NCBI RefSeq assembly: GCF_010731755.1
Contig: NZ_AP022589.1
Location: 3,844,001 to 3,908,000 of the forward strand
Length of the DNA stretch: 64,000 bases
Origin: Mycolicibacter minnesotensis
GTDB taxonomy: Bacteria > Actinomycetota > Actinomycetes > Mycobacteriales > Mycobacteriaceae
Direction: 5' to 3'
In this document: piece after piece, positions 1 through 64,000 of the stretch
Layout: each line of letters opens with the position of its first letter
Position numbering within the stretch: the stretch's first letter is position 1
The notes under the pieces: generated by a model
The model's database searches: none
Told to the model about the DNA's origin: nothing
The model's input: only the letters and a program-made list of their open reading frames with translations
Made by a program: the position numbers and the translations under genes

Positions 1-2
1 CC

Positions 3-422
3 CTGGCCATCATGATCGGCACTGTGGGCGCGATCGGGCCCGGCGTCGTGATCACCATCGACGACTCCGCCCGCGGTGTCGCACCCGAGACCATGCTCGA
101 TGTGATCAACGAGCTGCGGGCGGCCGGCGCCGAGGCCATCGAGGTCCGCGACGGCACCAAGGCGGTGCGCATCGGTGTGGACTCGTGGGTGGCGGGCGCG
201 TCCGGCGCGGTGGAATTCGATGGGACCGTGCTGACGCCTCCGTATTCGGTTCTGGCGATTGGCGATCCGCCGACTTTGGCGGCTGCCATGAACATTCCCG
301 GCGGGGCCGTCGACAGCGTCAGGCGGCTCGGCGGGGCGATGACGGTGCAGCAGGCGGACCGCGTTGAGGTGACCGTGTTGCGGCAACCGAAACCACGCCA
401 ATACGCTCAGCCAGTCAAGTGA
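3..422 (+). CDS. DUF881 family protein, C-terminal part (5' end outside window)
   Basis: The reading frame is open to the left edge, so the internal ATG at 12 is probably not the start. The visible 139 residues contain [31 protein letters not shown] and a final segment with [14 protein letters not shown], the pattern of the C-terminal half of DUF881 proteins. These are predicted membrane-anchored proteins with a coiled coil, present in mycobacteria next to gcvH (Rv1825 is the counterpart by position). The molecular role is unknown. The gene ends 28 bases before gcvH on the same strand, so the two may be co-transcribed. Family assignment is fairly sure; no function is claimed. Confidence 0.8.
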
Positions 423-450
423 GCCCGACAGCGCAAGGAGCACGATCACC

Positions 451-864
451 GTGAGTTCGGAAAGTTCAGTTCCGTCCGACCTGTATTACACCGCGGAGCA
501 CGAGTGGGTTCGCCGCACCGGACCCGACGCCGTCCGGGTGGGCATCACCGATTTCGCGCAGGCGGCGCTGGGCGATGTGGTTTTCGTTCAGCTACCTGCA
601 GTGGGCACCGAGGTGACCGCCGGCGAAGCTTTCGGCGAGGTGGAGTCGACCAAATCCGTTTCCGACCTCTACGCGCCGATCACCGCCTCGGTGATCGCTG
701 TCAACGCCGAGCTGGACGCGAACCCGCAGCTGGTGAACTCCGACCCGTACGGCGCGGGTTGGCTGCTGGAACTTCAGGTGGCAAACGCGGATTCGGCGGG
801 CCTAGACCAGAGTCTGGCGGGGCTGCTGAGCACCGAGGCCTACCGGGCGACGTTGTCGGAATGA
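451..864 (+). CDS. gcvH: Glycine cleavage system H protein
   Basis: H protein carries the lipoyl-bound aminomethyl group between the P, T and L proteins of glycine cleavage. The 137 residues show the complete small lipoyl domain, with the site [15 protein letters not shown] placing the lipoylated lysine at about residue 68, and the usual tail with [15 protein letters not shown]. The GTG start at 451 follows the purine-rich GCAAGGAG. The gene lies about 5 kb from the P-protein gene and has no riboswitch in front of it, unlike gcvB at 5744. It precedes garA as in M. tuberculosis (Rv1826-Rv1827). Length is normal for the family. Confidence 0.96.
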
Positions 865-913
865 CGGTTGCTAGCCTGCCTGCCGGGACGCGCCGGGCAT
901 CCGGCGACACGAT

Positions 914-952
914 CCCGCGGTGCGGGGGACATGACGTACCGCTGCGCGGTAC
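914..952. other. Two adjacent short hairpins between gcvH and garA
   Basis: The 175-base gap after gcvH holds two inverted repeats: CCCGC-GGT-GCGGG at 914-926 and a perfect 7-base stem GTACCGC-TGC-GCGGTAC at 936-952. Neither is followed by a T run. They could weaken read-through from gcvH or shape the garA leader, whose promoter should lie in this gap. No clear -10 box was found. Confidence 0.35.
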
Positions 953-1039
953 GGTCGACTCAACGATTCGGGGTTGGGCGCCACAGATGTCCGGCAGGTG
1001 CGACCAGGTAGCAGATCAGCGGCCAGTGAGGAGTAGTGC

Positions 1040-1525
1040 GTGACGGAGAAGGACCCGGCGACGGGGCAAGACCAGTTGGGCGATGAGGTCACCGCGGAAA
1101 CCACATCGGTTTTCCGCGCCGACTTTCTGAGCGAACTCGACGCTCCCGCGCAGGCGGGCGGCGACAGCCTGACCTCGGGTGTGGAGGGGCTGCCTGCGGG
1201 TTCCGCGCTGCTGGTCGTCAAGCGTGGACCCAACGCCGGATCGCGATTCCTGCTTGACCAGCCTGTCACCGCAGCGGGTCGGCATCCCGACAGCGACATC
1301 TTCCTCGATGACGTCACCGTGAGTCGCCGTCATGCCGAGTTCCGGCTGGAGGGCAACGAGTTTCAGGTCGTCGACGTCGGCAGCCTCAACGGCACCTACG
1401 TCAACCGGGAGCCGGTCGATTCGGCTGTCCTGGTCAATGGTGACGAGGTCCAGGTCGGCAAGTTCCGCCTGGTATTCCTGACCGGCCCGAAGACGGCTGA
1501 GACCGAGGCCGGGCCGGGCAGCTAG
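1040..1525 (+). CDS. garA: GarA, FHA-domain regulator of TCA cycle and glutamate metabolism
   Basis: GarA binds and regulates 2-oxoglutarate dehydrogenase, NAD-glutamate dehydrogenase and glutamate synthase in mycobacteria and is switched off by Ser/Thr kinase phosphorylation. The 161-residue protein has the N-terminal ETTSVF motif with threonines at exactly positions 21 and 22, the PknG and PknB sites. A C-terminal FHA domain follows with Arg81 (GRHPDSDI), Ser95 (SRRHAE) and Asn117 (GSLNGTYV) as phosphothreonine-binding residues. The GTG start at 1040 follows GAGGAGTA. The stop overlaps the next GTG by one base (TAGTG), so the MerR gene is probably translationally coupled. Confidence 0.97.
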
Positions 1526-2262
1526 TGAGCGCGCCTGACAGCCCTGAACTGGCCGGGATGTCGATCGGAGCGGTACTGGATCTGCTCCGCCCGGATTTTC
1601 CCGACGTTACGGTCTCCAAGATTCGTTTTCTGGAGACCGAGGGGCTGGTCATGCCGCAGCGTGCGGCGTCAGGCTATCGGCGGTTCAGCGCGTACGACTG
1701 CGCTCGGTTGCGCTACGTGCTGACCGCGCAACGCGATCACTACCTGCCGCTGAAGGTGATCAAGGCGCGGCTGGATGCCGAACCGGACGGGGCACTGCCC
1801 TCGGCCGAGTCGCCGTATCCCACGCCGCGACTGGTGGCGGCCGGGGGAGAGCGCAGCCAACGCGGGGCGGCTCTCCCGGTGCCACCCCGCCAGGTGCGGC
1901 TGAGTCGGGAGGACCTCCTGGCTCGCTCGGGTGGCGATGACGCACTGCTGACAGCACTGGTCAGATCCGGTGTGATCAACGCCGGGCCCGGCGGCCTGTT
2001 CGACGAACATGCGGTCGTCATAGTCCAGTGCGCGCGCGGGCTGGCCGACTACGGTGTCGAAGCGCGGCATCTGCGGGCATTCCGTTCGGCGGCCGACCGG
2101 CAGTCCGACCTGATCGCCCAGATTGCCGGCCCGCTGGTCAAGGGGGGCAAGGCGGGCGGGCGGGACCGCGCCGACGACTTGGCTCGCGAGGTCGCGGCGC
2201 TGGCGATCGCGCTGCACACCGCGCTGCTCAAGTCCTCGGTCCACGACGTACTGCACGGCTGA
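1525..2262 (+). CDS. MerR-family transcriptional regulator (Rv1828-like)
   Basis: The 245-residue protein starts with a winged-helix MerR domain: [14 protein letters not shown], then [14 protein letters not shown] and [17 protein letters not shown], the helix-turn-helix and wing of the family. A dimerisation helix follows near residue 70. The C-terminal part is not a known ligand domain and lacks the metal-binding cysteines of classic MerR sensors. It matches the position and type of Rv1828. The GTG start overlaps the garA stop by one base. It may control the downstream nuclease gene, as a direct repeat lies in that gap, but this is inference. Confidence 0.88.
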
Positions 2263-2340
2263 GGACTAGACTTCGCTTCGACGGCTCGTTGCGCGGCCAC
2301 GGTTGTCTGACCGTCGGTATCGCGGCGAGTCATACTGGTA

Positions 2341-2368
2341 CACATAGGGATCCTGGGCCACATAGGGA
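2341..2368. promoter_or_regulatory. Direct repeat CACATAGGGA, possible operator/promoter of the nuclease gene
   Basis: CACATAGGGA occurs at 2341-2350 and again at 2359-2368, an 18-base period placing both copies on one helix face after nearly two turns. A possible -10 box CATACT lies just upstream at about 2332. The site sits between a MerR gene and the bifunctional nuclease gene, so either regulator of this cluster might bind here. Only the repeat itself is certain. Confidence 0.35.
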
Positions 2369-2405
2369 CTGTGCGAGACAGGCGAACGCGGAGGGCTGAC
2401 TGGAG

Positions 2406-2900
2406 ATGGGTGAAGTACGCGTGGTCGGCATCCGCGTCGAGCAGCCGCAGAACCAGCCGGTACTGCTTCTGCGCGAGGCCGATGGTGACCGATACCTTCC
2501 GATCTGGATCGGGCAGGCCGAGGCCGCTGCGATCGCACTGGAGCAGCAGGGCGTAGAGCCGGCACGTCCCCTGACCCACGATCTGATCCGGGACCTCATC
2601 GGCGCACTCGGGCACTCACTCAAAGAGGTCCGCATCGTCGATCTGCAAGAGGGCACGTTCTACGCCGACTTGATCTTCGACCGTGACATCACGGTGTCGG
2701 CGCGTCCGTCGGACTCGGTGGCCATCGCCTTGCGGGTGGGAGTGCCGATCTATGTCGAGGAGTCGGTGTTGGCCGAAGCGGGCCTCCTGATTCCCGACGA
2801 GAACGACGACGAGAGCGACGGCGCGGTACGCGAAGACGAGGTGGAGAAGTTCAAGGAATTCCTCGATAGCGTGTCGCCGGACGATTTCAAAGCAACCTGA
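2406..2900 (+). CDS. Bifunctional nuclease family protein (DUF151, Rv1829-like)
   Basis: The 164-residue protein begins MGEVRVVGIRVEQPQNQPV and has the family pattern LREADGDRYLPIWIGQAEAAAIA, followed by DLIGALGHSLKEVRIVDL and ARPSDSVAIALR. This is the DUF151 fold, some members of which have DNase and RNase activity. The acidic C-terminal tail (about residues 135-160) is common in actinobacterial members. It is flanked by two MerR regulators as in M. tuberculosis. Physiological substrate is unknown; family assignment is firm. Confidence 0.92.
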   Translation: MGEVRVVGIRVEQPQNQPVLLLREADGDRYLPIWIGQAEAAAIALEQQGVEPARPLTHDLIRDLIGALGHSLKEVRIVDLQEGTFYADLIFDRDITVSARPSDSVAIALRVGVPIYVEESVLAEAGLLIPDENDDESDGAVREDEVEKFKEFLDSVSPDDFKAT

Positions 2901-3133
2901 CCCGGCGCGGCGGACTCAGCCTCGTCACAGATCCGTTTCATCTCTCTGCGGTCAGCGCGACACGCCCGAACGAAAGCATTGCGGGCAAAACACGGCCCCC
3001 ATACTTGAACCACGGCGGGAACAACTGCACAGCAGCCCGGCGAACGGCGTATGCTCACGACCAACTCGGGCAAGAGCAAACGCGGCCACTGGCCAGCCAG
3101 TGGCAACGAGCGCGATCGGCGAGAGGAAGCAGC

Positions 3134-3769
<636 letters not shown>

Positions 3770-3780
3770 GGGCCCGACAC

Positions 3781-3802
3781 CGGCAGGCCTAGCGCCTTGC
3801 CG
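3781..3802. terminator. Weak hairpin between converging genes
   Basis: CGGCAGG and CCTTGCCG form an imperfect stem with a 7-base loop in the 55-base space between the converging resR-like and TetR genes. There is no T run on either side. Intrinsic terminators without U tracts are usual in mycobacteria, so it may act in both directions. Confidence 0.35.
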
Positions 3803-3824
3803 AAACCTCTTGGGGCGCGGGGTT

Positions 3825-4451
3825 TTACTTCCCGACGGCGCGTTCGGCCATCGGGGTGAGGACTTCCTGGGCGAACCGGCGTAAAGCTGCGTCATCGCGG
3901 AAATCCGGATCGGTGGACGGCATCGAGACATAGGTCAGAAAGAGCCGGGCAAAGACATCGGCCACCCAGCGCTCCGCCTGCCCGGGACCGCCGGGTGCGT
4001 CGCCGTGAAGGTAGTTGGCGATGAATGCCGTGCCCATCGCGAGCAGATCCGCGGAATCGGTGGCCGGTAGCGGCCCGAACTGGCCTGCACGGCTCAGCAT
4101 CGGATGTGTACGGGCGAACGTGATGGCCGCCACGAACGCCTCGGCGACGCCGTGGTTGCGGTCGTGGGTGTTGTCGATCGCGTCGGCCACCGCGGCCAGA
4201 AAGCGCTGGGTCTCCCGGCGGATCAACGCTTGGATCAGATCCTCGCGGCGGGGATAGCGCCGATAGGCGGTCATGCGTGACACGCCCGCGCGCCGGACCA
4301 CGTCTTCGATGGTGATGCGTCCCAGGCCCGCCGTTGCGGCTTCGTGGACGGCGGCGTCGAGGATGCGCTGGGCTGTCGGGTCGGCGGCGTGTTCGGGGGG
4401 CACCCCGGCGACTGCCTGGCCGATCACGCTGACGAAGTGCGGGTCGATCAT
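3825..4451 (-). CDS. TetR/AcrR-family transcriptional regulator
   Basis: The 208-residue protein has a classic TetR DNA-binding domain at residues 25-75: AQRILDAAVHEAATAGL, ITIEDVVRRAGVSRMTAYRRYPRREDLIQALI. The rest is a helical ligand-binding domain without recognisable ligand residues. Its ATG overlaps the stop of the upstream oxygenase gene by four bases (ATGA at 4448-4451), so it is the second gene of that operon. An inverted repeat in front of the operon at 5367-5403 is a candidate for its own operator, which would make the pair autoregulated. Confidence 0.92.
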   Translation of the reverse strand: MIDPHFVSVIGQAVAGVPPEHAADPTAQRILDAAVHEAATAGLGRITIEDVVRRAGVSRMTAYRRYPRREDLIQALIRRETQRFLAAVADAIDNTHDRNHGVAEAFVAAITFARTHPMLSRAGQFGPLPATDSADLLAMGTAFIANYLHGDAPGGPGQAERWVADVFARLFLTYVSMPSTDPDFRDDAALRRFAQEVLTPMAERAVGK

Positions 4452-5356
4452 GGCGCCCCGGTGTTGGTGGCCCCGACACCGGCGGCACGTTCACGCGCCA
4501 ATCGGACATAGGCGGGAATGCCGAATGCCCACCTGGTCCGGCGGACATCTAGCTGCAGCGCCGGGCTGATGAGGGGCCGTGCCAGCAGCGAGGGGCGATC
4601 GAATCCGGTGAGTTCGCGCGCCCAGCGCGGGGCGTAGCTCATACCGGCGTGCACTGCGAAGCGGTGCATGCTGCGGTCGAGCGGGTCGGGAAGCCGCGGC
4701 AGGAAGGGTGCGGTGAGCAGGAATTCGATGAATTCGCGGGTCTGCGCGTTGACGCTGAGTTGCGGGCGCATCCGGGACACGAAGTCATCGAGTTCGGCCA
4801 TGGTCGAGGGCACGTGATCGGCGCCGGCCATCCGACCGATAGTGGCCTGTTCGGCCAGGTAGCGGTCACGTTCGTGCGGCGACAGCGGACGGTTCGTGCG
4901 CTCGAACACCCGCATGATCATCCACGGGATGCAGGTGTGCACCCAGGCCAGCAGCTCGGGATCGAGCGCCCGGTAGGCCACGCCGTCGGGGCGGGTGCCC
5001 GATACGTGGGCGTGGATGGACTTGACCTGCTCGATCAGCCGCGTCGCGGCCTCGGTGTTGCCGAAGGTTGTGGTCAACACGTATCCCAGGGTGGTACGGG
5101 CGCGCCGGAACGGGTCCTGCCGATACGACGAGAGGTCCTGCACCCCGGCGATCACCGACGGATGCAGAATCTCCAGCACTATCGCCGACAATCCGGCCTG
5201 CGACACCGCGGCCAGGTCGGCGTTCACCTCCCAGGACACGCTGCCCGGACCGATCAGGCCCGGGTCTCCGGGCGGACCGCCATAGATCCCGGGATCGTCG
5301 TGGCGGCCGGCAGTGGCCTGGAATTCGTCGATGATGCGTTGCCGTAGCGTGCCCAT
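4448..5356 (-). CDS. Oxygenase MpaB-family protein (DUF2236)
   Basis: The frame extends up to 5536, but ATG at 5356 is chosen because AAAGGGTGGAG lies just before it and the extra 60 residues are basic and unlike the family. The 302-residue protein contains GPGSVSWEVNADLAAVSQAG, LEILHPSVIAGV, the region LLAWVHTCIPWMIM and a conserved histidine pair pattern typical of MpaB/latex-clearing-type (DUF2236) proteins, thought to be heme b oxygenases. The substrate is unknown. Mycobacteria carry many paralogues, often paired with TetR regulators, as here with a four-base overlap. Confidence 0.85.
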   Translation of the reverse strand: MGTLRQRIIDEFQATAGRHDDPGIYGGPPGDPGLIGPGSVSWEVNADLAAVSQAGLSAIVLEILHPSVIAGVQDLSSYRQDPFRRARTTLGYVLTTTFGNTEAATRLIEQVKSIHAHVSGTRPDGVAYRALDPELLAWVHTCIPWMIMRVFERTNRPLSPHERDRYLAEQATIGRMAGADHVPSTMAELDDFVSRMRPQLSVNAQTREFIEFLLTAPFLPRLPDPLDRSMHRFAVHAGMSYAPRWARELTGFDRPSLLARPLISPALQLDVRRTRWAFGIPAYVRLARERAAGVGATNTGAP

Positions 5357-5366
5357 CTCCACCCTT

Positions 5367-5403
5367 TGGTATGAATGTGACAATTTGAGTATTAGATATA
5401 CCA
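5367..5403. promoter_or_regulatory. AT-rich inverted repeat upstream of the oxygenase-TetR operon
   Basis: TGGTAT at 5367-5372 and ATACCA at 5398-5403 are inverted arms around an unusually AT-rich 25-base centre containing TATTAGATATA. The site begins 11 bases before the oxygenase start codon. Its position suits a promoter with an overlapping TetR operator. The arms are short, so this remains a candidate. Confidence 0.4.
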
Positions 5404-5489
5404 CTTGCGGGGAAGGGGAGCCACGCGTTTTCGGTCGGCGCTGTGGTCGCGCAACGGACGGCAGGTAGTATTGGCTCCGCATCAGCCCC

Positions 5490-5703
5490 GCGCGGGAGAG
5501 TTCCGCGGCAGCCAGCCGCGGACGCCGAAGGAGCAATACCTCTCCGTCAACCTCTCAGGCACCCGGACCGCGCCGGCATTGATGCCTCTGGAAAGCGGTG
5601 ACGCCCTGCGGGGTTGCACCCGCCCATGGGGAAAGGCGCCGCAGGTGATCGCGGTGCCGAATCTCTCAGGCGCCCGGGCCGGGCAGACGACAGAGGGGGA
5701 GGA
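5490..5703 (+). promoter_or_regulatory. Tandem glycine riboswitch (gcvT element) upstream of gcvB
   Basis: Two glycine aptamers in series are visible. The first opens with GCGGGAGAGTTCC at 5492, continues with GACGCCGAAGGAGCAA and CCTCTCAGGCACCCGGACCG, and closes with CTCTGGAAAG near 5587. The second has CCCATGGGGAAAGGCG, GTGCCGAATCTCTCAGG and CCGGGCAGACGACAGAGGGGG ending near 5702. These are the conserved J-region and P3 elements of the class. It is followed after about 40 bases by the GTG of glycine decarboxylase. In bacteria this element normally switches expression on when glycine is high. Exact ends are estimates. Confidence 0.95.
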
Positions 5704-5743
5704 CACGAATACTCTCGCCGTCGTCTAGCGCTCAGGAGCTCCC

Positions 5744-8575
5744 GTGTCCGTGCCCACCGAATCCCGCTTTGTAGACCGGCACATCGGCCCGGACAGTGCC
5801 GCGATCAGTGCGATGCTCGCCGCCATCGGTGTCGCGTCGCTGGAGGATCTGGCCGCCAAGGCTGTGCCCGCCGGCATTCTTGACGCGCTGAGCGGCGACG
5901 GCGTTGCGCCGGGGCTGGACGTCCTACCGGCCCCGGCCACCGAGGCTCAGACGCTGAGCGAGTTGCGTGATCTGGCCGACGCCAGCACCGTCGCGGTCTC
6001 CATGATCGGCCAGGGCTACTACGACACCCTCACCCCGCAGGTGTTGTTGCGCAACATCCTGCAGAACCCGGCGTGGTACACCGCCTACACGCCCTACCAG
6101 CCGGAGATCAGCCAGGGCCGGCTGGAAGCGCTACTGAATTTCCAGACCATGATCGCCGAGCTGACCGGCCTCGAGATCGCCAACGCCTCGATGCTCGACG
6201 AGGGCACCGCGGCCGCCGAGGCGATGACGCTGATGCATCGTGCCACGCGGGGCACCTCCCATCGCTTGCTGGTCGACAGCGACGTGTTCACCCAGACCGC
6301 CGCGGTCCTGGCGACCCGGGCCGAGCCGCTGCGCATCGAGATCGTCACCGCAGACCTGCGGGCGGGCCTGCCCGACGGCGACTTCTTCGGCGTGATCGTG
6401 CAGGTTCCGGGGCGCTCGGGACGGATCACGGACTGGGCGGACCTGATCGAGGCCGCCCACGGGCGAGGCGCACTGGTGGCGGTCGGCACAGACTTGCTGG
6501 CATGCACGCTGCTCACGCCGCCCGGGGACATCGGTGCCGACGTGGCGTTCGGCAGTGCCCAGCGTTTCGGGGTCCCGATGGGCTTCGGCGGCCCGCACGC
6601 CGGCTTCCTGGCGGTGCACTCCGGCCATGCCCGGCAGCTGCCCGGCCGGCTGGTCGGGGTTTCTCGGGACAGCGACGGCGCCGACGCCTACCGGCTGGCG
6701 TTGCAGACCCGCGAGCAGCACATCCGTCGTGACAAGGCGACCTCCAACATCTGCACGGCGCAGGTGCTGCTGGCCGTGATGGCCGCCATGTATGCCAGCT
6801 ATCACGGTGCCCAGGGCCTGACCGCGATCGCGCGGCGCGTGCACAGTCAAGCCGAGAAGATCGGCGCAGCCCTTGGTGATGCACTGGTCCACGACCACTA
6901 CTTCGACACCGTGCTGGCCCGGGTGCCCGGTCGTGCCGACGAGATCATCGCCGTGGCCAAGGCGGCCGGCATCAACCTGTGGCGCGTCGATGCCGACCAC
7001 ATCTCGGTGGCCTGTGACGAGACCACCACCGACGTGCACGTGTCCGCGGTCCTGGACGCCTTCGGCCTGGCCGCGGTCGAACCTGTCGGCGTCGCCATCG
7101 ACACCCGCACGTCGGAGTTCCTGACGCACCCGGCGTTCGTGCGCTACCGCACCGAGACCGCCATGATGCGCTACCTGCGGTCCCTGTCGGACAAGGACAT
7201 CGCCCTGGACCGCAGCATGATCCCGCTCGGATCGTGCACGATGAAGCTCAACGCCGCCGCCGAGATGGAGTCGATCACCTGGCCGGAATTCGCGCGTCAG
7301 CACCCGTTCGCCCCGGTCGACGACGCGGTGGGCCTGCGCACGCTCATCGCGCAACTGCAGGGCTGGTTGTCGGCGATCACCGGCTATGACGCGGTGTCGC
7401 TGCAACCCAACGCGGGGTCGCAGGGTGAGTACGCGGGCCTGCTGGCCATCCACGCCTATCACGCCAGCCGCGGCGAGTCTCACCGTGACATCTGCCTGAT
7501 CCCGTCCAGCGCGCACGGCACCAACGCCGCCTCGGCGGCGCTGGCCGGGATGCGGGTGGTTGTGGTGGCCTGTCGTGACAACGGCGACGTCGACCTCGAC
7601 GATCTGCGTGCCAAGGTCGACGCGCACGCGGCGGCGTTGTCGGCACTGATGATCACCTACCCCTCCACGCATGGGGTCTACGAGCACGACATCGCCGAGA
7701 TCTGCGCGGCCGTCCACGACGCGGGCGGGCAGGTCTACGTCGATGGAGCCAACCTCAACGCGCTGGTCGGACTGGCCCGGCCCGGCCGCTTCGGTGGCGA
7801 CGTCAGCCACCTGAACCTGCACAAGACGTTCTGCATCCCGCACGGCGGCGGTGGGCCCGGTGTCGGACCGGTGGCGGTGCGTGCGCACCTGGCCGAATTC
7901 CTGCCGGGGCACCCGTTGGCCGCTGAGTTGCCCGGCGGGCAGCCGGTGTCTGCGGCGCCCTACGGTTCGGCGTCGATCCTGCCGATCACCTGGGCCTACA
8001 TCCGGATGATGGGAGCCGACGGCCTGCGTGCGGCGTCGCTGACCGCGATCGCGTCGGCAAACTACATAGCCCGCCGCCTCGACGAGCACTACCCGGTGCT
8101 CTACACCGGCGAGAACGGCATGGTCGCTCACGAGTGCATCCTCGATCTGCGGGAGATCACCAAGAGCACCGGCGTCACGGTTGACGACGTCGCAAAACGG
8201 TTGGCCGACTATGGTTTCCATGCACCGACCATGAGCTTCCCGGTGGCGGGAACCCTGATGGTGGAGCCCACCGAGAGTGAGAGTCTGGCCGAGCTCGACG
8301 CGTTCTGCGAGGCGATGATCGCCATTCGCGGCGAGATCGACCGGGTCGGCGCCGGTGAATGGCCGGTCGAAGACAATCCGCTGCGCGGGGCGCCGCACAC
8401 CGCGGAATGCCTTGTGGTGGACAAGTGGGAACACCCCTACACCCGCGAGCAGGCCGCCTATCCGCTGGGAGGTGACTTCCGGCCCAAGGTATGGCCTCCG
8501 GTGCGCCGCATCGACGGGGCTTTCGGCGACCGGAATCTGGTCTGCTCCTGCCCGCCGGTGGAAGATTTCGCCTGA
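5744..8575 (+). CDS. gcvB: Glycine dehydrogenase (decarboxylating), P protein
   Basis: The P protein decarboxylates glycine with pyridoxal phosphate and passes the aminomethyl group to lipoyl-H protein. At 943 residues it is the full-length fused form. It begins with [17 protein letters not shown], has [17 protein letters not shown], and in the C-terminal half [15 protein letters not shown] and [18 protein letters not shown] with the PLP lysine at about residue 694. The GTG start at 5744 follows AGGAGCT. Expression is expected to depend on the tandem glycine riboswitch directly upstream. Genes for H protein and others of the system lie elsewhere (gcvH at 451). Confidence 0.98.
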
Positions 8576-8684
8576 GCCGCCCGGGGTTTTCGGCAAAGAG
8601 ACAGCAAAGTCTCAGTCGAACCCCAAAAGAGTCTAGGATCGCCCTTACCCAATCCAGGGTTGCGGCTCGTATCTAGGAGGACTC

Positions 8685-10322
8685 GTGCAGGAGCCCCTTT
8701 CTCGCTCCTGCGTCACGGCCGGGATCGCTCTCGTCGGCGCCGGAATCGTCACGGTCACCCCGGTGACCGTGACGCCCTTGGCAGCCGAGGTTTCGCCGGC
8801 CGTGACGCTGGCCGCCTCCTACGGAGAGCTGTTCACCAACACGATCGACAACATCGAACGCATCAGTTCCAGCGCGGACTGGGCGGCGATGTGGCAGGTG
8901 TTCACCGCGACGCTGGCCAACCCCGCCGGGGTGATCGACGCGGCCAGCAACTTCGCGTTCACGGTGGACACCGACGTCACAGCACTGCCAGCGACGGTCT
9001 CGGTGCAGCTGTCGCCGGGCCTGGAGCTGTTGATCGCCGGCCTGGCCTCGCACGTGGCGACCCTGAACGCGCTCGTCGGTGTGATCGACGACCTGGGCGA
9101 CCCCCAGACCGCGTTCACCGCGTTGTTCAACGCTCCGGCCACCCTCGTGGACGCCTACCTCAACGGCCAACAGAACCTGTCTCTTCTGGACGGGATCGTC
9201 ACCATCCCGATGTTCAACGGCGTGCTGGCGCCCGAGCAGAACCTCGAGATCGACGTCAGTCTGTCGAGGCTGCTGGAGATGGTGGGGCTGGGAACCCCGG
9301 ACCTGAGCGCGCTGCAACTCGATGGCGTCATCAACCAGGTGCGTCAGGGCACCCTGACCCTGGGCAGCCTGCTCACCGGTCTGGGATTGAGCGATGAGGG
9401 CCTCGGGGATCTGCTGAAGCTGACCACCAATGTCAGCAGCCTGGGAGAGTTACTCGACTTCCTCGGCCTAGGCGACCTGGGGCTGAGCCGCTACAGCCTG
9501 CCCGCCCTGTTGAGTCAGCTGGGTCCCGATACCGACTTCTACCGCAATCTCAATCTTGACCTCGAGCTCGGCAACTTCCGGCTGGTCGACCTGCTGGGGG
9601 CATTCGGGGTCAACGCCGGTATTCCCATGGGGCTGGGGCATGTGCTCGTCGGTCTCGGCGAGGGGGACCTGGACGGCCTGCCGCTCGGCAGTCTGCTCGC
9701 GGACGCGGGCCTGCTCACACAGGCCGTCAGCTGGCTCAACTCGACCGCGTCCGATCTCTTCGATCCCATTCCCCTGGTGGGCACCGCGTTGACGGATTTT
9801 GTCAACAGCTTCCTGGAATCCGACGGCCTGGAGGGATTGCTCAACGCCTACACACTCGGTGATGTGTTGGGTGACCTGCAGATCGACGACACCATCAGCT
9901 CGGTACTGGGGACGGTGGGCAGCACCCTGCTGTCGGTGGGGAGCCTGACCCTCGGCGGCGTGCTGGGGGAGCTCGGCTTCGCCGATTCCCTCGGCGATCT
10001 CACCCTGCGCGACGTGCTCGACGGACTCGGTGGTGCGCTGGGCGGCGTCTTGGCCGATGGCCCCCTCGGTTTGGACCTCACCTGGTTGTTGAACGGCGTG
10101 GATGTGGGCGACGTGGTCGGCCTGCTGGGCCTCGACGACTTCTCCCTCAACCTCGGTGACCTGGTCGGAGACTGGGTGAACCCGTACCTGGCGGATCTGC
10201 TGGAGGGTTTCGCCCAGGGCAACGTGGAGCTCGCCGGTGCCAGTGTCGGCTCCTTCGGGGGAACATTCACCGAACTGTTCGTGAGCATGCCGCAACAGCT
10301 GCTGGCCATGCTGGGTGCCTAA
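8685..10322 (+). CDS. Secreted leucine-rich repeat-like protein with GjpA-type N-terminus
   Basis: The 545-residue protein starts with a signal-like segment (VTAGIALVGAGIVTVTP) followed by LAASYGELFTNTIDNI, a beginning shared by mycobacterial proteins annotated as GjpA-family outer membrane porins. From about residue 190 it consists of irregular units rich in Leu, Gly and Asp such as LTLGSLLTGLGL (about 224) and SLTLGGVLGELGF (about 420). No cysteine-rich, PE or PPE motif is present. It has a strong AGGAGG site before the GTG start. It is probably exported and may form a repetitive solenoid or envelope protein; porin activity is not shown by the sequence. Downstream genes run the other way. 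Confidence 0.7.
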   Translation: MQEPLSRSCVTAGIALVGAGIVTVTPVTVTPLAAEVSPAVTLAASYGELFTNTIDNIERISSSADWAAMWQVFTATLANPAGVIDAASNFAFTVDTDVTALPATVSVQLSPGLELLIAGLASHVATLNALVGVIDDLGDPQTAFTALFNAPATLVDAYLNGQQNLSLLDGIVTIPMFNGVLAPEQNLEIDVSLSRLLEMVGLGTPDLSALQLDGVINQVRQGTLTLGSLLTGLGLSDEGLGDLLKLTTNVSSLGELLDFLGLGDLGLSRYSLPALLSQLGPDTDFYRNLNLDLELGNFRLVDLLGAFGVNAGIPMGLGHVLVGLGEGDLDGLPLGSLLADAGLLTQAVSWLNSTASDLFDPIPLVGTALTDFVNSFLESDGLEGLLNAYTLGDVLGDLQIDDTISSVLGTVGSTLLSVGSLTLGGVLGELGFADSLGDLTLRDVLDGLGGALGGVLADGPLGLDLTWLLNGVDVGDVVGLLGLDDFSLNLGDLVGDWVNPYLADLLEGFAQGNVELAGASVGSFGGTFTELFVSMPQQLLAMLGA

Positions 10323-10364
10323 GGCGCCTAAGTCGGCAGCCGCCAGGGCGGGGAACCCGGTCTG

Positions 10365-12461
10365 TCAGTTCAGCAGCGAATTCAGCGCGCCGGCCAGCTC
10401 GGGTGTGTTGGCGCCGCGCAGATTCTGGTAGCTGCCACCGGACAGTTGAGCCACGGCCTGCCAGGTCGCCTGGTCGGCATCGGCCCCGAAATCGATGACG
10501 TTGACGGCCACCGGTCGCTGCGGGTCGGCATTGGCTCGGATGAACTCCTGGAGCCCCGCGCCGTCCAAGGTCCGGTCGGTGTGCGGACCCGCCGTGATGA
10601 CCAGCACCGAATTACTCTGTCCAGCAACAAAATTGGTCACTGCCTGGGTGTATACCAGGCGTAGCGTCGTGAACGACACCGCTCCACCGGGTGTCGAACT
10701 CAAGTCGTTGAGCTCGCTGGTCAGTTTCTCCGCTCGGGTACCGCCCGGCAGCGGCTCGTCCAGGGGTCCGGCGGCCACCAGATTGCGGCCTTCGGTGCCG
10801 TCGAAAGTCCACAGACCCACTGAGGAATTCGGGGTCAGTGCCTTGAGCCGTTGATCCAGGGCGGCGATCACATGGGCCAGCCGGCTCTTGCCGCCTTCAT
10901 CGGTGGTCATCGATTGGTCCAGCATCACCGTGACCGCCGCGCTGCCCGGCAAGGTGGTCAGCGCGTTGGACAGGGCGGCGCGGGTCGCCTCATCGCCGAC
11001 CGAGAGCGTGTCCGACACCGCGGGGAACCCGGTGACCTCACTGCTCGGCGGTGCAACACCTTCCACCCGGAATCCGGATTTGGCCAGCTCTGCCAGCTGG
11101 TCGGGCTTGCGCGCGAAGCGGGCGAACTCGCTGGCGGCACTGACCTGCTCCTGCGACAACCAGGAGCCGGCCAGCAACACGGTGGGATAGTCGGCGACCG
11201 GTACCGGGCCCGGTGGCCGCCACGAGCTGAGGGTGGTCGCTGGGTCCGAGAGTGACTGGCCACGGGTGAACAGTTGCTGTTCGGTGGTCACCACCGCATG
11301 CACCGGTGCGTCCGCCAGGTTTCCCTGCCGCAGCAGCACGTTCATCGCCTCGGCCAGTGAAGCGTCGACCAGTTTGGGCTGGTCGCCCGCAAGCCGGTGC
11401 ACCGCCCCGACACCGTCGGTGGAGGGGGCGTCTTTGGGCGCGGCTCCGGCGGCCACCGCCTCGCCGGCCAGGAACGCGGCATCGCCGTTGCCGCCGATCG
11501 GCAGCGCCAGTCGCAACGAGCCCCAACCGGCCAGCCCGAGCCGGCCCAGTCCATCGGGATCGGTCTGGAGATCCGGCAGACTCGCCCAGGTCTGCTTCTC
11601 CAGCGCGCTCTTGAGCTCGGGGCGGATCGCCAGCAGCACCGGCGACGTGACCAGGGAACGACTGTCGCTGACGGTCTCGGCGCCCGCGGAGGCCCGCAGC
11701 CGGGCGGTGGAGATCGAACTGCCCGGAATCCACAACGCCGGACGCTGCCCGAGCTGAGCGGGCCACTCGCCGATGAAACCGCCGACGACGGCATCGGAAT
11801 CAACGGGCTTGACCTGTACCGACACACAGCGATCGCCGACGGGTTTTGCGGACTTGTTGAACTTGTCGGCGAACCCCTGCACATGGTCGGCGATCGACGG
11901 ATCGGCGACAACAGCCACGGTCAGATCACCAGCTGCGCAGTTGCCTGCGGCGACCGCGGAACGATGCGACAACGAATTGCCGAAGAAGCGCCACAGGATC
12001 ACCGCGCCTACCACCACGATCACCGTCACCAGCGCGGCGACTACGCCGACGCTGACGCCGCGGGTACCCGAGTCGTTGCGATGCCGGCGCCACCGGTCGA
12101 GCTCACGGTGCCCGCCGCGTGGCTCGTCGCGTTCGGACGCAGGTGCATCGCCGATAGCAGCGAAGGGACCGGTGCGGTAGCGGGATTCCTCATCGGGCTC
12201 ACCGCCGCGGCGCATGTACTGCGCCGGGTCGGCGTCGTAACCGTCGTCGTCGTAGCCGGTGTCGCGGTATCCGATGTTGCCGGGGTCGTACGGCGCCTCG
12301 TCGTAGAACGCGTCCTGATAGTCGTCGACGTACTCGTCGTCGTCCGGGTCGCCGAAACCGAAAAGCTCGGGTCCGCCGTCGAACCGGCTCTCCTCGGGCT
12401 GATCGCCCCGGAGCGCCTCGTCGTCGGGGTCGTCCGGGCCGGGGAAACTATGCCTACCCAC
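10365..12461 (-). CDS. Membrane-anchored protein with von Willebrand factor A domain (Rv1836c-like)
   Basis: The 698-residue protein has an acidic, Asp/Tyr-rich cytoplasmic N-terminus of about 145 residues, one membrane helix (VVAALVTVIVVVGAVILW, about 150-168), an extracytoplasmic region resembling a solute-binding fold (about 175-480) and a C-terminal vWA domain. The metal site is degenerate: VMLDQSMTTDEGG in place of DxSxS, with later LWTFDG and NVIDFGADAD. It matches Rv1836c, which lies next to glcB in M. tuberculosis. The function is unknown. The GTG start at 12461 follows a gap of about 69 bases containing no other gene. Confidence 0.82.
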   Translation of the reverse strand: MGRHSFPGPDDPDDEALRGDQPEESRFDGGPELFGFGDPDDDEYVDDYQDAFYDEAPYDPGNIGYRDTGYDDDGYDADPAQYMRRGGEPDEESRYRTGPFAAIGDAPASERDEPRGGHRELDRWRRHRNDSGTRGVSVGVVAALVTVIVVVGAVILWRFFGNSLSHRSAVAAGNCAAGDLTVAVVADPSIADHVQGFADKFNKSAKPVGDRCVSVQVKPVDSDAVVGGFIGEWPAQLGQRPALWIPGSSISTARLRASAGAETVSDSRSLVTSPVLLAIRPELKSALEKQTWASLPDLQTDPDGLGRLGLAGWGSLRLALPIGGNGDAAFLAGEAVAAGAAPKDAPSTDGVGAVHRLAGDQPKLVDASLAEAMNVLLRQGNLADAPVHAVVTTEQQLFTRGQSLSDPATTLSSWRPPGPVPVADYPTVLLAGSWLSQEQVSAASEFARFARKPDQLAELAKSGFRVEGVAPPSSEVTGFPAVSDTLSVGDEATRAALSNALTTLPGSAAVTVMLDQSMTTDEGGKSRLAHVIAALDQRLKALTPNSSVGLWTFDGTEGRNLVAAGPLDEPLPGGTRAEKLTSELNDLSSTPGGAVSFTTLRLVYTQAVTNFVAGQSNSVLVITAGPHTDRTLDGAGLQEFIRANADPQRPVAVNVIDFGADADQATWQAVAQLSGGSYQNLRGANTPELAGALNSLLN

Positions 12462-12530
12462 GGTGGGTGCGTCCTCTCCGCCTGGTCAGTTGCCCGGCCA
12501 CGGTGATGTCCATTCGGTTCTGCGTTGGAT

Positions 12531-14717
12531 TCAGATACCGGCCTGGGCTTTGAACTCCCGCCGACGCCGGTGCAGGATCGGCTCGGTGTAACCGTTGGGT
12601 TGGGTGGTTCCGGACAGGATCAGCTCCCGTGCGGCGGCGAACGCGATACTGGATTCGAACTCGGGCGCCATCGGCAGGTAACTCGCATCCCCGGCGTTCT
12701 GGCGGTCCACCGCCGGGGCCATGCGCTCCAGGCTGGACTGCACGTCATCTGCGGTGATCACCCCGTGGCGCAACCAGTTTGCCAGCAGCTGCGATGAGAT
12801 CCGCAGCGTGGCACGGTCTTCCATCAGTGCCACGTCGTGGATGTCAGGAACCTTCGAGCAGCCCACACCTTGGTCGATCCAGCGGACCACGTAGCCCAGG
12901 ATCGACTGGCAGTTGTTGTCGACCTCTTCGCGGATCTCGTCGGGAGCCCACGCCAGACCCTCTGACAGTGGGATGGTCAGCAGCTGTTCGATTGTGGCGC
13001 GCCGCTTTCCGGCCAGCTCCTTCTGCACCGCGAAGACATCCACCTGGTGGTAGTGCATCGCGTGCAGGGTGGCTGCGGTGGGGGAGGGAACCCAGGCGGT
13101 GCTGGCACCCGAGCGGGGGTGGCCGATCTTCTGGGTGACCATGTCCGCCATCAGGTCGGTCATCGCCCACATGCCCTTGCCGATCTGGGCGTGACCGGTC
13201 AGGCCGGTGGCCAGTCCGGCGTCGACGTTGTTGTCCTCGTAGGCCAGGATCCACGGCTGGGATTTCATGCTGGCCTTGCGCACCATGGGTCCGGCCTCCA
13301 TGGAGGTGTGGATCTCGTCGCCGGTGCGGTCCAGGAAGCCGGTGTTGATGAACACCACGCGGTCGGCGACGGCCTTGATGCAGGCGCGCAGGTTGACCGT
13401 GGTGCGGCGTTCCTCGTCCATGATGCCGACCTTGAGGGTGCCCTGCGGCAGGCCGAGAACGTCTTCGACCCGGCTGAACAGCTCGGCGGTGAAGGCGACT
13501 TCCTCCGGGCCGTGCATCTTCGGTTTGACGATGTAGATCGACCCGGTGCGGCTGTTGACCAGCGGCCCGTTGCCCTCGGAGGCGGTCAGGCCGTGCATGC
13601 CGATCAGCCCGGTGAACAGTGCGTCCTGAATGCCCTCGGGCACCTCGGCGCCGGAGCTGAAGACGATTGCGTCGTTGGTCATCAGATGACCCACGTTGCG
13701 CACGAACATCAGGCTGCGGCCCGGCAGGGTCAAGGTCTCCCCGTCGGGTGCGGTGAACTCACGGTCGGCGGTCAGGGTGCGGGTGAAGGACTTGTCGCCC
13801 TTGCTGACCTGCTCGGACAGGTCGCCACGATTCAGGCCCAGCCAGTTGCGGTAGCCCAGGACCTTGTCGTCGGCGTCGACCGCGGCCACCGAGTCCTCGA
13901 AGTCCATGATCGTGGTGACCGCGGACTCGAGCACCACGTCTTTGATGCCGGCGGCGTCGGTGGACCCGATCGGCGAGCTCGGGTCGATCAGGATCTCGAC
14001 GTGCAGGCCATGGTGGGACAGCAGCACCGACGACGGCGACGCCGCCTCGCCGATGTAGCCGACGAATTCGGCGGGCTCGGCGACCGAGGTCTGCAGGCCG
14101 TCGCCCAGCGTGACCACCAGCGCGCCGTCGGTCACCGCGAAGCTCTTGACCTCGGTCCAGGCGCCGTTGGACAGGGGCACGGCGTCGTCGAGGAAGCGCC
14201 GCGCGTAAGCGATCACCTTGTCGCCGCGCACGGGGTTGTATCCCGTGCCCTTCTCGGCCCCGCCGTCCTCGCTGATCACGTCGGTTCCGTAGAGGGCGTC
14301 ATACAGCGAGCCCCACCGCGCGTTGGCGGCGTTGAGGGCGAATCGGGCGTTGAGGACGGGCACCACCAGCTGCGGGCCGGCCTGCACCGCGATCTCGTCG
14401 TCGACACCGGCGGTGGTGACGGTGAAGTCCTCGGGCTCGGGCAGCAGATAGCCGATTTCGGTGAGGAAGGCGTGGTAGGCCTCGGTGTCCAGCGGCTCAA
14501 TCACCCGATGCCGATGCCACTTGTCGATCTGTGCCTGCAGTTCGTCACGACGCGCCAGAAGGTCCTGGTTCTTCGGCGTCAGATCGGTGACGACTTTGTC
14601 CACCCCGGCCCAGAAGCTGTCGGGGTCCACGCCAGTGCCCGGCAGGGCTTCGTCAGTGATGAAGTCGTAGAGCACGCGAGCGACCTGCAAGTCGCCCACC
14701 GACACCCGATCCGTCAT
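12531..14717 (-). CDS. glcB: Malate synthase G
   Basis: Condenses glyoxylate with acetyl-CoA to malate, the second step of the glyoxylate shunt. The frame opens at 14732, but ATG at 14717 behind GGGAGGAAATC gives [19 protein letters not shown] as in the characterised enzyme, 728 residues. Recognisable parts include [35 protein letters not shown], the active-site region [10 protein letters not shown] and [13 protein letters not shown], and near the C-terminus the CoA/catalytic region [12 protein letters not shown]. It is single-gene and not linked to isocitrate lyase here. Confidence 0.98.
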
Positions 14718-14766
14718 GATTTCCTCCCTCATAGCCGACCTACCACCTTACCGGCAGGTAGCGAGG

Positions 14767-15657
14767 CTATTCGCATCTGGCGATTACTGTCAGCAGGTCG
14801 CAGCGCTCCAGCAATGTCGCCCGCAACGGTTCGGCAAGCTGGGCGATCTCGCTCTGGCGGCGGACGTATTCGGCACGGCCGGCCGCGGTTTCGATGGTGA
14901 TCGGCGCATAACCGTAGTCGCTCAAGTCATACGGACTGGCCCGCATGTCGATTTCGCGTGCCGCCGCAGCCAGCTTCAGGCAGCCCAAGAGCAGTTCGGA
15001 CTCGATCAGCGGCCCCAACTTGTAGCACCACTTGTACAAGTCCATGTTGGCGTGCAGGCACCCCGGTTGCTCCCACGTCAGCTGGGTCGCCCGACTCGGC
15101 GCCCCGATATTGCGCGGTGCCGCCGCAGGAGTGAAGAAGCGAAACGCGTCAAAGTGGGTGCAGCGCAACGGCGTTGCCTCGACCACCTCGTCGATCTCGT
15201 CGGGGCTGAGCCGCAGAGGGACATGGCCGTGCCGAACATCCTCGTGCGCCGGGCGGCGATACACCATCGCCCACTCGTGCAGGCCGAAGCAGTTCAGCTG
15301 GGCAGAGCGTGCCGCGGTGGCGCGCAACAGCCCTGCGATGAAGGTCACGGTGTCGGCTCGCTCACGCAGGTAGTCCTCGGCCACGCCGACCTGCTCACCG
15401 TGCGGTGCGTAGCCGCGCCGCCTCCGGTAGGTGCGTAACGCCGTCTGACCGGCAAGCCGCACCCCGAACCCGGGATGCCACTGACGCAACTGCGCCGGCC
15501 GCAGGCTGTAGTAGCTGAACAGGAATTTCGGCACCGGGTCGCCGGCCGCGATGCGGCGCAGCTGCGGAGCCAGGAAATCGTCCAGGTGCTGCTGGTAGGC
15601 CGTTGCCCGGGATTGCCACTGTTCGGAGTCCAGGACCGGTTCAGCCAGGTCAAACAC
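14767..15657 (-). CDS. Conserved protein often labelled 3-methyladenine DNA glycosylase
   Basis: The 296-residue protein has FLFSYYSLRPAQLRQWHPG near residue 45, AQLNCFGLHEWAMVYR near 130, CTHFDAFRFFTP near 160 and WEQPGCLHANMDLYKWCYK near 195. This is a conserved actinobacterial family commonly annotated as 3-methyladenine DNA glycosylase, but I see no HhH or AlkA-type active site, so that name should be treated with caution. Its GTG overlaps the stop of the upstream CNNM gene by eight bases, implying translational coupling within a three-gene operon with two CBS-domain membrane proteins. Confidence 0.7.
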   Translation of the reverse strand: MFDLAEPVLDSEQWQSRATAYQQHLDDFLAPQLRRIAAGDPVPKFLFSYYSLRPAQLRQWHPGFGVRLAGQTALRTYRRRRGYAPHGEQVGVAEDYLRERADTVTFIAGLLRATAARSAQLNCFGLHEWAMVYRRPAHEDVRHGHVPLRLSPDEIDEVVEATPLRCTHFDAFRFFTPAAAPRNIGAPSRATQLTWEQPGCLHANMDLYKWCYKLGPLIESELLLGCLKLAAAAREIDMRASPYDLSDYGYAPITIETAAGRAEYVRRQSEIAQLAEPLRATLLERCDLLTVIARCE

Positions 15658-16711
15658 GGTGCGTCCCGTCGCGGACAGTGCCGACGACGTCTTCGACCAT
15701 GTCCTCGAGGGTCACCATCGCCACGGCCGTGCCGTCGTCGGCGACCACCAGCGCCAGATGACTGTTCCGCCGGCGTAACCGTGACAACGCATCGGCCAGC
15801 GGCAGGGAGTCGGGGATGCGCGGCAGTGGCCGGACGGCCGCGACGTCCACGACGGCGTCGCCGGGGCCGGTAGCGGACTCGCTGAGCGCCAACACGTCCT
15901 TGATGTGCAGGTAGCCGACGAATTCGCCCTGATCCACCACCGGGAACCGGGAGTAGCCGGTCTGCGCGAGGGCCTGCTCGACGGCGGCGACGGTCGGGCC
16001 GCGCCCGGGTTCGGCGACGGCCACAGCGCGGATGTCGCCTATCGGCAGTGCGACATCGGCGACCACCCGGGTGCGGATCTGCAGGGCACGGGTCAGCCGG
16101 GTGTATTCCTCCAGGTCGAGCAGCCCGGCCGAGACCGATTCCGCGATCATCTCGCTCAACTCAACCGTGGATACGGTGATCTCCAACTCGTCTTTGGGCT
16201 GCACGCGCAGCGCCCGCATGATGACGTGCGCGCACCAGTTGTAGAACACGATGAACGGCCGGGCGGCCGCCATATAGAGCAGATAGGGCGGGATCAGCAG
16301 CATCGCCGCGGTCTCCGGACCGGCCAGCGTGATGTTCTTGGGAACCATCTCCCCGAACAACACGTGCAGGGTGACGACGACCGCCAGCGCCACGACGAAC
16401 GCCACCGTGTGCAAGAGCGGATCCGGAATACCGGCCAGCCGGAACGGGTGTTCGAGCAGGTCGGCCACGGCGGGCTCACCGATGCGGCCCAGCAGGATCG
16501 AACACACCGTGACGCCCAGCTGGAACCCGGCCAGCATCAACGGGAGCTGTTCACCGGCCCGGATCACCGTGACCGCGCTGCGCCGACCCTGTTCGGCCAG
16601 GGCCTCCAGCCGGTCGCGGCGCGCCGAGATCAGCGAGAACTCCGCGCCGACGAAGAACCCGTTCCCGACGATCAGCACGACGGTGAGCACCACGTTCACC
16701 ACGTCACCCAC
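15650..16711 (-). CDS. CNNM-domain/CBS membrane protein, shorter paralogue (Rv1841c-like)
   Basis: CNNM/CorC-type transporters are implicated in magnesium and other cation efflux. GTG at 16711 is chosen over the upstream open frame because it starts [18 protein letters not shown], directly the first membrane helix, and overlaps the upstream stop by eight bases. The 353-residue protein has a DUF21 membrane domain ([46 protein letters not shown]) and a CBS pair ([33 protein letters not shown]). It lacks the C-terminal CorC_HlyC domain present in the neighbour. The two probably form a heterodimeric or sequential system. Confidence 0.9.
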
Positions 16712-18050
16712 GGCCGGCCTCCAAGCGGGTGAGGGCCAGCAGGTCGATCCGCCGGCCATCCATGCGGACCACCCTGGCCAGCCAGCGTGGCGGGTGCGAG
16801 GAGAGTTCGTCGGGGTGGAATGCGGTCAGTTCGACGGTCTCGCCGACCGCCGGAATGTGGCCGAGTTCTTGGAGCACCAGACCGCCGATGGTTTCGTAGT
16901 CGCCCTCCGGCGCCCGGTAGCCGGTGGCGACGGCCACCTCGTCGATGCGCAGCAGTCCCGACACCTGCCAGCCTCCTCCGGAGGCGACGACGTCGGGGGT
17001 GGCGTCGTCGTGCTCGTCGCGCACGTCACCCACGATCTCCTCGATGAGGTCCTCGACGGTCACCATGCCGGCGGTGCCGCCGTACTCGTCGACGACCATG
17101 GCCGCTTGTTGACCGTTGGCGCGGATCTGTTCCATCACCGCATCGCCGTCCAGCGTGGACGGCACCACCGCGACCGGCTGGGCCACCATGGTGACCGGCG
17201 TGGCCGCCCGGTCGGCGGCGGCGACGGCGAAAACCCGCTTGACGTGGACGATGCCTACCGTGGCGTCCAGGTCGCCGTCGACTACCGGGAAGCGGGAGAA
17301 GCCGGTCTCGACGGCGACCGCCGCCAGGTCGGCGACCGTGTCATCAGCCTGCAGGCTCACGATCTTGGACCGCGGCGTCATGAGCTCCGCGGCGGACAGG
17401 GCACCGAAGCGCAGCGACCCTTCCACCAACGCGGCGGTAGTCGGGTCGAGGGCCCCGCTGCGCGCGGAATTTCGCACCAGGGACGCCAGCTCCCGCGCGG
17501 AGCGGGCCGACGCCAGCCGGTCGGCGGGCTCGATCCCGACCCGCCGCAGGATCCGATTCGCGGTCCCGTTGGTCACCCGGATCGCGATCGCGAAAATCCG
17601 GGAGAACAGCAGCTGTGGTCCGGCTACCGCGCGGGCGATCGGCAGCGGACGTGCCACGGCCAGGTTCTTGGGCACCAACTCGCCGAAAACCATGGACAGT
17701 GAGGTGGCGATCACCAAGGCCAGGAACAGGGCCACGCCGCCGGCGGTGCGCTCGGACATGCCGACCGCCGCCAGCGGGAGCCGCAGCCATCGGGCCAGCA
17801 CAGGTTCGGCCAGATAACCGGTGGCCAGCGTCGTGATCGAGATGCCCAGCTGGGCACCGGACAGCTGAAACGACAACGTCCGATGCGCCTGTTGAATGTA
17901 GGCATCGCGGCGGCCACCGCGGCGTGCGTTGGCCTCCACAACACTGCGTTCCAGGGTGGTCAGGGAGAACTCGGCGGCCACGAAAACCGCCGTACCCAAC
18001 GTCAGAATCGCGAACGCCAGCAGGCTGCCCACGGTGACCGCGAGGGTCAT
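16704..18050 (-). CDS. CNNM-domain/CBS/CorC_HlyC membrane protein (Rv1842c-like)
   Basis: ATG at 18050 is chosen since it begins [19 protein letters not shown], the first transmembrane helix; the extra upstream residues overlap the end of guaB1. The 448-residue protein has the DUF21 domain ([33 protein letters not shown]), a CBS pair ([32 protein letters not shown]) and the C-terminal CorC_HlyC domain ([29 protein letters not shown]). It is the complete member of the tandem pair and precedes the short paralogue with an eight-base overlap. Old annotation as hemolysin is misleading. Confidence 0.93.
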
Positions 18051-18087
18051 GAGGACACCCCGCCACGTCTGCACGCGCCCATGGGTC

Positions 18088-19632
<1,545 letters not shown>

Positions 19633-19639
19633 TCAGCCA

Positions 19640-19718
19640 CGGTACCGCCCCTACGACGGCGGAGACCACAGCAGGGAGCCTCCCGGGGTGTCGGTCGAAG
19701 AATCGGCCGGCGGTACCG
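19640..19718. repeat. 10-base inverted repeat pair in the guaB1/hydrolase intergenic region
   Basis: CGGTACCGCC at 19640-19649 and its exact inverse GGCGGTACCG at 19709-19718 lie 59 bases apart in the 241-base divergent gap. Each arm itself contains the palindrome CGGTACCG, so the region could equally hold two copies of an 8-base operator. No gene or clear promoter box was recognised in the gap. Confidence 0.45.
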
Positions 19719-19765
19719 CAAACAATTCGCGGTTCGCGTCACGCCGACGTTAAGGCGCGGTCACA

Positions 19766-20650
19766 ATGACCGCGATGACGAAAACGGCGTGGCCCAACAG
19801 TGTGTGTGAGTGGCAGGACGGTGGCCGGTGGGTCTCTAGCGGAGTCGGCCGGGTGTTTGTGAGATCAGCGGCGGGGCAGGGCCCCACAGTGCTGCTGTTG
19901 CACGGCTTTCCGTCCTGCTCGTATGACTTCCGGGACGTGGTGGCACGGTTGGCCGGCCGACCCTGGCTGACCATGGACTTTCTCGGGTTCGGCCTGTCCG
20001 ACAAGCCGCCTCGGCACCGTTACAGCCTGTTCGAGCAGGCTGACCTGGTGCAGCAGGTGGTGGAAGCGAGCATCGCCGGCCCGGTGGTGCTGGCCGCCCA
20101 CGACATGGGAACTTCGGTGGCCACCGAATTGCTGGCCCGCGACATCGAGGGCCGGCTGAACTTCGATCTGCAGCGCGCGGTGCTGACCAACGGCAGCGTG
20201 ATCCTGGAGCGGGCCAGCCTGCGGCCCATCCAGAAGGTGCTGCGCGGCCCCTTCGGGGGTATCGCCAGCCGGCTGACCAACCGGCGCAGTTTCGTGCGCG
20301 GGTTCGGCCGGCTGTTCAGCCCGGAGCATCCGCTGACGCCGGAGGAGGCCGCCGCGCAATGGGCACTGCTGACCCACCACGGCGGAAACCGGATTGCGCA
20401 CCGGCTCTCGGCCTATCTCGACGAACGGGTGCAGTACGCCCAGCGCTGGCACGGGGCGGTGCGCGACTGGCCTAAGCCCCTGGGCTTTGTCTGGGGCCTG
20501 GGTGATCCGGTCGCGACCACCAATGTGTTGGCGGGCCTGCGGGAATTACGTCCGGCCGCCGAGTTCGTCGAGCTTCCCGGATTGGGCCACTATCCGCAGA
20601 TCGAAGACCCGCAGGCCTTCACCGACGGCGTCCTGCGTCTGCTGGTCTGA
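19766..20650 (+). CDS. Alpha/beta hydrolase with Asp nucleophile (epoxide hydrolase/haloalkane dehalogenase-like)
   Basis: The 294-residue protein has the alpha/beta hydrolase landmarks: oxyanion-hole motif LLLHGFPSCSYDFR near 48, DFLGFGLSDKPP near 75, nucleophile elbow LAAHDMGTSVATE near 113 and catalytic histidine in PGLGHYPQIEDP near 276. The nucleophile position in H-D-M-G is aspartate, as in epoxide hydrolases, haloalkane dehalogenases and the MEST group, not serine. The substrate cannot be told. It converges with gnd1 with only four bases between stops. ATG at 19775 is an alternative start. Confidence 0.82.
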   Translation: MTAMTKTAWPNSVCEWQDGGRWVSSGVGRVFVRSAAGQGPTVLLLHGFPSCSYDFRDVVARLAGRPWLTMDFLGFGLSDKPPRHRYSLFEQADLVQQVVEASIAGPVVLAAHDMGTSVATELLARDIEGRLNFDLQRAVLTNGSVILERASLRPIQKVLRGPFGGIASRLTNRRSFVRGFGRLFSPEHPLTPEEAAAQWALLTHHGGNRIAHRLSAYLDERVQYAQRWHGAVRDWPKPLGFVWGLGDPVATTNVLAGLRELRPAAEFVELPGLGHYPQIEDPQAFTDGVLRLLV

Positions 20651-20654
20651 ACCG

Positions 20655-22103
20655 CTAGACCGAGACTTCGCTTCGATCGGCGCTCCACAGGGTGTGGTAC
20701 TGCCCCTCGGCGTCCACCCGGCCGTAGCTGTGCGCGCCGAAGAAATCGCGTTGCGCCTGGGTCAAGGCCGCCGGCAGCCGCTCGGTCCGCAGACCGTCGT
20801 AGTAGGCCAGGGCCGAGGAGAACCCGGGCACCGGGATGCCGAGGCTGACCGCGGTCGTCACGACGCGCCGCCAGGAGTCGATGGCAGCCTCCACAGCGCT
20901 GCGGAAATACGGCGCGGCGAGCAGGCTCACCAGCTCGGCGTCGGTGTCGAAGGCGTCCTTGATCCGGTTGAGGAACTTCGCGCGGATGATGCAGCCGCCC
21001 CGCCAGATGGTCGCCAAGTCGCCGGGCGTGACATTCCAACCGTATTCGGCGCTGCCGGCCTGGATCTGGTTGAAGCCCTGCGCGTACGCCACGATCTTGG
21101 AGGCGTACAGCGCCTGGCGGACATCCTCGGTGAACTGAGACGCATCCGAGGGGCGCTCGCCGAGCGTCCCGGCGGCCAGACCCGCCGCGGCACGCCGCTG
21201 GGGGACCGAACCCGACAGAGCGCGCGCGAACACCGCCTCCGCGATACCGGTCACCGGGACTCCCAGGTCGAGAGCGGACTTCACCGTCCAGCGGCCGGTG
21301 CCCTTCTGCTCGGCCTCGTCGACGATCACGTCGACCAGCGGCTTGCCGGTCTTGGCGTCCACCTGCCGCAGCACCTCGGCGGTGATCTCGACCAGATAGC
21401 TGTCGAGATCGCCGCCGTTCCACTCGGTGAACACGTCGGCGATCTCCGGTGCACCCAGGCCCAGCCCGTCGCGCAGCAACTGGTAGGCCTCGCCGATCAG
21501 CTGCATGTCGGAGTATTCGATGCCGTTGTGCACCATCTTCACGAAGTGGCCCGCGCCGTCCGGTCCGATGTGGGTGCAGCACGGCACGCCGTCGACGTGA
21601 GCGGAGATCTCCTCCAGCAGCGGCCCCAGCGACTCGTAGGATTTCTTGGGGCCGCCCGGCATGATCGAAGGCCCGTTCAGTGCGCCTTCCTCGCCCCCGG
21701 AGATGCCGGCTCCGACGAAGTGCAGGCCGCGGGCGGCCATCGCCTTCTCCCGCCGGATGGTGTCGGTGTACAGGGCGTTGCCGCCATCGATGATGATGTC
21801 GCCGGGCTCCATCGCGTCGGCCAATTCGTTGATCACGGCGTCGGTGGGGTCACCGGCCTTGACCATGATCAGCACCCGGCGTGGCCGCTCCAAGGCGGCG
21901 AGAAACTCCGGGATCGACTCGCTGCGAACGAAATTCCCTTCGGAACCGTGGGCGTCCAGCAAGGCGTCGGTTTTGGCGACCGACCGGTTGTGCAGGGCCA
22001 CGGTGTAGCCGTGGCTGGCGAAGTTGCGCGCGATGTTGGATCCCATCACTGCCAGTCCGGTCACGCCGATCTGGGCGGTGCCAACAACTTCCGACGCGCT
22101 CAT
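20655..22103 (-). CDS. gnd1: 6-phosphogluconate dehydrogenase, decarboxylating (long form)
   Basis: Oxidises 6-phosphogluconate to ribulose 5-phosphate in the oxidative pentose phosphate pathway. ATG at 22103 behind GAAAGGCG gives 482 residues starting with the Rossmann motif IGVTGLAVMGSNIARN; the longer open frame reaches into the peptidase gene. The signature GISGGEEGALNGPSIMPGG (about 130) and KMVHNGIEYSDMQLIGEAY (about 185) are complete, and the C-terminus contains the NADP-enzyme type FFGAHSYGRVD. A second, shorter 6PGDH lies at 54606. The two probably differ in cofactor. Confidence 0.97.
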   Translation of the reverse strand: MSASEVVGTAQIGVTGLAVMGSNIARNFASHGYTVALHNRSVAKTDALLDAHGSEGNFVRSESIPEFLAALERPRRVLIMVKAGDPTDAVINELADAMEPGDIIIDGGNALYTDTIRREKAMAARGLHFVGAGISGGEEGALNGPSIMPGGPKKSYESLGPLLEEISAHVDGVPCCTHIGPDGAGHFVKMVHNGIEYSDMQLIGEAYQLLRDGLGLGAPEIADVFTEWNGGDLDSYLVEITAEVLRQVDAKTGKPLVDVIVDEAEQKGTGRWTVKSALDLGVPVTGIAEAVFARALSGSVPQRRAAAGLAAGTLGERPSDASQFTEDVRQALYASKIVAYAQGFNQIQAGSAEYGWNVTPGDLATIWRGGCIIRAKFLNRIKDAFDTDAELVSLLAAPYFRSAVEAAIDSWRRVVTTAVSLGIPVPGFSSALAYYDGLRTERLPAALTQAQRDFFGAHSYGRVDAEGQYHTLWSADRSEVSV

Positions 22104-22159
22104 GTATTCGCCTTTCGGTGGTAGGTCACTGCTGTGCCCGACGTTCCGGGCGGCGGGAG

Positions 22160-23098
22160 TTACCCCGCGATCAGTCGGTGGAGTTCGGTGAGCCACGGTA
22201 CCGCCAGCGCCACGGTGGGCACCGTCAGCACCCCGGCTGCGGCGGAATAGGCGGCCGCCGCCAGCACCGGGCTGTTGCCCCGCCCCGACAGTCGGCGCAC
22301 CCGCAGCACGGTGTTGGTGCCGCCGGCCGCCAGTGCACCGGCGGGAACCCTGGTTGACGCGCACGTCACCAGGGCGCGGGCCAGGGGAGGCGCGCCGGCG
22401 ACCCGCACTGCCGCGTCGTCGGCAAGCAGTTCGATGAGCAACCGCACCGCGTCCAGGGCACTGGCGCTACGCACGAACCAGGGGAACGCGGTGTGCACGG
22501 CGGTGAAAGCCTCCAGCACGAGATCGTGCCGGGCGCGCAGGTGAGCCCGCTCGTGGCACAGCAGCGCGGCCAACTCGGTGTCGCCGAGGGCATCCAGCGT
22601 GCCCGAACTGAGCACCACCCGGCTGCGCACGCCGGGCAGACAGTAGGCCAGGGGCTGCATCACCTGCAGAATGCGCAGACCACTGGTGCGTACGGCGGGC
22701 GCGCGATCGGTGACGCCGAGCAGGTCGACCAGCATGCGGTGGTGGGACCGCCGCTGGCGGGTGCGGATGGCGACTCGCAATCCCGTCGACATGAGGCGCA
22801 GCCCGACCATCAGGGTCAACGCGAACACTGCGACGTAGAAGGTCCACAGCGGCCAGCCCAAACGGTCCAGTGAGCCGAGGATGGTCGTGGTGGGCCGGCC
22901 GTCGGGGCCCGGCATCAGCAGGCGACTGGCGGTGGCCAGGCCCGCGCTGAACGCCGAGAGCACGGCGGCGATAGCGATGGCCTGCCAGAGCACTACGGCT
23001 GCACGGGGGGCGCGGAGTGGCCACTCTGCGCGCGCCAGCAAGGCAGGTACTGGCCCTACGAGCAGCAGCGCGAGGAGGGAAAAGGCCAGCGCGGACAC
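22160..23098 (-). CDS. BlaR1-like M56-family zinc metallopeptidase, membrane (Rv1845c-like)
   Basis: The 312-residue protein is largely hydrophobic: helices at the N-terminus (LAFSLLALLLVGPVPALLA), near 38-55 and 85-105, and at the C-terminus. The gluzincin motif LLCHERAHLRARHDL (about 180) is HExxH with both histidines. It lacks the penicillin-binding sensor domain of true BlaR1, so how it senses a signal is unclear. It is downstream of the BlaI repressor with a 14-base gap, the order seen for Rv1846c-Rv1845c. Proteolytic inactivation of BlaI is the expected role by analogy. Confidence 0.9.
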   Translation of the reverse strand: MSALAFSLLALLLVGPVPALLARAEWPLRAPRAAVVLWQAIAIAAVLSAFSAGLATASRLLMPGPDGRPTTTILGSLDRLGWPLWTFYVAVFALTLMVGLRLMSTGLRVAIRTRQRRSHHRMLVDLLGVTDRAPAVRTSGLRILQVMQPLAYCLPGVRSRVVLSSGTLDALGDTELAALLCHERAHLRARHDLVLEAFTAVHTAFPWFVRSASALDAVRLLIELLADDAAVRVAGAPPLARALVTCASTRVPAGALAAGGTNTVLRVRRLSGRGNSPVLAAAAYSAAAGVLTVPTVALAVPWLTELHRLIAG

Positions 23099-23112
23099 GC
23101 TGCCAGTCTCCC

Positions 23113-23529
23113 TTAGGAGGCCGGTCGGCCGCTACCGGGGAGGCGAATGCGGTGCTTGGCCTCCAGTTCGTCGAGCGCACGGCGCAGGGCGTCCGCCTCG
23201 TCGATGCCGACGCGTTCGACGAAATGGACCAGCGCGGCCCGGCGGTCGCCGGAGTCGGCTGCCTGATCGAGCGCCTCCACCATCAGCCCGGCCACCAACT
23301 CGTCGCGGCCGCGCACCGGTGTGTAGCGGTGCGCGCGGTCATCGCGGATCTGTGAGACGAGGTTCTTTTTGGCCAGTCGCTGCAGGACCGTCATCACGGT
23401 CGTATACGCCAGGTCGCGCTGGGCAGACAGTGCCTCGTGGACTTCGCGCACAGTTTGAGACTCCGGTGCGGACCACAGATGGTCCATCACCGCTCGTTCC
23501 AAGTCCCCTAAGTGGGTCTGTTTCGCCAT
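23113..23529 (-). CDS. blaI: BlaI/MecI-family transcriptional repressor
   Basis: ATG at 23529 gives MAKQTHLGDLERAVMDHLW, 138 residues, matching the M. tuberculosis BlaI start better than the upstream GTG. The winged helix is clear: TVREVHEALSAQRDLAYTTVMTVLQRLAKKNLV and a basic wing DDRAHRYTPV. The C-terminal helices mediate dimerisation. In M. tuberculosis BlaI represses blaC, the sigC-associated operon and the ATP synthase region. The gene is divergent from a thioesterase and has a matching inverted repeat 46 bases upstream, suggesting autoregulation. Confidence 0.95.
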   Translation of the reverse strand: MAKQTHLGDLERAVMDHLWSAPESQTVREVHEALSAQRDLAYTTVMTVLQRLAKKNLVSQIRDDRAHRYTPVRGRDELVAGLMVEALDQAADSGDRRAALVHFVERVGIDEADALRRALDELEAKHRIRLPGSGRPAS

Positions 23530-23574
23530 GTGTGTCATCAACTCCCCGGGCAACGGAGCAAGCCTACCCTTATT

Positions 23575-23591
23575 TACTACGGCGTGTCGTA
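23575..23591. promoter_or_regulatory. Probable BlaI operator in the blaI/thioesterase divergent gap
   Basis: TACTACGGCGTGTCGTA is an imperfect palindrome with half-sites TACTACG and TACGACA, of the TACTAC/GTAGTA type bound by mycobacterial BlaI. It is centred about 54 bases before the blaI start. A pair of CTACGAC direct repeats follows at 23611 and 23622 and may be further half-sites for the divergent thioesterase promoter. Confidence 0.6.
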
Positions 23592-23684
23592 TCAGAACCC
23601 TGAGGGTCTGCTACGACCCGGCTACGACGGCCACGGATTGAGCCGTTGGGCCGTCATCGTCGGGCTGTCGTGTAGAACCAACAC

Positions 23685-24092
23685 ATGGCTGCCACCGATA
23701 TTCCGACTGATTTCTCTGCACCCTTCGACAGCGAAATCGGCCTGGTCTACACCGAAATCGGACCGGACGGCGCGCGGGCCACGCTGGAGCTGACGCCCAA
23801 ACTCTGTCAGCCGGCGGGAATCGTGCACGGTGGCGTGTACTGCTCGATCATCGAAAGCGTGGCCAGCGTCTCGGCGCATGCTTGGCTCCTGCGCGACGGC
23901 GGCGTCGGAACGGTCGTCGGGGTCAACAACAACACGGACTTCCTGCGGGCGGTCTCCTCGGGGACCGTCAATGCGGCGGCCACGCCGATTCACCGGGGCA
24001 GGCGCCAGCAGCTGTGGGTGGTGACGATCACCGACTCTGACGAGCGGTTGGTCGCCCGCGGCCAGGTCCGGTTGCAGAACCTGGAGGGGTAA
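23685..24092 (+). CDS. PaaI/hotdog-fold thioesterase (Rv1847-like)
   Basis: The 135-residue protein has the hotdog-fold pattern of PaaI-type acyl-CoA thioesterases: LTPKLCQPAGIVHGGVYCSI with the catalytic-region HGG, SVASVSAHAWLL, then VVGVNNNTDFLRAV and a C-terminal strand GRRQQLWVVTITDSDERLVA. Substrate is unknown, probably an aromatic or acyl-CoA ester. In M. tuberculosis the homologue is followed by the urease cluster; here it converges directly with ndh, the two stops overlapping a 16-base palindrome. Confidence 0.88.
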   Translation: MAATDIPTDFSAPFDSEIGLVYTEIGPDGARATLELTPKLCQPAGIVHGGVYCSIIESVASVSAHAWLLRDGGVGTVVGVNNNTDFLRAVSSGTVNAAATPIHRGRRQQLWVVTITDSDERLVARGQVRLQNLEG

Positions 24093-24108
24093 GCGGTCAG
24101 CTGACCGC
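24093..24108. terminator. Perfect 16-base palindrome over two converging stop regions
   Basis: GCGGTCAGCTGACCGC is a perfect palindrome starting one base after the thioesterase stop and covering the last codons and stop of ndh. As RNA it folds to a 6-base stem with an AGCT loop on either strand. It could be a short bidirectional terminator, though no T run follows. Confidence 0.4.
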
Positions 24109-25482
24109 GCGCTCAGCCCCGCGCTGCGCCTCGGCGGCCAGCATTTCCAACTGCTCGAGACGGGTACGCGCAAAGGCCTGCTGCTCGGTGATGGTCAGCT
24201 GCCCCCGGCGGGTGCTCAGGAAAGTCACGTTCCACGACAGCAGGGTGCTGACCTTGTTCTTGAACCCGACCAGGTAGACCAGGTGCAGCACCAGCCAGGC
24301 CAACCAGGCCAGGAACCCACTGAATTCCAGCGGCCCGATCTTGGAGACCGCAGAGAACCGGGACACGGTGGCCATGGAGCCCTTGTCCAGGTACTGGAAC
24401 GGTTCGCGATCGACCGGGTTGGCGCCGCCGAGCTCCGCCTTGATGGTGCTCGCGACGTGCTTGGCACCCTGAATGGCGCCCTGCGCCATGCCGGGCACGC
24501 CGTCGACTGCGGCCATGTCGCCGATGACGAACACGTTCGGGTGGCCCGGCACCGACAGGTCGGGCAGCACCTTGACCCGTCCGGCGCGGTCGAGTTCCAC
24601 GTCGGACTGCTCGGCGAGGTCGCGGCCCAGCGGGCTGGCTGACACACCGGCAGACCACACCTTGCACTGGGATTCGATGCGCCGGATGGTGCCGTCGGGG
24701 TCCTTGACGGTCAGGCCGTTGCGGTCGACGTCGGTCACCATCGCGTCGAGCTGGATCTCCACGCCCATCTTCTCCAGGCGTTCGGCGGCCTTGCGGCCCA
24801 GCTTCTCGCCCATCGGCGGCAGCACGGCCGGTGCAGCGTCGAGCAGGATCACCCGTGCCTTGGTGGAGTCGATGTGGCGGAAAGAGCCCTTGAGGGTGTG
24901 GTGCGCGAGTTCGGCGATCTGGCCGGCCATCTCCACACCGGTCGGACCGGCACCCACGACGGTGAAGGTCAGCAGCTTGGCGACCCGCTCGGGGTCACTG
25001 GACCGCTCGGCCTGCTCGAACGCGCTCAGGATGCGTCCGCGCAGCTCCAGCGCGTCGTCGATGGTCTTCATGCCCGGCGCGAACTCGGCGAACTGGTCGT
25101 TGCCGAAGTAGGACTGCCCGGCGCCGGCCGCGACGATCAGGGTGTCGAACGGGGTGTTGTAGGTGTGTCCGAGCACCTCGGAGGTGACGAACTTCTCGGC
25201 CAGGTCGATGTGGGTGACGTCACCGAGCAGCACTTGCGCGTTGCGCTGGTTACGCAGCACGACACGGGTGGAAGGCGCGATCTCACCTTCGGAGAGGATC
25301 CCGGTGGCCACCTGGTAGAGCAGCGGCTGGAACAGGTGATGGGTGGTGCGAGCGATCAATTTCACATCGACATCGGCCCGCTTGAGCTTCTTGGCGGCGG
25401 TCAGCCCACCGAATCCCGACCCGATGATGACGACCTGGTGGCGTCGGGTCTGCGGCGCAGTGACTTCAGGCTGGGCGCTCAT
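24097..25482 (-). CDS. ndh: Type II NADH:quinone oxidoreductase
   Basis: Non-proton-pumping NADH dehydrogenase that feeds electrons to menaquinone from the cytoplasmic face of the membrane. The 461 residues include the FAD-binding motif VVIIGSGFGGLTAAKKL, HHLFQPLLYQVATGILS, the NADH-binding motif FTVVGAGPTGVEMAGQIAEL (about 170) and the second FAD motif NVFVIGDMAAV with the quinone-site region GMAQGAIQGAKHVA. A C-terminal amphipathic/membrane anchor (FLAWLAWLVLHLVYLVGF) is visible. The start MSAQPEV is conserved-like. The upstream gap of 108 bases up to the SDR gene carries its promoter. Confidence 0.97.
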   Translation of the reverse strand: MSAQPEVTAPQTRRHQVVIIGSGFGGLTAAKKLKRADVDVKLIARTTHHLFQPLLYQVATGILSEGEIAPSTRVVLRNQRNAQVLLGDVTHIDLAEKFVTSEVLGHTYNTPFDTLIVAAGAGQSYFGNDQFAEFAPGMKTIDDALELRGRILSAFEQAERSSDPERVAKLLTFTVVGAGPTGVEMAGQIAELAHHTLKGSFRHIDSTKARVILLDAAPAVLPPMGEKLGRKAAERLEKMGVEIQLDAMVTDVDRNGLTVKDPDGTIRRIESQCKVWSAGVSASPLGRDLAEQSDVELDRAGRVKVLPDLSVPGHPNVFVIGDMAAVDGVPGMAQGAIQGAKHVASTIKAELGGANPVDREPFQYLDKGSMATVSRFSAVSKIGPLEFSGFLAWLAWLVLHLVYLVGFKNKVSTLLSWNVTFLSTRRGQLTITEQQAFARTRLEQLEMLAAEAQRGAERAVS

Positions 25483-25590
25483 GGGATTCCGTTTGCTCCT
25501 CGACGGTGACTGCGTTCCCCTAATACGCTAGTCGACCCAAAAGCCGGTCACCGCATCTGCTGGTTGTGGGATTAGCCACTCCTGTCACAG

Positions 25591-26262
25591 TCAGCTGAAG
25601 CAGGCCAGCGCTCCGTGGCCGACGTGCAGCGTCTGGCCGGTGATGTGCCGGGATGCCGGTGAGGTCAAAAACACTGCGAGGCGAGCGATTTCGACGGCGC
25701 CAGACGGTGGTACCTGGGTGAGTCCGTCGTATCCGGGACGGGCGGCATCGCCGGCGGCGACCACGTTGACGGTGATCCCGCGGGTGCCGAACACCGTGGC
25801 CTGCCCGGCGGTCCAGTTCGACAGCGCGGCCTTGATCGCCGCGTCGGCGCTGCCTTCGCGGGGGTTCTCCGGCAGCACCGAGATGATCGAGCCGCCCGAG
25901 CGAAGGTGGTCGCCCACGGTCCCGACGGTGAGCACCGCAGACAGCACCGTGGCGTCAAGCGCACTGCGCCAGGCATCGGCCTGGTCGGCCAGCGAAAACG
26001 CGCGGGGATCGCCGCCCTGCCAGCGCGGCGCCGGGACATTGACGATGGTGTCGAGGTGGTGGGGGAACAGTCCGCGAGCCTGCGCCATGCTGGCCGGGTC
26101 GGCGGTGTCGCAGACGACGGCTTCGGCGTCGAGCTCTTTGGCGGCGACTTCCAGCTCAGGGCCTCGCAGCCCGGCGAGCGTCACCTTGTGGCCGGCTTCG
26201 GTGAAACCCTCGGCAATGGCGCGACCCAATTCGGTGTCACCGCCGGTGACCAGCACATCCAT
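25591..26262 (-). CDS. Short-chain dehydrogenase-like protein lacking the catalytic YxxxK (Rv1856c-like)
   Basis: The 223-residue Rossmann protein starts MDVLVTGGDTELGRAIAEGF, a variant of TGxxxGxG, and ends with the SDR-type GQTLHVGHGALA. At the place of the YxxxK motif it has IKAALSNWTAGQATV, with no tyrosine, while the preceding SIISVLPEN keeps a serine-rich strand. It is therefore probably not a standard dehydrogenase; a binding or regulatory role is possible. It matches Rv1856c by position between ndh and modA. Confidence 0.8.
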   Translation of the reverse strand: MDVLVTGGDTELGRAIAEGFTEAGHKVTLAGLRGPELEVAAKELDAEAVVCDTADPASMAQARGLFPHHLDTIVNVPAPRWQGGDPRAFSLADQADAWRSALDATVLSAVLTVGTVGDHLRSGGSIISVLPENPREGSADAAIKAALSNWTAGQATVFGTRGITVNVVAAGDAARPGYDGLTQVPPSGAVEIARLAVFLTSPASRHITGQTLHVGHGALACFS

Positions 26263-26360
26263 CGGTAGGCCTCCCTCGTGTTGCGGGCTATGTTACTGGA
26301 CGGTAGCCGATTTTCGGGGGCGGGGCGCAACTCGACACAGGCACAATCCGGCCACAGTCC

Positions 26361-26448
26361 CGCGTTGCTTCGCACCGCTCGCGATCACCGCGGGGCCGCT
26401 GGGGCGGCGACCCGCTTCGCGTTGCTTCGCACCGCTCGCGATCACCGC
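26361..26448. repeat. 31-base direct repeat upstream of modA
   Basis: A 31-base unit beginning CGCGTTGCTTCGCACCGCTC occurs at 26361-26391 and again, identical, at 26418-26448, with a period of 57 bases. The second copy ends 13 bases before the modA start codon. Similar TCGC/GCGA-rich short sequences occur before the gene at 47899. It looks like a small repetitive extragenic element and may contain the modA promoter or molybdate-responsive sites, which is speculation. Confidence 0.75.
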
Positions 26449-26461
26449 TAGGCTGCCTGCC

Positions 26462-27217
26462 ATGGGGCGTGCCCGGGCGGTCTGCAGCGCTGTGGTGTTC
26501 ATGCTGGCTGCGGGACTGACGGGCTGCGGCGCGGGCCCCGTGCCGCCGTCGATCACGGTGTTCGCCGCGGCATCGCTGGAGGCGGTGTTCACCGAGATCG
26601 CCGAGCAGTTCAAGGTGGACAATCCCGGCGTCGCGGTGGCCTTCAACTTCGCCGGCTCATCGGACTTGGCCACGCAACTGGCGCTCGGCGCGCGCGCCGA
26701 CGTCTTCGCCTCAGCGAACACCACCCAAATGGACAAAGTTGCACAGGCCGGCTTGGTGGACGGCTCGGCGGTGCCCTTTGCCACCAACACGCTGGCGATC
26801 GTCACGGCTCCCGGAAACCCGCACCACGTTCGCTCCTTCGCCGACCTGGCGTTGCCCGGGCTCGCGGTAGTTGTGTGCCAGGAGCCCGTGCCCTGTGGTG
26901 CCGCGACATCCAAGGTCGCCCAGGCAACCGGAGTCGAGATCACCCCGGTCAGCGAAGAACCTGACGTCACCGACGTCCTCGGCAAGGTCACGACCGGTCA
27001 GGCCGATGCCGGCGTCGTCTACCGCACCGACGCGCTGCACGCCGGCGACAAAGTGGCCACCATCGAGTTCCCCGAGGCCGCCGGCGCCGTCAACACCTAC
27101 CCGATTGCGGTGCTTCGCGAGGCACCCCGGCCCGGTCCCGGCCGGGCGTTCATGGATCTGGTCACCGGGGAGCAGGGCAGCAGGATGCTGCGCGCCGCCG
27201 GCTTCGGTAAGCCCTGA
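26462..27217 (+). CDS. modA: Molybdate ABC transporter, substrate-binding lipoprotein
   Basis: The frame is open far upstream, but ATG at 26462 gives a proper lipoprotein signal peptide with lipobox LTGC at residues 19-22. The 251-residue protein has the ModA pattern: ITVFAAASLEAVFTEIA, VAFNFAGSSDLATQLALGA, ADVFASANTTQMDKV and GQADAGVVYRTDAL. It captures molybdate outside the membrane for ModBC. It is the first gene of modABC, with a six-base gap to modB. The 31-base repeat just upstream may be part of its control region. Confidence 0.95.
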   Translation: MGRARAVCSAVVFMLAAGLTGCGAGPVPPSITVFAAASLEAVFTEIAEQFKVDNPGVAVAFNFAGSSDLATQLALGARADVFASANTTQMDKVAQAGLVDGSAVPFATNTLAIVTAPGNPHHVRSFADLALPGLAVVVCQEPVPCGAATSKVAQATGVEITPVSEEPDVTDVLGKVTTGQADAGVVYRTDALHAGDKVATIEFPEAAGAVNTYPIAVLREAPRPGPGRAFMDLVTGEQGSRMLRAAGFGKP

Positions 27218-27223
27218 CCGGCG

Positions 27224-28015
27224 GTGGTCGGCCGGCCCGATGACCCGCCAGGCTGGGTCTATGTGCCCGCTGCGATCGGCGCGGCCTTCCTGGTGCTGCC
27301 GCTGGTCGGTATCGCGGTCAAGGTCGACTGGCCGCAGTTCTGGACGTTGATCAGCAGTCCGTCGGCCACCACCGCGCTGCTGTTGAGCGTGCGAACCGCG
27401 GCGGCCAGCACAATGCTGTGCGTGGTGCTGGGCGTGCCGATGGCCCTGGTCCTGGCCCGCAGCAGGACGCGCGTGGTGCGGCTGCTGCGGCCATTGGTGC
27501 TGTTGCCGCTGGTGCTGCCGCCGGTAGTGGGCGGTATCGCGCTGCTGTACGCGTTCGGCCGCCTCGGGCTGCTGGGGCGCTACCTGGACGCGGCGGGCAT
27601 CCACCTCGCGTTCACCACCACCGCGGTGGTGCTGGCACAGACGTTCGTCTCCCTGCCGTTTCTGGTGATCGCGGTGGAGGGCGCGGCCCGCATTGCCGGT
27701 GCCGAATACGACGTGGTGGCGGCGACGCTGGGTGCTCGGCCCAGCGCGGTGTGGTGGCGGGTGACCCTGCCGCTGTTGGCTCCGGGACTGCTCTCCGGAG
27801 CGGTTCTGGCATTCGCGCGTTCGCTGGGCGAGTTCGGGGCGACACTGACCTTCGCGGGTTCCCTCGAAGGTGTCACCCGGACGCTGCCGTTGGCCATCTA
27901 CCTGCAGCGGGTCTCTGACCCCGACGCCGCCGCAGCCATGTCACTGGTCCTGGTGGCCGTTGCCGCGGTGGTCGTACTCGCCTTGGGTGCCCGACGGCTG
28001 GCCAGCAGCGGGTGA
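27224..28015 (+). CDS. modB: Molybdate ABC transporter, permease
   Basis: The 263-residue integral membrane protein has about six hydrophobic helices and the permease EAA loop [20 protein letters not shown] (about residues 165-185), followed by [14 protein letters not shown], typical of ModB/CysT-type permeases. The GTG start at 27224 lies seven bases after modA. Its stop overlaps the modC GTG by four bases (GTGA), so the operon is translationally coupled. Confidence 0.95.
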
Positions 28016-29121
28016 GCGCTGAAACGGCGGGTCTGACGGTGCGGGCGACGGTCGCCGAGCGTGGGCTGGACTTGCAGCTGAACGTCGCGCCGGGCGAGGT
28101 CCTGGCCATCCTGGGTCCCAATGGCGCCGGAAAATCCACCTTGCTGCACGTGATCGCTGGACTGCTGCGGCCCGATGACGGTGTAGTGCGGTCGGGGGAT
28201 CGGGTGTTGACCGATACGCGCTCTGGCGTGCAGGTGCCAACCTGTGACCGCAGGGTCGGCCTGCTGCTGCAGGATCCACTGCTCTTCCCGCACCTGCGCG
28301 TGGCAGCCAATGTGGCGTTCGGATCGCACCGCCGCGTGCCGCTGCGCCGGACGCACGTTCGGGCCGTCGCCGCCCCCTGGCTGCGCGCCGTCGATGCCGA
28401 GGGGCTCGCGGAACGTTGGCCTCGCCGGCTTTCCGGGGGGCAGGCGCAGCGGGTTGCGATCGCCCGGGCGTTGGCCGCCGAACCGGAGGTGCTGCTGCTG
28501 GATGAGCCGTTGGCGGGTCTTGATGTCGGCGCGGCCGCCGCGGTACGGACGGTGCTGCGCGACGTGCTCAGCGCGGCGGGCCGCACCACGGTGCTGGTAA
28601 CCCACGACCTGCTTGACGTCTTCGCGCTGGCGCACCGCGTTGTCGTTCTGGAGGCCGGTCGAATTGCCGAGATCGGCTGCACGGCAGAGGTCTTGGCGGC
28701 GCCACGAAGCCGCTTCGGGGCGCAGATAGCGGGATTCAACCTGGTCGCTGGGTTGCTCGAGGACGATGGTGTCCTGCGCACCGGGTGGGGGGACCGGTGG
28801 CATGGCATCGCCGAGGAGGGGCTGCGACCGGGCTCTTCGGTGGTCGCGGTGAGCACACCCCAGGCGGCCGCGGTCTACCGAGAGCGGCCGCTCTCGGGCA
28901 GTCCCCGCAATCTGGTCGAGGTGGCCGTTGCCGAGCTTGACGTGCGGGGCAGCGCTGTGCAGGTACGTGGCGCGAACCAACCGGATGGGGCGCCCGGGCT
29001 GGCGGCGGACATCACCGCAGAGGCGGCGGCGGAACTGAGGCTGGCGCAGGGAGACACCGTGTGGTTCGGGGTCAAGGCCCACGAAGTCACCTTGCGCGCG
29101 ACACACCTCGGCACGGCGTAA
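28012..29121 (+). CDS. modC: Molybdate ABC transporter, ATP-binding protein
   Basis: The 369-residue ATPase shows Walker [10 protein letters not shown] (about 40), Q-loop [11 protein letters not shown], signature [15 protein letters not shown] (about 140), Walker [12 protein letters not shown] and switch histidine [10 protein letters not shown]. The C-terminal 130 residues ([38 protein letters not shown]) form a TOBE/Mop-type molybdate-binding domain. It powers ModB and completes the transporter; apa follows after 36 bases, historically called modD, although it is not a transport component. Confidence 0.95.
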
Positions 29122-29157
29122 CTTGCGTACCGATGGCAACGCGGTAGTTTTTCTGCC

Positions 29158-29982
29158 ATGAAGCAGGTGGAGCTGACCTCAAGGGGTATTCGAGCGTTGG
29201 CCGCGTCCGCGGTCGCCGGCGCACTGGCGTTCGCGGTAGCCGCACCGGTGCACGCAGACCCGGTGCCGCCGCCTCCCGTCCCGCCGGCGACTGCCGACGC
29301 GCCGCCGGCCGAGCCTGGCGCGCCCGCTCCGGCCGCTGAGCCCGCCGCACCCGAGCTGGGACGCGTCGACGACCCCGCGGGCGGATTCAGCTTCGTGCTG
29401 CCGGGCGGGTGGGTGCAGTCCGACACCAGTCACCTCGAATACGGTTCATCGCTGCTGAGCAAGAAGACCGGCGAGCCGATGCTGCCCGGTCAGCCGGTGC
29501 CGGTGGCCAACGACACCCGGATCGTGCTCGGCAAGCTCGACCAGCGGCTGTACGCCAGCGCCGAGACCGACAACGGCAAGGCCGCCACGCGCCTCGGATC
29601 CGACATGGGTGAGTTCTTCATGCCCTATCCCGGAACCCGCGCCAACCAGGTGAACGCGCCGCTCGAAGGTGGAGGCCTGACCGGCAGCGCGTCCTACTAC
29701 GAAGTCAAGTTCACCGACCCGGCCAAGCCGGTCGGCCAGATCTGGAGCGGCGTGATCGGTGTGCCGCCGGCAAGCGGTACCGGCCCGCAGACCGAGCGCT
29801 GGTTCGTGGTGTGGCTCGGGACGGCCAACAACTCGGTCGACACCGGCGCGGCCATCGCACTGGCCGAGTCCATCCGTCCCCTGGGGGCGCCTCCCGCCGA
29901 AGCTGCGCCGGCCCCGGAGCCCGGTGTTCCGGCACCGGCACCGGCACCGGCACCCGCTCCAGCGCCGGCACCTGCTGCCTGA
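29158..29982 (+). CDS. apa: Apa, alanine/proline-rich secreted antigen (fibronectin attachment protein)
   Basis: The 274-residue protein has a Sec signal peptide ([21 protein letters not shown]), a Pro/Ala-rich N-terminal stretch (about 38-65), a globular centre beginning [19 protein letters not shown] and [19 protein letters not shown], and a C-terminal PAPAPAPAP tail. This is the organisation of mycobacterial Apa (45/47 kDa antigen, fibronectin attachment protein), which is O-mannosylated in pathogens. The alternating AP tail is close to a pure repeat of CCGGCA. It follows modC as in M. tuberculosis (Rv1859-Rv1860). Confidence 0.95.
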
Positions 29983-30049
29983 TTCGGCGGCAACGCGACA
30001 CGGTTGAGCTAGTCCCACCGGATCAGGTGATCGCCGTAGGATCACGCCC

Positions 30050-30343
30050 ATGGCCGGAAGCTACCTCGCTGCTGCACTGTCCACGCCGACCTCGGTCAGC
30101 TGGCTGGCGTATGTCCTGATCGGTGGAATCGCCGGCTGGCTGGCGCACCGGATCATGAAGCGCGGCGGCTCGGGCATCCTGCTCAACATCGTGACCGGGG
30201 TGATCGGCGGCTTCATCGGTGGCATGCTGCTCAGCTGGCTCGGTGTCGACGTCGAGGCCGGCCGCAGGTGGTTCACCTTCTTCGTGTCTCTTGGCGGGGC
30301 GATCGTCCTGCTCTGGCTCCTCGGCCTGGTCCGTCGTAGGTAG
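30050..30343 (+). CDS. GlsB/YeaQ/YmgE-family small membrane protein
   Basis: The 97-residue protein has three hydrophobic helices and the transglycosylase-associated (GlsB/YeaQ) signature: LIGGIAGWLAHRIMKRGGSG, ILLNIVTGVIGGFIGGMLLSW and a final helix AIVLLWLLGLVRRR. The family is stress related; the name transglycosylase-associated has little biochemical support. It matches Rv1861 by position between apa and adhA. Confidence 0.9.
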   Translation: MAGSYLAAALSTPTSVSWLAYVLIGGIAGWLAHRIMKRGGSGILLNIVTGVIGGFIGGMLLSWLGVDVEAGRRWFTFFVSLGGAIVLLWLLGLVRRR

Positions 30344-30351
30344 CCATCGCT

Positions 30352-30380
30352 GCGCTCGAGCGCGCACCATAGGGCTATGG
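30352..30380. promoter_or_regulatory. Two palindromes around the adhA start region
   Basis: GCGCTCGAGCGC at 30352-30363 is a perfect 12-base palindrome and CCATAGGGCTATGG at 30367-30380 is a perfect inverted repeat with a two-base centre. The second overlaps the first possible adhA start (ATG at 30377). If translation instead begins at 30404, both palindromes lie upstream and would suit an operator or a terminator for the preceding gene. Confidence 0.45.
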
Positions 30381-31405
30381 CGTCACAACCTGCCGGAGCG
30401 TCCATGTGGGCCTGGCGCGTTCAACGGCCAGGTCCCATAGAGAGCCGCCCGCTGGAGCGAGTCCGTACCGCGGTGCCGCGACCGCAGCCCTTTGAACTGC
30501 TGGTCGCGGTGCATGCCTGTGGTGTGTGCCGGACCGACCTGCACGTCAGCGAAGGCGATCTTGCGGTACACCGGCCCGGTGTCATCCCCGGCCACGAGGT
30601 GGTCGGCGAGGTGGTGGAGGTCGGTGCGGAGGCCGGCACCGACTTCGCCGTAGGCGACCGGGTGGGAATCGCCTGGCTGCGGCAGACCTGTGGCGCCTGC
30701 CGGTACTGCCGCCGCGGCGACGAGAATCTCTGCCCGCACTCGCGCTACACCGGCTGGGACGACGACGGCGGCTACGCCGAGTTCGCGACGGTCCCTGCTG
30801 CGTTCGCCCACCACCTTCCCGAGGGCTACAGCGACACCGAGTTGGCGCCTCTGCTGTGCGCGGGCATCATCGGTTACCGCTCACTCCAGCGAGCTGACCT
30901 ACCCTCGGGCGGGCGGTTGGGCATCTACGGCTTCGGTGGCAGTGCGCACATCACCGCCCAGGTTGCACTGGCCCGCGGCGCCGAGGTCCACGTGATGACG
31001 CGTGACGCAGCGGCGCGGGAACTGGCGCTGGAGTTGGGCGTTGCCTCGGCCCAGGGCGCTGCCGACCCGCCACCGGTGCCGCTGGATTCGGCGATTCTGT
31101 TTGCGCCGGTCGGAGAGCTGGTGCTGCCGGCGTGTCAGGCGCTGGATGCCGGTGGAACCTTGGCGATCGCCGGAATCCACCTCAGCGATATTCCTTCGCT
31201 CAACTATCAGCGCCACCTGTTTCGGGAGCGCCAGATCCGTTCGGTCACGTCCAACACACGTGCCGATGCGCGGGCCTTTCTCGACTTCGCCGCAGCGCAC
31301 CACATCGACGTGACAACACCGCTGTACTCACTGAGCGATGCCGACCGGGCGCTGGAGGACTTGGCCGCGGGCCGCATAGCCGGGGCAGCGGTTCTGGTGG
31401 TGTGA
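30377..31405 (+). CDS. adhA: Zinc-dependent alcohol dehydrogenase
   Basis: The 342-residue medium-chain dehydrogenase has catalytic zinc motifs [14 protein letters not shown] and [15 protein letters not shown], the structural zinc site [15 protein letters not shown] with four cysteines, and a Rossmann motif [16 protein letters not shown] (about 175-190). The C-terminal part contains [18 protein letters not shown], typical of the AdhA group. It oxidises primary alcohols with NAD. ATG at 30404 ([11 protein letters not shown]) is an alternative start that would leave the palindromes outside the gene. Corresponds to Rv1862. Confidence 0.93.
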
Positions 31406-31415
31406 TCCGGTGAGC

Positions 31416-32183
31416 TCAGGCAGACACCTGCCACACCAACGCGGCAGCTAGTGCACCGACCCCGTTGAGTGACCAGTGCAGTGCGATCGGCGCGATCAGG
31501 CTGCCGCTGCGCCGCCGCAACCAGCTGAAGACGAACCCGGCTGCTCCGGTGGCAAGCACCGCCAGCGTCACGCCGGCCAGCATGCCGAGGAAACCGCCCC
31601 CGAACAACCGGGTGAATCCAACATTGTTGCTGGTCAGGCCCAAGGATGTGGCGACATGCCAGAGTCCGAACAGCAAGGAGCCCGCCGCGGCTACCCCGCG
31701 AAACCCCCAGGCGCGGTGCAGCGCACCGTGCAGCGCCCCGCGAAACGCCAACTCCTCAGGAATCACCGTCTGCAGCGGGATGACCACCATGGAGGCCACC
31801 AGGGCTCCCGACACGGTGGCGTAATGGTTGTTCAAGAACATCGGCCGGGTCGCGGGCAGCATGACCCCCAGGGCGATAACGGCGACCACGGCCAGCACCG
31901 CGGCCAGCGCATAGCCCAGACCGGACTTCCAGTGGGCACGTCCCAACCCGAGCTCGGTCCAACTCAGGCCGTTGTAGCGGACCAGGGCGATCAAGCCGAT
32001 CGCCGTGGCCGGAACGGTGGCGACCGCCGCCCACGGGGTGGTGAAATGCGCGATCAGATTGGCCAGCGCGAGGACCACCACGACGACGGCGACGTCGACG
32101 AAGGCGCGAAACTGGCTCAACGCCGCAAAGTGCGCCACCATCGGGTGCCGCCCCCAGGGCGCCGCGAATTCAGGACTGGACAT
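31416..32183 (-). CDS. CPBP-family intramembrane metalloprotease (Rv1863c-like)
   Basis: The 255-residue polytopic membrane protein has the three CPBP/Abi motifs: EExxxR in IPEELAFRGALHGALHR (about 142), FxxxH in LLFGLWHVATSLGL (about 172) and the final HWSLNGVG (about 235). Glutamates and histidines for zinc coordination are all present. The N-terminal 40 residues are hydrophilic followed by eight or so helices. Members process prenylated or other membrane proteins, or confer immunity to bacteriocins; no target can be named here. It converges with adhA. Confidence 0.9.
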   Translation of the reverse strand: MSSPEFAAPWGRHPMVAHFAALSQFRAFVDVAVVVVVLALANLIAHFTTPWAAVATVPATAIGLIALVRYNGLSWTELGLGRAHWKSGLGYALAAVLAVVAVIALGVMLPATRPMFLNNHYATVSGALVASMVVIPLQTVIPEELAFRGALHGALHRAWGFRGVAAAGSLLFGLWHVATSLGLTSNNVGFTRLFGGGFLGMLAGVTLAVLATGAAGFVFSWLRRRSGSLIAPIALHWSLNGVGALAAALVWQVSA

Positions 32184-32258
32184 TGTGTCGAATTCTACGC
32201 GCGCGGGCGCTCAGACGGCGGTGACGATTACGCACCGCCTCTTGTCAGCAGAGCCGTG

Positions 32259-32690
32259 CTAGCCGTCGGCGCGGGTCGAGCCGTGGTGCTCGCACAGCAC
32301 CCGAGCCGGGGCGCCAGTCGCGGTGTTCTGGCTGATCACTTTGCCGTTGACGGTGACGGTGCAGGTCAGAGTGCCGGGACCGGCGCTTTGCGCACTGAGC
32401 GAGTAGGAGGCGGGGCTGTCGGCGCTGGTCATCGAACCGGTCAGCTGAATGGACCACGGCAGCGGGGTGTTGGTGGCGTGCGCCTGGCCGTTCTGGGTCT
32501 GATAGGTGATGTAGCCGGCGACGCCGGTGCCGGTGAGGTCATAGCGGACCGGCACCTTCGTCCGGTCCGGCTCGGCGCCGGCGGACCCGGCGCCGACGAT
32601 GGCGGCCGACGCGATGAGGGCGCCGAACAGCAACGACATCGCCTTGCGGGGCATCCGGATCGGTGACGGGGCAACAGTCATGGCCGTCAC
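32259..32690 (-). CDS. Secreted MmpS-like protein
   Basis: The 143-residue protein has a signal peptide ([22 protein letters not shown]) and a small beta domain with [49 protein letters not shown] and ARVLCEHH. The strand order and two cysteines resemble the periplasmic domain of MmpS proteins, partners of MmpL lipid exporters, but no mmpL is near. The GTG at 32690 overlaps the phosphoketolase stop by four bases; ATG at 32681 is an alternative. Relationship to MmpS is a judgement from pattern, not proven. Confidence 0.7.
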
Positions 32691-35092
32691 CTTATCTCGC
32701 CGCCTCTGAGGTCGGTGTCCGATCGCCAGGTCCAGTCGGTGATGCGGGGATCATCCTCCCCGTGCTCGCGGGTGTAGGCCCGCGCGGCCAGTCGGGCATC
32801 GACCATCTTTTGGCGCAGCATCCCCTGGCGCTCGCCCAATGCCGGCACCCGATCGATCACATCCATCACCAGGTGAAAGCGATCCAGGTCGTTGAGCATC
32901 ACCATGTCGAACGGTGTTGTGGTGGTGCCGCGTTCGCGGTAGCCCCGGACGTGCATCTGCTGGTGGTTGGCCCGGGCATAGGTCAGCCGGTGGATCAGCC
33001 AGGGGTAGCCGTGATAGGCGAAGATCACCGGCTTGTCGCGGGTGAACAGGGCATCGAATTCGGTGTCGGACAACCCATGCGGGTGTTCGGTGGCCGGTTG
33101 TAGACGCATGATGTCCACCACGTTGAGGACACGCACGGCCAAGTCGGGCAGCTCGCGATACAGGATGTCGGCGGCGGCCAGCGTTTCCAGGGTCGGGATG
33201 TCCCCGGCGCAGGCGAGCACCACGTCGGGCTCGCCTGCGGTGGTGCCCGCCCACTCCCAGATCCCCAGACCACGGGTGCAGTGCGCCACCGCGTCGGCCA
33301 TGTTCAGGTAGGCCAAGGCCGGCTGCTTGCCGGCGACGATCACATTGACGTAGTCGCGGCTGCGCAGGCAGTGATCGGCCACCGACAGCAGTGTGTTTCC
33401 GTCGGGCGGTAGGTACACCCGCACCACCTCGGGCCGTTTGTTGGCCACCAGATCGATGAAGCCCGGATCCTGATGTGATGCTCCGTTGTGGTCTTGGCGC
33501 CATACGTGGGAGGTCAGCAGATAGGTCAGCGAGGCGATCGGTGCCCGCCACGGCAGTTCGCGGCTGACGGCCAGCCACTTGGCGTGCTGATTGAACATCG
33601 AGTCGACGATGTGGACGAAGGCCTCGTAGCAGTTGAACAGGCCGTGCCGCCCGGTCAGCAGATAGCCCTCCAACCATCCCTGGCACAGGTGCTCGGACAG
33701 CACCTCCAGGACGCGACCGTCGGAGGCCAGATGGTCGTCGCCGGGCTCGGTCTGCGCCAGCCAGGCCCGATCGGTCTTCTCGAACACCGCCGAGAGCCGG
33801 TTAGAGGCCGTCTCGTCGGGGCCCATCAATCGGAAGCGGTCACGGTTGCGGTCGATGACGTCGCGCAGGAACGTGCCGAGCACGCGGGTGGCTTCGTGGG
33901 TTTCGGTGCCGGGTGCGCTCACCGGCACGGCGTAGTCCCGGAAATCAGGCAGGTCCAGGTCGCGCAGTAACAACCCGCCGTTGGCATGGGGATTGGCGCT
34001 CATCCGACGGTGCCCGCGTGGGGCCAATGCCGCCAGCTCCGGCCGCAGGCGACCCGACGCATCGAACAGCTCCGCAGGGCGATAGCTGCGCAGCCATTCC
34101 TCCAACTGCCGGCGGTGCTGCGGATCGGTGCGAGTCGACGCGAGCGGCACCTGATGTGCCCGCCACGTTCCCTCCACCTGCTGGCCGTCGACGATCTTCG
34201 GTCCGGTCCAGCCCTTGGGGGTGCGCAGCACAATCATCGGCCACACCGGACGCGTCGTGGGGGATGTGCCGCGTGCAGCCCGGCGAATCGCGGCGATGTC
34301 ATCGAATGCGTCATCGAGGGCCGCCGCGAGCTGCTGGTGCACAACGGCGGGGTCGTCACCGGCAACGGTGATCGGCCGGTATCCGTAGCCGCGCAGCAAT
34401 GTCTCCAACTCGGCATGCGGAATACGCGCCAGCACAGTGGGATTAGCGATCTTGTAGCCGTTGAGATGCAGGATCGGAAGCACCGCACCGTCCACGGCGG
34501 GGTTGAGAAACTTGTTCGAGTGCCAGCCGGCCGCCAGGGGCCCGGTCTCGGCCTCACCATCGCCGATGACACATGCGACCACCAGCTCCGGGTTGTCGAA
34601 GGCCGCGCCGAAGGCATGCACCAGCGCGTAGCCCAGTTCGCCGCCCTCATGGATGGAACCCGGCGTCTCGGCCGCCACATGACTGGGGATACCGCCGGGA
34701 AAAGAGAACTGCCGGAACAATTTCCGCAGTCCATCGGTGTTCTCCCCGATGCCGGTGTACACCTCACTGTAGGTGCCCTCGAGGTAGGCGTTAGCAACTA
34801 GGGCCGGGCCGCCGTGACCGGGGCCGGTGATGAAGATGACGTCGGCGTCGCGTTCGCGGATGATCCGGTTGAGGTGCAGGTACAGCAGGTTCAGCCCGGG
34901 GGTGGTGCCCCAGTGCCCGAGCAGCCGGGGTTTGACGTGCTCGGCCCGCACGGGTTCGGACAGCAGGGGGTTGTCCAGCAAGTAGATCTGGCCAACGGAC
35001 AGATAGTTGGCAGCCCGCCAGTAGGCGTCCAGGCGGGCGAGTTCGTCGTCGGAGAGCGGGGGCGGTAACGGAGTCGCGCTGGCTGAACTCAC
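32687..35092 (-). CDS. xfp: Xylulose-5-phosphate/fructose-6-phosphate phosphoketolase
   Basis: TPP enzyme that splits xylulose 5-phosphate or fructose 6-phosphate with phosphate to give acetyl phosphate. GTG at 35092 gives 801 residues, the family length, starting just before [20 protein letters not shown]; the upstream open extension is the antisense of the CoA-transferase gene. Signatures [15 protein letters not shown] and the TPP motif [16 protein letters not shown] are complete, with WQDHNGxSHQDPG and [17 protein letters not shown] in the second half. It provides an entry to acetyl phosphate, but acetate kinase and phosphotransacetylase genes are not in this window. Confidence 0.97.
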
Positions 35093-35150
35093 CTTGTCGA
35101 TTGTCGCGCCCCAAGCCGACGGCGGCAACCGATTCATTACCCTGACTCCC

Positions 35151-37517
35151 GTGCTGCTGAAATCGGTTCGTGTGCTCGACCTGGCCGGTGGCGACGCCGA
35201 TGCGGTCACCCGGTTGCTCGCTGACCTAGGAGCCGACGTGCTCAAGGTCGAGCCCCCCGGCGGTAGTCCGGCGCGCAGCGCTGCGCCGCTGTTGGGTGGC
35301 GTCAGCATTGCGTTCGCGCTGCATAACGCCAACAAGCGCAGCATTGTCTTGGACCCTGCCGACGAACGAGACCGCCACCGGTTCGAGGAGCTGGCCGGTA
35401 GCGCCGACATCGTGGTGGACAGCGGCCATCCGGGCCTGGCCGGCGACTTCGGGACCTCCTGCGCTGAGCTAGCCGACCGGTTCTCCCAGTTGGTGACGAT
35501 GTCGGTCACCGATTTCGGAACCAGCGGGCCACGCTGCGCCTGGCAGGCCACCGATGCGGTGCTCTACGCACTTTCCGGCGCGCTGTCTCGGTCGGGCCCC
35601 ACCACCGGGACGCCGGTACTGCCGCCGGATGGGATCGCCTCGGCGACGGCGGCGGTGCAGGCCGCCTGGGCAGTGCTGGTGGCGTACTACAACCGATTAC
35701 GCTGCGGGACAGGGGATTACATCGACTTCTCCCGCTTCGACGCGGTGGTCACAGTGCTCGACCCGATATTCGGCGCGCACGGTCAGGTGGCCGCCGCGCA
35801 ACGCGCGTCGAGCAGATGGCGTGGGCGGCCCCGCAATCAGGACGCCTACCCGATCTATGCATGCCGCGACGGCTATGTGCGGCTGTGTGTCATGTCCCCG
35901 CGTCAGTGGCGCGCACTGTGGAGCTGGCTGGGGGAGCCGGCCGAGTACGCCGACCCCAAATTCGGTGTGATCGGGGAGCGGTTCGCGGTCTGGCCGCAGA
36001 TCAGTGCGCTCATCCGCGCGCTGTTCGCCGAACAAGACATGATCGACCTGGTCGCGGCCGGTCAATCCCGTGGTGTGCCGATCGCCGCGGTGGGCGATCC
36101 GGCGCAGGTATTGACCGAGGAGCATTTTGTGGCCGCGCAGGCGGTCACCCGGGCAGAGTTGGCGCCCGGCCTACCCGCGGTGATCCCCACCGGTTACTAC
36201 GTGGTCGACGACCAGCGCGCCGGCTATCGCACCTCGGCGCCGATGGTCGGCGCCGCGGACACCGGATGGCTGGCCGAAGCGCTGACTGAGCAGCCCTTGG
36301 CAGGAGCGGTGGGCGCCCGGCCGTTCGAGGGACTGCGGATCGTCGACCTGGGCGTGATCGTGGCCGGCGGGGAAGCCAGTCGGCTTTTCGGCGATCTGGG
36401 TGCCCAGATCATCAAGGTCGAAAGCGCGGCCTATCCGGATGGACTGCGGCAGGCCCGCCCCGGGGCCGCGATGAGCGAGTCGTTCGCTTGGACACACCGC
36501 AACAATTCCGGATTCGGCTTGGACCTGCGCAGCCCGGCCGGCAAGGAGGTCTTCGCCGGACTAGTGGGCGCGGCTGATGCGGTGTTCGCCAACTTCAAAC
36601 CGGGCACCCTTGCCGCCCTGGGTTTTTCCTACGATGCCCTACGTGAGATCAACCCGCGGATCGTGCTGGCCGAAAGCAGTGCCTTCGGTGAGTCGGGACC
36701 GTGGAGCGACCGGATGGGCTACGGCCCGTTGGTGCGGGCCACCACCGGCGTCACCGCGCTGTGGACTGCCCCCGAGAACACCGCCGAGCCCGGGCGGCAT
36801 CCCTTCTACGACGCCACCACGGTCTTCCCCGATCACGTGGTTGCGCGCGTCGCCGCCCTTGGCGCACTGGCCGCCCTGATCGCGAGCAGGCGCTTCGCCG
36901 TAGGCAGTCACGTCCACGTGTCGCAGGCCGAGACCGCCGTCAACCAGCTTGACACCAGCTACGTCGCCCGTGCGGCGGGTCCTTCGGTGCAGCCCGACAC
37001 CGCGGTGGATTTGGTCTGCCCGTGCTCCGGTGAGGACGAATGGTGTGTCATCTCGATCCGCACTGACACCGAGATGCATTCGGTTGCTGCGGCTTTCGGC
37101 GATGAAGGGTTGGCTTCGGACCCGCGCTTCGCAACCGGTGCGGGCCGGGTGGCCCACCGTTGCGAGCTGGAGGCAGCGGTGGGCCGGCATACCGTCGGCC
37201 ATGCCCCGAGCCAGCTGGGGGAACTGCTGCAGGGCGGTGGCGTCGCGGCTGCACCGATGAACCGGCCGCCTGATGTTGCCGACGATCCGCAGCTGGCCCA
37301 CCGCGGCGTGTTCGCGGCCATGACGCACCCCTTGATCGAGCACCCGCTGCCGGCAGAGACCGGTCCGGCCCCGTTCCGCAACATTCCGGCCGCACCGCAG
37401 CGGCCCGCACCCCTGCCGGGCCAGGACACCCGGGACATCTGTCGCACGGTGCTTCGACTCGAGGACGCCCAGACCGACCGCCTGATCGCCGATGGGGTGC
37501 TCTTCACCTCCGATTAG
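35151..37517 (+). CDS. Tandem CaiB/BaiF (class III) CoA-transferase (Rv1866-like)
   Basis: GTG at 35151 starts [19 protein letters not shown]; the open frame runs further up into the phosphoketolase promoter. The 788-residue protein has two CaiB/BaiF domains: one from 1 to about 385 ([20 protein letters not shown]) and a second from about 395 ([58 protein letters not shown]). Such fusions act as a single polypeptide in place of a homodimer. Acyl substrate is unknown; position beside a thiolase-like gene suggests acyl-CoA or steroid-like catabolism. Same arrangement as Rv1866. Confidence 0.93.
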
Positions 37518-37527
37518 TCTTACGCCC

Positions 37528-39003
37528 ATGTCTGTCGACCCCCGTACACCGGTACTGATCGGCTACGGCCAGGTCAATCATCGCGACGACACCGACCCGG
37601 TTGAGCCGGTCGATCTGATGGCGGTGGCGGCGCGTAACGCCGCCCACGATCGGGTCTTGCGTGCGGTCGACTCGATCCGGGTGGTGAACTTGCTCTCGGC
37701 GCGTTACCGCGATCCGGGCGCTCTGCTGGCCCAGCGGATCGGGGCCGAGCCCCGCACCACCCGCTACAGCCCGGTGGGCGGCAACGTGCCGCAGTCTCTG
37801 GTGAACCAGGCCTGCCTGGACATCCGCGACGGCCGCGCCGGAGTGGTGCTGGTGACCGGCGGCGAAACCTGGCGAACCCGAACCAGATTGCGTCGCGCCG
37901 GCGGCAGACTGGTCTGGACCCAACAGGACGACACGGTCCCCATCGCCGAGTGCGACGGCGAGGATGTGCCGATGGTCGGTCCGGCTGAGGAGCGCATCGG
38001 GCTGGATCGGCCGGCGTATGTCTACCCTCTTTTCGAGCAGGCCTTGCGTATCGCCGCGGGGGAGAAGGCCGACGATCATCGCCGCCGTATCGGCCGACTG
38101 TGGTCTCGCTTCAACGCCGTGGCCGTCGATAACCCGCACGCCTGGATCCACCAGCCCGTGCCCGCCGAAGAGATCTGGCAACCGGGACCGAAGAACCGGA
38201 TGATCAGCTGGCCCTATACCAAGCTGATGAACTCCAACAACATGGTCGATCAGGCGGCCGCGCTGGTGCTGACCTCGGTGCAGACCGCCACCGATCTGCG
38301 GGTGCCGACTCAGAACTGGGTATTTCCGCTGGCCGGCGCCGACGCCCACGACACCTACGCTGTCGCCAACCGGGCTGAATTGCATCGATCGCCGGCGATC
38401 CGGATCGCGGGAGCCCGTGCGCTGGAGCTGGCCGGGACCGCGATCGGCGACATCGACCACGTCGACCTGTACTCGTGTTTCCCGTCCGCGGTGCAGGTCG
38501 CGGCGGCGGAACTGGGGTTGCCCACCGACGACCCCGAACGGCCGCTGACCGTGACCGGCGGACTCACCTTCGCCGGGGGCCCGTGGAACAACTACGTGAC
38601 GCATTCGATCGCCACCTTGGCTGAGCTCTTGGTGGCCAATCCGGGGCACCGCGGACTGATCACCGCCAACGGGGGATATCTGACCAAGCACAGCTTCGGG
38701 GTGTACGGCACCGAACCGCCGCCCGCCGGATTCCGTTGGGAGGACGTCCAAGCCGCGGTGGACGCCCAACCCACCACGGTGTCTTCGGGGGCGTGGTCGG
38801 GAACCGGTGTGGTGGAGTCCTGGACGACACCGTTCGACCGAGACGGCCGGCCGCAACAGGCGTTCTTGGCTGTTCGTACGCCCGACGGGGCGCGCACCAT
38901 GGCGGTGATCCGGGATCCCGAGGCCGCCGAGTCGACAGTGCGCGAGGACATCGCCGGAGCCGCGGTAGACGTGCACGACGACGGTACGGCGACGCTGATC
39001 TAG
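37528..39003 (+). CDS. Thiolase-like acetyl-CoA acetyltransferase (Rv1867-like)
   Basis: ATG at 37528 gives MSVDPRTPVLIGYGQVNHRD, a typical thiolase-like N-terminus, and 491 residues. It has VGGNVPQSLVNQACLDI and GVVLVTGGETWRTRTRLR, HVDLYSCFPSAVQVAAAELG and GGLTFAGGPWNNYVTHSIA near 360. The reactive cysteine expected near residue 90 of true thiolases is replaced in GGNVPQSLVNQA, whereas a cysteine occurs in SCFPSAVQ. An unusual C-terminal extension with OB-like segment (about 400-490) follows. It starts ten bases after the CoA transferase and is probably in the same operon, as Rv1866-Rv1867. Confidence 0.85.
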   Translation: MSVDPRTPVLIGYGQVNHRDDTDPVEPVDLMAVAARNAAHDRVLRAVDSIRVVNLLSARYRDPGALLAQRIGAEPRTTRYSPVGGNVPQSLVNQACLDIRDGRAGVVLVTGGETWRTRTRLRRAGGRLVWTQQDDTVPIAECDGEDVPMVGPAEERIGLDRPAYVYPLFEQALRIAAGEKADDHRRRIGRLWSRFNAVAVDNPHAWIHQPVPAEEIWQPGPKNRMISWPYTKLMNSNNMVDQAAALVLTSVQTATDLRVPTQNWVFPLAGADAHDTYAVANRAELHRSPAIRIAGARALELAGTAIGDIDHVDLYSCFPSAVQVAAAELGLPTDDPERPLTVTGGLTFAGGPWNNYVTHSIATLAELLVANPGHRGLITANGGYLTKHSFGVYGTEPPPAGFRWEDVQAAVDAQPTTVSSGAWSGTGVVESWTTPFDRDGRPQQAFLAVRTPDGARTMAVIRDPEAAESTVREDIAGAAVDVHDDGTATLI

Positions 39004-39013
39004 GCGGGGGCCG

Positions 39014-39649
39014 TCATTCGGCCATCCGCTCGCGAATTCCGGCGTCCGCGGCGTAGCGCACGAGTGCCGCCGCGAGTTGGGCGTTGCGACCCTGCGACAA
39101 GGCGCCCAGCTCGCGGGGATCTCCGGGTAACCCGAGCTCGCGTGCGGCATTCAGCGCGCGATCGTCGAACGTGGAGCGGGCCCATGGCCAGACGTCTTGG
39201 ACTTCGCGGAGGAAGATGCTCGCGCCGACATCGCCGAGGCCGGTGAAAGTCTTCAGCGCCTGGGCGGCGGCCGCGAGGTCGCGGCCGCCGCGTTCGGCAA
39301 GCAGTCGGAGATCGCCCCCGTAGTTCGTCTGGGCGGTCTGGGCCAAGTCGATCAGTTGACTCGCGGCGCTTTCGTCGTAGCGGCGGTAGTCGGCCCGGCC
39401 CAGGGCATCGATCAGGGTCTGTCGATCGGCCTTGAGCACCGTGTGGGGGGTGCGCAGCCCAGTGGCGAACAGCTCACGTGCCGCGCGTGCCGCGATAGCG
39501 GAGTCGATGGGCTTGCTGGCAAGCAGGCACAGCATCAGCAGCTGGAACAGCGGCATCGGCTGGTTGCGCAGCCGGATACCAGCCTCCTGGGCGTAGGTGG
39601 TGCCCGCACGGCGGAGCAGCCGGCGGACCAGCTCCTTGTCACTGGCCAC
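39014..39649 (-). CDS. HhH-GPD (endonuclease III-like) family protein
   Basis: GTG at 39649 gives MASDKELVRRLLRRAGTTYA and 211 residues; the frame opens 11 codons earlier with an arginine run that looks non-coding. The helix-hairpin-helix segment TFTGLGDVGASIFLREVQDVWP (given in part: FTGLGDVGASIF, then REVQDVWPW) is followed by STFDDRALNAARELGL, with the aspartate position of HhH-GPD glycosylases. No iron-sulfur cluster cysteines are present, unlike classical Nth. It may be a base-excision enzyme of unknown specificity. Confidence 0.75.
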   Translation of the reverse strand: MASDKELVRRLLRRAGTTYAQEAGIRLRNQPMPLFQLLMLCLLASKPIDSAIAARAARELFATGLRTPHTVLKADRQTLIDALGRADYRRYDESAASQLIDLAQTAQTNYGGDLRLLAERGGRDLAAAAQALKTFTGLGDVGASIFLREVQDVWPWARSTFDDRALNAARELGLPGDPRELGALSQGRNAQLAAALVRYAADAGIRERMAE

Positions 39650-39701
39650 CCGCTGCGAATACCCGCGCCGGCGGCGGCGCAAACCAGTCCTGGGCGCCCC
39701 G

Positions 39702-40940
39702 TTACCGGCGCGGCGGCAGTCGCTGCAGCTGCGTCACATGCTGTGGTGACAACTCCGCCAATTCGCTGACGCCCAGCAGCCGCATGGTCCGCCGGATCTG
39801 TTCGGCGAGGATGTCGATGACGCGGTCCACACCGGCCTGCCCGCCTGCCATCAGTCCGTAGAGATAGGCCCGGCCGACCAACGTGCTTCGGGCGCCCAGG
39901 GCGAGCGCTGCGACGATGTCGGCGCCGGACATGATCCCGGTGTCCACCAGGATCTCGGTGTCGGCTCCGACCTCGCGGGCCACCGCAGGCAGCAGCTGAA
40001 ACGGCACGGGCGCCCGGTCGAGCTGGCGGCCCCCGTGGTTGGACAGCACGATTCCGTCGACTCCGAGATCGACCACGGCGCGGGCATCGGAGAGGGTCTG
40101 GATGCCCTTGACGACGAAGCGGCCCGGCCACTGGGCTTTGACCCAGGCCAGATCCTCGAACGTCAGGCTGGGGTCGAACATGGTGTCCATGTACTCGGCG
40201 ACCGTGCCCGACCATCGGTCCAGCGATGCGAACGCCAAGGGTTCGGTGGACAGCAGGTCGAACCACCAGGAGGGGTGCAGGGCGGCGTCGGCGACGGTGC
40301 GCAAGGTCAGCGCCGGCGGGATCGACATACCGTTGCGGGAGTCGCGCCTTCGGGCCCCTGCGACCGGACAGTCCACGGTCACCAGCAGGGTGTCGTATCC
40401 GGCCTCGGCGGCGCGGCGCAGCAGCGCCATCGATCGTTCGCGGTCACGCCACATGTACAGCTGAAACCACCGGCGCGCTCGGGGCGCCGCCGAGGCCACA
40501 TCTTCGATGGATGCGGTGCCCAGGGTGGACAGCGAGAACGGGATGCCGGCCGCCTCGGCGGCTCGGGCGCCGGCCAGCTCGCCTGCGGTGTGCATCAGCC
40601 GGGTGAAGCCGGTGGGGGCGATCGCAAACGGCAACGCGGTCGGTGCGCCGAGCACGTCGCGGCGGGTGTCGACGTGGGTGACGTCGCGCAGGATTGCCGG
40701 ATGAAACTCGATGTCGCGGAAGGCTTGTCGCGCCCGCTCCAGGGAGATCTCATCCTCGGCGGCGCCATCGGTGTAGTCGAAGGCCGCTTTGGGGGTGCGC
40801 CGCTTGGCCAGGCGACGAAGGTCTTCGACGGTCAGCGCGGCCGCCAGGCGTCGCGCCGTGCTGTTCAGTCGTGGTCTGCGGAATCGGATCAAGGGCGCCA
40901 GGTCGTGCACTCGGGGAAACCGCCGCCTGCTCTCCGACAT
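39702..40940 (-). CDS. lldD2: L-lactate dehydrogenase, FMN-dependent (quinone)
   Basis: FMN-dependent alpha-hydroxyacid dehydrogenase oxidising L-lactate to pyruvate. ATG at 40940 gives [19 protein letters not shown] and 412 residues, close to Rv1872c. Landmarks are [55 protein letters not shown] and the active-site [17 protein letters not shown] with the catalytic histidine, then [18 protein letters not shown]. An N-terminal basic extension of about 35 residues precedes the barrel. It is not adjacent to mycofactocin genes, so lactate use is the preferred role. Confidence 0.93.
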
Positions 40941-41015
40941 CGCTGACTCCTTGGGGCAAAGCCTACGGCGCGCGCCGGGTATCACCCCGGCGCGCGCCGA
41001 TGGAGGCTGGATCGC

Positions 41016-41552
41016 CTAGTTCGCGGTGGGGTCGGCGGAGGCGGCGAAGACCGCCTGCGCCACACCCGCCACGATCGAGGCGACCTTGAGGGCTTCCAGC
41101 ACCGCTTCGCGGCCGATGCCCGCCTCTCGCACGACCTGCTCGTGGGAGGCGACGCACGCCTGGCAACCGTTGATCGCCGACACCGCGAAACTCCACAACT
41201 CGAAGTTCGCCTTGTCGACGCCCGGGTTGCCGATGATGTTCATCCGCAACCCGGGCCGCAGGTCGTCGTAGTTGCCGTCCAGGAAGTGCCGGCCACGGTA
41301 GAACACGTTGTTCATGCCCATGATCGACGCGGCGCCGAGCGCGGCCTGGTAGGCCTCCGCCGACAGGTTGTCGGCGGCCTCGGCTCCGATCTCAGCCAGT
41401 ACCGTCGCGTTGCGCGTGGCGACGGCGCTGGCCAGCAGACTGCCCCAGAGCTGCTCGTCGTTGAGGACCGTGGTGCGGGCGATCGAACCCAGGTTGAGCT
41501 TGAGGTCCTTGGCGTACTCCGGGATCGCGTTCTTGAGGTTCTCGATACTCAT
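41016..41552 (-). CDS. ahpD: Alkylhydroperoxidase AhpD
   Basis: AhpD is the lipoamide-linked disulfide reductase that re-reduces AhpC in mycobacteria. The 178-residue protein has the CxxC active site [17 protein letters not shown] with Cys130, Cys133 and His137, exactly the numbering of the M. tuberculosis enzyme. [20 protein letters not shown] is the standard N-terminus. It follows ahpC on the same strand after 63 bases, consistent with an ahpC-ahpD operon under OxyR control. Confidence 0.97.
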
Positions 41553-41615
41553 GTGTCGCTGTTCCTCCTCATCCTGGCGCTCGGCATCGCCCGAGCGCGA
41601 CTCATACGACTGCGA

Positions 41616-42197
41616 TCAGAGCGACTCTTTGAGCAGCTCGCCCACGTTCAGGGTCGCCTCGCCCTTCTTCCAGTTGCAGGCACACAGCTCGTCGGACTGC
41701 AGCGCGTCGAGCACCCGCAGCACCTCGTCGACATTGCGGCCCACCGAACCCGCGGTCACTGAGACGAACTGAATCTCGTTGTTGGGGTCGACGATGAAGG
41801 TGGCCCGGTCGGCGACACCGTCAGCGTTGAGCACGCCGGTGTCCCGCACCAGATCGCGGGCCAGGTCCGACAGCATCGGGAACGGCAGGGTCTTGAGGTC
41901 CTCGTGCGTGACGCGCCAGTTGTAGTGCACGAACTCGTTGTCGGTCGAGACGCCGAGAACCTGGGCGTCGCGGTCGGCGAACTCGTCGTTCAACTTGCCG
42001 AATGCCGCGATCTCGGTGGGGCAGATGAAGGTGAAGTCCTTGGGCCAGAAGAACACCACGCGCCACTTGCCGGCGTAGTCGTCGCTGGTGATGGTGGTGA
42101 AGAGCTCATCGGGCCCGTTCACCTTCGACAGGTCGCCCCCGATCAGGGCGGTCACCTTGTAGGCCGGGAACTGGTCGCCGATAGTCAACAGTGCCAT
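41616..42197 (-). CDS. ahpC: Alkyl hydroperoxide reductase AhpC (peroxiredoxin)
   Basis: ATG at 42197, behind AAGGAGTGTC, starts MALLTIGDQFPAY and gives 193 residues; upstream codons of the open frame are in the oxyR-ahpC control region. The peroxidatic cysteine lies in KDFTFICPTEIAAF at about residue 59 and the resolving cysteines in ELCACNWKKGEA at about 172 and 174. It reduces alkyl peroxides and peroxynitrite. It is divergent from oxyR and followed by ahpD. The sequence differs from enteric AhpC in pairing with AhpD, not AhpF. Confidence 0.97.
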   Translation of the reverse strand: MALLTIGDQFPAYKVTALIGGDLSKVNGPDELFTTITSDDYAGKWRVVFFWPKDFTFICPTEIAAFGKLNDEFADRDAQVLGVSTDNEFVHYNWRVTHEDLKTLPFPMLSDLARDLVRDTGVLNADGVADRATFIVDPNNEIQFVSVTAGSVGRNVDEVLRVLDALQSDELCACNWKKGEATLNVGELLKESL

Positions 42198-42252
42198 GAC
42201 ACTCCTTGTGATGTGAGATCTGCTTCGGGGCGCATTCGACGCCCGCACGCTC

Positions 42253-42301
42253 TATCGTGCCTTATCGCAATTAAAAATAAAAGGTGATACTTGGCACTAT
42301 A
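42253..42301. promoter_or_regulatory. OxyR-binding/divergent promoter region of ahpC and oxyR
   Basis: The 113-base ahpC/oxyR gap has inverted arms TATCGTGCCTTATC at 42253-42266 and GATACTTGGCACTATA at 42286-42301 around an AT-rich core (AATTAAAAATAAAA). ATC/GAT half-sites on both sides fit LysR/OxyR operators. The AT content is striking for this genome. It should contain both promoters; assignment of individual boxes is not attempted. Confidence 0.75.
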
Positions 42302-42310
42302 CTTATCGGC

Positions 42311-43243
42311 ATGACCGATGCAAGCTATCAGCCCACGCTCGCGGGGCTGCGGGCATTCGCCGCCGTCGCCGAGAAGCACCACTTCAGCCTGGCCGCTGCC
42401 GGCCTGGGCCTCAGTCAGTCGACTCTGTCGCAGGCATTGTCGTCGTTGGAGTCGGGCCTGGGCGTCCAACTCATCGAGCGCTCGACCAGGCGGGTCTTTC
42501 TGACCGCCGAGGGACAGCACTTGCTTCCCTACGCCCACGCAGTACTCGATGCGGCGGCGCAGTTCTCGGCCGCTTCGGCGGGGGTAGTCGATCCGCTGCA
42601 GGGCGCTATGCGGCTCGGTCTGATCCCGACCGTGGCACCGTACGTGCTGCCCGCCGTGCTGGCCGGCCTGACTTACCAATTGCCGGAGCTGCGCCTGCGG
42701 GTCATCGAAGACCAGACCGACCGCCTGCTCACCGGCCTGCGCGAGGGGGCGGTGGACGCGGCGGTGATGGCGCTGCCCACAGACGCCACCGGGATGACCG
42801 AGATCCCGCTCTACGACGAAGACTTCGTGCTCGCGTTGCCGCAGGGGCACGCCTTGGCCGGCAAACGCCGGGTGTCGCCGACAGCGCTTGCGGACTTGCC
42901 GCTGTTGCTGCTCGACGAGGGGCACTGTCTGCGGGATCAGACGCTGGAGATCTGCCGCAACGCAGGGGTGCGTGCGGAATTGGCCACCACACGCGCGGCG
43001 TCGCTGGCCACCGCGGTCCAGTGCGTCAACGGCGGTTTGGGGGTGACGTTGATCCCGCAGACCGCGGTGGCGGTCGAGGTCGAGCGCAACGGCTTGGCGC
43101 TGGCCCACTTCGCGCCGCCGCAGCCCGGGCGGCGGATCGGTCTGGTATTTCGCACCTCCAGTGGGCGAGAAGAGTCCTATCGAAGACTGGCGGGAATCAT
43201 CGGCAGCGTGATCGCTGCAGGCCACCAGGTCACGCTGCGGTGA
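42311..43243 (+). CDS. oxyR: OxyR, peroxide-sensing LysR-type regulator (intact)
   Basis: ATG at 42311 gives [20 protein letters not shown] and 310 residues. The LysR helix-turn-helix is at 15-60 ([20 protein letters not shown]) and the sensing domain contains [20 protein letters not shown] with Cys206 and Cys215, nine residues apart as in E. coli OxyR (199 and 208). No frameshift or stop is present, unlike the oxyR pseudogene of the M. tuberculosis complex. It is divergent from ahpC, its expected target. Confidence 0.96.
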
Positions 43244-43290
43244 GCTGCGTGGCAGCCACGACGCGGAGGCTCGGCGTTTAGGCTGCACGG

Positions 43291-44058
43291 GTGATCCTGA
43301 CGATCGAAGACAAGAACCGCGTTCGGACGTGCACGCTCAATCGGCCCGAGTCGCTCAATGCGTTCAACGAAGCGCTCTATGACGCCCTTGCCGAGGCGTT
43401 GCTGGCGGCCGCGGCGGACCCGGAGGTCGCGGTGGTGCTGCTCACCGGCGCGGGGCGCGCATTCAGTGCCGGAACCGATCTCGCCGAGATGCAGGCCATG
43501 GTGACCGACCCGGATTTCGTACCGGGCAAGCATGGCTTCCGGGGCCTGATCACCGCGCTCGGCCAATTCCCCAAGCCGCTGATCTGCGCGGTCAATGGGC
43601 TGGGATTGGGGATCGGCACCACAATCCTGGGCTATGCGGACCTGGCCTTCATGTCATCGACGGCCCGGCTGAAATGCCCCTTCACCAGTCTGGGTGTGGC
43701 GCCCGAAGCCGCGTCGTCCTATCTGCTGCCGCAGTTGATGGGGCGGCAGAACGCGGCCTGGCTGCTGATGTCCTCGGAGTGGATCACCGCCGAGGAGGCG
43801 CTGCGGATGGGCTTGATCTTCGCGGTCTGCGAGCCTGACGAGCTTGACAGCGAAGCCCGGCGTCATGCGGAAGTCCTTGCTTCTCGGCCTATTTCGAGCC
43901 TGATGGCGGTCAAGAGCGCAATGGTCGAGCCGACGCGGGCCGAGACGCTGGCTGCCGTCGAACGGGAGAATGCCTTCTTCGCCGAGCTCTTGGGCGCCCA
44001 GGCCAACGCGGATGCGCTGGCCGAATTCACCGGGCACAGGGGCGGCGGGTCAGTGTGA
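43291..44058 (+). CDS. Enoyl-CoA hydratase/isomerase family protein
   Basis: The 255-residue crotonase-fold protein has TLNRPESLNAFNEALYDAL, the oxyanion-hole segment LLTGAGRAFSAGTDLAEMQ (about 55-70), AVNGLGLGIGTTILGYADLAF and RLKCPFTSLGVAPEAASSYL. The alanine/glycine oxyanion backbone is conserved; the glutamates expected of a true hydratase (two) are not both evident, so isomerase or hydrolase activity is possible. GTG start at 43291. It overlaps the converging bfd gene by nine bases at the 3' ends. Confidence 0.9.
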   Translation: MILTIEDKNRVRTCTLNRPESLNAFNEALYDALAEALLAAAADPEVAVVLLTGAGRAFSAGTDLAEMQAMVTDPDFVPGKHGFRGLITALGQFPKPLICAVNGLGLGIGTTILGYADLAFMSSTARLKCPFTSLGVAPEAASSYLLPQLMGRQNAAWLLMSSEWITAEEALRMGLIFAVCEPDELDSEARRHAEVLASRPISSLMAVKSAMVEPTRAETLAAVERENAFFAELLGAQANADALAEFTGHRGGGSV

Positions 44059-44283
44059 TCCCACCGGGCTGATGTCGAGTGCCAGGCGGTGCAGTGCATC
44101 GCTGTCGACAGTGGGTCTGGCGGCCAGGGTGGCTTCGATGATGTCCCGCACGGTGCAGCGGCACCGGCCACAATCTCCGCCCGCCCCGCACATCGCGGCA
44201 ACCTCTTTCGACGTGCAGGCGCCGGCGGCGACGGCATCGGACACCATCTGGTTGGTGGCTCCGACACACAGGCATACATACAT
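44050..44283 (-). CDS. bfd: Bacterioferritin-associated ferredoxin (Bfd-like)
   Basis: The 77-residue protein carries the Bfd [2Fe-2S] ligand pattern: Cys4 and Cys6 (MYVCLCVGAT) and Cys38 and Cys41 (GDCGRCRC). Additional Cys32 and Cys43 are present. In other bacteria Bfd docks on bacterioferritin and reduces its ferric core to release iron. It is the second gene after an IdeR-boxed unknown gene (10-base gap), and bfrA lies on the other side of that box. This places iron storage and release next to each other. Confidence 0.93.
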   Translation of the reverse strand: MYVCLCVGATNQMVSDAVAAGACTSKEVAAMCGAGGDCGRCRCTVRDIIEATLAARPTVDSDALHRLALDISPVGSH

Positions 44284-44292
44284 GGCCCGCCC

Positions 44293-44988
44293 CTACCGGC
44301 CGTCGCCCGCGGGCGCCATCAGGTCGATAGCGGCGGCGAACTTGCCGACGAAGGGGCGGGGGTAACCGCCGCTGCCGTTGCCCGCCATCCACTCCGCGGC
44401 GGAGTCCGGGTGGTCGTTGAATCGTTGTGCACTTGCCGCGCTGTCGAATTCCAGCAGCGTCATCACCTCATGTCCGTCATCGACTGCCTGATAGACCCAC
44501 ACTTTGCGCACCCCGGCGGCGGCGAACCTGTCGAGCCCGACATGGACCTTGGCCATCAGTTCCGCGGGGTCGGCCACCGTGGCAACCGCACCGACGATCA
44601 CCTCCGTACCGCCCTGCTCGGAGTCGGACTGGGCCAGGTTGATCTTTTCTCGAACCTCACCGGCGAAGATCGCCGGCAGATCGTTGACCCCCGAGCGGTC
44701 GAACCACTCGAAAACGGCGGGGGAGCGAAGCAACTCCTTGACCGAGGCCCGGTGCCGCAGACCGATCGTGACCAAGACCCGGTTGGGCTCTGACTCCGAG
44801 GTGTACAGCACGGCATGGCGGGCGCCCAGACCCCGCAGCGGGGAATGGTCGTGCTCGATCAGCGACCAGGTCCGGTCGACATCGTCGACGCGGTAGTCCA
44901 GCGCCAGCACCAGCGAATGCGGATCATTGCCCTGCGAGAATCCGCCGCCCGAAATGCCGACACGATTGCCAGGCGAAGCGAGTCTCAT
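44293..44988 (-). CDS. Conserved protein with two ferredoxin-like (dimeric alpha/beta barrel) repeats, Rv1874-like
   Basis: The 231-residue protein has no named domain I can assign with certainty. Two halves each look like a ferredoxin-like strand-helix unit: SLVLALDYRVDDVDRTWSL with ELLRSPAVFEWFDRSGV in the first, and EVIVGAVATVADPAELMAKV with LLEFDSAASAQRFNDHPDSA in the second. This suggests a fused dimeric alpha/beta barrel, the fold used by antibiotic-type and heme-degrading monooxygenases. Its ATG lies two bases after an IdeR box, so it should be induced by low iron. Together with bfd it may help release iron from BfrA; this is inference. Confidence 0.75.
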   Translation of the reverse strand: MRLASPGNRVGISGGGFSQGNDPHSLVLALDYRVDDVDRTWSLIEHDHSPLRGLGARHAVLYTSESEPNRVLVTIGLRHRASVKELLRSPAVFEWFDRSGVNDLPAIFAGEVREKINLAQSDSEQGGTEVIVGAVATVADPAELMAKVHVGLDRFAAAGVRKVWVYQAVDDGHEVMTLLEFDSAASAQRFNDHPDSAAEWMAGNGSGGYPRPFVGKFAAAIDLMAPAGDGR

Positions 44989-44989
44989 G

Positions 44990-45008
44990 TTAGTAGAGTC
45001 TAACCTAA
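44990..45008 (-). promoter_or_regulatory. IdeR iron box at the Rv1874-like/bfd promoter
   Basis: On the minus strand TTAGGTTAGACTCTACTAA matches the IdeR consensus TTAGGTTAGGCTAACCTAA at 15 of 19 positions, with a perfect left half. It ends one base before the ATG at 44988. A TAGACT hexamer inside it (44997-45002) is eight bases from the ATG, so transcription may start at the A of the start codon, giving a leaderless mRNA that IdeR blocks. bfrA begins 218 bases away on the other strand. Confidence 0.8.
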
Positions 45009-45225
45009 GTAAAGCGCACCTTCCATGGGTCTGGCAGCGGCCGGCGATCAGGAAATCGCCCGGAGGCCCGAAGGCGGTGCGGCGATTCGACGCGCCGAGA
45101 CCCGGGTAAACATCTCCCCGTAGCCGGTGGCCTGCACTAGATTGAGATTCGGCGCGTCACGGCGATCATCACTGTTCCGCCCGTCGCGGCCGGCATGCGA
45201 GGTTCTTCACACCAGAGGAGAGATC

Positions 45226-45705
45226 ATGCAAGGCGACCCCGAGGTTCTCAAGCTGCTCAACGACCAGCTGACCAGTGAGCTCACCGCGATCAACCAGTAC
45301 TTCCTCCACGCGAAGATGCAGGACAACTGGGGTTTCACCGAGCTGGCCGGGCACACCCGTGAAGAGTCGATGGAGGAGATGCGCCACGCCGAGGCGGTCA
45401 CCGACCGGATTCTCATGCTCGGCGGCCTGCCGAACTACCAGCGGATCGGGTCCCTGCGCATCGGGCAGACCCTGCGCGAGCAGTTCGAGAGCGACCTGGC
45501 GCTGGAGATCGACGTGCTCAACCGATTGCGGCCCGGCATCGTCATGTGCCGGGACAAGCAGGACAGCACCACCGCCAAGATTCTGGAGACCATCCTCGTC
45601 GACGAGGAGTCCCACATCGATCACCTGGAAACCCAACTGGAGCTGATGGACAAGCTCGGCGACGCGCTGTATTCCGCGCAGTGCGTCGCCCGGCCGCCCT
45701 CGTGA
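45226..45705 (+). CDS. bfrA: Bacterioferritin BfrA
   Basis: ATG at 45226 follows AGAGGAGAG; the open frame begins 99 bases earlier without a good site. The 159 residues have the ferroxidase ligands (Glu18, Glu51, His54 and the later EESHIDHLE) and the heme-ligand Met52 in EEMRHAEAVTDRI, typical of heme bacterioferritin. It forms a 24-mer iron store. It is divergent from the IdeR-boxed operon that contains Bfd. In M. tuberculosis bfrA (Rv1876) is activated by IdeR; only one box was found here. Confidence 0.97.
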   Translation: MQGDPEVLKLLNDQLTSELTAINQYFLHAKMQDNWGFTELAGHTREESMEEMRHAEAVTDRILMLGGLPNYQRIGSLRIGQTLREQFESDLALEIDVLNRLRPGIVMCRDKQDSTTAKILETILVDEESHIDHLETQLELMDKLGDALYSAQCVARPPS

Positions 45706-45772
45706 GTGGCTGAGCCGGGCGCAGCGGGGCGCCACCGCTGATCGAGCGGCCACCGTCGAAGGAAAGGTGCGT

Positions 45773-47815
45773 ATGACCGAAACGCCGGTCGCCGACGACG
45801 TGCGACCCGCGCCGGTCAGCCCGCACCGCCGCAACCTGATCTTCCTGGCGATTGTCTTCGGCCTACTGATGGCCGCGCTGGACCAGACCATCGTTGCGAC
45901 AGCCCTGCCCACGATCGTGTCGGATCTGGGCAACGCCGGCCATCAGTCCTGGGTCGTCACCAGCTACCTGCTGATGTCGACCATCGCCACGATCCTGGCC
46001 GGCAAACTCGGTGACCTGTTCGGCCGCAAGCGGGTGTTCCAAACCGCGGTGGTGTGCTTCGTCGCCGGCTCGGTGTTGTGCGGCATGGCCACGTCCATGG
46101 GAATGCTGGTTGGGTCCAGGGCCTTGCAAGGTCTCGGCGGTGGCGCGATCACCGTCACCGCCGCCGCACTCATCGGCCAAGTGATCCCCCTGCGGGACCG
46201 AGGCCGCTACCAGGGCATGCTCGGCGCGGTCTTCGGCGTCACCACAGTGATCGGACCGCTGCTGGGTGGTTACGTCACCGATTACCTCACCTGGCGGTGG
46301 GCGTTCTGGATCAATCTGCCGATCTCGGTGGTGGTGTTGGTCGTGGCCGGGGTGGCGATCCCGGCCCTGGCGGGGCACGCCAAACCCGTCATCGACTACG
46401 CCGGGATCGTGTTGATCGGCGCGGGCGCCACCGGATTGACGCTCGCCACCAGCTGGGGTGGCACGCGTTACGCCTGGGGGTCAGCGGTGATTATCGGCCT
46501 GTTCGTCGGCTCGGCAGCCGCACTCGCCGTGTTCGTGTGGGTGGAAAGCCGGGCCGCGGCGCCCATCCTGCCGACCCGGCTGTTCGCCGACCCGGTGTTC
46601 GCCGTGTGCTGCGTCCTGGCGTTCGTCGTGGGCTTCGCGATGCTGGGTGCACTCACCTTCCTTCCCACCTTCATGCAGTACGTCGACGGGGTCTCGGCCA
46701 TCACGTCCGGCCTGCGCACGCTGCCCATGGTGGTGGGCATGCTGGTGACCTCCACCGGCAGCGGCGCCCTGGTCGGACGCACCGGCCGCTACAAGATCTT
46801 CCCGGTGGTCGGTACGGCCCTGATGACGATCGCCTTCGCGTTGATGTCGCAGATGGACGCGGCCACGCCGGCGCTGGTTCAGTCGGTCTACCTGCTCATC
46901 CTGGGCGCCGGGATCGGGCTGTCGATGCAAGTCCTCGTCCTGGTCGTGCAGAACACGTCCAGTTTCGCCGACCTCGGTGTAGCGACATCCGGAGTCACGT
47001 TCTTCCGGACCATCGGCAGCTCGTTCGGTGCCGCCGTATTCGGGTCACTGTTCGTGAACTTCCTGGCCCACCGGCTGGGCCCGGCGCTGCGCAGCGCTGG
47101 GCTGGCCGCCGGTGCGGCCGACTCGCCCGAGGCCGTGCGCCGGTTGTCGCCCCAGCAGGCGGAACCGATCGTGGCGGCCTACGCCGACGCGCTCGGGCAG
47201 GTGTTCCTGTGCGCCGCGCCGGTCGCGCTGCTCGGCTTCGTGCTGGCCCTGTTTCTGCGCGAGGTTCCGCTCAAGGAGTTGCACGACAATGCGGTCGACC
47301 TCGGTGACGGGTTCGGCATGCCCACCACCGCGTCCTCCGACGAGCTGTTGGAGAAGGCGGTCGGTCGACTCCTGCACAACGAGCCCGGGATGCGGCTGCG
47401 TTCCATCGCGCTGCGCCCCGACTGCCAGCTCGACGTCGCGGGTCTGTGGACGGTCCTGCGCATCTACCGCTACACGCAGGTGTTTCGGACCGCGCGGCTC
47501 AGCGACATCGGCACGCGCCTGCGGGTGCCCTACGAAATCCTCGAGCCCACCGTCGATCGGCTGGTGGAACAGGGTTATGCGCTGCGCGACGGCGATCACC
47601 TGGGACTCACCCGCGCGGGTCTGCGTCAGGTCGGGTTCGTGTCGTCGCTGGTACAGGACTGGGTGGTCGACAAGCTGGCCCGGTCGCCCGGCTTCGAGGG
47701 CCGCCCGGATCGGGCCGAGGTCGGGGCCGCGCTGGAGCGGATCGCGCGGCGAGCGTTGATCGATCCCGACGATGCGGGGGAGTCCGCGGAGTTCGCCAGC
47801 ACCGCCCACGGGTGA
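45773..47815 (+). CDS. DHA2-type MFS exporter with C-terminal winged-helix tail (Rv1877-like)
   Basis: ATG at 45773 behind AAGGAAAG is preferred to the GTG two codons upstream. The 680-residue protein has 14 predicted membrane helices to about residue 500 with motif A (KLGDLFGRKRVF), AALDQTIVATALPTIV and motif C region GAVFGVTTVIGPLLGG, an EmrB/QacA-type drug exporter. Residues from about 520 onward form a soluble tail with LWTVLRIYRYTQVFR, DIGTRLRVPYEILEPTVDRL and GYALRDGDHLGLTRAGL, the shape of a winged helix. A cytosolic regulator-like domain fused to a transporter is unusual. Confidence 0.9.
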   Translation: MTETPVADDVRPAPVSPHRRNLIFLAIVFGLLMAALDQTIVATALPTIVSDLGNAGHQSWVVTSYLLMSTIATILAGKLGDLFGRKRVFQTAVVCFVAGSVLCGMATSMGMLVGSRALQGLGGGAITVTAAALIGQVIPLRDRGRYQGMLGAVFGVTTVIGPLLGGYVTDYLTWRWAFWINLPISVVVLVVAGVAIPALAGHAKPVIDYAGIVLIGAGATGLTLATSWGGTRYAWGSAVIIGLFVGSAAALAVFVWVESRAAAPILPTRLFADPVFAVCCVLAFVVGFAMLGALTFLPTFMQYVDGVSAITSGLRTLPMVVGMLVTSTGSGALVGRTGRYKIFPVVGTALMTIAFALMSQMDAATPALVQSVYLLILGAGIGLSMQVLVLVVQNTSSFADLGVATSGVTFFRTIGSSFGAAVFGSLFVNFLAHRLGPALRSAGLAAGAADSPEAVRRLSPQQAEPIVAAYADALGQVFLCAAPVALLGFVLALFLREVPLKELHDNAVDLGDGFGMPTTASSDELLEKAVGRLLHNEPGMRLRSIALRPDCQLDVAGLWTVLRIYRYTQVFRTARLSDIGTRLRVPYEILEPTVDRLVEQGYALRDGDHLGLTRAGLRQVGFVSSLVQDWVVDKLARSPGFEGRPDRAEVGAALERIARRALIDPDDAGESAEFASTAHG

Positions 47816-47898
47816 CCGCCACGACCGCCGAACCTGATGGCGGCGATCCGCGTCGACCGGCTCCGCCGCCCTAGCGATCGCCGCTAGTATCCCTAACC

Positions 47899-48393
47899 AT
47901 GAGCCGAATCGGGAGTTTCGCCGCGGACGACGTGATGGGTTGGATGGTCAAATCGCCTGACCTGGCTGCAGGTATCGGTGGTTTCAGTGCCGCGGTCTAC
48001 AACGCGGGCCGCCTGCCGATGCGTACCCGAGAGCTGGCCCGCATGGTCATCGCCTTCGACAACGAATGCACCGTCTGCGTCAACACGCGCGACGCAGATG
48101 GTCCGGCGGCCGGGGTCGGCGAGGACCTCTACGAGCACGCGGCAGAGTGGCGGACCTGGCCTGGTTACAGCCCGCAGGAACGGCTCGCCGCCGAGTTCGC
48201 CCACCGCTTCGCCACCGACCACATCAGCCTGCGCGACGACGAGGACTTCTGGTCGCGGTGCGCACCGCACTTCACCGACGAGCTGCTCGCCGACCTCGCG
48301 TTGTCGTGTGCCCTGTGGGTCGGTATGGGCCGAGTGTTGCGCACCCTGGACATCGGACAGGCCTGCTCGCTTACCCTGCCCAGCCGCGCTTGA
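47899..48393 (+). CDS. Carboxymuconolactone decarboxylase/AhpD-like family protein
   Basis: The 164-residue protein contains RELARMVIAFDNECTVCVNTRDAD with a CxxC motif (ECTVCVNTR) at about residues 55-58, and an all-helical AhpD-like fold. The proton-relay histidine usual three or four residues after CxxC is replaced by asparagine/arginine in VCVNTRD. It may be a thiol peroxidase-like or carboxymuconolactone decarboxylase relative. Its TGA overlaps a TTG start of the next gene by four bases. Confidence 0.82.
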   Translation: MSRIGSFAADDVMGWMVKSPDLAAGIGGFSAAVYNAGRLPMRTRELARMVIAFDNECTVCVNTRDADGPAAGVGEDLYEHAAEWRTWPGYSPQERLAAEFAHRFATDHISLRDDEDFWSRCAPHFTDELLADLALSCALWVGMGRVLRTLDIGQACSLTLPSRA

Positions 48394-50360
48394 CCCGCAC
48401 GGGACGGCCGCGCCGGGTCGGATGGGCGTTGGTCGGGGCGGCCGCAGTTGCAGCTGGGGCTGGGGCCGCTGGATTCGCCGCGCGCCGATTCGCAGGCCCT
48501 CGGAAACGCAAGCCGAGTGCATCGCCGCTGAGCCCGGAGTGGACCGCCGGGCCGGCCCGTTACGGCGTCGGGGTACGGCGCAACGTCGCCGTGGAGATGA
48601 GCGACGGTGTTGTGCTGCGCGCCGACGTGCATTACCCCACGGTCGCCGAGACCGGTGCGCCCGCCGACGGGCCGTTTCCCGTGCTGTTGGCGCTGACGCC
48701 CTACGGCAAACTGGCGCCGCCCCCGGCCGCGCAGATCGGCGGCGGTCCGACCCCGCGGCTGATCAAGCGCGGCTACATCGAGGTGATGGTCGATGTTCGC
48801 GGTACCGGGGCATCCGGTGGTTCCTTCGCGATGTTGAGCGCCGACCAAGCCCGAGACGGCGCCGAGTTGGTCACCTGGGCGTCGACGCTGCCGAATTCCA
48901 ATGGCCGCGTAGGCATGTTCGGAATCTCCTATCTGGCGATCAACCAATTGTTCACCGCCGCGGCGGTGGGCCCCGATTCGCCGCTGAAGGCCGTCTTTCC
49001 GGTCATGGCCGCCAACGACTTCTACCGCGACGTCGCAACCATGGGCGGCGTTCTGCACCTGCCTGCCGTCCGCGGCTACGGTGCGATCTACTCGCTGCTG
49101 AACCTGATCAACCCGGCGTTGGAGTTCGTCACCCCCGGCGGACATGCCCGCCCCCGGGCGGGAGGACTCGCCGCGGTTCGCCAGCGTGGCAAAGACCAGC
49201 GCAGCTACTTCGGACCGTTGACCGCAGAAGCCCGCGGCGGCGGCGACGCCGCCTATGACGGTTCGGTGTGGGAGACCATGCGGCCCGACCGGGTGCTGTC
49301 GCAGATCGCCGCCAATAAGGTGGCCGTCTTTCTGGTCGGTGGCTGGCACGACGCCTTCCAGCGGGGAGCGCCGCTGAACTACGCGGCGTTGCAGAATGCC
49401 GCGACCGGCCGACCCGCGAGCGACCCGATGCAACCGGGGCAACCCCTGACGGACCGGATCAGGCTCCTGATGGGCCCCTGGTATCACGTCTCGGACTTCG
49501 GTGGTCTGCGTATGCAGGATCTGCAGATGCGCTGGTTCGACTACTGGCTGAAAGACGATGAGACCGCGGCCATCTCCGGCCCACCGCTTGCGTTCCAGCC
49601 GATCGGCGACCACCGTTGGTACCACACCCGCGAGTACCCGATCCCCGAAGCGACGCCGACCCGGCTGTACTTGGCACCGTCAGGGCTGTTGAGCGCCGAC
49701 CCCCCCGCCAGGCCGAGCCTGGCAGCCTTGCCCTACCGCTCGCGCGGCCCGGTATCCGGGCGCAGCCTGGAGCAGTGGTCATTGGGGCTGAACAGCTACG
49801 CGACCACGGCTGCCGGCGGCCGCACCCGACACGACCAGGACAACCGTCGGGCGCAACGCGGTGCGTTGACCTACACCACCGAGGCGTTCGACTCACCGAC
49901 CATGCTCGCCGGCCCGATCACGCTGCACGTGCACGCGACGGCCGACACCACCGAGACATTGTGGGTCGCTCACCTGGACGACGTGACACCGGACGGGGTC
50001 AACCGCCCGCTGACCATGGGGGCACTGCTCGGTTCGCACCGCGAGCTGGACCCCGACCGCACCTGGTATCTGCCGGACGGCACCGTGCTGCGCCCGCATC
50101 ACATCAGCACTCGAGCCGCGGTGCGCCCGGTGGAGCCCGGCGAGCTGACCCGCTACGACATCGAGATCTTCCCCACCGCGGCACTGATGGCGCCGGGGCA
50201 CCGTCTGCGACTGACGTTGACCACCTACGACTTCCCGCACTTGGTGCCGAACGCGTCGGCACGGGAGGCATTGGCGGGAGGTCTCTACCACGTCAACCAG
50301 GGTGGACCCACCCCGTCGTTCCTGTTGGTGCCGTTGGCTGACCCGGACAGCCTGAACTGA
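48390..50360 (+). CDS. CocE/NonD-family (X-Pro dipeptidyl-peptidase S15) hydrolase
   Basis: The TTG at 48390 overlaps the previous stop (TTGA) and yields a basic N-terminus plus hydrophobic signal-like segment ALVGAAAVAAGAGAAGFAAR; no ATG or GTG is in frame nearby. The 656-residue enzyme has the catalytic serine in GRVGMFGISYLAINQLF, aspartate in FLVGGWHDAFQRG and histidine in MGPWYHVSDFGG, then a C-terminal jelly-roll domain (HVHATADTTETLWVAHL). Family members cleave cocaine-type esters or X-Pro dipeptides. It resembles Rv1835c, which in M. tuberculosis lies elsewhere, and is probably exported. Confidence 0.88.
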   Translation: MTRTGRPRRVGWALVGAAAVAAGAGAAGFAARRFAGPRKRKPSASPLSPEWTAGPARYGVGVRRNVAVEMSDGVVLRADVHYPTVAETGAPADGPFPVLLALTPYGKLAPPPAAQIGGGPTPRLIKRGYIEVMVDVRGTGASGGSFAMLSADQARDGAELVTWASTLPNSNGRVGMFGISYLAINQLFTAAAVGPDSPLKAVFPVMAANDFYRDVATMGGVLHLPAVRGYGAIYSLLNLINPALEFVTPGGHARPRAGGLAAVRQRGKDQRSYFGPLTAEARGGGDAAYDGSVWETMRPDRVLSQIAANKVAVFLVGGWHDAFQRGAPLNYAALQNAATGRPASDPMQPGQPLTDRIRLLMGPWYHVSDFGGLRMQDLQMRWFDYWLKDDETAAISGPPLAFQPIGDHRWYHTREYPIPEATPTRLYLAPSGLLSADPPARPSLAALPYRSRGPVSGRSLEQWSLGLNSYATTAAGGRTRHDQDNRRAQRGALTYTTEAFDSPTMLAGPITLHVHATADTTETLWVAHLDDVTPDGVNRPLTMGALLGSHRELDPDRTWYLPDGTVLRPHHISTRAAVRPVEPGELTRYDIEIFPTAALMAPGHRLRLTLTTYDFPHLVPNASAREALAGGLYHVNQGGPTPSFLLVPLADPDSLN

Positions 50361-50364
50361 TCGA

Positions 50365-50823
50365 CTAGGCCTGTTCTGCGACGTCGCGGATTCGTTCCAG
50401 GGTTCGGCGCATATCCCGAATATTGTTGCGCTGCCGCAAGAATCCGCCGAATAACCAGTAATACACCTTGGTCAGGAACGATTCGGTCAGCCGGAAAGAT
50501 TCGGTGACGTCCGTACCGTCTGCGGTGGGTGTGAGCGCGTAGCGCCAGTGGTTCACCGCACGATCACCGGCCAGCACCTCAAAACCGAACACTCGATTCG
50601 GCTCGCATTCGGTGACCCGACAGGTGGTCCAGTACACCGGCCCGATTCCGTTGCGCCGGACATGCCCACGAAACCGAGCGCCCACCGCTGGACCGTCGGC
50701 TCCATCGAGCCATTCGGCCTCGAAGGTCTCCGGCGAGAATTTCCCGATGTTGCGGACGTCGGCCACCAGATCCCAGATCCGCTCGGCCGGAGCCGCCATA
50801 TGGACTGTCGCAGAACCCTGCAT
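50365..50823 (-). CDS. SRPBCC/polyketide cyclase-like protein
   Basis: ATG at 50823 gives MQGSATVHMAAPAERIWDLV, the standard first strand and helix of SRPBCC proteins, 152 residues; the open frame starts 22 codons earlier. DVRNIGKFSPETFEAEWLDG and the closing helix LRQRNNIRDMRRTLERIRDV fit the START-like fold with a ligand cavity. No enzymatic motif is visible, so the ligand is unknown. It converges with the CocE gene and is separated from fbpB by the terminator at 50880. Confidence 0.82.
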   Translation of the reverse strand: MQGSATVHMAAPAERIWDLVADVRNIGKFSPETFEAEWLDGADGPAVGARFRGHVRRNGIGPVYWTTCRVTECEPNRVFGFEVLAGDRAVNHWRYALTPTADGTDVTESFRLTESFLTKVYYWLFGGFLRQRNNIRDMRRTLERIRDVAEQA

Positions 50824-50879
50824 GCCGGCAATCCAATCACGTTCGCGACAGCAGGGTAACCCCCTCGTGGCAAAAGTGA

Positions 50880-50909
50880 CTGGCCCCACCCGGAAGGGGA
50901 TGGGGCCAG
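50880..50909 (-). terminator. Strong hairpin terminator after fbpB
   Basis: CTGGCCCCA at 50880-50888 and TGGGGCCAG at 50901-50909 form a perfect 9-base stem with a 12-base loop. On the minus strand it is followed by TCACTTTTGCC. It lies 31 bases after the fbpB stop, the expected place for termination of this highly expressed gene. Confidence 0.75.
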
Positions 50910-50940
50910 CTACTAGAACCGAACTGCTCGGGTCAGGCGA

Positions 50941-52269
<1,329 letters not shown>

Positions 52270-53388
52270 TTGGACACCGTACTAGGGCTCGCGATCACAC
52301 CGTCGACCATCGGCTGGGTGATCGCCGATTCCGGGGGTCCCGGCTGCCCGACAATTGACGGTGAAGAAGTGCGTGTCGCCGACGGACCCGCCGGACCCGC
52401 CGGATCCGACGCGACCGCGTTGGCGGAGCAGGCCGGCGCGGTTGCCGCCCAGGTATGCAGCATGCTGGCCACTCGTGGCGAGCGACTGCATGGGGTTGCT
52501 GTGACCTGGAGCGATGATGCCGCAGTCGGCGTGGCTCTGCTGTTGGAGACGCTGGCAGATGCCGGCGTCGAGCACGTGGTTCCGGTCCGCTACAGCCAGG
52601 CTGCCGAAGCGTTGGCCGCCGGCATCGGCTCACGAGGATCGCGGCCCGCGGTCTGCATCGTCGAGACCGACGTGGCCACCCTGGTGATGCCCGACCCGGC
52701 CGGGGGCGCCAGTACTTTCGTCACCACCTGCCCGATCAGCGGTATCGACGATGTGGTCGGCTGGCTTGGTGACGCCGTGCGCGCGGGAGATCGTCGACCA
52801 GACGCGGTGATGGTGGCCGGGTCGGTTCGCGGCATGGACCGGCTCGGGCGCCGTTTGGAGTCCACGCTGTCGATGCCGGTCTTTGTTCAGGGCGGCGCAT
52901 TGCAGGCGCTGGCCCGTGGCGCGGCGCTGGCCCTGGCGCCGCATGCCGAATTGACCGCAGCGCCCAGTGATGCGCCTGCCGGGAGCTTGGGGGCGGGCGC
53001 CATCGGCCGACTTCGGGCCCGGCCGCTGTCCTACGTCGCGGCGCTCCTGGCGCTGGCGGGGGCAGTGGTGACCTTGGTGGCGTCGGTCGCCGCCGCGCTG
53101 AGCCTGCAACTGGGCCCGAGCAGGGATCTCCCGGATCCGCCGCCCCATCGCGCGACGGTGGCCCGCGTCGCCGTCCCAGCCGCGCCGTCGGCGGCCGCCC
53201 CAGCGCCGGCCCCGCCTCCGGCGGTCACGGCACCCCCGGCGGAGACGCCCGAGAACACACCCGACGAGTTCGGTTCGCTGTGGGATGCGCCGGAGGACGA
53301 CCCGGGGCTGGTTGCTCCCGCGCCGGCGGGAGTTTCATCCCAGCTGGAACGCATCCGGGACCACATCTTCGGCCAGCCCGGCCGCTGA
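52270..53388 (+). CDS. Mycobacterial DUF7159-type protein with one membrane helix and proline-rich tail
   Basis: TTG at 52270 starts LDTVLGLAITPSTIGWVIAD, like the MDTVLGLS beginning of this mycobacterial family; the earlier TTG at 52255 is an alternative. The 372-residue protein has an N-terminal globular part (about 1-230) reminiscent of the actin-like ATPase fold (VLGLAITPSTIGWV, then AVCIVETDVATLVMPD), one membrane helix (YVAALLALAGAVVTLVASVAAALSL, in part) near 260 and a Pro/Ala-rich extracytoplasmic tail. Function is unknown. It is divergent from fbpB. Confidence 0.72.
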   Translation: MDTVLGLAITPSTIGWVIADSGGPGCPTIDGEEVRVADGPAGPAGSDATALAEQAGAVAAQVCSMLATRGERLHGVAVTWSDDAAVGVALLLETLADAGVEHVVPVRYSQAAEALAAGIGSRGSRPAVCIVETDVATLVMPDPAGGASTFVTTCPISGIDDVVGWLGDAVRAGDRRPDAVMVAGSVRGMDRLGRRLESTLSMPVFVQGGALQALARGAALALAPHAELTAAPSDAPAGSLGAGAIGRLRARPLSYVAALLALAGAVVTLVASVAAALSLQLGPSRDLPDPPPHRATVARVAVPAAPSAAAPAPAPPPAVTAPPAETPENTPDEFGSLWDAPEDDPGLVAPAPAGVSSQLERIRDHIFGQPGR

Positions 53389-53389
53389 G

Positions 53390-53950
53390 TCAGGCCGGCT
53401 CCGGCACGTCGGCGGCGGTTCCGGCAAAGGACACCGTCACCTCGTCGGCGACCTGCATGGCCCCCATCAACATCGAATAGCGCCGCACACCGAAGTCGCT
53501 GTGGCGCACCTGGGTGTCGCCGCTCACCCGCCAAGAGCCGCCGTCCTCGGCCACCTCGACGGTGATGACGTGCTGTCGCGTGCGTCCGTGGATCTCCAGC
53601 TCGCCGGTCAGGCGATAACCGTGGTCGGTCGGCGCGATGTCGGTGGAGGTGAATCGGATCAGCGGATGCTTGGAGCTGTCGAGGCATTTGAGCGCATTGG
53701 CCCGGATCAGCGCCTTCTCGGGCGCCGTCAACGGGGTCATGCCGCCTTCGCCCTGCAACACCCGCAGCGAGTCCACCTCGACGGTCAGCTCCACGGCCGC
53801 GGGTTGCGTGCCGTTCCAGGTCACCGCCGCCGCCCAGCGGTCCATCACGATCGTGAGCCGATGGCCCATCTTCGATGCGCGCCCGGCCACGCCCGTTTTG
53901 ACCAGCAGTTGGCCGTGCGATGGGTCGAGCTGCGCCTGTGTCGCGGTCAT
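53390..53950 (-). CDS. YceI-family protein
   Basis: ATG at 53950 gives MTATQAQLDPSHGQLLVKTG, 186 residues. The YceI beta-barrel pattern is visible: GRASKMGHRLTIVMDRWAA, ELTVEVDSLRVLQGEGGM, SSKHPLIRFTSTDIAPTDHG and YRLTGELEIHGRTRQHVI. The family has an extended eight-stranded barrel that binds polyisoprenoid or other hydrophobic ligands. No signal peptide is present, so it is probably cytoplasmic. It ends one base after the stop of the converging DUF7159 gene. Confidence 0.88.
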   Translation of the reverse strand: MTATQAQLDPSHGQLLVKTGVAGRASKMGHRLTIVMDRWAAAVTWNGTQPAAVELTVEVDSLRVLQGEGGMTPLTAPEKALIRANALKCLDSSKHPLIRFTSTDIAPTDHGYRLTGELEIHGRTRQHVITVEVAEDGGSWRVSGDTQVRHSDFGVRRYSMLMGAMQVADEVTVSFAGTAADVPEPA

Positions 53951-54076
53951 CCGCGGCACTCTAGCGCTCTGCGTGGCGAGGGGTTTCGATGGATTCGCGA
54001 TGGCATGCCGCAGCCACCCGTTAGGCTCTGACGCGTCGCCGACGGGTGGCCTGGAACGACAGACTGAGGGCGAAGA

Positions 54077-54499
54077 ATGATTCGTGAACTAGCTGCAGCT
54101 GCTTTCATCGCGGGAGCCGCGGGTGCAGTAGCTATCAGCGCCGCACCGGACGCCGCTGCCTACCCAGGTGACGTGCCGGGCATGGTCGATGGCCAACGGC
54201 AGGGCGACGCCTGCTTCAGCTGGGAGCGCTTCATCTACGGGCACGGCCCCAACGGCCAGGCACTGGCCTGTCACTTCATCGCCAACCAATTCCCGGCCAA
54301 GGAAACGGGGTTCTGGCAGGTCTCCTACCCGCTCTACGGCGTTCAGGAAATCGGCTCGCCCTGCCCCAATCCGCAGTCGGCCGCGCAGTCAACCGACGGA
54401 CTGCCGTTGCTGTGCCTGGGGGCGCGCGGCTGGCAGCCCGGGATCTACACCGGTGGCATCGGCCCCTACTTCCCGCCGGGAATCGCCCAGGTGGGCTGA
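54077..54499 (+). CDS. Small secreted protein (Rv1891-like)
   Basis: The 140-residue protein has a Sec signal peptide (ELAAAAFIAGAAGAVAISAAPDAAA, in part) and a mature part with DACFSWERFIYGHGPNGQA, CHFIANQFP and GWQPGIYTGGIGPYFPPG. Four cysteines in the mature region may form two disulfides. It is a conserved mycobacterial exported protein of unknown role; M. tuberculosis Rv1891 is similar in size and location. Start ATG 54077 follows GAGGGCGAAG. Confidence 0.82.
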   Translation: MIRELAAAAFIAGAAGAVAISAAPDAAAYPGDVPGMVDGQRQGDACFSWERFIYGHGPNGQALACHFIANQFPAKETGFWQVSYPLYGVQEIGSPCPNPQSAAQSTDGLPLLCLGARGWQPGIYTGGIGPYFPPGIAQVG

Positions 54500-54605
54500 C
54501 CGACCCGGGTGACCGCGTCCGGCGCTTTCGCCGGCCAGCTCTCGCCCAGGCAGCTGCGCTAGTTTCGAGCGGACGACGGCCGCTCACGGTAAGGAGCAGC
54601 GCACC

Positions 54606-55625
54606 ATGCAACTGGGAATGATCGGTCTGGGCCGGATGGGCGCCAATCTGGTTCGCCGGCTGGTCGACGGCGGTCATGAGTGTGTGGTCTATGACCACGA
54701 CACCGCCGCGGTCACCGCACTTGCCGCCGAGCCCCGCACCACCGGGGTGTCCTCGCTGGCCGAGCTGGCGGCGCGGCTGTCCAGCCCGCGCGTGGTGTGG
54801 GTGATGGTGCCTGCCGGTGATATCACCACCGGGGTCATCGATGAGCTCGCCGGCGTCCTGGCGGCCGGAGACATCGTGATCGACGGCGGCAACTCTTACT
54901 ACCGGGACGACATCAAACACGCAAAGACCTTGACAGACAAGGGTATTCGCTTACTTGACTGCGGAACGAGCGGCGGTGTGTGGGGGCGTGAACGCGGATA
55001 CTGCCTGATGATCGGCGGAGATCGCGCCGCGTTCGACTACGCCGAGCCGATCTTTGCCACGGTGGCGCCGGGAGTGGACACGGCGTCGCGCACACCGGGC
55101 CGCGTGGGCGAGATCGCCCAGGCCGAGAACGGCTACCTGTACTGCGGCCCGACGGGGGCCGGGCACTTCGTCAAGATGGTTCACAACGGTATTGAGTACG
55201 GGATGATGGCCTCGATCGCGGAGGGGCTGAACATCTTGCACCACGCCGACATCGGCAAGCAGGACCAGCACGGTGACGCCGAAACCGCGCCCTTGGCTAA
55301 TCCCGAGTTCTATCGCTACGACATCGATGTCGCGCAGGTCGCCGAAGTCTGGCGGCGGGGCAGTGTGATCGGTTCCTGGCTGCTGGACCTGACCGCCAGC
55401 GCCTTGCACAAGTCGCCGGACTTGGACGAATTCGCCGGTCGGGTCTCCGATTCCGGTGAAGGGCGCTGGACCGTGATCGCCGCGATCGATGAGGGTGTGC
55501 CGGCGCCGGTGCTCACCACCGCACTTTATTCGCGGTTTGCCTCGCGCCAACTGTTCGAGTTCGGCGCCAAGGTGCTGTCGGCGATGCGCAAACAATTTGG
55601 CGGGCACGACGAGAAGCCCGGGTGA
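54606..55625 (+). CDS. gnd2: 6-phosphogluconate dehydrogenase, short YqeC/Gnd2 form
   Basis: The 339-residue protein starts with MQLGMIGLGRMGANLVRRLV and has the short-form motifs CGTSGGVWGRERGYCLMIGG, GPTGAGHFVKMVHNGIEYG and VPAPVLTTALYSRFASRQ. This is the decarboxylating 6PGDH lineage usually specific for NAD rather than NADP and lacking the long C-terminal domain of gnd1 at 20655. A role in pentose phosphate flux with F420 or NAD-linked partners is possible. It ends at a long hairpin terminator. Confidence 0.93.
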   Translation: MQLGMIGLGRMGANLVRRLVDGGHECVVYDHDTAAVTALAAEPRTTGVSSLAELAARLSSPRVVWVMVPAGDITTGVIDELAGVLAAGDIVIDGGNSYYRDDIKHAKTLTDKGIRLLDCGTSGGVWGRERGYCLMIGGDRAAFDYAEPIFATVAPGVDTASRTPGRVGEIAQAENGYLYCGPTGAGHFVKMVHNGIEYGMMASIAEGLNILHHADIGKQDQHGDAETAPLANPEFYRYDIDVAQVAEVWRRGSVIGSWLLDLTASALHKSPDLDEFAGRVSDSGEGRWTVIAAIDEGVPAPVLTTALYSRFASRQLFEFGAKVLSAMRKQFGGHDEKPG

Positions 55626-55656
55626 TCGCACCACTCGCGGTGCTCTGCAGACGGCA

Positions 55657-55696
55657 ACGGGTTCACCGCCGCGACTGATCGCGACGGTGAACCCGT
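55657..55696. terminator. Long bidirectional hairpin terminator between gnd2 and nitronate monooxygenase
   Basis: ACGGGTTCACCG and CGGTGAACCCGT are perfect 12-base arms; inside them CGCGA and TCGCG extend the stem by five more bases across one mismatch, leaving a CTGA tetraloop. It is 40 bases long and sits between two converging stops at 55625 and 55739, so it can terminate both. It is the strongest hairpin found in the window. Confidence 0.85.
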
Positions 55697-55738
55697 GGCA
55701 GCTGCTCTGGTTACCGCTGGGCTCCAGCGGTGGTCGAT

Positions 55739-56869
55739 CTAGACGCCCGAGGCCTCGTTGAGCGCTTCGAGGGTGCCGGTGGCCTCGAGGTACTCCTGAA
55801 CCCACCGCTCGATGACGGTCGCGGTCTTCTCCACCTTGGTGAACTGCCCGACGACCTGACCGACCGGGTTGAATGCGACATCCACGGTCTCGTTGGGGTA
55901 CTTGTTCGTGGCGCGCACGGCCATGCCGGAGACCATGTACTGCAGCGGCATGCCCAGGGGCTTGGGGTTCTCCGGCGCTTCCCACGCCTCGGTCCACTCA
56001 TTGCGCAGCATCCGGGCCGGCTTGCCGGTGAAGGAGCGGCTGCGGACAGTGTCGCGGCTGCCGGCCTTGATGTAGGCGGCGTGCTGGGCCTCGGTGTTCG
56101 AAGACTCCTCGACCATCAACCACTGCGAACCGGTCCACGCACCCTGCGCGCCCAGTGCCAGCGCCGCCGCGATCTGCTGACCGCTGCCGATGCCGCCTGC
56201 CGCCAGCACGGGAACCGGTGCCACTGCCTTGACGACCTCGGGCCACAGCACGATCGAGCCGACGTCGCCGCAGTGGCCGCCGGCCTCGCCGCCCTGGGCG
56301 ATGATGATGTCCACACCGGCCGCAGCGTGCTTCTGGGCTTGGCGGGCAGAGCCGCACAACGCGGCGACCTTACGGCCCGACTCGTGGATGTGGGCGATCA
56401 TGTCGGCCGGGGGAGTGCCCAGCGCGTTGGCGATCATCGTCACCTTCGGGTGCTGCAGCGCCACCTCGACCTGGGGGGTGGCGGTCGCCTCGGTCCAGCC
56501 GAGGAGTTGCAGGCTGTCCTCGTCGGCGTTCTCGACGGGCACACCGTGGTCGGCCAGCAGTTTCTTGCCGAAGTCGAGGTGCTGCTGCGGTACCAGCTTG
56601 CGCAGCGATTCGGCCAGGTCCTCGGCCGACTGGCCGGAGTCCATGCCTTCGTACTTGTTGGGGATGACGATGTCGACGCCATACGGGTGGTCGCCGATGT
56701 TCTCGTCGATCCACTTCAGCTCGATCTCGAGCTGCTCCGGCGTGAAGCCCACCGCGCCCAGCACCCCGAATCCACCGGCCTTACTCACCGCGACGACCAC
56801 GTCGCGACAGTGGGTAAAAGCGAAGATCGGGAACTCGATGCCGAGTTCGTCGCAGAGGGGAGTGTGCAT
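55739..56869 (-). CDS. Nitronate monooxygenase family protein (Rv1894c-like)
   Basis: The 376-residue FMN-dependent TIM-barrel protein begins MHTPLCDELGIEFPIFAF and has VAVSKAGGFGVLGAVGFTPE, QGGEAGGHCGDVGSIVL near 190 and PVLAAGGIGSGQQIAAALALG, the nitronate monooxygenase/2-nitropropane dioxygenase pattern. The barrel has a 2-His-like active site in GGEAGGHCGD. It detoxifies nitronates or acts on a related enoyl substrate. A KstR operator lies 35 bases before the start, linking it to sterol catabolism. Confidence 0.93.
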   Translation of the reverse strand: MHTPLCDELGIEFPIFAFTHCRDVVVAVSKAGGFGVLGAVGFTPEQLEIELKWIDENIGDHPYGVDIVIPNKYEGMDSGQSAEDLAESLRKLVPQQHLDFGKKLLADHGVPVENADEDSLQLLGWTEATATPQVEVALQHPKVTMIANALGTPPADMIAHIHESGRKVAALCGSARQAQKHAAAGVDIIIAQGGEAGGHCGDVGSIVLWPEVVKAVAPVPVLAAGGIGSGQQIAAALALGAQGAWTGSQWLMVEESSNTEAQHAAYIKAGSRDTVRSRSFTGKPARMLRNEWTEAWEAPENPKPLGMPLQYMVSGMAVRATNKYPNETVDVAFNPVGQVVGQFTKVEKTATVIERWVQEYLEATGTLEALNEASGV

Positions 56870-56903
56870 GACCTACTCCTTAAACGGGGCCGGTTGATTG
56901 AAG

Positions 56904-56917
56904 TGGAACGTGTTCTA
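56904..56917. promoter_or_regulatory. KstR operator upstream of the nitronate monooxygenase gene
   Basis: TGGAACGTGTTCTA fits the KstR consensus TNNAACNNGTTNNA at every fixed position. It is centred 41 bases before the start codon at 56869. KstR represses sterol-degradation genes in mycobacteria until cholesterol-derived CoA esters bind it. M. tuberculosis Rv1894c is, as I recall, listed in that regulon. Confidence 0.85.
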
Positions 56918-57014
56918 ATTAAGTACCAGACGCGGCGTCACGAGGCCAGTCAGGCCTAGGTGGGCTGGTAAAACCTAACACTACCGCCAATCGTGTCTTG
57001 GAGCATCGGGCAGC

Positions 57015-57806
57015 TCAGCGGGTGGAGACCGCGCGCAGCAGCGCCGCCCCGAAACCCGCGACGCTGCGCAAGGATCGGCCGCCGCCTGTGCCGGGGGCGG
57101 TGACCCGCAGCACCGGCCAGCCGTGGGCGGCGGCCAAGGCCGCCAGCCGCGGACGTGGATTGACCGGTCGAGGCCGGCCCACCAGGGACATCAACGCGGC
57201 GTCCTCGTCGCCGTCGGCGTAAAAGAAGCTGGCGGTGAGGTCGACGTCGTTTTCCGCGCAGAACCGCTGCACCGTGCTCGCCTTCTGGGGACCCCACACC
57301 ACGGGCTTGACGATGTCGCCGGTCAGGAGACCCGATGCGTCCAGTTCGAAGCGGTTGCACAGCACCTGCTCGATCCCCAGAAAGCGGGCGACCGGGGCGG
57401 CGTGGATGGTCAGTGCCGAGGAACTGAGCACCACGGTGTGACCACGCCGTTGATGGGCGCGCACGATCTCGTGCATGTGCGGATAGATCCGTCCGGTGAT
57501 GTGGTCGTCGAACAGGCGGGCGCCCACCTGTTCGAGTTCCCGGATGGACTCGCCGCGCAGGTATCCCGCGGCTCGAACCAGGAGTCGTTCGAACTGCATG
57601 CGTCCCAGTCGGTACCGCACGGCCGCCTCGACAACGCCGAGCACTTCGCCGGCACGGGCCTGACGCCGGCGGATCCGGTCACCGGCATGCGCGGTGGCCG
57701 TGAATCCCGCCACCAGCGTGCCGTCCAGGTCGAAGAAAGCGCCGACCCGGGGGCCCGGGTCGGCGTTGGCGACATCGGCGATCAGATCGCTCGGAACGGC
57801 AGCCAT
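57015..57806 (-). CDS. HAD-superfamily IB phosphatase/hydrolase
   Basis: ATG at 57806 gives MAAVPSDLIADVANADPG, 263 residues; the open frame runs 47 codons further up with no support. HAD motif I is FFDLDGTLVAGFTA (about 26), motif II serine in VVLSSSALTIHAAP (about 135), motif III lysine in the region KPVVWGPQKASTV and motif IV in FYADGDEDAALM. A small cap of helices lies between I and II, the subfamily IB pattern seen in phosphoserine phosphatase and the lysophospholipid acyltransferase-linked HADs. Substrate is unknown. Confidence 0.88.
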   Translation of the reverse strand: MAAVPSDLIADVANADPGPRVGAFFDLDGTLVAGFTATAHAGDRIRRRQARAGEVLGVVEAAVRYRLGRMQFERLLVRAAGYLRGESIRELEQVGARLFDDHITGRIYPHMHEIVRAHQRRGHTVVLSSSALTIHAAPVARFLGIEQVLCNRFELDASGLLTGDIVKPVVWGPQKASTVQRFCAENDVDLTASFFYADGDEDAALMSLVGRPRPVNPRPRLAALAAAHGWPVLRVTAPGTGGGRSLRSVAGFGAALLRAVSTR

Positions 57807-57900
57807 CGCCGTCGATGGTACGGCCGGCCCGGATAAGACGCAGTGATCACGCGCCGCGTGACACGGTGACGTGGTCGGCAGCTGATAGCGTGGTCGGACT

Positions 57901-58167
57901 ATGGATGGAAAGGTCGGCGCAGTGAGCACCGAGACCAGTGAGAACACCGCGACCGATGTGCGGGCAACCCTGTCGGAGACCGCGGAGCAGCACGGCTGGC
58001 GGCGTACCCAGCGCGAACGTGTCGATATCTACAGCCGTGGGATCTACCACGTCCACGCGATCTGGCGGGACAGCAGCACCCTCAATGGTGGAGCCCACTA
58101 TGAGGACTCGATTCTGCTGACCTACACCACCGAACTGCCCAAGACTCTGGGCTGGTTGGCGCGCTGA
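57901..58167 (+). CDS. Conserved small actinobacterial protein
   Basis: The 88-residue protein has an acidic N-terminus and a C-terminal segment HGWRRTQRERVDIYSRGIYH, then VHAIWRDSSTLNGGAHYED. The pattern of aromatic and charged residues looks like a real, conserved protein of mycobacteria, but I cannot name it. GTG at 57922 is an alternative start. It is divergent from the HAD gene with 94 bases between starts. Confidence 0.6.
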   Translation: MDGKVGAVSTETSENTATDVRATLSETAEQHGWRRTQRERVDIYSRGIYHVHAIWRDSSTLNGGAHYEDSILLTYTTELPKTLGWLAR

Positions 58168-58251
58168 GACCGGCTCGGTAACTGCTGCGGCTCCGGTTCG
58201 CAACGGTTGCATAAACGCCCCTCGTGTCACACAGGCATCAGTTTTCACACG

Positions 58252-58282
58252 GATAACTTCAGTCCCGACCTTGTTATCGGGA
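58252..58282 (+). other. Mutually exclusive hairpins in the leader of a secreted-protein gene
   Basis: GATAAC at 58252-58257 can pair with GTTATC at 58273-58278, or TCCCGA at 58263-58268 with TCGGGA at 58277-58282; the arms overlap, so only one stem can form at a time. They sit 14 bases before the ATG at 58296. The arrangement could control translation or termination; it may also be chance. Confidence 0.35.
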
Positions 58283-58295
58283 TTGGGGAGAAGCC

Positions 58296-58796
58296 ATGTC
58301 ACGAATCCGTACGTACCTGACCGTCGCAGCCGGTGCCGCCGCCGGACTGTTCCTGGGAGCGCTGGCGTCCAGCGCCACCGCCAACGCCGACACCGTGCCG
58401 ATCAACCCGGGCCTGTCCGGCGTGGTCGAGCAGATGGTGGCGTCTACGGCGAACCTCCCGCAGCAGCTGCTGCAGACCACCACCTCGGCGCTCAGCGGTA
58501 CCACGTTGGCCCCGCCCGCGGCACCCGGACAGGCGCCGCTGGCGACCGCCACCTTCAACGTCCCGCCGTCGCCGAGCGCGCTGCCCCAACAGCAGGCCGC
58601 GGCCACCGGCCTGCCCGGCCTGGGCAACCTCCCGGCGAGCCTGAGTTCGGTGCTGCCGTTCCCGCTGCCGAACTTCGGTGGCCCGGCGCCGGTTCCCGCG
58701 GCGACGACGGCGCTGGCGCCGAGCGGCTACCTGCCGACGGTTCCGGTCGCACCGGTGTCGCCGATGGAGGTCATGCTGATTCCGGGCTTGCCCTGA
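58296..58796 (+). CDS. Secreted proline/alanine-rich mycobacterial protein
   Basis: The 166-residue protein has a Sec signal peptide ([22 protein letters not shown], in part) cleaved around residue 32, and a mature part rich in Pro, Ala, Leu and Thr (PSPSALPQQQAAATG, FPLPNFGGPAPVPAA). No cysteines or enzymatic motif are present. It is probably an exported cell-wall-associated protein of unknown role. ATG at 58296 follows GGGGAGAAG. It ends 24 bases before cinA. Confidence 0.75.
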   Translation: MSRIRTYLTVAAGAAAGLFLGALASSATANADTVPINPGLSGVVEQMVASTANLPQQLLQTTTSALSGTTLAPPAAPGQAPLATATFNVPPSPSALPQQQAAATGLPGLGNLPASLSSVLPFPLPNFGGPAPVPAATTALAPSGYLPTVPVAPVSPMEVMLIPGLP

Positions 58797-58820
58797 CGCT
58801 GACTGCGTAATCTCGGACCG

Positions 58821-60095
58821 GTGAGCGCACGCGCAGGAATCGTCGTCACCGGTACCGAGGTACTCACCGGACGTGTGGCCGACCGTAATGGACCGTGGTT
58901 GGCCGACCGGCTCCTCGAACTGGGAGTTGAGTTGGCGCACATCACGATCTGTGGTGACCGTCCCAAGGACATCGAGAGCCAGCTGCGGTTCCTGGCCGCC
59001 GAGGGTGTTGACCTGATCATCACCAGCGGCGGCCTGGGGCCGACGGCCGACGATCTGACGGTCGACACCGTCGCCCGGTTCTGCGGCCGGGACATCGTTC
59101 TCGATACCGAGCTGGAGTCGCGGATCGCCGACATCATCGCACCGATGTTGGCGCGGTACTCGGGTCCTGATGCTCCGGATCTCGAGACGGTGCTGGCGGC
59201 CAATCGCAAGCAGGCCATGGTTCCGGTCGGCGCGACGATCCTGGATCCGGTGGGCACCGCGCCGGGCGTCGTGGTGCCGGGCACTCCGACCGTCGTGGTG
59301 TTGCCGGGGCCGCCGCGCGAGCTGCAACCGATGTGGCTCAAGGCAGTCGAGACCGCCGCGGTCCAGGAGGCGTTGGCTGGCCGAACGCACTACCAGCAGC
59401 AGATGATCCGCATGTTCGGGTTGCCCGAATCCGGCTTGGCCGACACGCTGCGCCAGGCGCAGCAGGTGATCGGTGACTTCCACCGGCTCGAGATCACCAC
59501 CTGCCTGCGTCGCGGCGAACTGGAGATCGTCACGCGGTATGAGCCCGACGCCGCGGACGCCTACGACCAGCTGCTGGCCGTACTACGCCAGCGACATGCA
59601 CGGGCGATCTTCTCCGAGGACGGTTCCCGAATCGACGATCTGGTGGCCGACTTGCTGACCGGCCGGCAGATCGCGACCGCCGAGTCCTGCACAGCCGGCC
59701 TGCTGGCGGGGCGTTTGGCCGACCCGCCGGGCGCCTCGCGCTACCTTGCCGGCGGGGTGGTGTCCTACTCCAACGAGGCAAAAGTGGAGTTGCTCGGTGT
59801 CGATGCGGCCCTGATAGCCGAACACGGCGCGGTGTCCGAACCGGTGGCCGAAGCGATGGCGATCGGGGCGCTGCGCCGTTTCGGGGCCGACACCGCCGTC
59901 TCCATCACCGGTATTGCCGGGCCCGGTGGCGCAACGCCGGATAAGCCGGTGGGAACGGTGTGCTTCTGTGTGGCGCTGGCCGACGGCCGGATGGTCACGC
60001 GGACCACCCGGTTGCCGGGGGATCGCACGGACGTGCGGGAGCGCTCGACCACGGTGGCCATGCATCTGCTGTACCGGGCACTGTCAACCGACTGA
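58821..60095 (+). CDS. cinA: CinA, competence/damage-inducible protein (NMN deamidase domain)
   Basis: The 424-residue protein has the MoCF-like N-terminal domain with [20 protein letters not shown] and [19 protein letters not shown], a middle linker, and a C-terminal PncC/CinA domain with [20 protein letters not shown] and [20 protein letters not shown]. The N-terminal domain can have ADP-ribose pyrophosphatase-like activity and the C-terminal domain NMN deamidase activity. GTG at 58821. It corresponds to Rv1901. No competence genes are nearby. Confidence 0.95.
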
Positions 60096-60143
60096 TTCCC
60101 GCGGCTGCCGGTGGTATGAACATCACACCGAGGAGTTGCAGGT

Positions 60144-61607
60144 GTGAGCACACAGTGGGCATGGCTGAGTGGTTCGGGGTATTGGGTCGGCCGAACGGTG
60201 CTCGAGCGCGGGATCGCGGTCATCTATGCCATCGCGTTTGTCGCCTCGGCGCGGCAGTTCCGCGCGCTGATCGGCGGGCAGGGCATGTTGCCGGTGCCGT
60301 CGTATGTGCGTCGGCGCCCGTTTCGTCTGGCCCCCAGCATCTTTCATCTGCACTATTCGGATCGATTCTTCGCCTCGGTGTGCTGGCTGGGGGCAGTCCT
60401 GGCCGCGGCGCTGGTCGTAGGCGCCGGCGAGCTGGTACCGCTGTGGGCGGTGATGGCGACCTGGCTGCTGCTGTGGGTGCTCTACCTGTCGATCGTCAAC
60501 GTCGGCCAGATCTGGTACGGCTTCGGCTGGGAGTCGATTTTGCTGGAATGCGGCCTGCTGGCCGTGTTCTTGGGCAATGGCCACGTTGGCCCGCCGGTGC
60601 TGATCATGTGGCTGTCGCGCTGGCTGCTGTTCCGGATCGAGTTCGGGGCCGGGCTGATCAAGTTGCGCGGCGATTCCTGTTGGCGTGACCTGACCTGCCT
60701 GTACTACCACCACGAGACCCAGCCCATGCCTGGGCCGTTGAGCTGGTTCTTCCACCACCTGCCCCGACCACTGCACCGCGTCGAGGCTGCGGGAAACCAC
60801 GTGGCCCAACTGGTAGTGCCCTTCGGCCTGTTCGCACCGCAGCCCATCGCCGGGGTCGCCGCGGGGATCATCATCGTCACCCAACTGTGGCTGGTGGCCT
60901 CCGGCAATTTCGCCTGGCTGAACTGGATCACCATCGTCTTGGCGGCCGGTGCGTTGGATCAATCCTGCTTTTCCGGAATGACTTCGGAACTGGTGCCTTT
61001 GGACCTGCCGCAATCTCCGGTGTGGTTCACCGCCCTGGGGATGGTGTTCGCCGCCGCGGTGGTGATGCTGAGCTACTGGCCGGTGCGCAACCTGGCTTCG
61101 CGTAGTCAGCGCATGAACATCAGCTTCAATCCGATTCATCTGGTCAACAGCTATGGCGCGTTCGGCACCGTGGGTCGTTCCCGGCGCGAACTGGTGATCG
61201 AGGGGACGTCGGATGCCGAACTGACCGAGCGAACGTCGTGGCGGGAGTACCAGTTCAAGGGCAAACCCGTTGCGGTGAAACGTCTTCCCCGTCAGTGGGC
61301 CCCGTATCACCTGCGGCTGGACTGGATGATGTGGTTCGCCGCATTGTCACCTCGATTCATGCTGCCGTGGCGCGACGCACTCGTGCAACGACTGCTGCGC
61401 AATGACCGGGACACGCTACGACTGTTGGGCCACAACCCGTTTCCCGACAGTCCACCGCACTTCGTGCGCATACTGCTCTACGACTACCGCTTCACCACCT
61501 GGGCTGAGTGGCGGCGGGATCGAGCCTGGTGGCACCGCAGCCTGGTAGGGGTCTATCTGCCGCCGGTCTCGGCGAGCGGGTTGCCCGCGCCGCCGAGAAC
61601 TCGCTAG
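60144..61607 (+). CDS. Lipase maturation factor (LMF1/2)-like membrane protein
   Basis: The 487-residue protein has about seven or eight membrane helices and the LMF signature: YWVGRTVLERGIAVIYAIAF, QIWYGFGWESILLECGLLAVF, RFEFGAGLIKLRG-type segment RIEFGAGLIKLRGDSCWRDL, FNPIHLVNSYGAFGTVG and YQFKGKPVAVKRLPRQWAP. In vertebrates LMF1 is an ER factor for lipase folding; bacterial members are uncharacterised. The domain order is the same as the eukaryotic one. GTG at 60144, 48 bases after cinA. Confidence 0.9.
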   Translation: MSTQWAWLSGSGYWVGRTVLERGIAVIYAIAFVASARQFRALIGGQGMLPVPSYVRRRPFRLAPSIFHLHYSDRFFASVCWLGAVLAAALVVGAGELVPLWAVMATWLLLWVLYLSIVNVGQIWYGFGWESILLECGLLAVFLGNGHVGPPVLIMWLSRWLLFRIEFGAGLIKLRGDSCWRDLTCLYYHHETQPMPGPLSWFFHHLPRPLHRVEAAGNHVAQLVVPFGLFAPQPIAGVAAGIIIVTQLWLVASGNFAWLNWITIVLAAGALDQSCFSGMTSELVPLDLPQSPVWFTALGMVFAAAVVMLSYWPVRNLASRSQRMNISFNPIHLVNSYGAFGTVGRSRRELVIEGTSDAELTERTSWREYQFKGKPVAVKRLPRQWAPYHLRLDWMMWFAALSPRFMLPWRDALVQRLLRNDRDTLRLLGHNPFPDSPPHFVRILLYDYRFTTWAEWRRDRAWWHRSLVGVYLPPVSASGLPAPPRTR

Positions 61608-61617
61608 CGCGCTGCGG

Positions 61618-63102
61618 TTACCCGGCTTCGGGCCAACAGTCCAGGGGCGCAGGTTCTTCCTCGGGACTGTCGCCCTCCCCGTCGCGTGGTGGGGCAGGCC
61701 GGGCGTGGAAGTCCATCACGGCTTCGATGAAGTGAAAAGGATTGGTTCGGGGTTGGCCGCGTTCAAGTTTCGGCGGGGGAGTCCATACGACGCGGCCGTC
61801 GTGTCCGAGGGTCGTGGTCCAGCCTTGCTCGGTGGCCATTCGGTTATCGGGTGCACAGGCCAACGCCAGGGCGTCGACGTCGGTCTTGCCGTTGCGGGCC
61901 CAATCCTGTTCGAGATGGTGCGCCTGCGACAAATACCCCGATACCGTGCAGCCGGGTCTCGTACAGCCGCGATCTCGGGCATGGAGCACGATGCGCTGAT
62001 CCGCCGAGGCGAGCCGTTTGCTACGGCCTAGCCAGAGTGCCCGGCCCCGGCCATCGAACACGCTCAAGTAGTGATGGGCGTGCTCGGCCATCCGCAACAG
62101 ATCGGTCATCGGCAACAGTGACCCTCCGGCGGTGTGGGCTTTGCCGGTGGCGTCGGAGCCGGTTACCGGTGCGTGGCCGGCTGCAGCGTGGAGTTCGGCC
62201 AGGGTGGTCGAGATGATGACGGTTACCGGTAGCCCGTTGAGTTGGCCGAGGTCGCCGCAGGCGAGTACTGCGCGGCAAGCGGCCAGTAGGGCGTCGTGGG
62301 TGCGCTGATCGGGTCGGCGATCATCACGCTGGATCTGTTCCTGTGATGGGGTGCCGCTGACGCAGGGCTTTTCGTCGGCGGCGTTGCACATTCCGGGTGC
62401 GGCGAGTTTGGCCAGGATCGGTTCCAGGGTGGCGCGCAGCTCCGGGGTGATCTGCCCCGACAGTGAACTCATCCCGTCGATGCCTTGCCGGCCGAGGCGC
62501 AGCCCGCGCCGGGCCAGGCGTTCCCGGTCGGTGAAATCGCCGTCTGGGTCCAGGACGGCCACCAGATGTTCGGCCAGGCGCTGGAAGGTTTCCGGCCCGA
62601 ATTGGCTCGCCAGCACCGCGAGGTCACGCTCCGCCCGCTGGCGATAGGCAGCGCCGACCGTGGTCGGGATCTTGGTCAGGGCTTTGCGTGCGATCGCCAC
62701 ATGCTCCGGCCCGATCCGACCCTGCGCCTGCGCAGCGGCCAGTTCCGGCAACACCGGCTCCAAGGGTTCCCCCGTCATGGCGGAGCGGGGGCCCAGATCA
62801 GCGGCATCTGCGATCCGACGGCGCGCGTTGGCGCTGCTGATCCGCAACCGCTCGGCCAATGCCTTGGTCAGCGAGGGCGCCCCCAAGGCGCCGGGATCGC
62901 CTTCGGTGACCAGCCGGGCCAGGATCCGGTGATCGACCACCGGTGCCCGCCACGCCAACGCTTCCCGGCGGGCCAGCACTGCCACCAACTCCTCGGCACT
63001 CAGGGCGTCCAGTGAGCACTGCTCAAGCTGGTCATAGGCGGCCTCGATCGCGTCCAGGCACCCCAGGACGGTGTCCCGATCCGCGATGGCATCCCTACCC
63101 AT
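61618..63102 (-). CDS. 13E12-repeat family protein (DUF222) with HNH nuclease domain
   Basis: ATG at 63102 gives MGRDAIADRDTVLGCLDAIE, 494 residues. The DUF222 region (about 20-330) contains ARREALAWRAPVVDHRILARL and AEAQAQGRIGPEHVA-type segments; the HNH region near the C-terminus has CTRPGCTVSGYL, SQAHHLEQDW and LALACAPDNRMATEQGW. The final HxxH of standard HNH is N in this branch, as is common in the family. 13E12 proteins are multi-copy, mobile-like genes in mycobacteria, often induced by DNA damage. The SOS box just upstream supports this. Confidence 0.9.
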   Translation of the reverse strand: MGRDAIADRDTVLGCLDAIEAAYDQLEQCSLDALSAEELVAVLARREALAWRAPVVDHRILARLVTEGDPGALGAPSLTKALAERLRISSANARRRIADAADLGPRSAMTGEPLEPVLPELAAAQAQGRIGPEHVAIARKALTKIPTTVGAAYRQRAERDLAVLASQFGPETFQRLAEHLVAVLDPDGDFTDRERLARRGLRLGRQGIDGMSSLSGQITPELRATLEPILAKLAAPGMCNAADEKPCVSGTPSQEQIQRDDRRPDQRTHDALLAACRAVLACGDLGQLNGLPVTVIISTTLAELHAAAGHAPVTGSDATGKAHTAGGSLLPMTDLLRMAEHAHHYLSVFDGRGRALWLGRSKRLASADQRIVLHARDRGCTRPGCTVSGYLSQAHHLEQDWARNGKTDVDALALACAPDNRMATEQGWTTTLGHDGRVVWTPPPKLERGQPRTNPFHFIEAVMDFHARPAPPRDGEGDSPEEEPAPLDCWPEAG

Positions 63103-63105
63103 ACA

Positions 63106-63121
63106 TCGAACAATAGTTCGA
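63106..63121. promoter_or_regulatory. Perfect mycobacterial LexA/SOS box at the 13E12 promoter
   Basis: TCGAACAATAGTTCGA is a perfect TCGAAC-N4-GTTCGA palindrome, the LexA box of mycobacteria. It ends four bases before the start ATG. On the minus strand TATTGT overlaps its centre and is seven bases from the ATG, so the mRNA may be leaderless and directly occluded by LexA. Several 13E12 genes of M. tuberculosis are known LexA targets. Confidence 0.9.
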
Positions 63122-63349
63122 CCCACCGACAGAAAAGGTGGTCGGCCAGAACCTGTTAGCAGGATCGCCAATTGGGGATAAACGTGGCCACGGCTGGAAC
63201 GTGCTGAAGGAGCGCATCCGCGACGGCAGGTGGCTGGTAGCCGTTGACCGAGAATCGAATCTTCCGGTCGCGCTTGGGATATCGGCTCGAACAGCTCTGA
63301 TGTGTCCGCTGGTGCTGGGAATCCAGGGGAAGTGTTCTACGGCGCTTAC

Positions 63350-63649
63350 TTAGGGCCCGAGCCCTGTTGTCGGAGATCGAGAGGGTCGGTGCCATTTGAT
63401 GCCGTCCCAGATGTGGACCAGGGACTTGGTGGGATTGTCCTTGTCGTCGACCAGCCAGACCCCGTGGTTGATCATCGACTCGTCCCAGTTGGGCAGCAGC
63501 GTGGTGGCGTCCTCGAAGGTCTCCAAGCCATCGATGAATTCCAGCTCGACGATCGGCGCGTTCTTGCCCGGTTCACCTTGCCGGCCAACCAGGACCGGGG
63601 TGGTCAGCACCGCGTCGCCTTGGACGGCTTCCAGGGTGGCCGACATCAT
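63350..63649 (-). CDS. Phage-tail-like small protein
   Basis: The 99-residue protein contains LTTPVLVGRQGEPGKNAPIVE, LEFIDGLETFEDATTLLPNW, INHGVWLVDDKDNPTKSL and HIWDGIKWHRPS. The GRQGEPG segment followed by a short beta-rich domain resembles minor tail or baseplate proteins of actinophages. ATG at 63649 overlaps the stop of the preceding small gene by four bases. No counterpart in the neighbouring chromosomal genes is seen, so transfer is likely. Function inferred only from appearance and context. Confidence 0.6.
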   Translation of the reverse strand: MMSATLEAVQGDAVLTTPVLVGRQGEPGKNAPIVELEFIDGLETFEDATTLLPNWDESMINHGVWLVDDKDNPTKSLVHIWDGIKWHRPSRSPTTGLGP

Positions 63650-63753
63650 CTGCGGGTGTCTTCATCGCAGACGACCCCGTACCACGCTGCCGAGAGCAGG
63701 GTGTTGAACAGGTGAACGACGTCGCCTGTCTTGGCGGGCACGGGTGCAGTCAT
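63646..63753 (-). CDS. Very small gene (35 residues) in the phage-like cassette
   Basis: ATG at 63753 overlaps the upstream stop by one base (TGATG) and its own stop TGA overlaps the next gene by four bases (ATGA). The product MTAPVPAKTGDVVHLFNTLL continues for 15 residues with SAAWYGVVCDEDTRR. Tight overlaps on both sides make it likely to be translated. It could be a full small protein or the result of a frameshift joining the neighbours. No family was recognised. Confidence 0.5.
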   Translation of the reverse strand: MTAPVPAKTGDVVHLFNTLLSAAWYGVVCDEDTRR

Positions 63754-64000
63754 CAGTGATAGTCCTCTGCGAGTTTGATGGACGGTCGGATCCGCCACCC
63801 GTCGGGTGGCGGTGGTGGTGCAAAGTCGGCTCCGCCGAAGTGTTCGGCGAGCAATGCCCGGACCCGCGGGTAATCGGGGTCCAGGTCAGACAGAGACGTG
63901 TTGTCCAGGTCGACGGATGTGGGATCGGGCGCGTCGATGTCGACCCATTGCCGGTAGCCGCCCGGAGCATCAACCGGCCGGATAGCAGCCTGACCAGCAA
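63753..64000 (-). CDS. C-terminal part of a phage-like protein (5' end outside window)
   Basis: A frame open from the right edge ends with TGA at 63753-63755. The visible 81 residues include IRPVDAPGGYRQWVDIDAPD, SVDLDNTSLSDLDPDYPRV, RALLAEHFGGADFAPPPPPD and GWRIRPSIKLAEDYH. The repeated D-x-D and proline segment and tight overlap with the next gene suggest a structural phage protein such as a tail component, but there is no clear family match. A different frame over the same bases is open too, yet it has an implausible Arg/Thr/His-rich composition. Confidence 0.6.
   Translation of the reverse strand, partial: AGQAAIRPVDAPGGYRQWVDIDAPDPTSVDLDNTSLSDLDPDYPRVRALLAEHFGGADFAPPPPPDGWRIRPSIKLAEDYH

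Follow-up and report, generated by a model that had tools for sequence, protein, structure and literature searches.

The current work describes a Mycolicibacter-like genome in which bfrA (bacterioferritin) is divergent from a two-gene unit encoding a 231-aa protein and a bacterioferritin-associated-ferredoxin-like [2Fe-2S] protein (Bfd), as seen by inspection of the open reading frames. The new part is the comparison of related loci, in which bfrA and bfd often appear without the gene of the 231-aa protein (the barrel gene), and the barrel gene appears to stay by bfd. Such neighbourhoods suggest that the steady companion of the barrel protein is the ferredoxin, not the iron store. About an even chance is given to the reading that an iron-release divergon has here gained a barrel gene, and that the barrel protein is dedicated to a Bfd-type ferredoxin as its partner; the barrel protein is read in this way because the pair persists away from bfrA and in another family. 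The module of IdeR, bfd and bfrA itself is already known from M. tuberculosis, according to an excerpt of PMC5218490.

Locus layout and the IdeR-type box

Within the window, the whole 64-kb stretch of DNA analysed, the barrel gene (44293..44988, minus strand, 231 aa) is followed by bfd (44050..44283, minus strand, 77 aa), and bfrA (45226..45705, plus strand, 159 aa) lies on the other side. An earlier note on this DNA had given the same places for the three frames and the same divergence of bfrA, and both stand; its spacing of 10 bases between the barrel gene and bfd is corrected to 9 (44284-44292). The flanks are an MFS transporter gene after bfrA (45773..47815, plus strand; PF07690, 160.4 bits) and an enoyl-CoA hydratase-family gene facing bfd (43291..44058, plus strand; PF00378, 151.4 bits), matched in 67/80 and 72/80 of the loci compared, respectively.

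A predicted 19-bp IdeR-type box lies at 44990..45008, reads TTAGGTTAGACTCTACTAA on the minus strand, and is separated from bfrA by a 217-bp region (45009..45225). It agrees with TTAGGTTAGSCTAACCTAA at 15 of 19 positions and stands one base from the first ATG of the barrel gene, so the earlier claim of a 15/19 box touching the start codon was borne out. That start codon is likely but not certain, because residues 1-23 are poorly constrained and disordered in the predicted model, with residues 2-22 weakly constrained. Across the window the box is the sole 19-mer above 12/19, the runner-up reaching 12/19. The family motif TWAGGTTAGACTNNNCTAA has one exact occurrence in the whole genome, at the present locus; at up to 2 mismatches it finds one additional place, as does a backward control pattern. 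With the strict consensus at up to 3 mismatches, 5 places were found in the whole genome, and the box at 44990-45008 is not among them.

Conservation of the box follows bfrA. All 94 distinct bfrA-barrel-bfd loci, the window included, carry it at 13/19 or better (89 reach 14/19 and the remaining 5 stand at 13/19), in a set of loci that are mutually related. All 29 bfrA-bfd loci lacking the barrel gene reach at least 14/19, and none of the 23 barrel-bfd loci away from bfrA reaches 13/19. When the 320 bp upstream of bfrA were shuffled in 1880 trials, 14/19 was attained in 3 and at least 13/19 in 24. The element is thus 19 bp close to the consensus, kept across loci, and better than shuffled sequence. 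The third half-repeat is degenerate: across the 94 loci positions 13-15 drift, and the bases that hardly vary are the outer ones, TWAGG and, at the opposite end, CTAA.

The box holds the hexamer TAGACT (44997-45002), and TANNNT is the form of mycobacterial -10 elements. The conserved element might then be a promoter only, with TAGACT as its -10 and no IdeR site, a reading that the partly degenerate right half of the box would also fit. We regard it as very improbable; it is weakened because the near-invariant outer TWAGG and CTAA extend beyond a -10 hexamer, which does not explain them while positions 13-15 drift, and the unlinked barrel-bfd operons have no box. A search by consensus for sigma-70 promoters and for terminators gave two weak candidate promoters and not one terminator, and neither result helps. 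An excerpt of PMC10317159 describes that, at genes which IdeR represses, the box overlaps the -10 or the start, which also speaks against a promoter alone; the combination of TAGACT with an abutting start codon would fit this published geometry of repression. IdeR would be expected to bind here, and the operon to be induced in low iron.

Bfd, BfrA and the barrel protein

The window Bfd passes Pfam PF04324 (Fer2_BFD) with 37.7 bits against a cut-off of 26, aligns to the 4e6k Bfd free of gaps (E 1.9e-10), and has all four cluster cysteines (C4, C6, C38, C41) as well as Y2 and L5. It falls below the NCBIfam Bfd equivalog PRK10509 (31.9 bits, cut-off 75). L5 is kept in 122/123 loci, and residue 2 is F, not Y, in 74/94 bfrA-barrel-bfd loci. 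The genome has one other PF04324 match, inside an 861-aa frame. BfrA passes the NCBIfam bfr family TIGR00754 (236 bits, cut-off 125.55), its nearest solved structures are the bacterioferritins 3uof and 2wtl, and M52, L68, P69, Q72 and Q81 are present in 123/123 loci. An excerpt of PMC8945002 identifies Met52 as the heme ligand of bacterioferritin, and the residues of the Bfd-Bfr interface are described in an excerpt of PMC13136788.

The barrel protein is, by its predicted model, a duplicated ferredoxin-like (ABM-type barrel) fold nearest to anthrone-oxidase-like monooxygenases. Two fused beta-alpha-beta-beta-alpha-beta units are predicted, and the halves align with each other in hhalign (E 2.2e-6, 86 columns), in agreement with the two repeats noticed earlier. 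For this duplicated alpha+beta fold, the best matches among solved structures are 5f9p (anthrone-oxidase-like) and 9kdp (PenE monooxygenase). No cofactor or substrate site was assignable in the protein. It scores 15.1 bits against Pfam ABM PF03992 (gathering cut-off 23.1), which is matched at E up to 1 by 4/44 family members (best E 0.012); a sequence search with the barrel protein against solved structures gave no match, the wider profile A2 gave weak rows only (best E 7e-4, an entry named OT3), and the NCBIfam search gave no family. Members of this family are often labelled 'fatty-acid--CoA ligase' in databases.

The idea of a reductase that depends on flavin or NAD(P)H was considered and dropped. 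No nucleotide- or flavin-binding family rises above chance, one FAD-binding family being touched by 1/44 members at E 0.18, and the role of reductase partner, suggested in the earlier note, is therefore unlikely, also because the fold is of ABM-type oxygenases.

Gene neighbourhoods and the partner of the barrel protein

Loci were fetched by similarity to the genes of the window, so that they are biased to near relatives, and were counted as distinct if the initial portions of their barrel and Bfd proteins were different. This gave 94 distinct loci of the bfrA-barrel-bfd type and 23 of the barrel-bfd type unlinked to bfrA, 3 of the latter having been fetched via their bfd. With the barrel profile, 20 bfrA-side places and 28 further places were obtained in the same genus. 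Of these 28, 24 were examined: all are away from bfrA, and bfd adjoins in 20. No bfd was found in the fetched DNA of the other 4, nor at L052. One locus with a barrel gene and no bfd alongside (L028) was not counted as biology, because an N close to where the barrel gene ends makes an assembly flaw likely. In another family, bfd and then a one-domain barrel relative occur in 3/3 loci of genus g72, in reversed order. Outside the genus, the one-domain matches L225, L247 and L248 had no bfd within the 3.2 kb fetched. The earlier proposal that the barrel protein works with Bfd thus gains support from beyond the locus itself.

The proposed tie to BfrA fared less well. Among 148 genomes searched, the 139 with a strong BfrA match were counted; of the nine left aside, 4 showed nothing beyond weak ferritin-like matches and 5 showed no match. 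In 78 of the 139, bfrA faces bfd with no barrel match between them among the matches listed; bfrA and bfd are at most 573 bases apart there, which leaves no room for a complete barrel gene. At least 69 of these 78 have a barrel gene elsewhere, and 9 have none anywhere among the matches listed, with weaker matches in G458, G460, G472 and G495. Adjacency of barrel gene and bfd in the same listing (at least 35/57 linked, at least 31/93 unlinked) is not usable as a rate. At two bfrA-bfd loci (L142, L146) the barrel gene is a decayed remnant and box, bfd and bfrA are intact. These observations do not support a particular link of the barrel protein to BfrA. Relatives do keep the gene order with bfd and bfrA, together with the box; the absence of such a conserved neighbourhood had been named in the earlier note among the grounds for rejection.

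Trees were built from samples of the loci. In the Bfd tree, which rests on few columns, a branch (89/93) sets off the copies that neighbour unlinked barrel genes from most of those at bfrA; four bfrA-side rows group closer to the unlinked ones. In the barrel tree a single clade (100/99) takes in all 22 bfrA-side rows and two others. The bfrA-box-bfd and barrel-bfd units may be separate pairs that meet here in Mycolicibacter and in many Mycolicibacterium, and many other members of the genus would keep bfrA-box-bfd at the site and the barrel gene elsewhere.

Gene adjacency can last without physical partnership. The barrel protein could be an oxygenase or lyase that needs no cofactor and acts in lipid or aromatic metabolism, with bfd as a general carrier or a product of operon history and no contact between them. 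Its best fold matches would suit this, and some barrel genes have no bfd nearby. At six unlinked loci the Pfam neighbours are AMP-binding ligase, amidohydrolase, alpha/beta hydrolase, P450 with SDR, nitronate monooxygenase, and acyl-CoA dehydrogenase with TetR, and no iron gene was found among the 10 neighbour proteins tested; the ligase, amidohydrolase, dehydrogenase, P450 and SDR genes again fit an enzyme of this kind. Chance or history explains poorly, however, that the pair recurs in several contexts and reversed in another family, and we consider this reading unlikely. Somewhat more unlikely still is a direct action of the barrel protein on BfrA or on the heme of BfrA (insertion, removal, turnover or gating of iron release), with Bfd only a co-regulated neighbour. 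Against it stand the barrel-bfd pairs that persist without bfrA and without the box, the 78/139 genomes described above, and the decay of the barrel gene at two loci that otherwise remain whole. The catalytic residues of the heme oxygenases IsdG and MhuD are Asn-Trp-His, and among 19 diverse barrel family members in the wider alignment no Asn or His is invariant or near-invariant, H58 and H149 being near-invariant among closer relatives. The genome carries a separate MhuD-like gene (L254), with whose product the barrel protein does not align significantly enough to place the catalytic residues. The lack of an invariant Asn or His and the separate gene make a heme oxygenase of the MhuD/IsdG kind less probable, though it keeps some chance; heme handling more broadly, as suggested in the earlier note, stays a candidate role.

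Under the preferred reading, of an iron-release divergon with an added Bfd partner, one IdeR-type box would cover the likely promoter and start of the barrel-bfd operon, and it lies 217 bp upstream of bfrA. Iron-loaded IdeR, judging from the position of the box, would hold the operon off, and may help bfrA, an effect reported in M. tuberculosis. Under iron scarcity the operon would open, and Bfd and the barrel protein would be made. Bfd would dock on BfrA over the heme and send electrons in, releasing Fe2+, a step drawn from conserved residues and from work in Pseudomonas. The barrel protein would be an oxygenase-like or ligand-binding enzyme, most simply with the Bfd-type ferredoxin as its electron donor; this transfer and the substrate are the conjectural parts. 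On the whole, the observations of the earlier note were confirmed and its interpretation was partly supported.

A bolder idea, tentative and rather doubtful, is that mycobacteria have two-component redox systems of a private class, each pairing a fused double-barrel ABM-like oxygenase with a Bfd-type [2Fe-2S] ferredoxin as its dedicated electron donor, and spread to several pathways, with one copy captured by the IdeR-bfrA divergon. If so, iron starvation would switch on iron release and iron- or heme-linked oxidation together, and Bfd would gain a second job beyond bacterioferritin.

Comparison with known systems

Release from the iron store is little understood in mycobacteria. For non-tuberculous species, the comparison offers a divergon that is conserved and open to testing, whose box, bfd and bfrA tend to stay together, and isolates a protein family whose steady companion appears to be a Bfd-type ferredoxin; direct electron transfer, if found, would widen the known role of Bfd. 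Among top-ranked open-licence PMC papers there was no description of the barrel-bfd pair, and none gave an account of the barrel gene under the neighbouring locus tags of M. smegmatis and M. tuberculosis.

In other bacteria, the small ferredoxin Bfd empties the iron store. The present Bfd resembles that of P. aeruginosa in its cluster cysteines, at the positions of 4e6k, and in Y2 and L5, and BfrA has M52, L68, P69 and Q72; its Q at 81 is as in Acinetobacter (PMC13136788, in excerpt). The present system differs in its IdeR-type box and extra barrel gene. From the heme-degrading enzymes IsdG/MhuD, LmHde and HmoB, the barrel protein is set apart by the lack of an invariant Asn or His in the wider family and by the distinct MhuD-like gene of the same genome. 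The fused-domain ABM-type monooxygenases 5f9p and 9kdp share its predicted fold at 14% identity; the barrel gene, in contrast, is coupled to a Bfd-type ferredoxin gene.

A close likeness is to M. tuberculosis, in which an IdeR-regulated bfd is divergent from bfrA and up in low iron (PMC5218490, in excerpt, citing Gold et al. 2001); the same account calls the part of Bfd in mycobacterial iron release a matter of speculation, and its excerpt mentions no such barrel gene. The present locus shares the divergent bfd and bfrA and, by prediction, the control by IdeR, and differs in the extra barrel gene, which follows the box and precedes bfd in what is likely a single operon.

Gene order at the bfrA locus and in relatives

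The Mycolicibacter minnesotensis genome is a single contig of 4.22 Mb, and its closest named relatives by barrel protein are Mycolicibacter species. The bacterioferritin gene bfrA (45226-45705, plus strand) is divergent from a minus-strand pair, in which the barrel gene (44293-44988), a 231-aa ORF with a duplicated ferredoxin-like fold of the ABM type, precedes bfd (44050-44283), encoding a small [2Fe-2S] protein like bacterioferritin-associated ferredoxin. This order agrees with the earlier note, but the gap within the pair is 9 bp, not 10. The flanking genes encode an enoyl-CoA hydratase-family protein and an MFS transporter. Near this locus, at 41016-43243, lie ahpD-like and ahpC-like genes and a divergent LysR/OxyR-like regulator (LysR domains by Pfam; ahp and OxyR names by eye).

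The neighbourhood with bfd and bfrA, whose absence from other mycobacteria would have counted against the earlier note's proposal, is conserved in relatives: 94 distinct fetched loci, window included, have the bfrA-barrel-bfd arrangement. Another 29 have bfrA-bfd without the barrel gene, and 23 have barrel-bfd away from bfrA (3 of them retrieved through bfd). The remainder comprise 5 solitary barrel genes, 2 loci of other arrangement and one (L028) without bfd, probably through an assembly flaw. In the genus sample, 148 genomes were searched and the 139 with a strong BfrA were counted. Among the matches listed, the barrel gene faces bfrA in 57 genomes, bfd faces bfrA with no barrel match between them in 78, and neither is found at bfrA in 4; 69 of those 78 have a listed barrel match elsewhere.

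Apart from 20 bfrA-side places, 28 same-genus barrel places were recorded, of which 24 were examined; all 24 are away from bfrA, with bfd directly after the barrel gene in 20. Pfam assigned families to 9 of the 10 neighbouring proteins tested at six unlinked loci: AMP-binding ligase, amidohydrolase, alpha/beta hydrolase, P450 with SDR, nitronate monooxygenase, and acyl-CoA dehydrogenase with TetR. No bfd occurs in this last context (L125; also L126 and L128, where the context was recognised by eye), nor in the DNA examined around the barrel gene of L118. Mycolicibacter acidiphilus (L050) carries two adjacent pairs, bfrA-bfd then barrel-bfd, each with its own bfd.

A single branch (89/93) of the Bfd tree (67 rows) sets apart the 22 copies that accompany unlinked barrel genes. 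Of the 45 bfrA-side copies, whether or not the barrel gene is present, 41 cluster (98/85); the other 4 are nearer the unlinked copies, in a tree limited by few columns. In the barrel tree (51 rows), all 22 bfrA-side proteins form one clade (100/99) together with L050 and L052. Two genomes (G409, G458; loci L142, L146) retain bfrA, with the box directly before the barrel gene and bfd after it, but the barrel gene itself is reduced to a short remnant with stops. The simplest reading is that two separate pairs met at the bfrA locus and that the barrel gene may later have been lost in some lines.

The IdeR-type box and the start of the barrel gene

A 15/19 IdeR-type box adjoining the start codon had been proposed, and this was borne out. 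The box (44990-45008, minus strand) reads TTAGGTTAGACTCTACTAA, matches TTAGGTTAGSCTAACCTAA at 15 of 19 positions and ends 1 base from the ATG; every other 19-mer in the window scores at most 12. Genome-wide, the consensus with at most 3 mismatches finds 5 places (backward control, 0); these do not include the window's box, which has 4 mismatches. The motif common to the locus's relatives, TWAGGTTAGACTNNNCTAA, has one exact place in the genome, the window's box; with 2 mismatches allowed, one further place appears, as does one for the backward control.

Conservation was scored as the best box within 320 bp upstream of bfrA, in distinct fetched loci only. In the 94 bfrA-barrel-bfd loci, window included, the best score is 13 in 5, 14 in 66 and 15 in 23, and all 29 bfrA-bfd loci, which have no barrel gene, score 14 to 16. 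The unlinked barrel-bfd pairs score at most 12 upstream of the barrel gene (23/23). Shuffled controls reached 14 in 3 of 1880 trials and at least 13 in 24. Positions 1, 3, 5, 7, 8, 9, 11, 12, 16, 17 and 18 are invariant in all 94 loci, and positions 13-15 are variable. At least two boxes scoring at least 14 occur in 20/29 loci without the barrel gene versus 7/94 with it. Loci without the barrel gene (L149, L151, L200, L201, L204 and others) frequently have a pair of nearly identical boxes, spaced 24 bp apart, ahead of bfrA/bfd.

According to PMC10317159 and PMC9132128, the box of an IdeR-repressed gene covers the -10 or the start, activated genes tend toward several boxes, and the IdeR sites of bfrA and bfrB are further upstream. 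The single box here contains a TANNNT-type hexamer, abuts the operon's first ATG and is 217 bp from bfrA. Repression of the operon through this candidate box is the natural inference, and an effect on bfrA a weaker one; IdeR would bind the box, and the operon would be induced in low iron.

The ATG lies 1 base after the box in 16 of 17 Mycolicibacter-type loci inspected, window included, and in 40 of the 94 loci the first in-frame ATG/GTG/TTG is 29 to 37 bases past it. In L003 and L083, a second box-like stretch directly after the first displaces the start codon downstream. When 15 loci are compared with the window, codon positions 1, 2 and 3 have 88, 48 and 93 changes across residues 2-22, with little third-position bias, against 124, 94 and 445 across residues 25-115. 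Residues 2-22 are disordered in the predicted model. Since the next in-frame ATG/GTG/TTG of the window's gene, read from the sequence, is a GTG at residue 27, within the first strand, translation probably begins without a leader or nearly so.

Bfd as proposed partner of BfrA and of the barrel protein

The window's Bfd has C4, C6, C38, C41, Y2 and L5, and its BfrA has M52, L68, P69, Q72 and Q81. These residues match the Pseudomonas/Acinetobacter Bfd-Bfr interface as described in PMC13136788, so that electron flow from Bfd to BfrA may fairly be inferred; residue 2 of Bfd is F in 74 of the 94 bfrA-barrel-bfd loci.

The proposal that the barrel protein works with both Bfd and BfrA is favoured on the Bfd side: judged by gene order, Bfd is its most constant partner, and the pair persists when unlinked. 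For BfrA it is weakened by the many bfrA-bfd loci without a barrel gene. The suggested role as a reductase partner is unlikely, as neither a flavin nor an NAD(P)H signature exceeds chance in the protein; nor does any known signature for heme. Its fold class is demonstrated, like the anatomy, conservation and pairing of the genes; because the fold is of oxygenase type and Bfd is the steadiest partner, an economical model is that Bfd, besides donating electrons to BfrA, would pass them to the barrel protein. H58 and H149 are almost invariant in its closer relatives, not across the wider family. The NCBI name "fatty-acid--CoA ligase" for this family (P0002, P0019, P0027 and others) is unsupported by Pfam and by fold, and was perhaps transferred from a neighbouring ligase gene. 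The same genome encodes a separate single-domain MhuD/heme-oxygenase-like protein (L254, G000:C1:1319763-1319981), whose best NCBIfam rows are heme-degrading families, under cut-off.

In genus g72 of another family (f16), bfd immediately precedes a one-domain barrel relative in 3/3 loci (L221-L223; 102 aa in L221), and thus the pair is kept with its order reversed. Judged by eye, ORFs nearby in L221 resemble aldehyde dehydrogenase, SDR and thiolase. With the one-domain relative as query, 374 genomes of the class gave matches in 22 same-genus genomes and 3 others; these 3 (L225, L247, L248) have no bfd in the 3.2 kb of DNA examined at each, and the pairing beyond the genus is therefore known from g72 only.

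Comparison with Mycobacterium tuberculosis

In M. tuberculosis, bfd is divergent from bfrA and IdeR-regulated, according to PMC5218490, and a BFD small ORF is listed in PMC11133741. No account of a barrel gene in a bfd operon, or of barrel-bfd pairing, was found among the top-listed open-licence papers. The pairing, which extends across the genus and g72 and is new, is the most interesting part of the locus. Relative to the IdeR-bfd/bfrA system of M. tuberculosis, what is new here is the barrel gene within the IdeR-type bfd operon.
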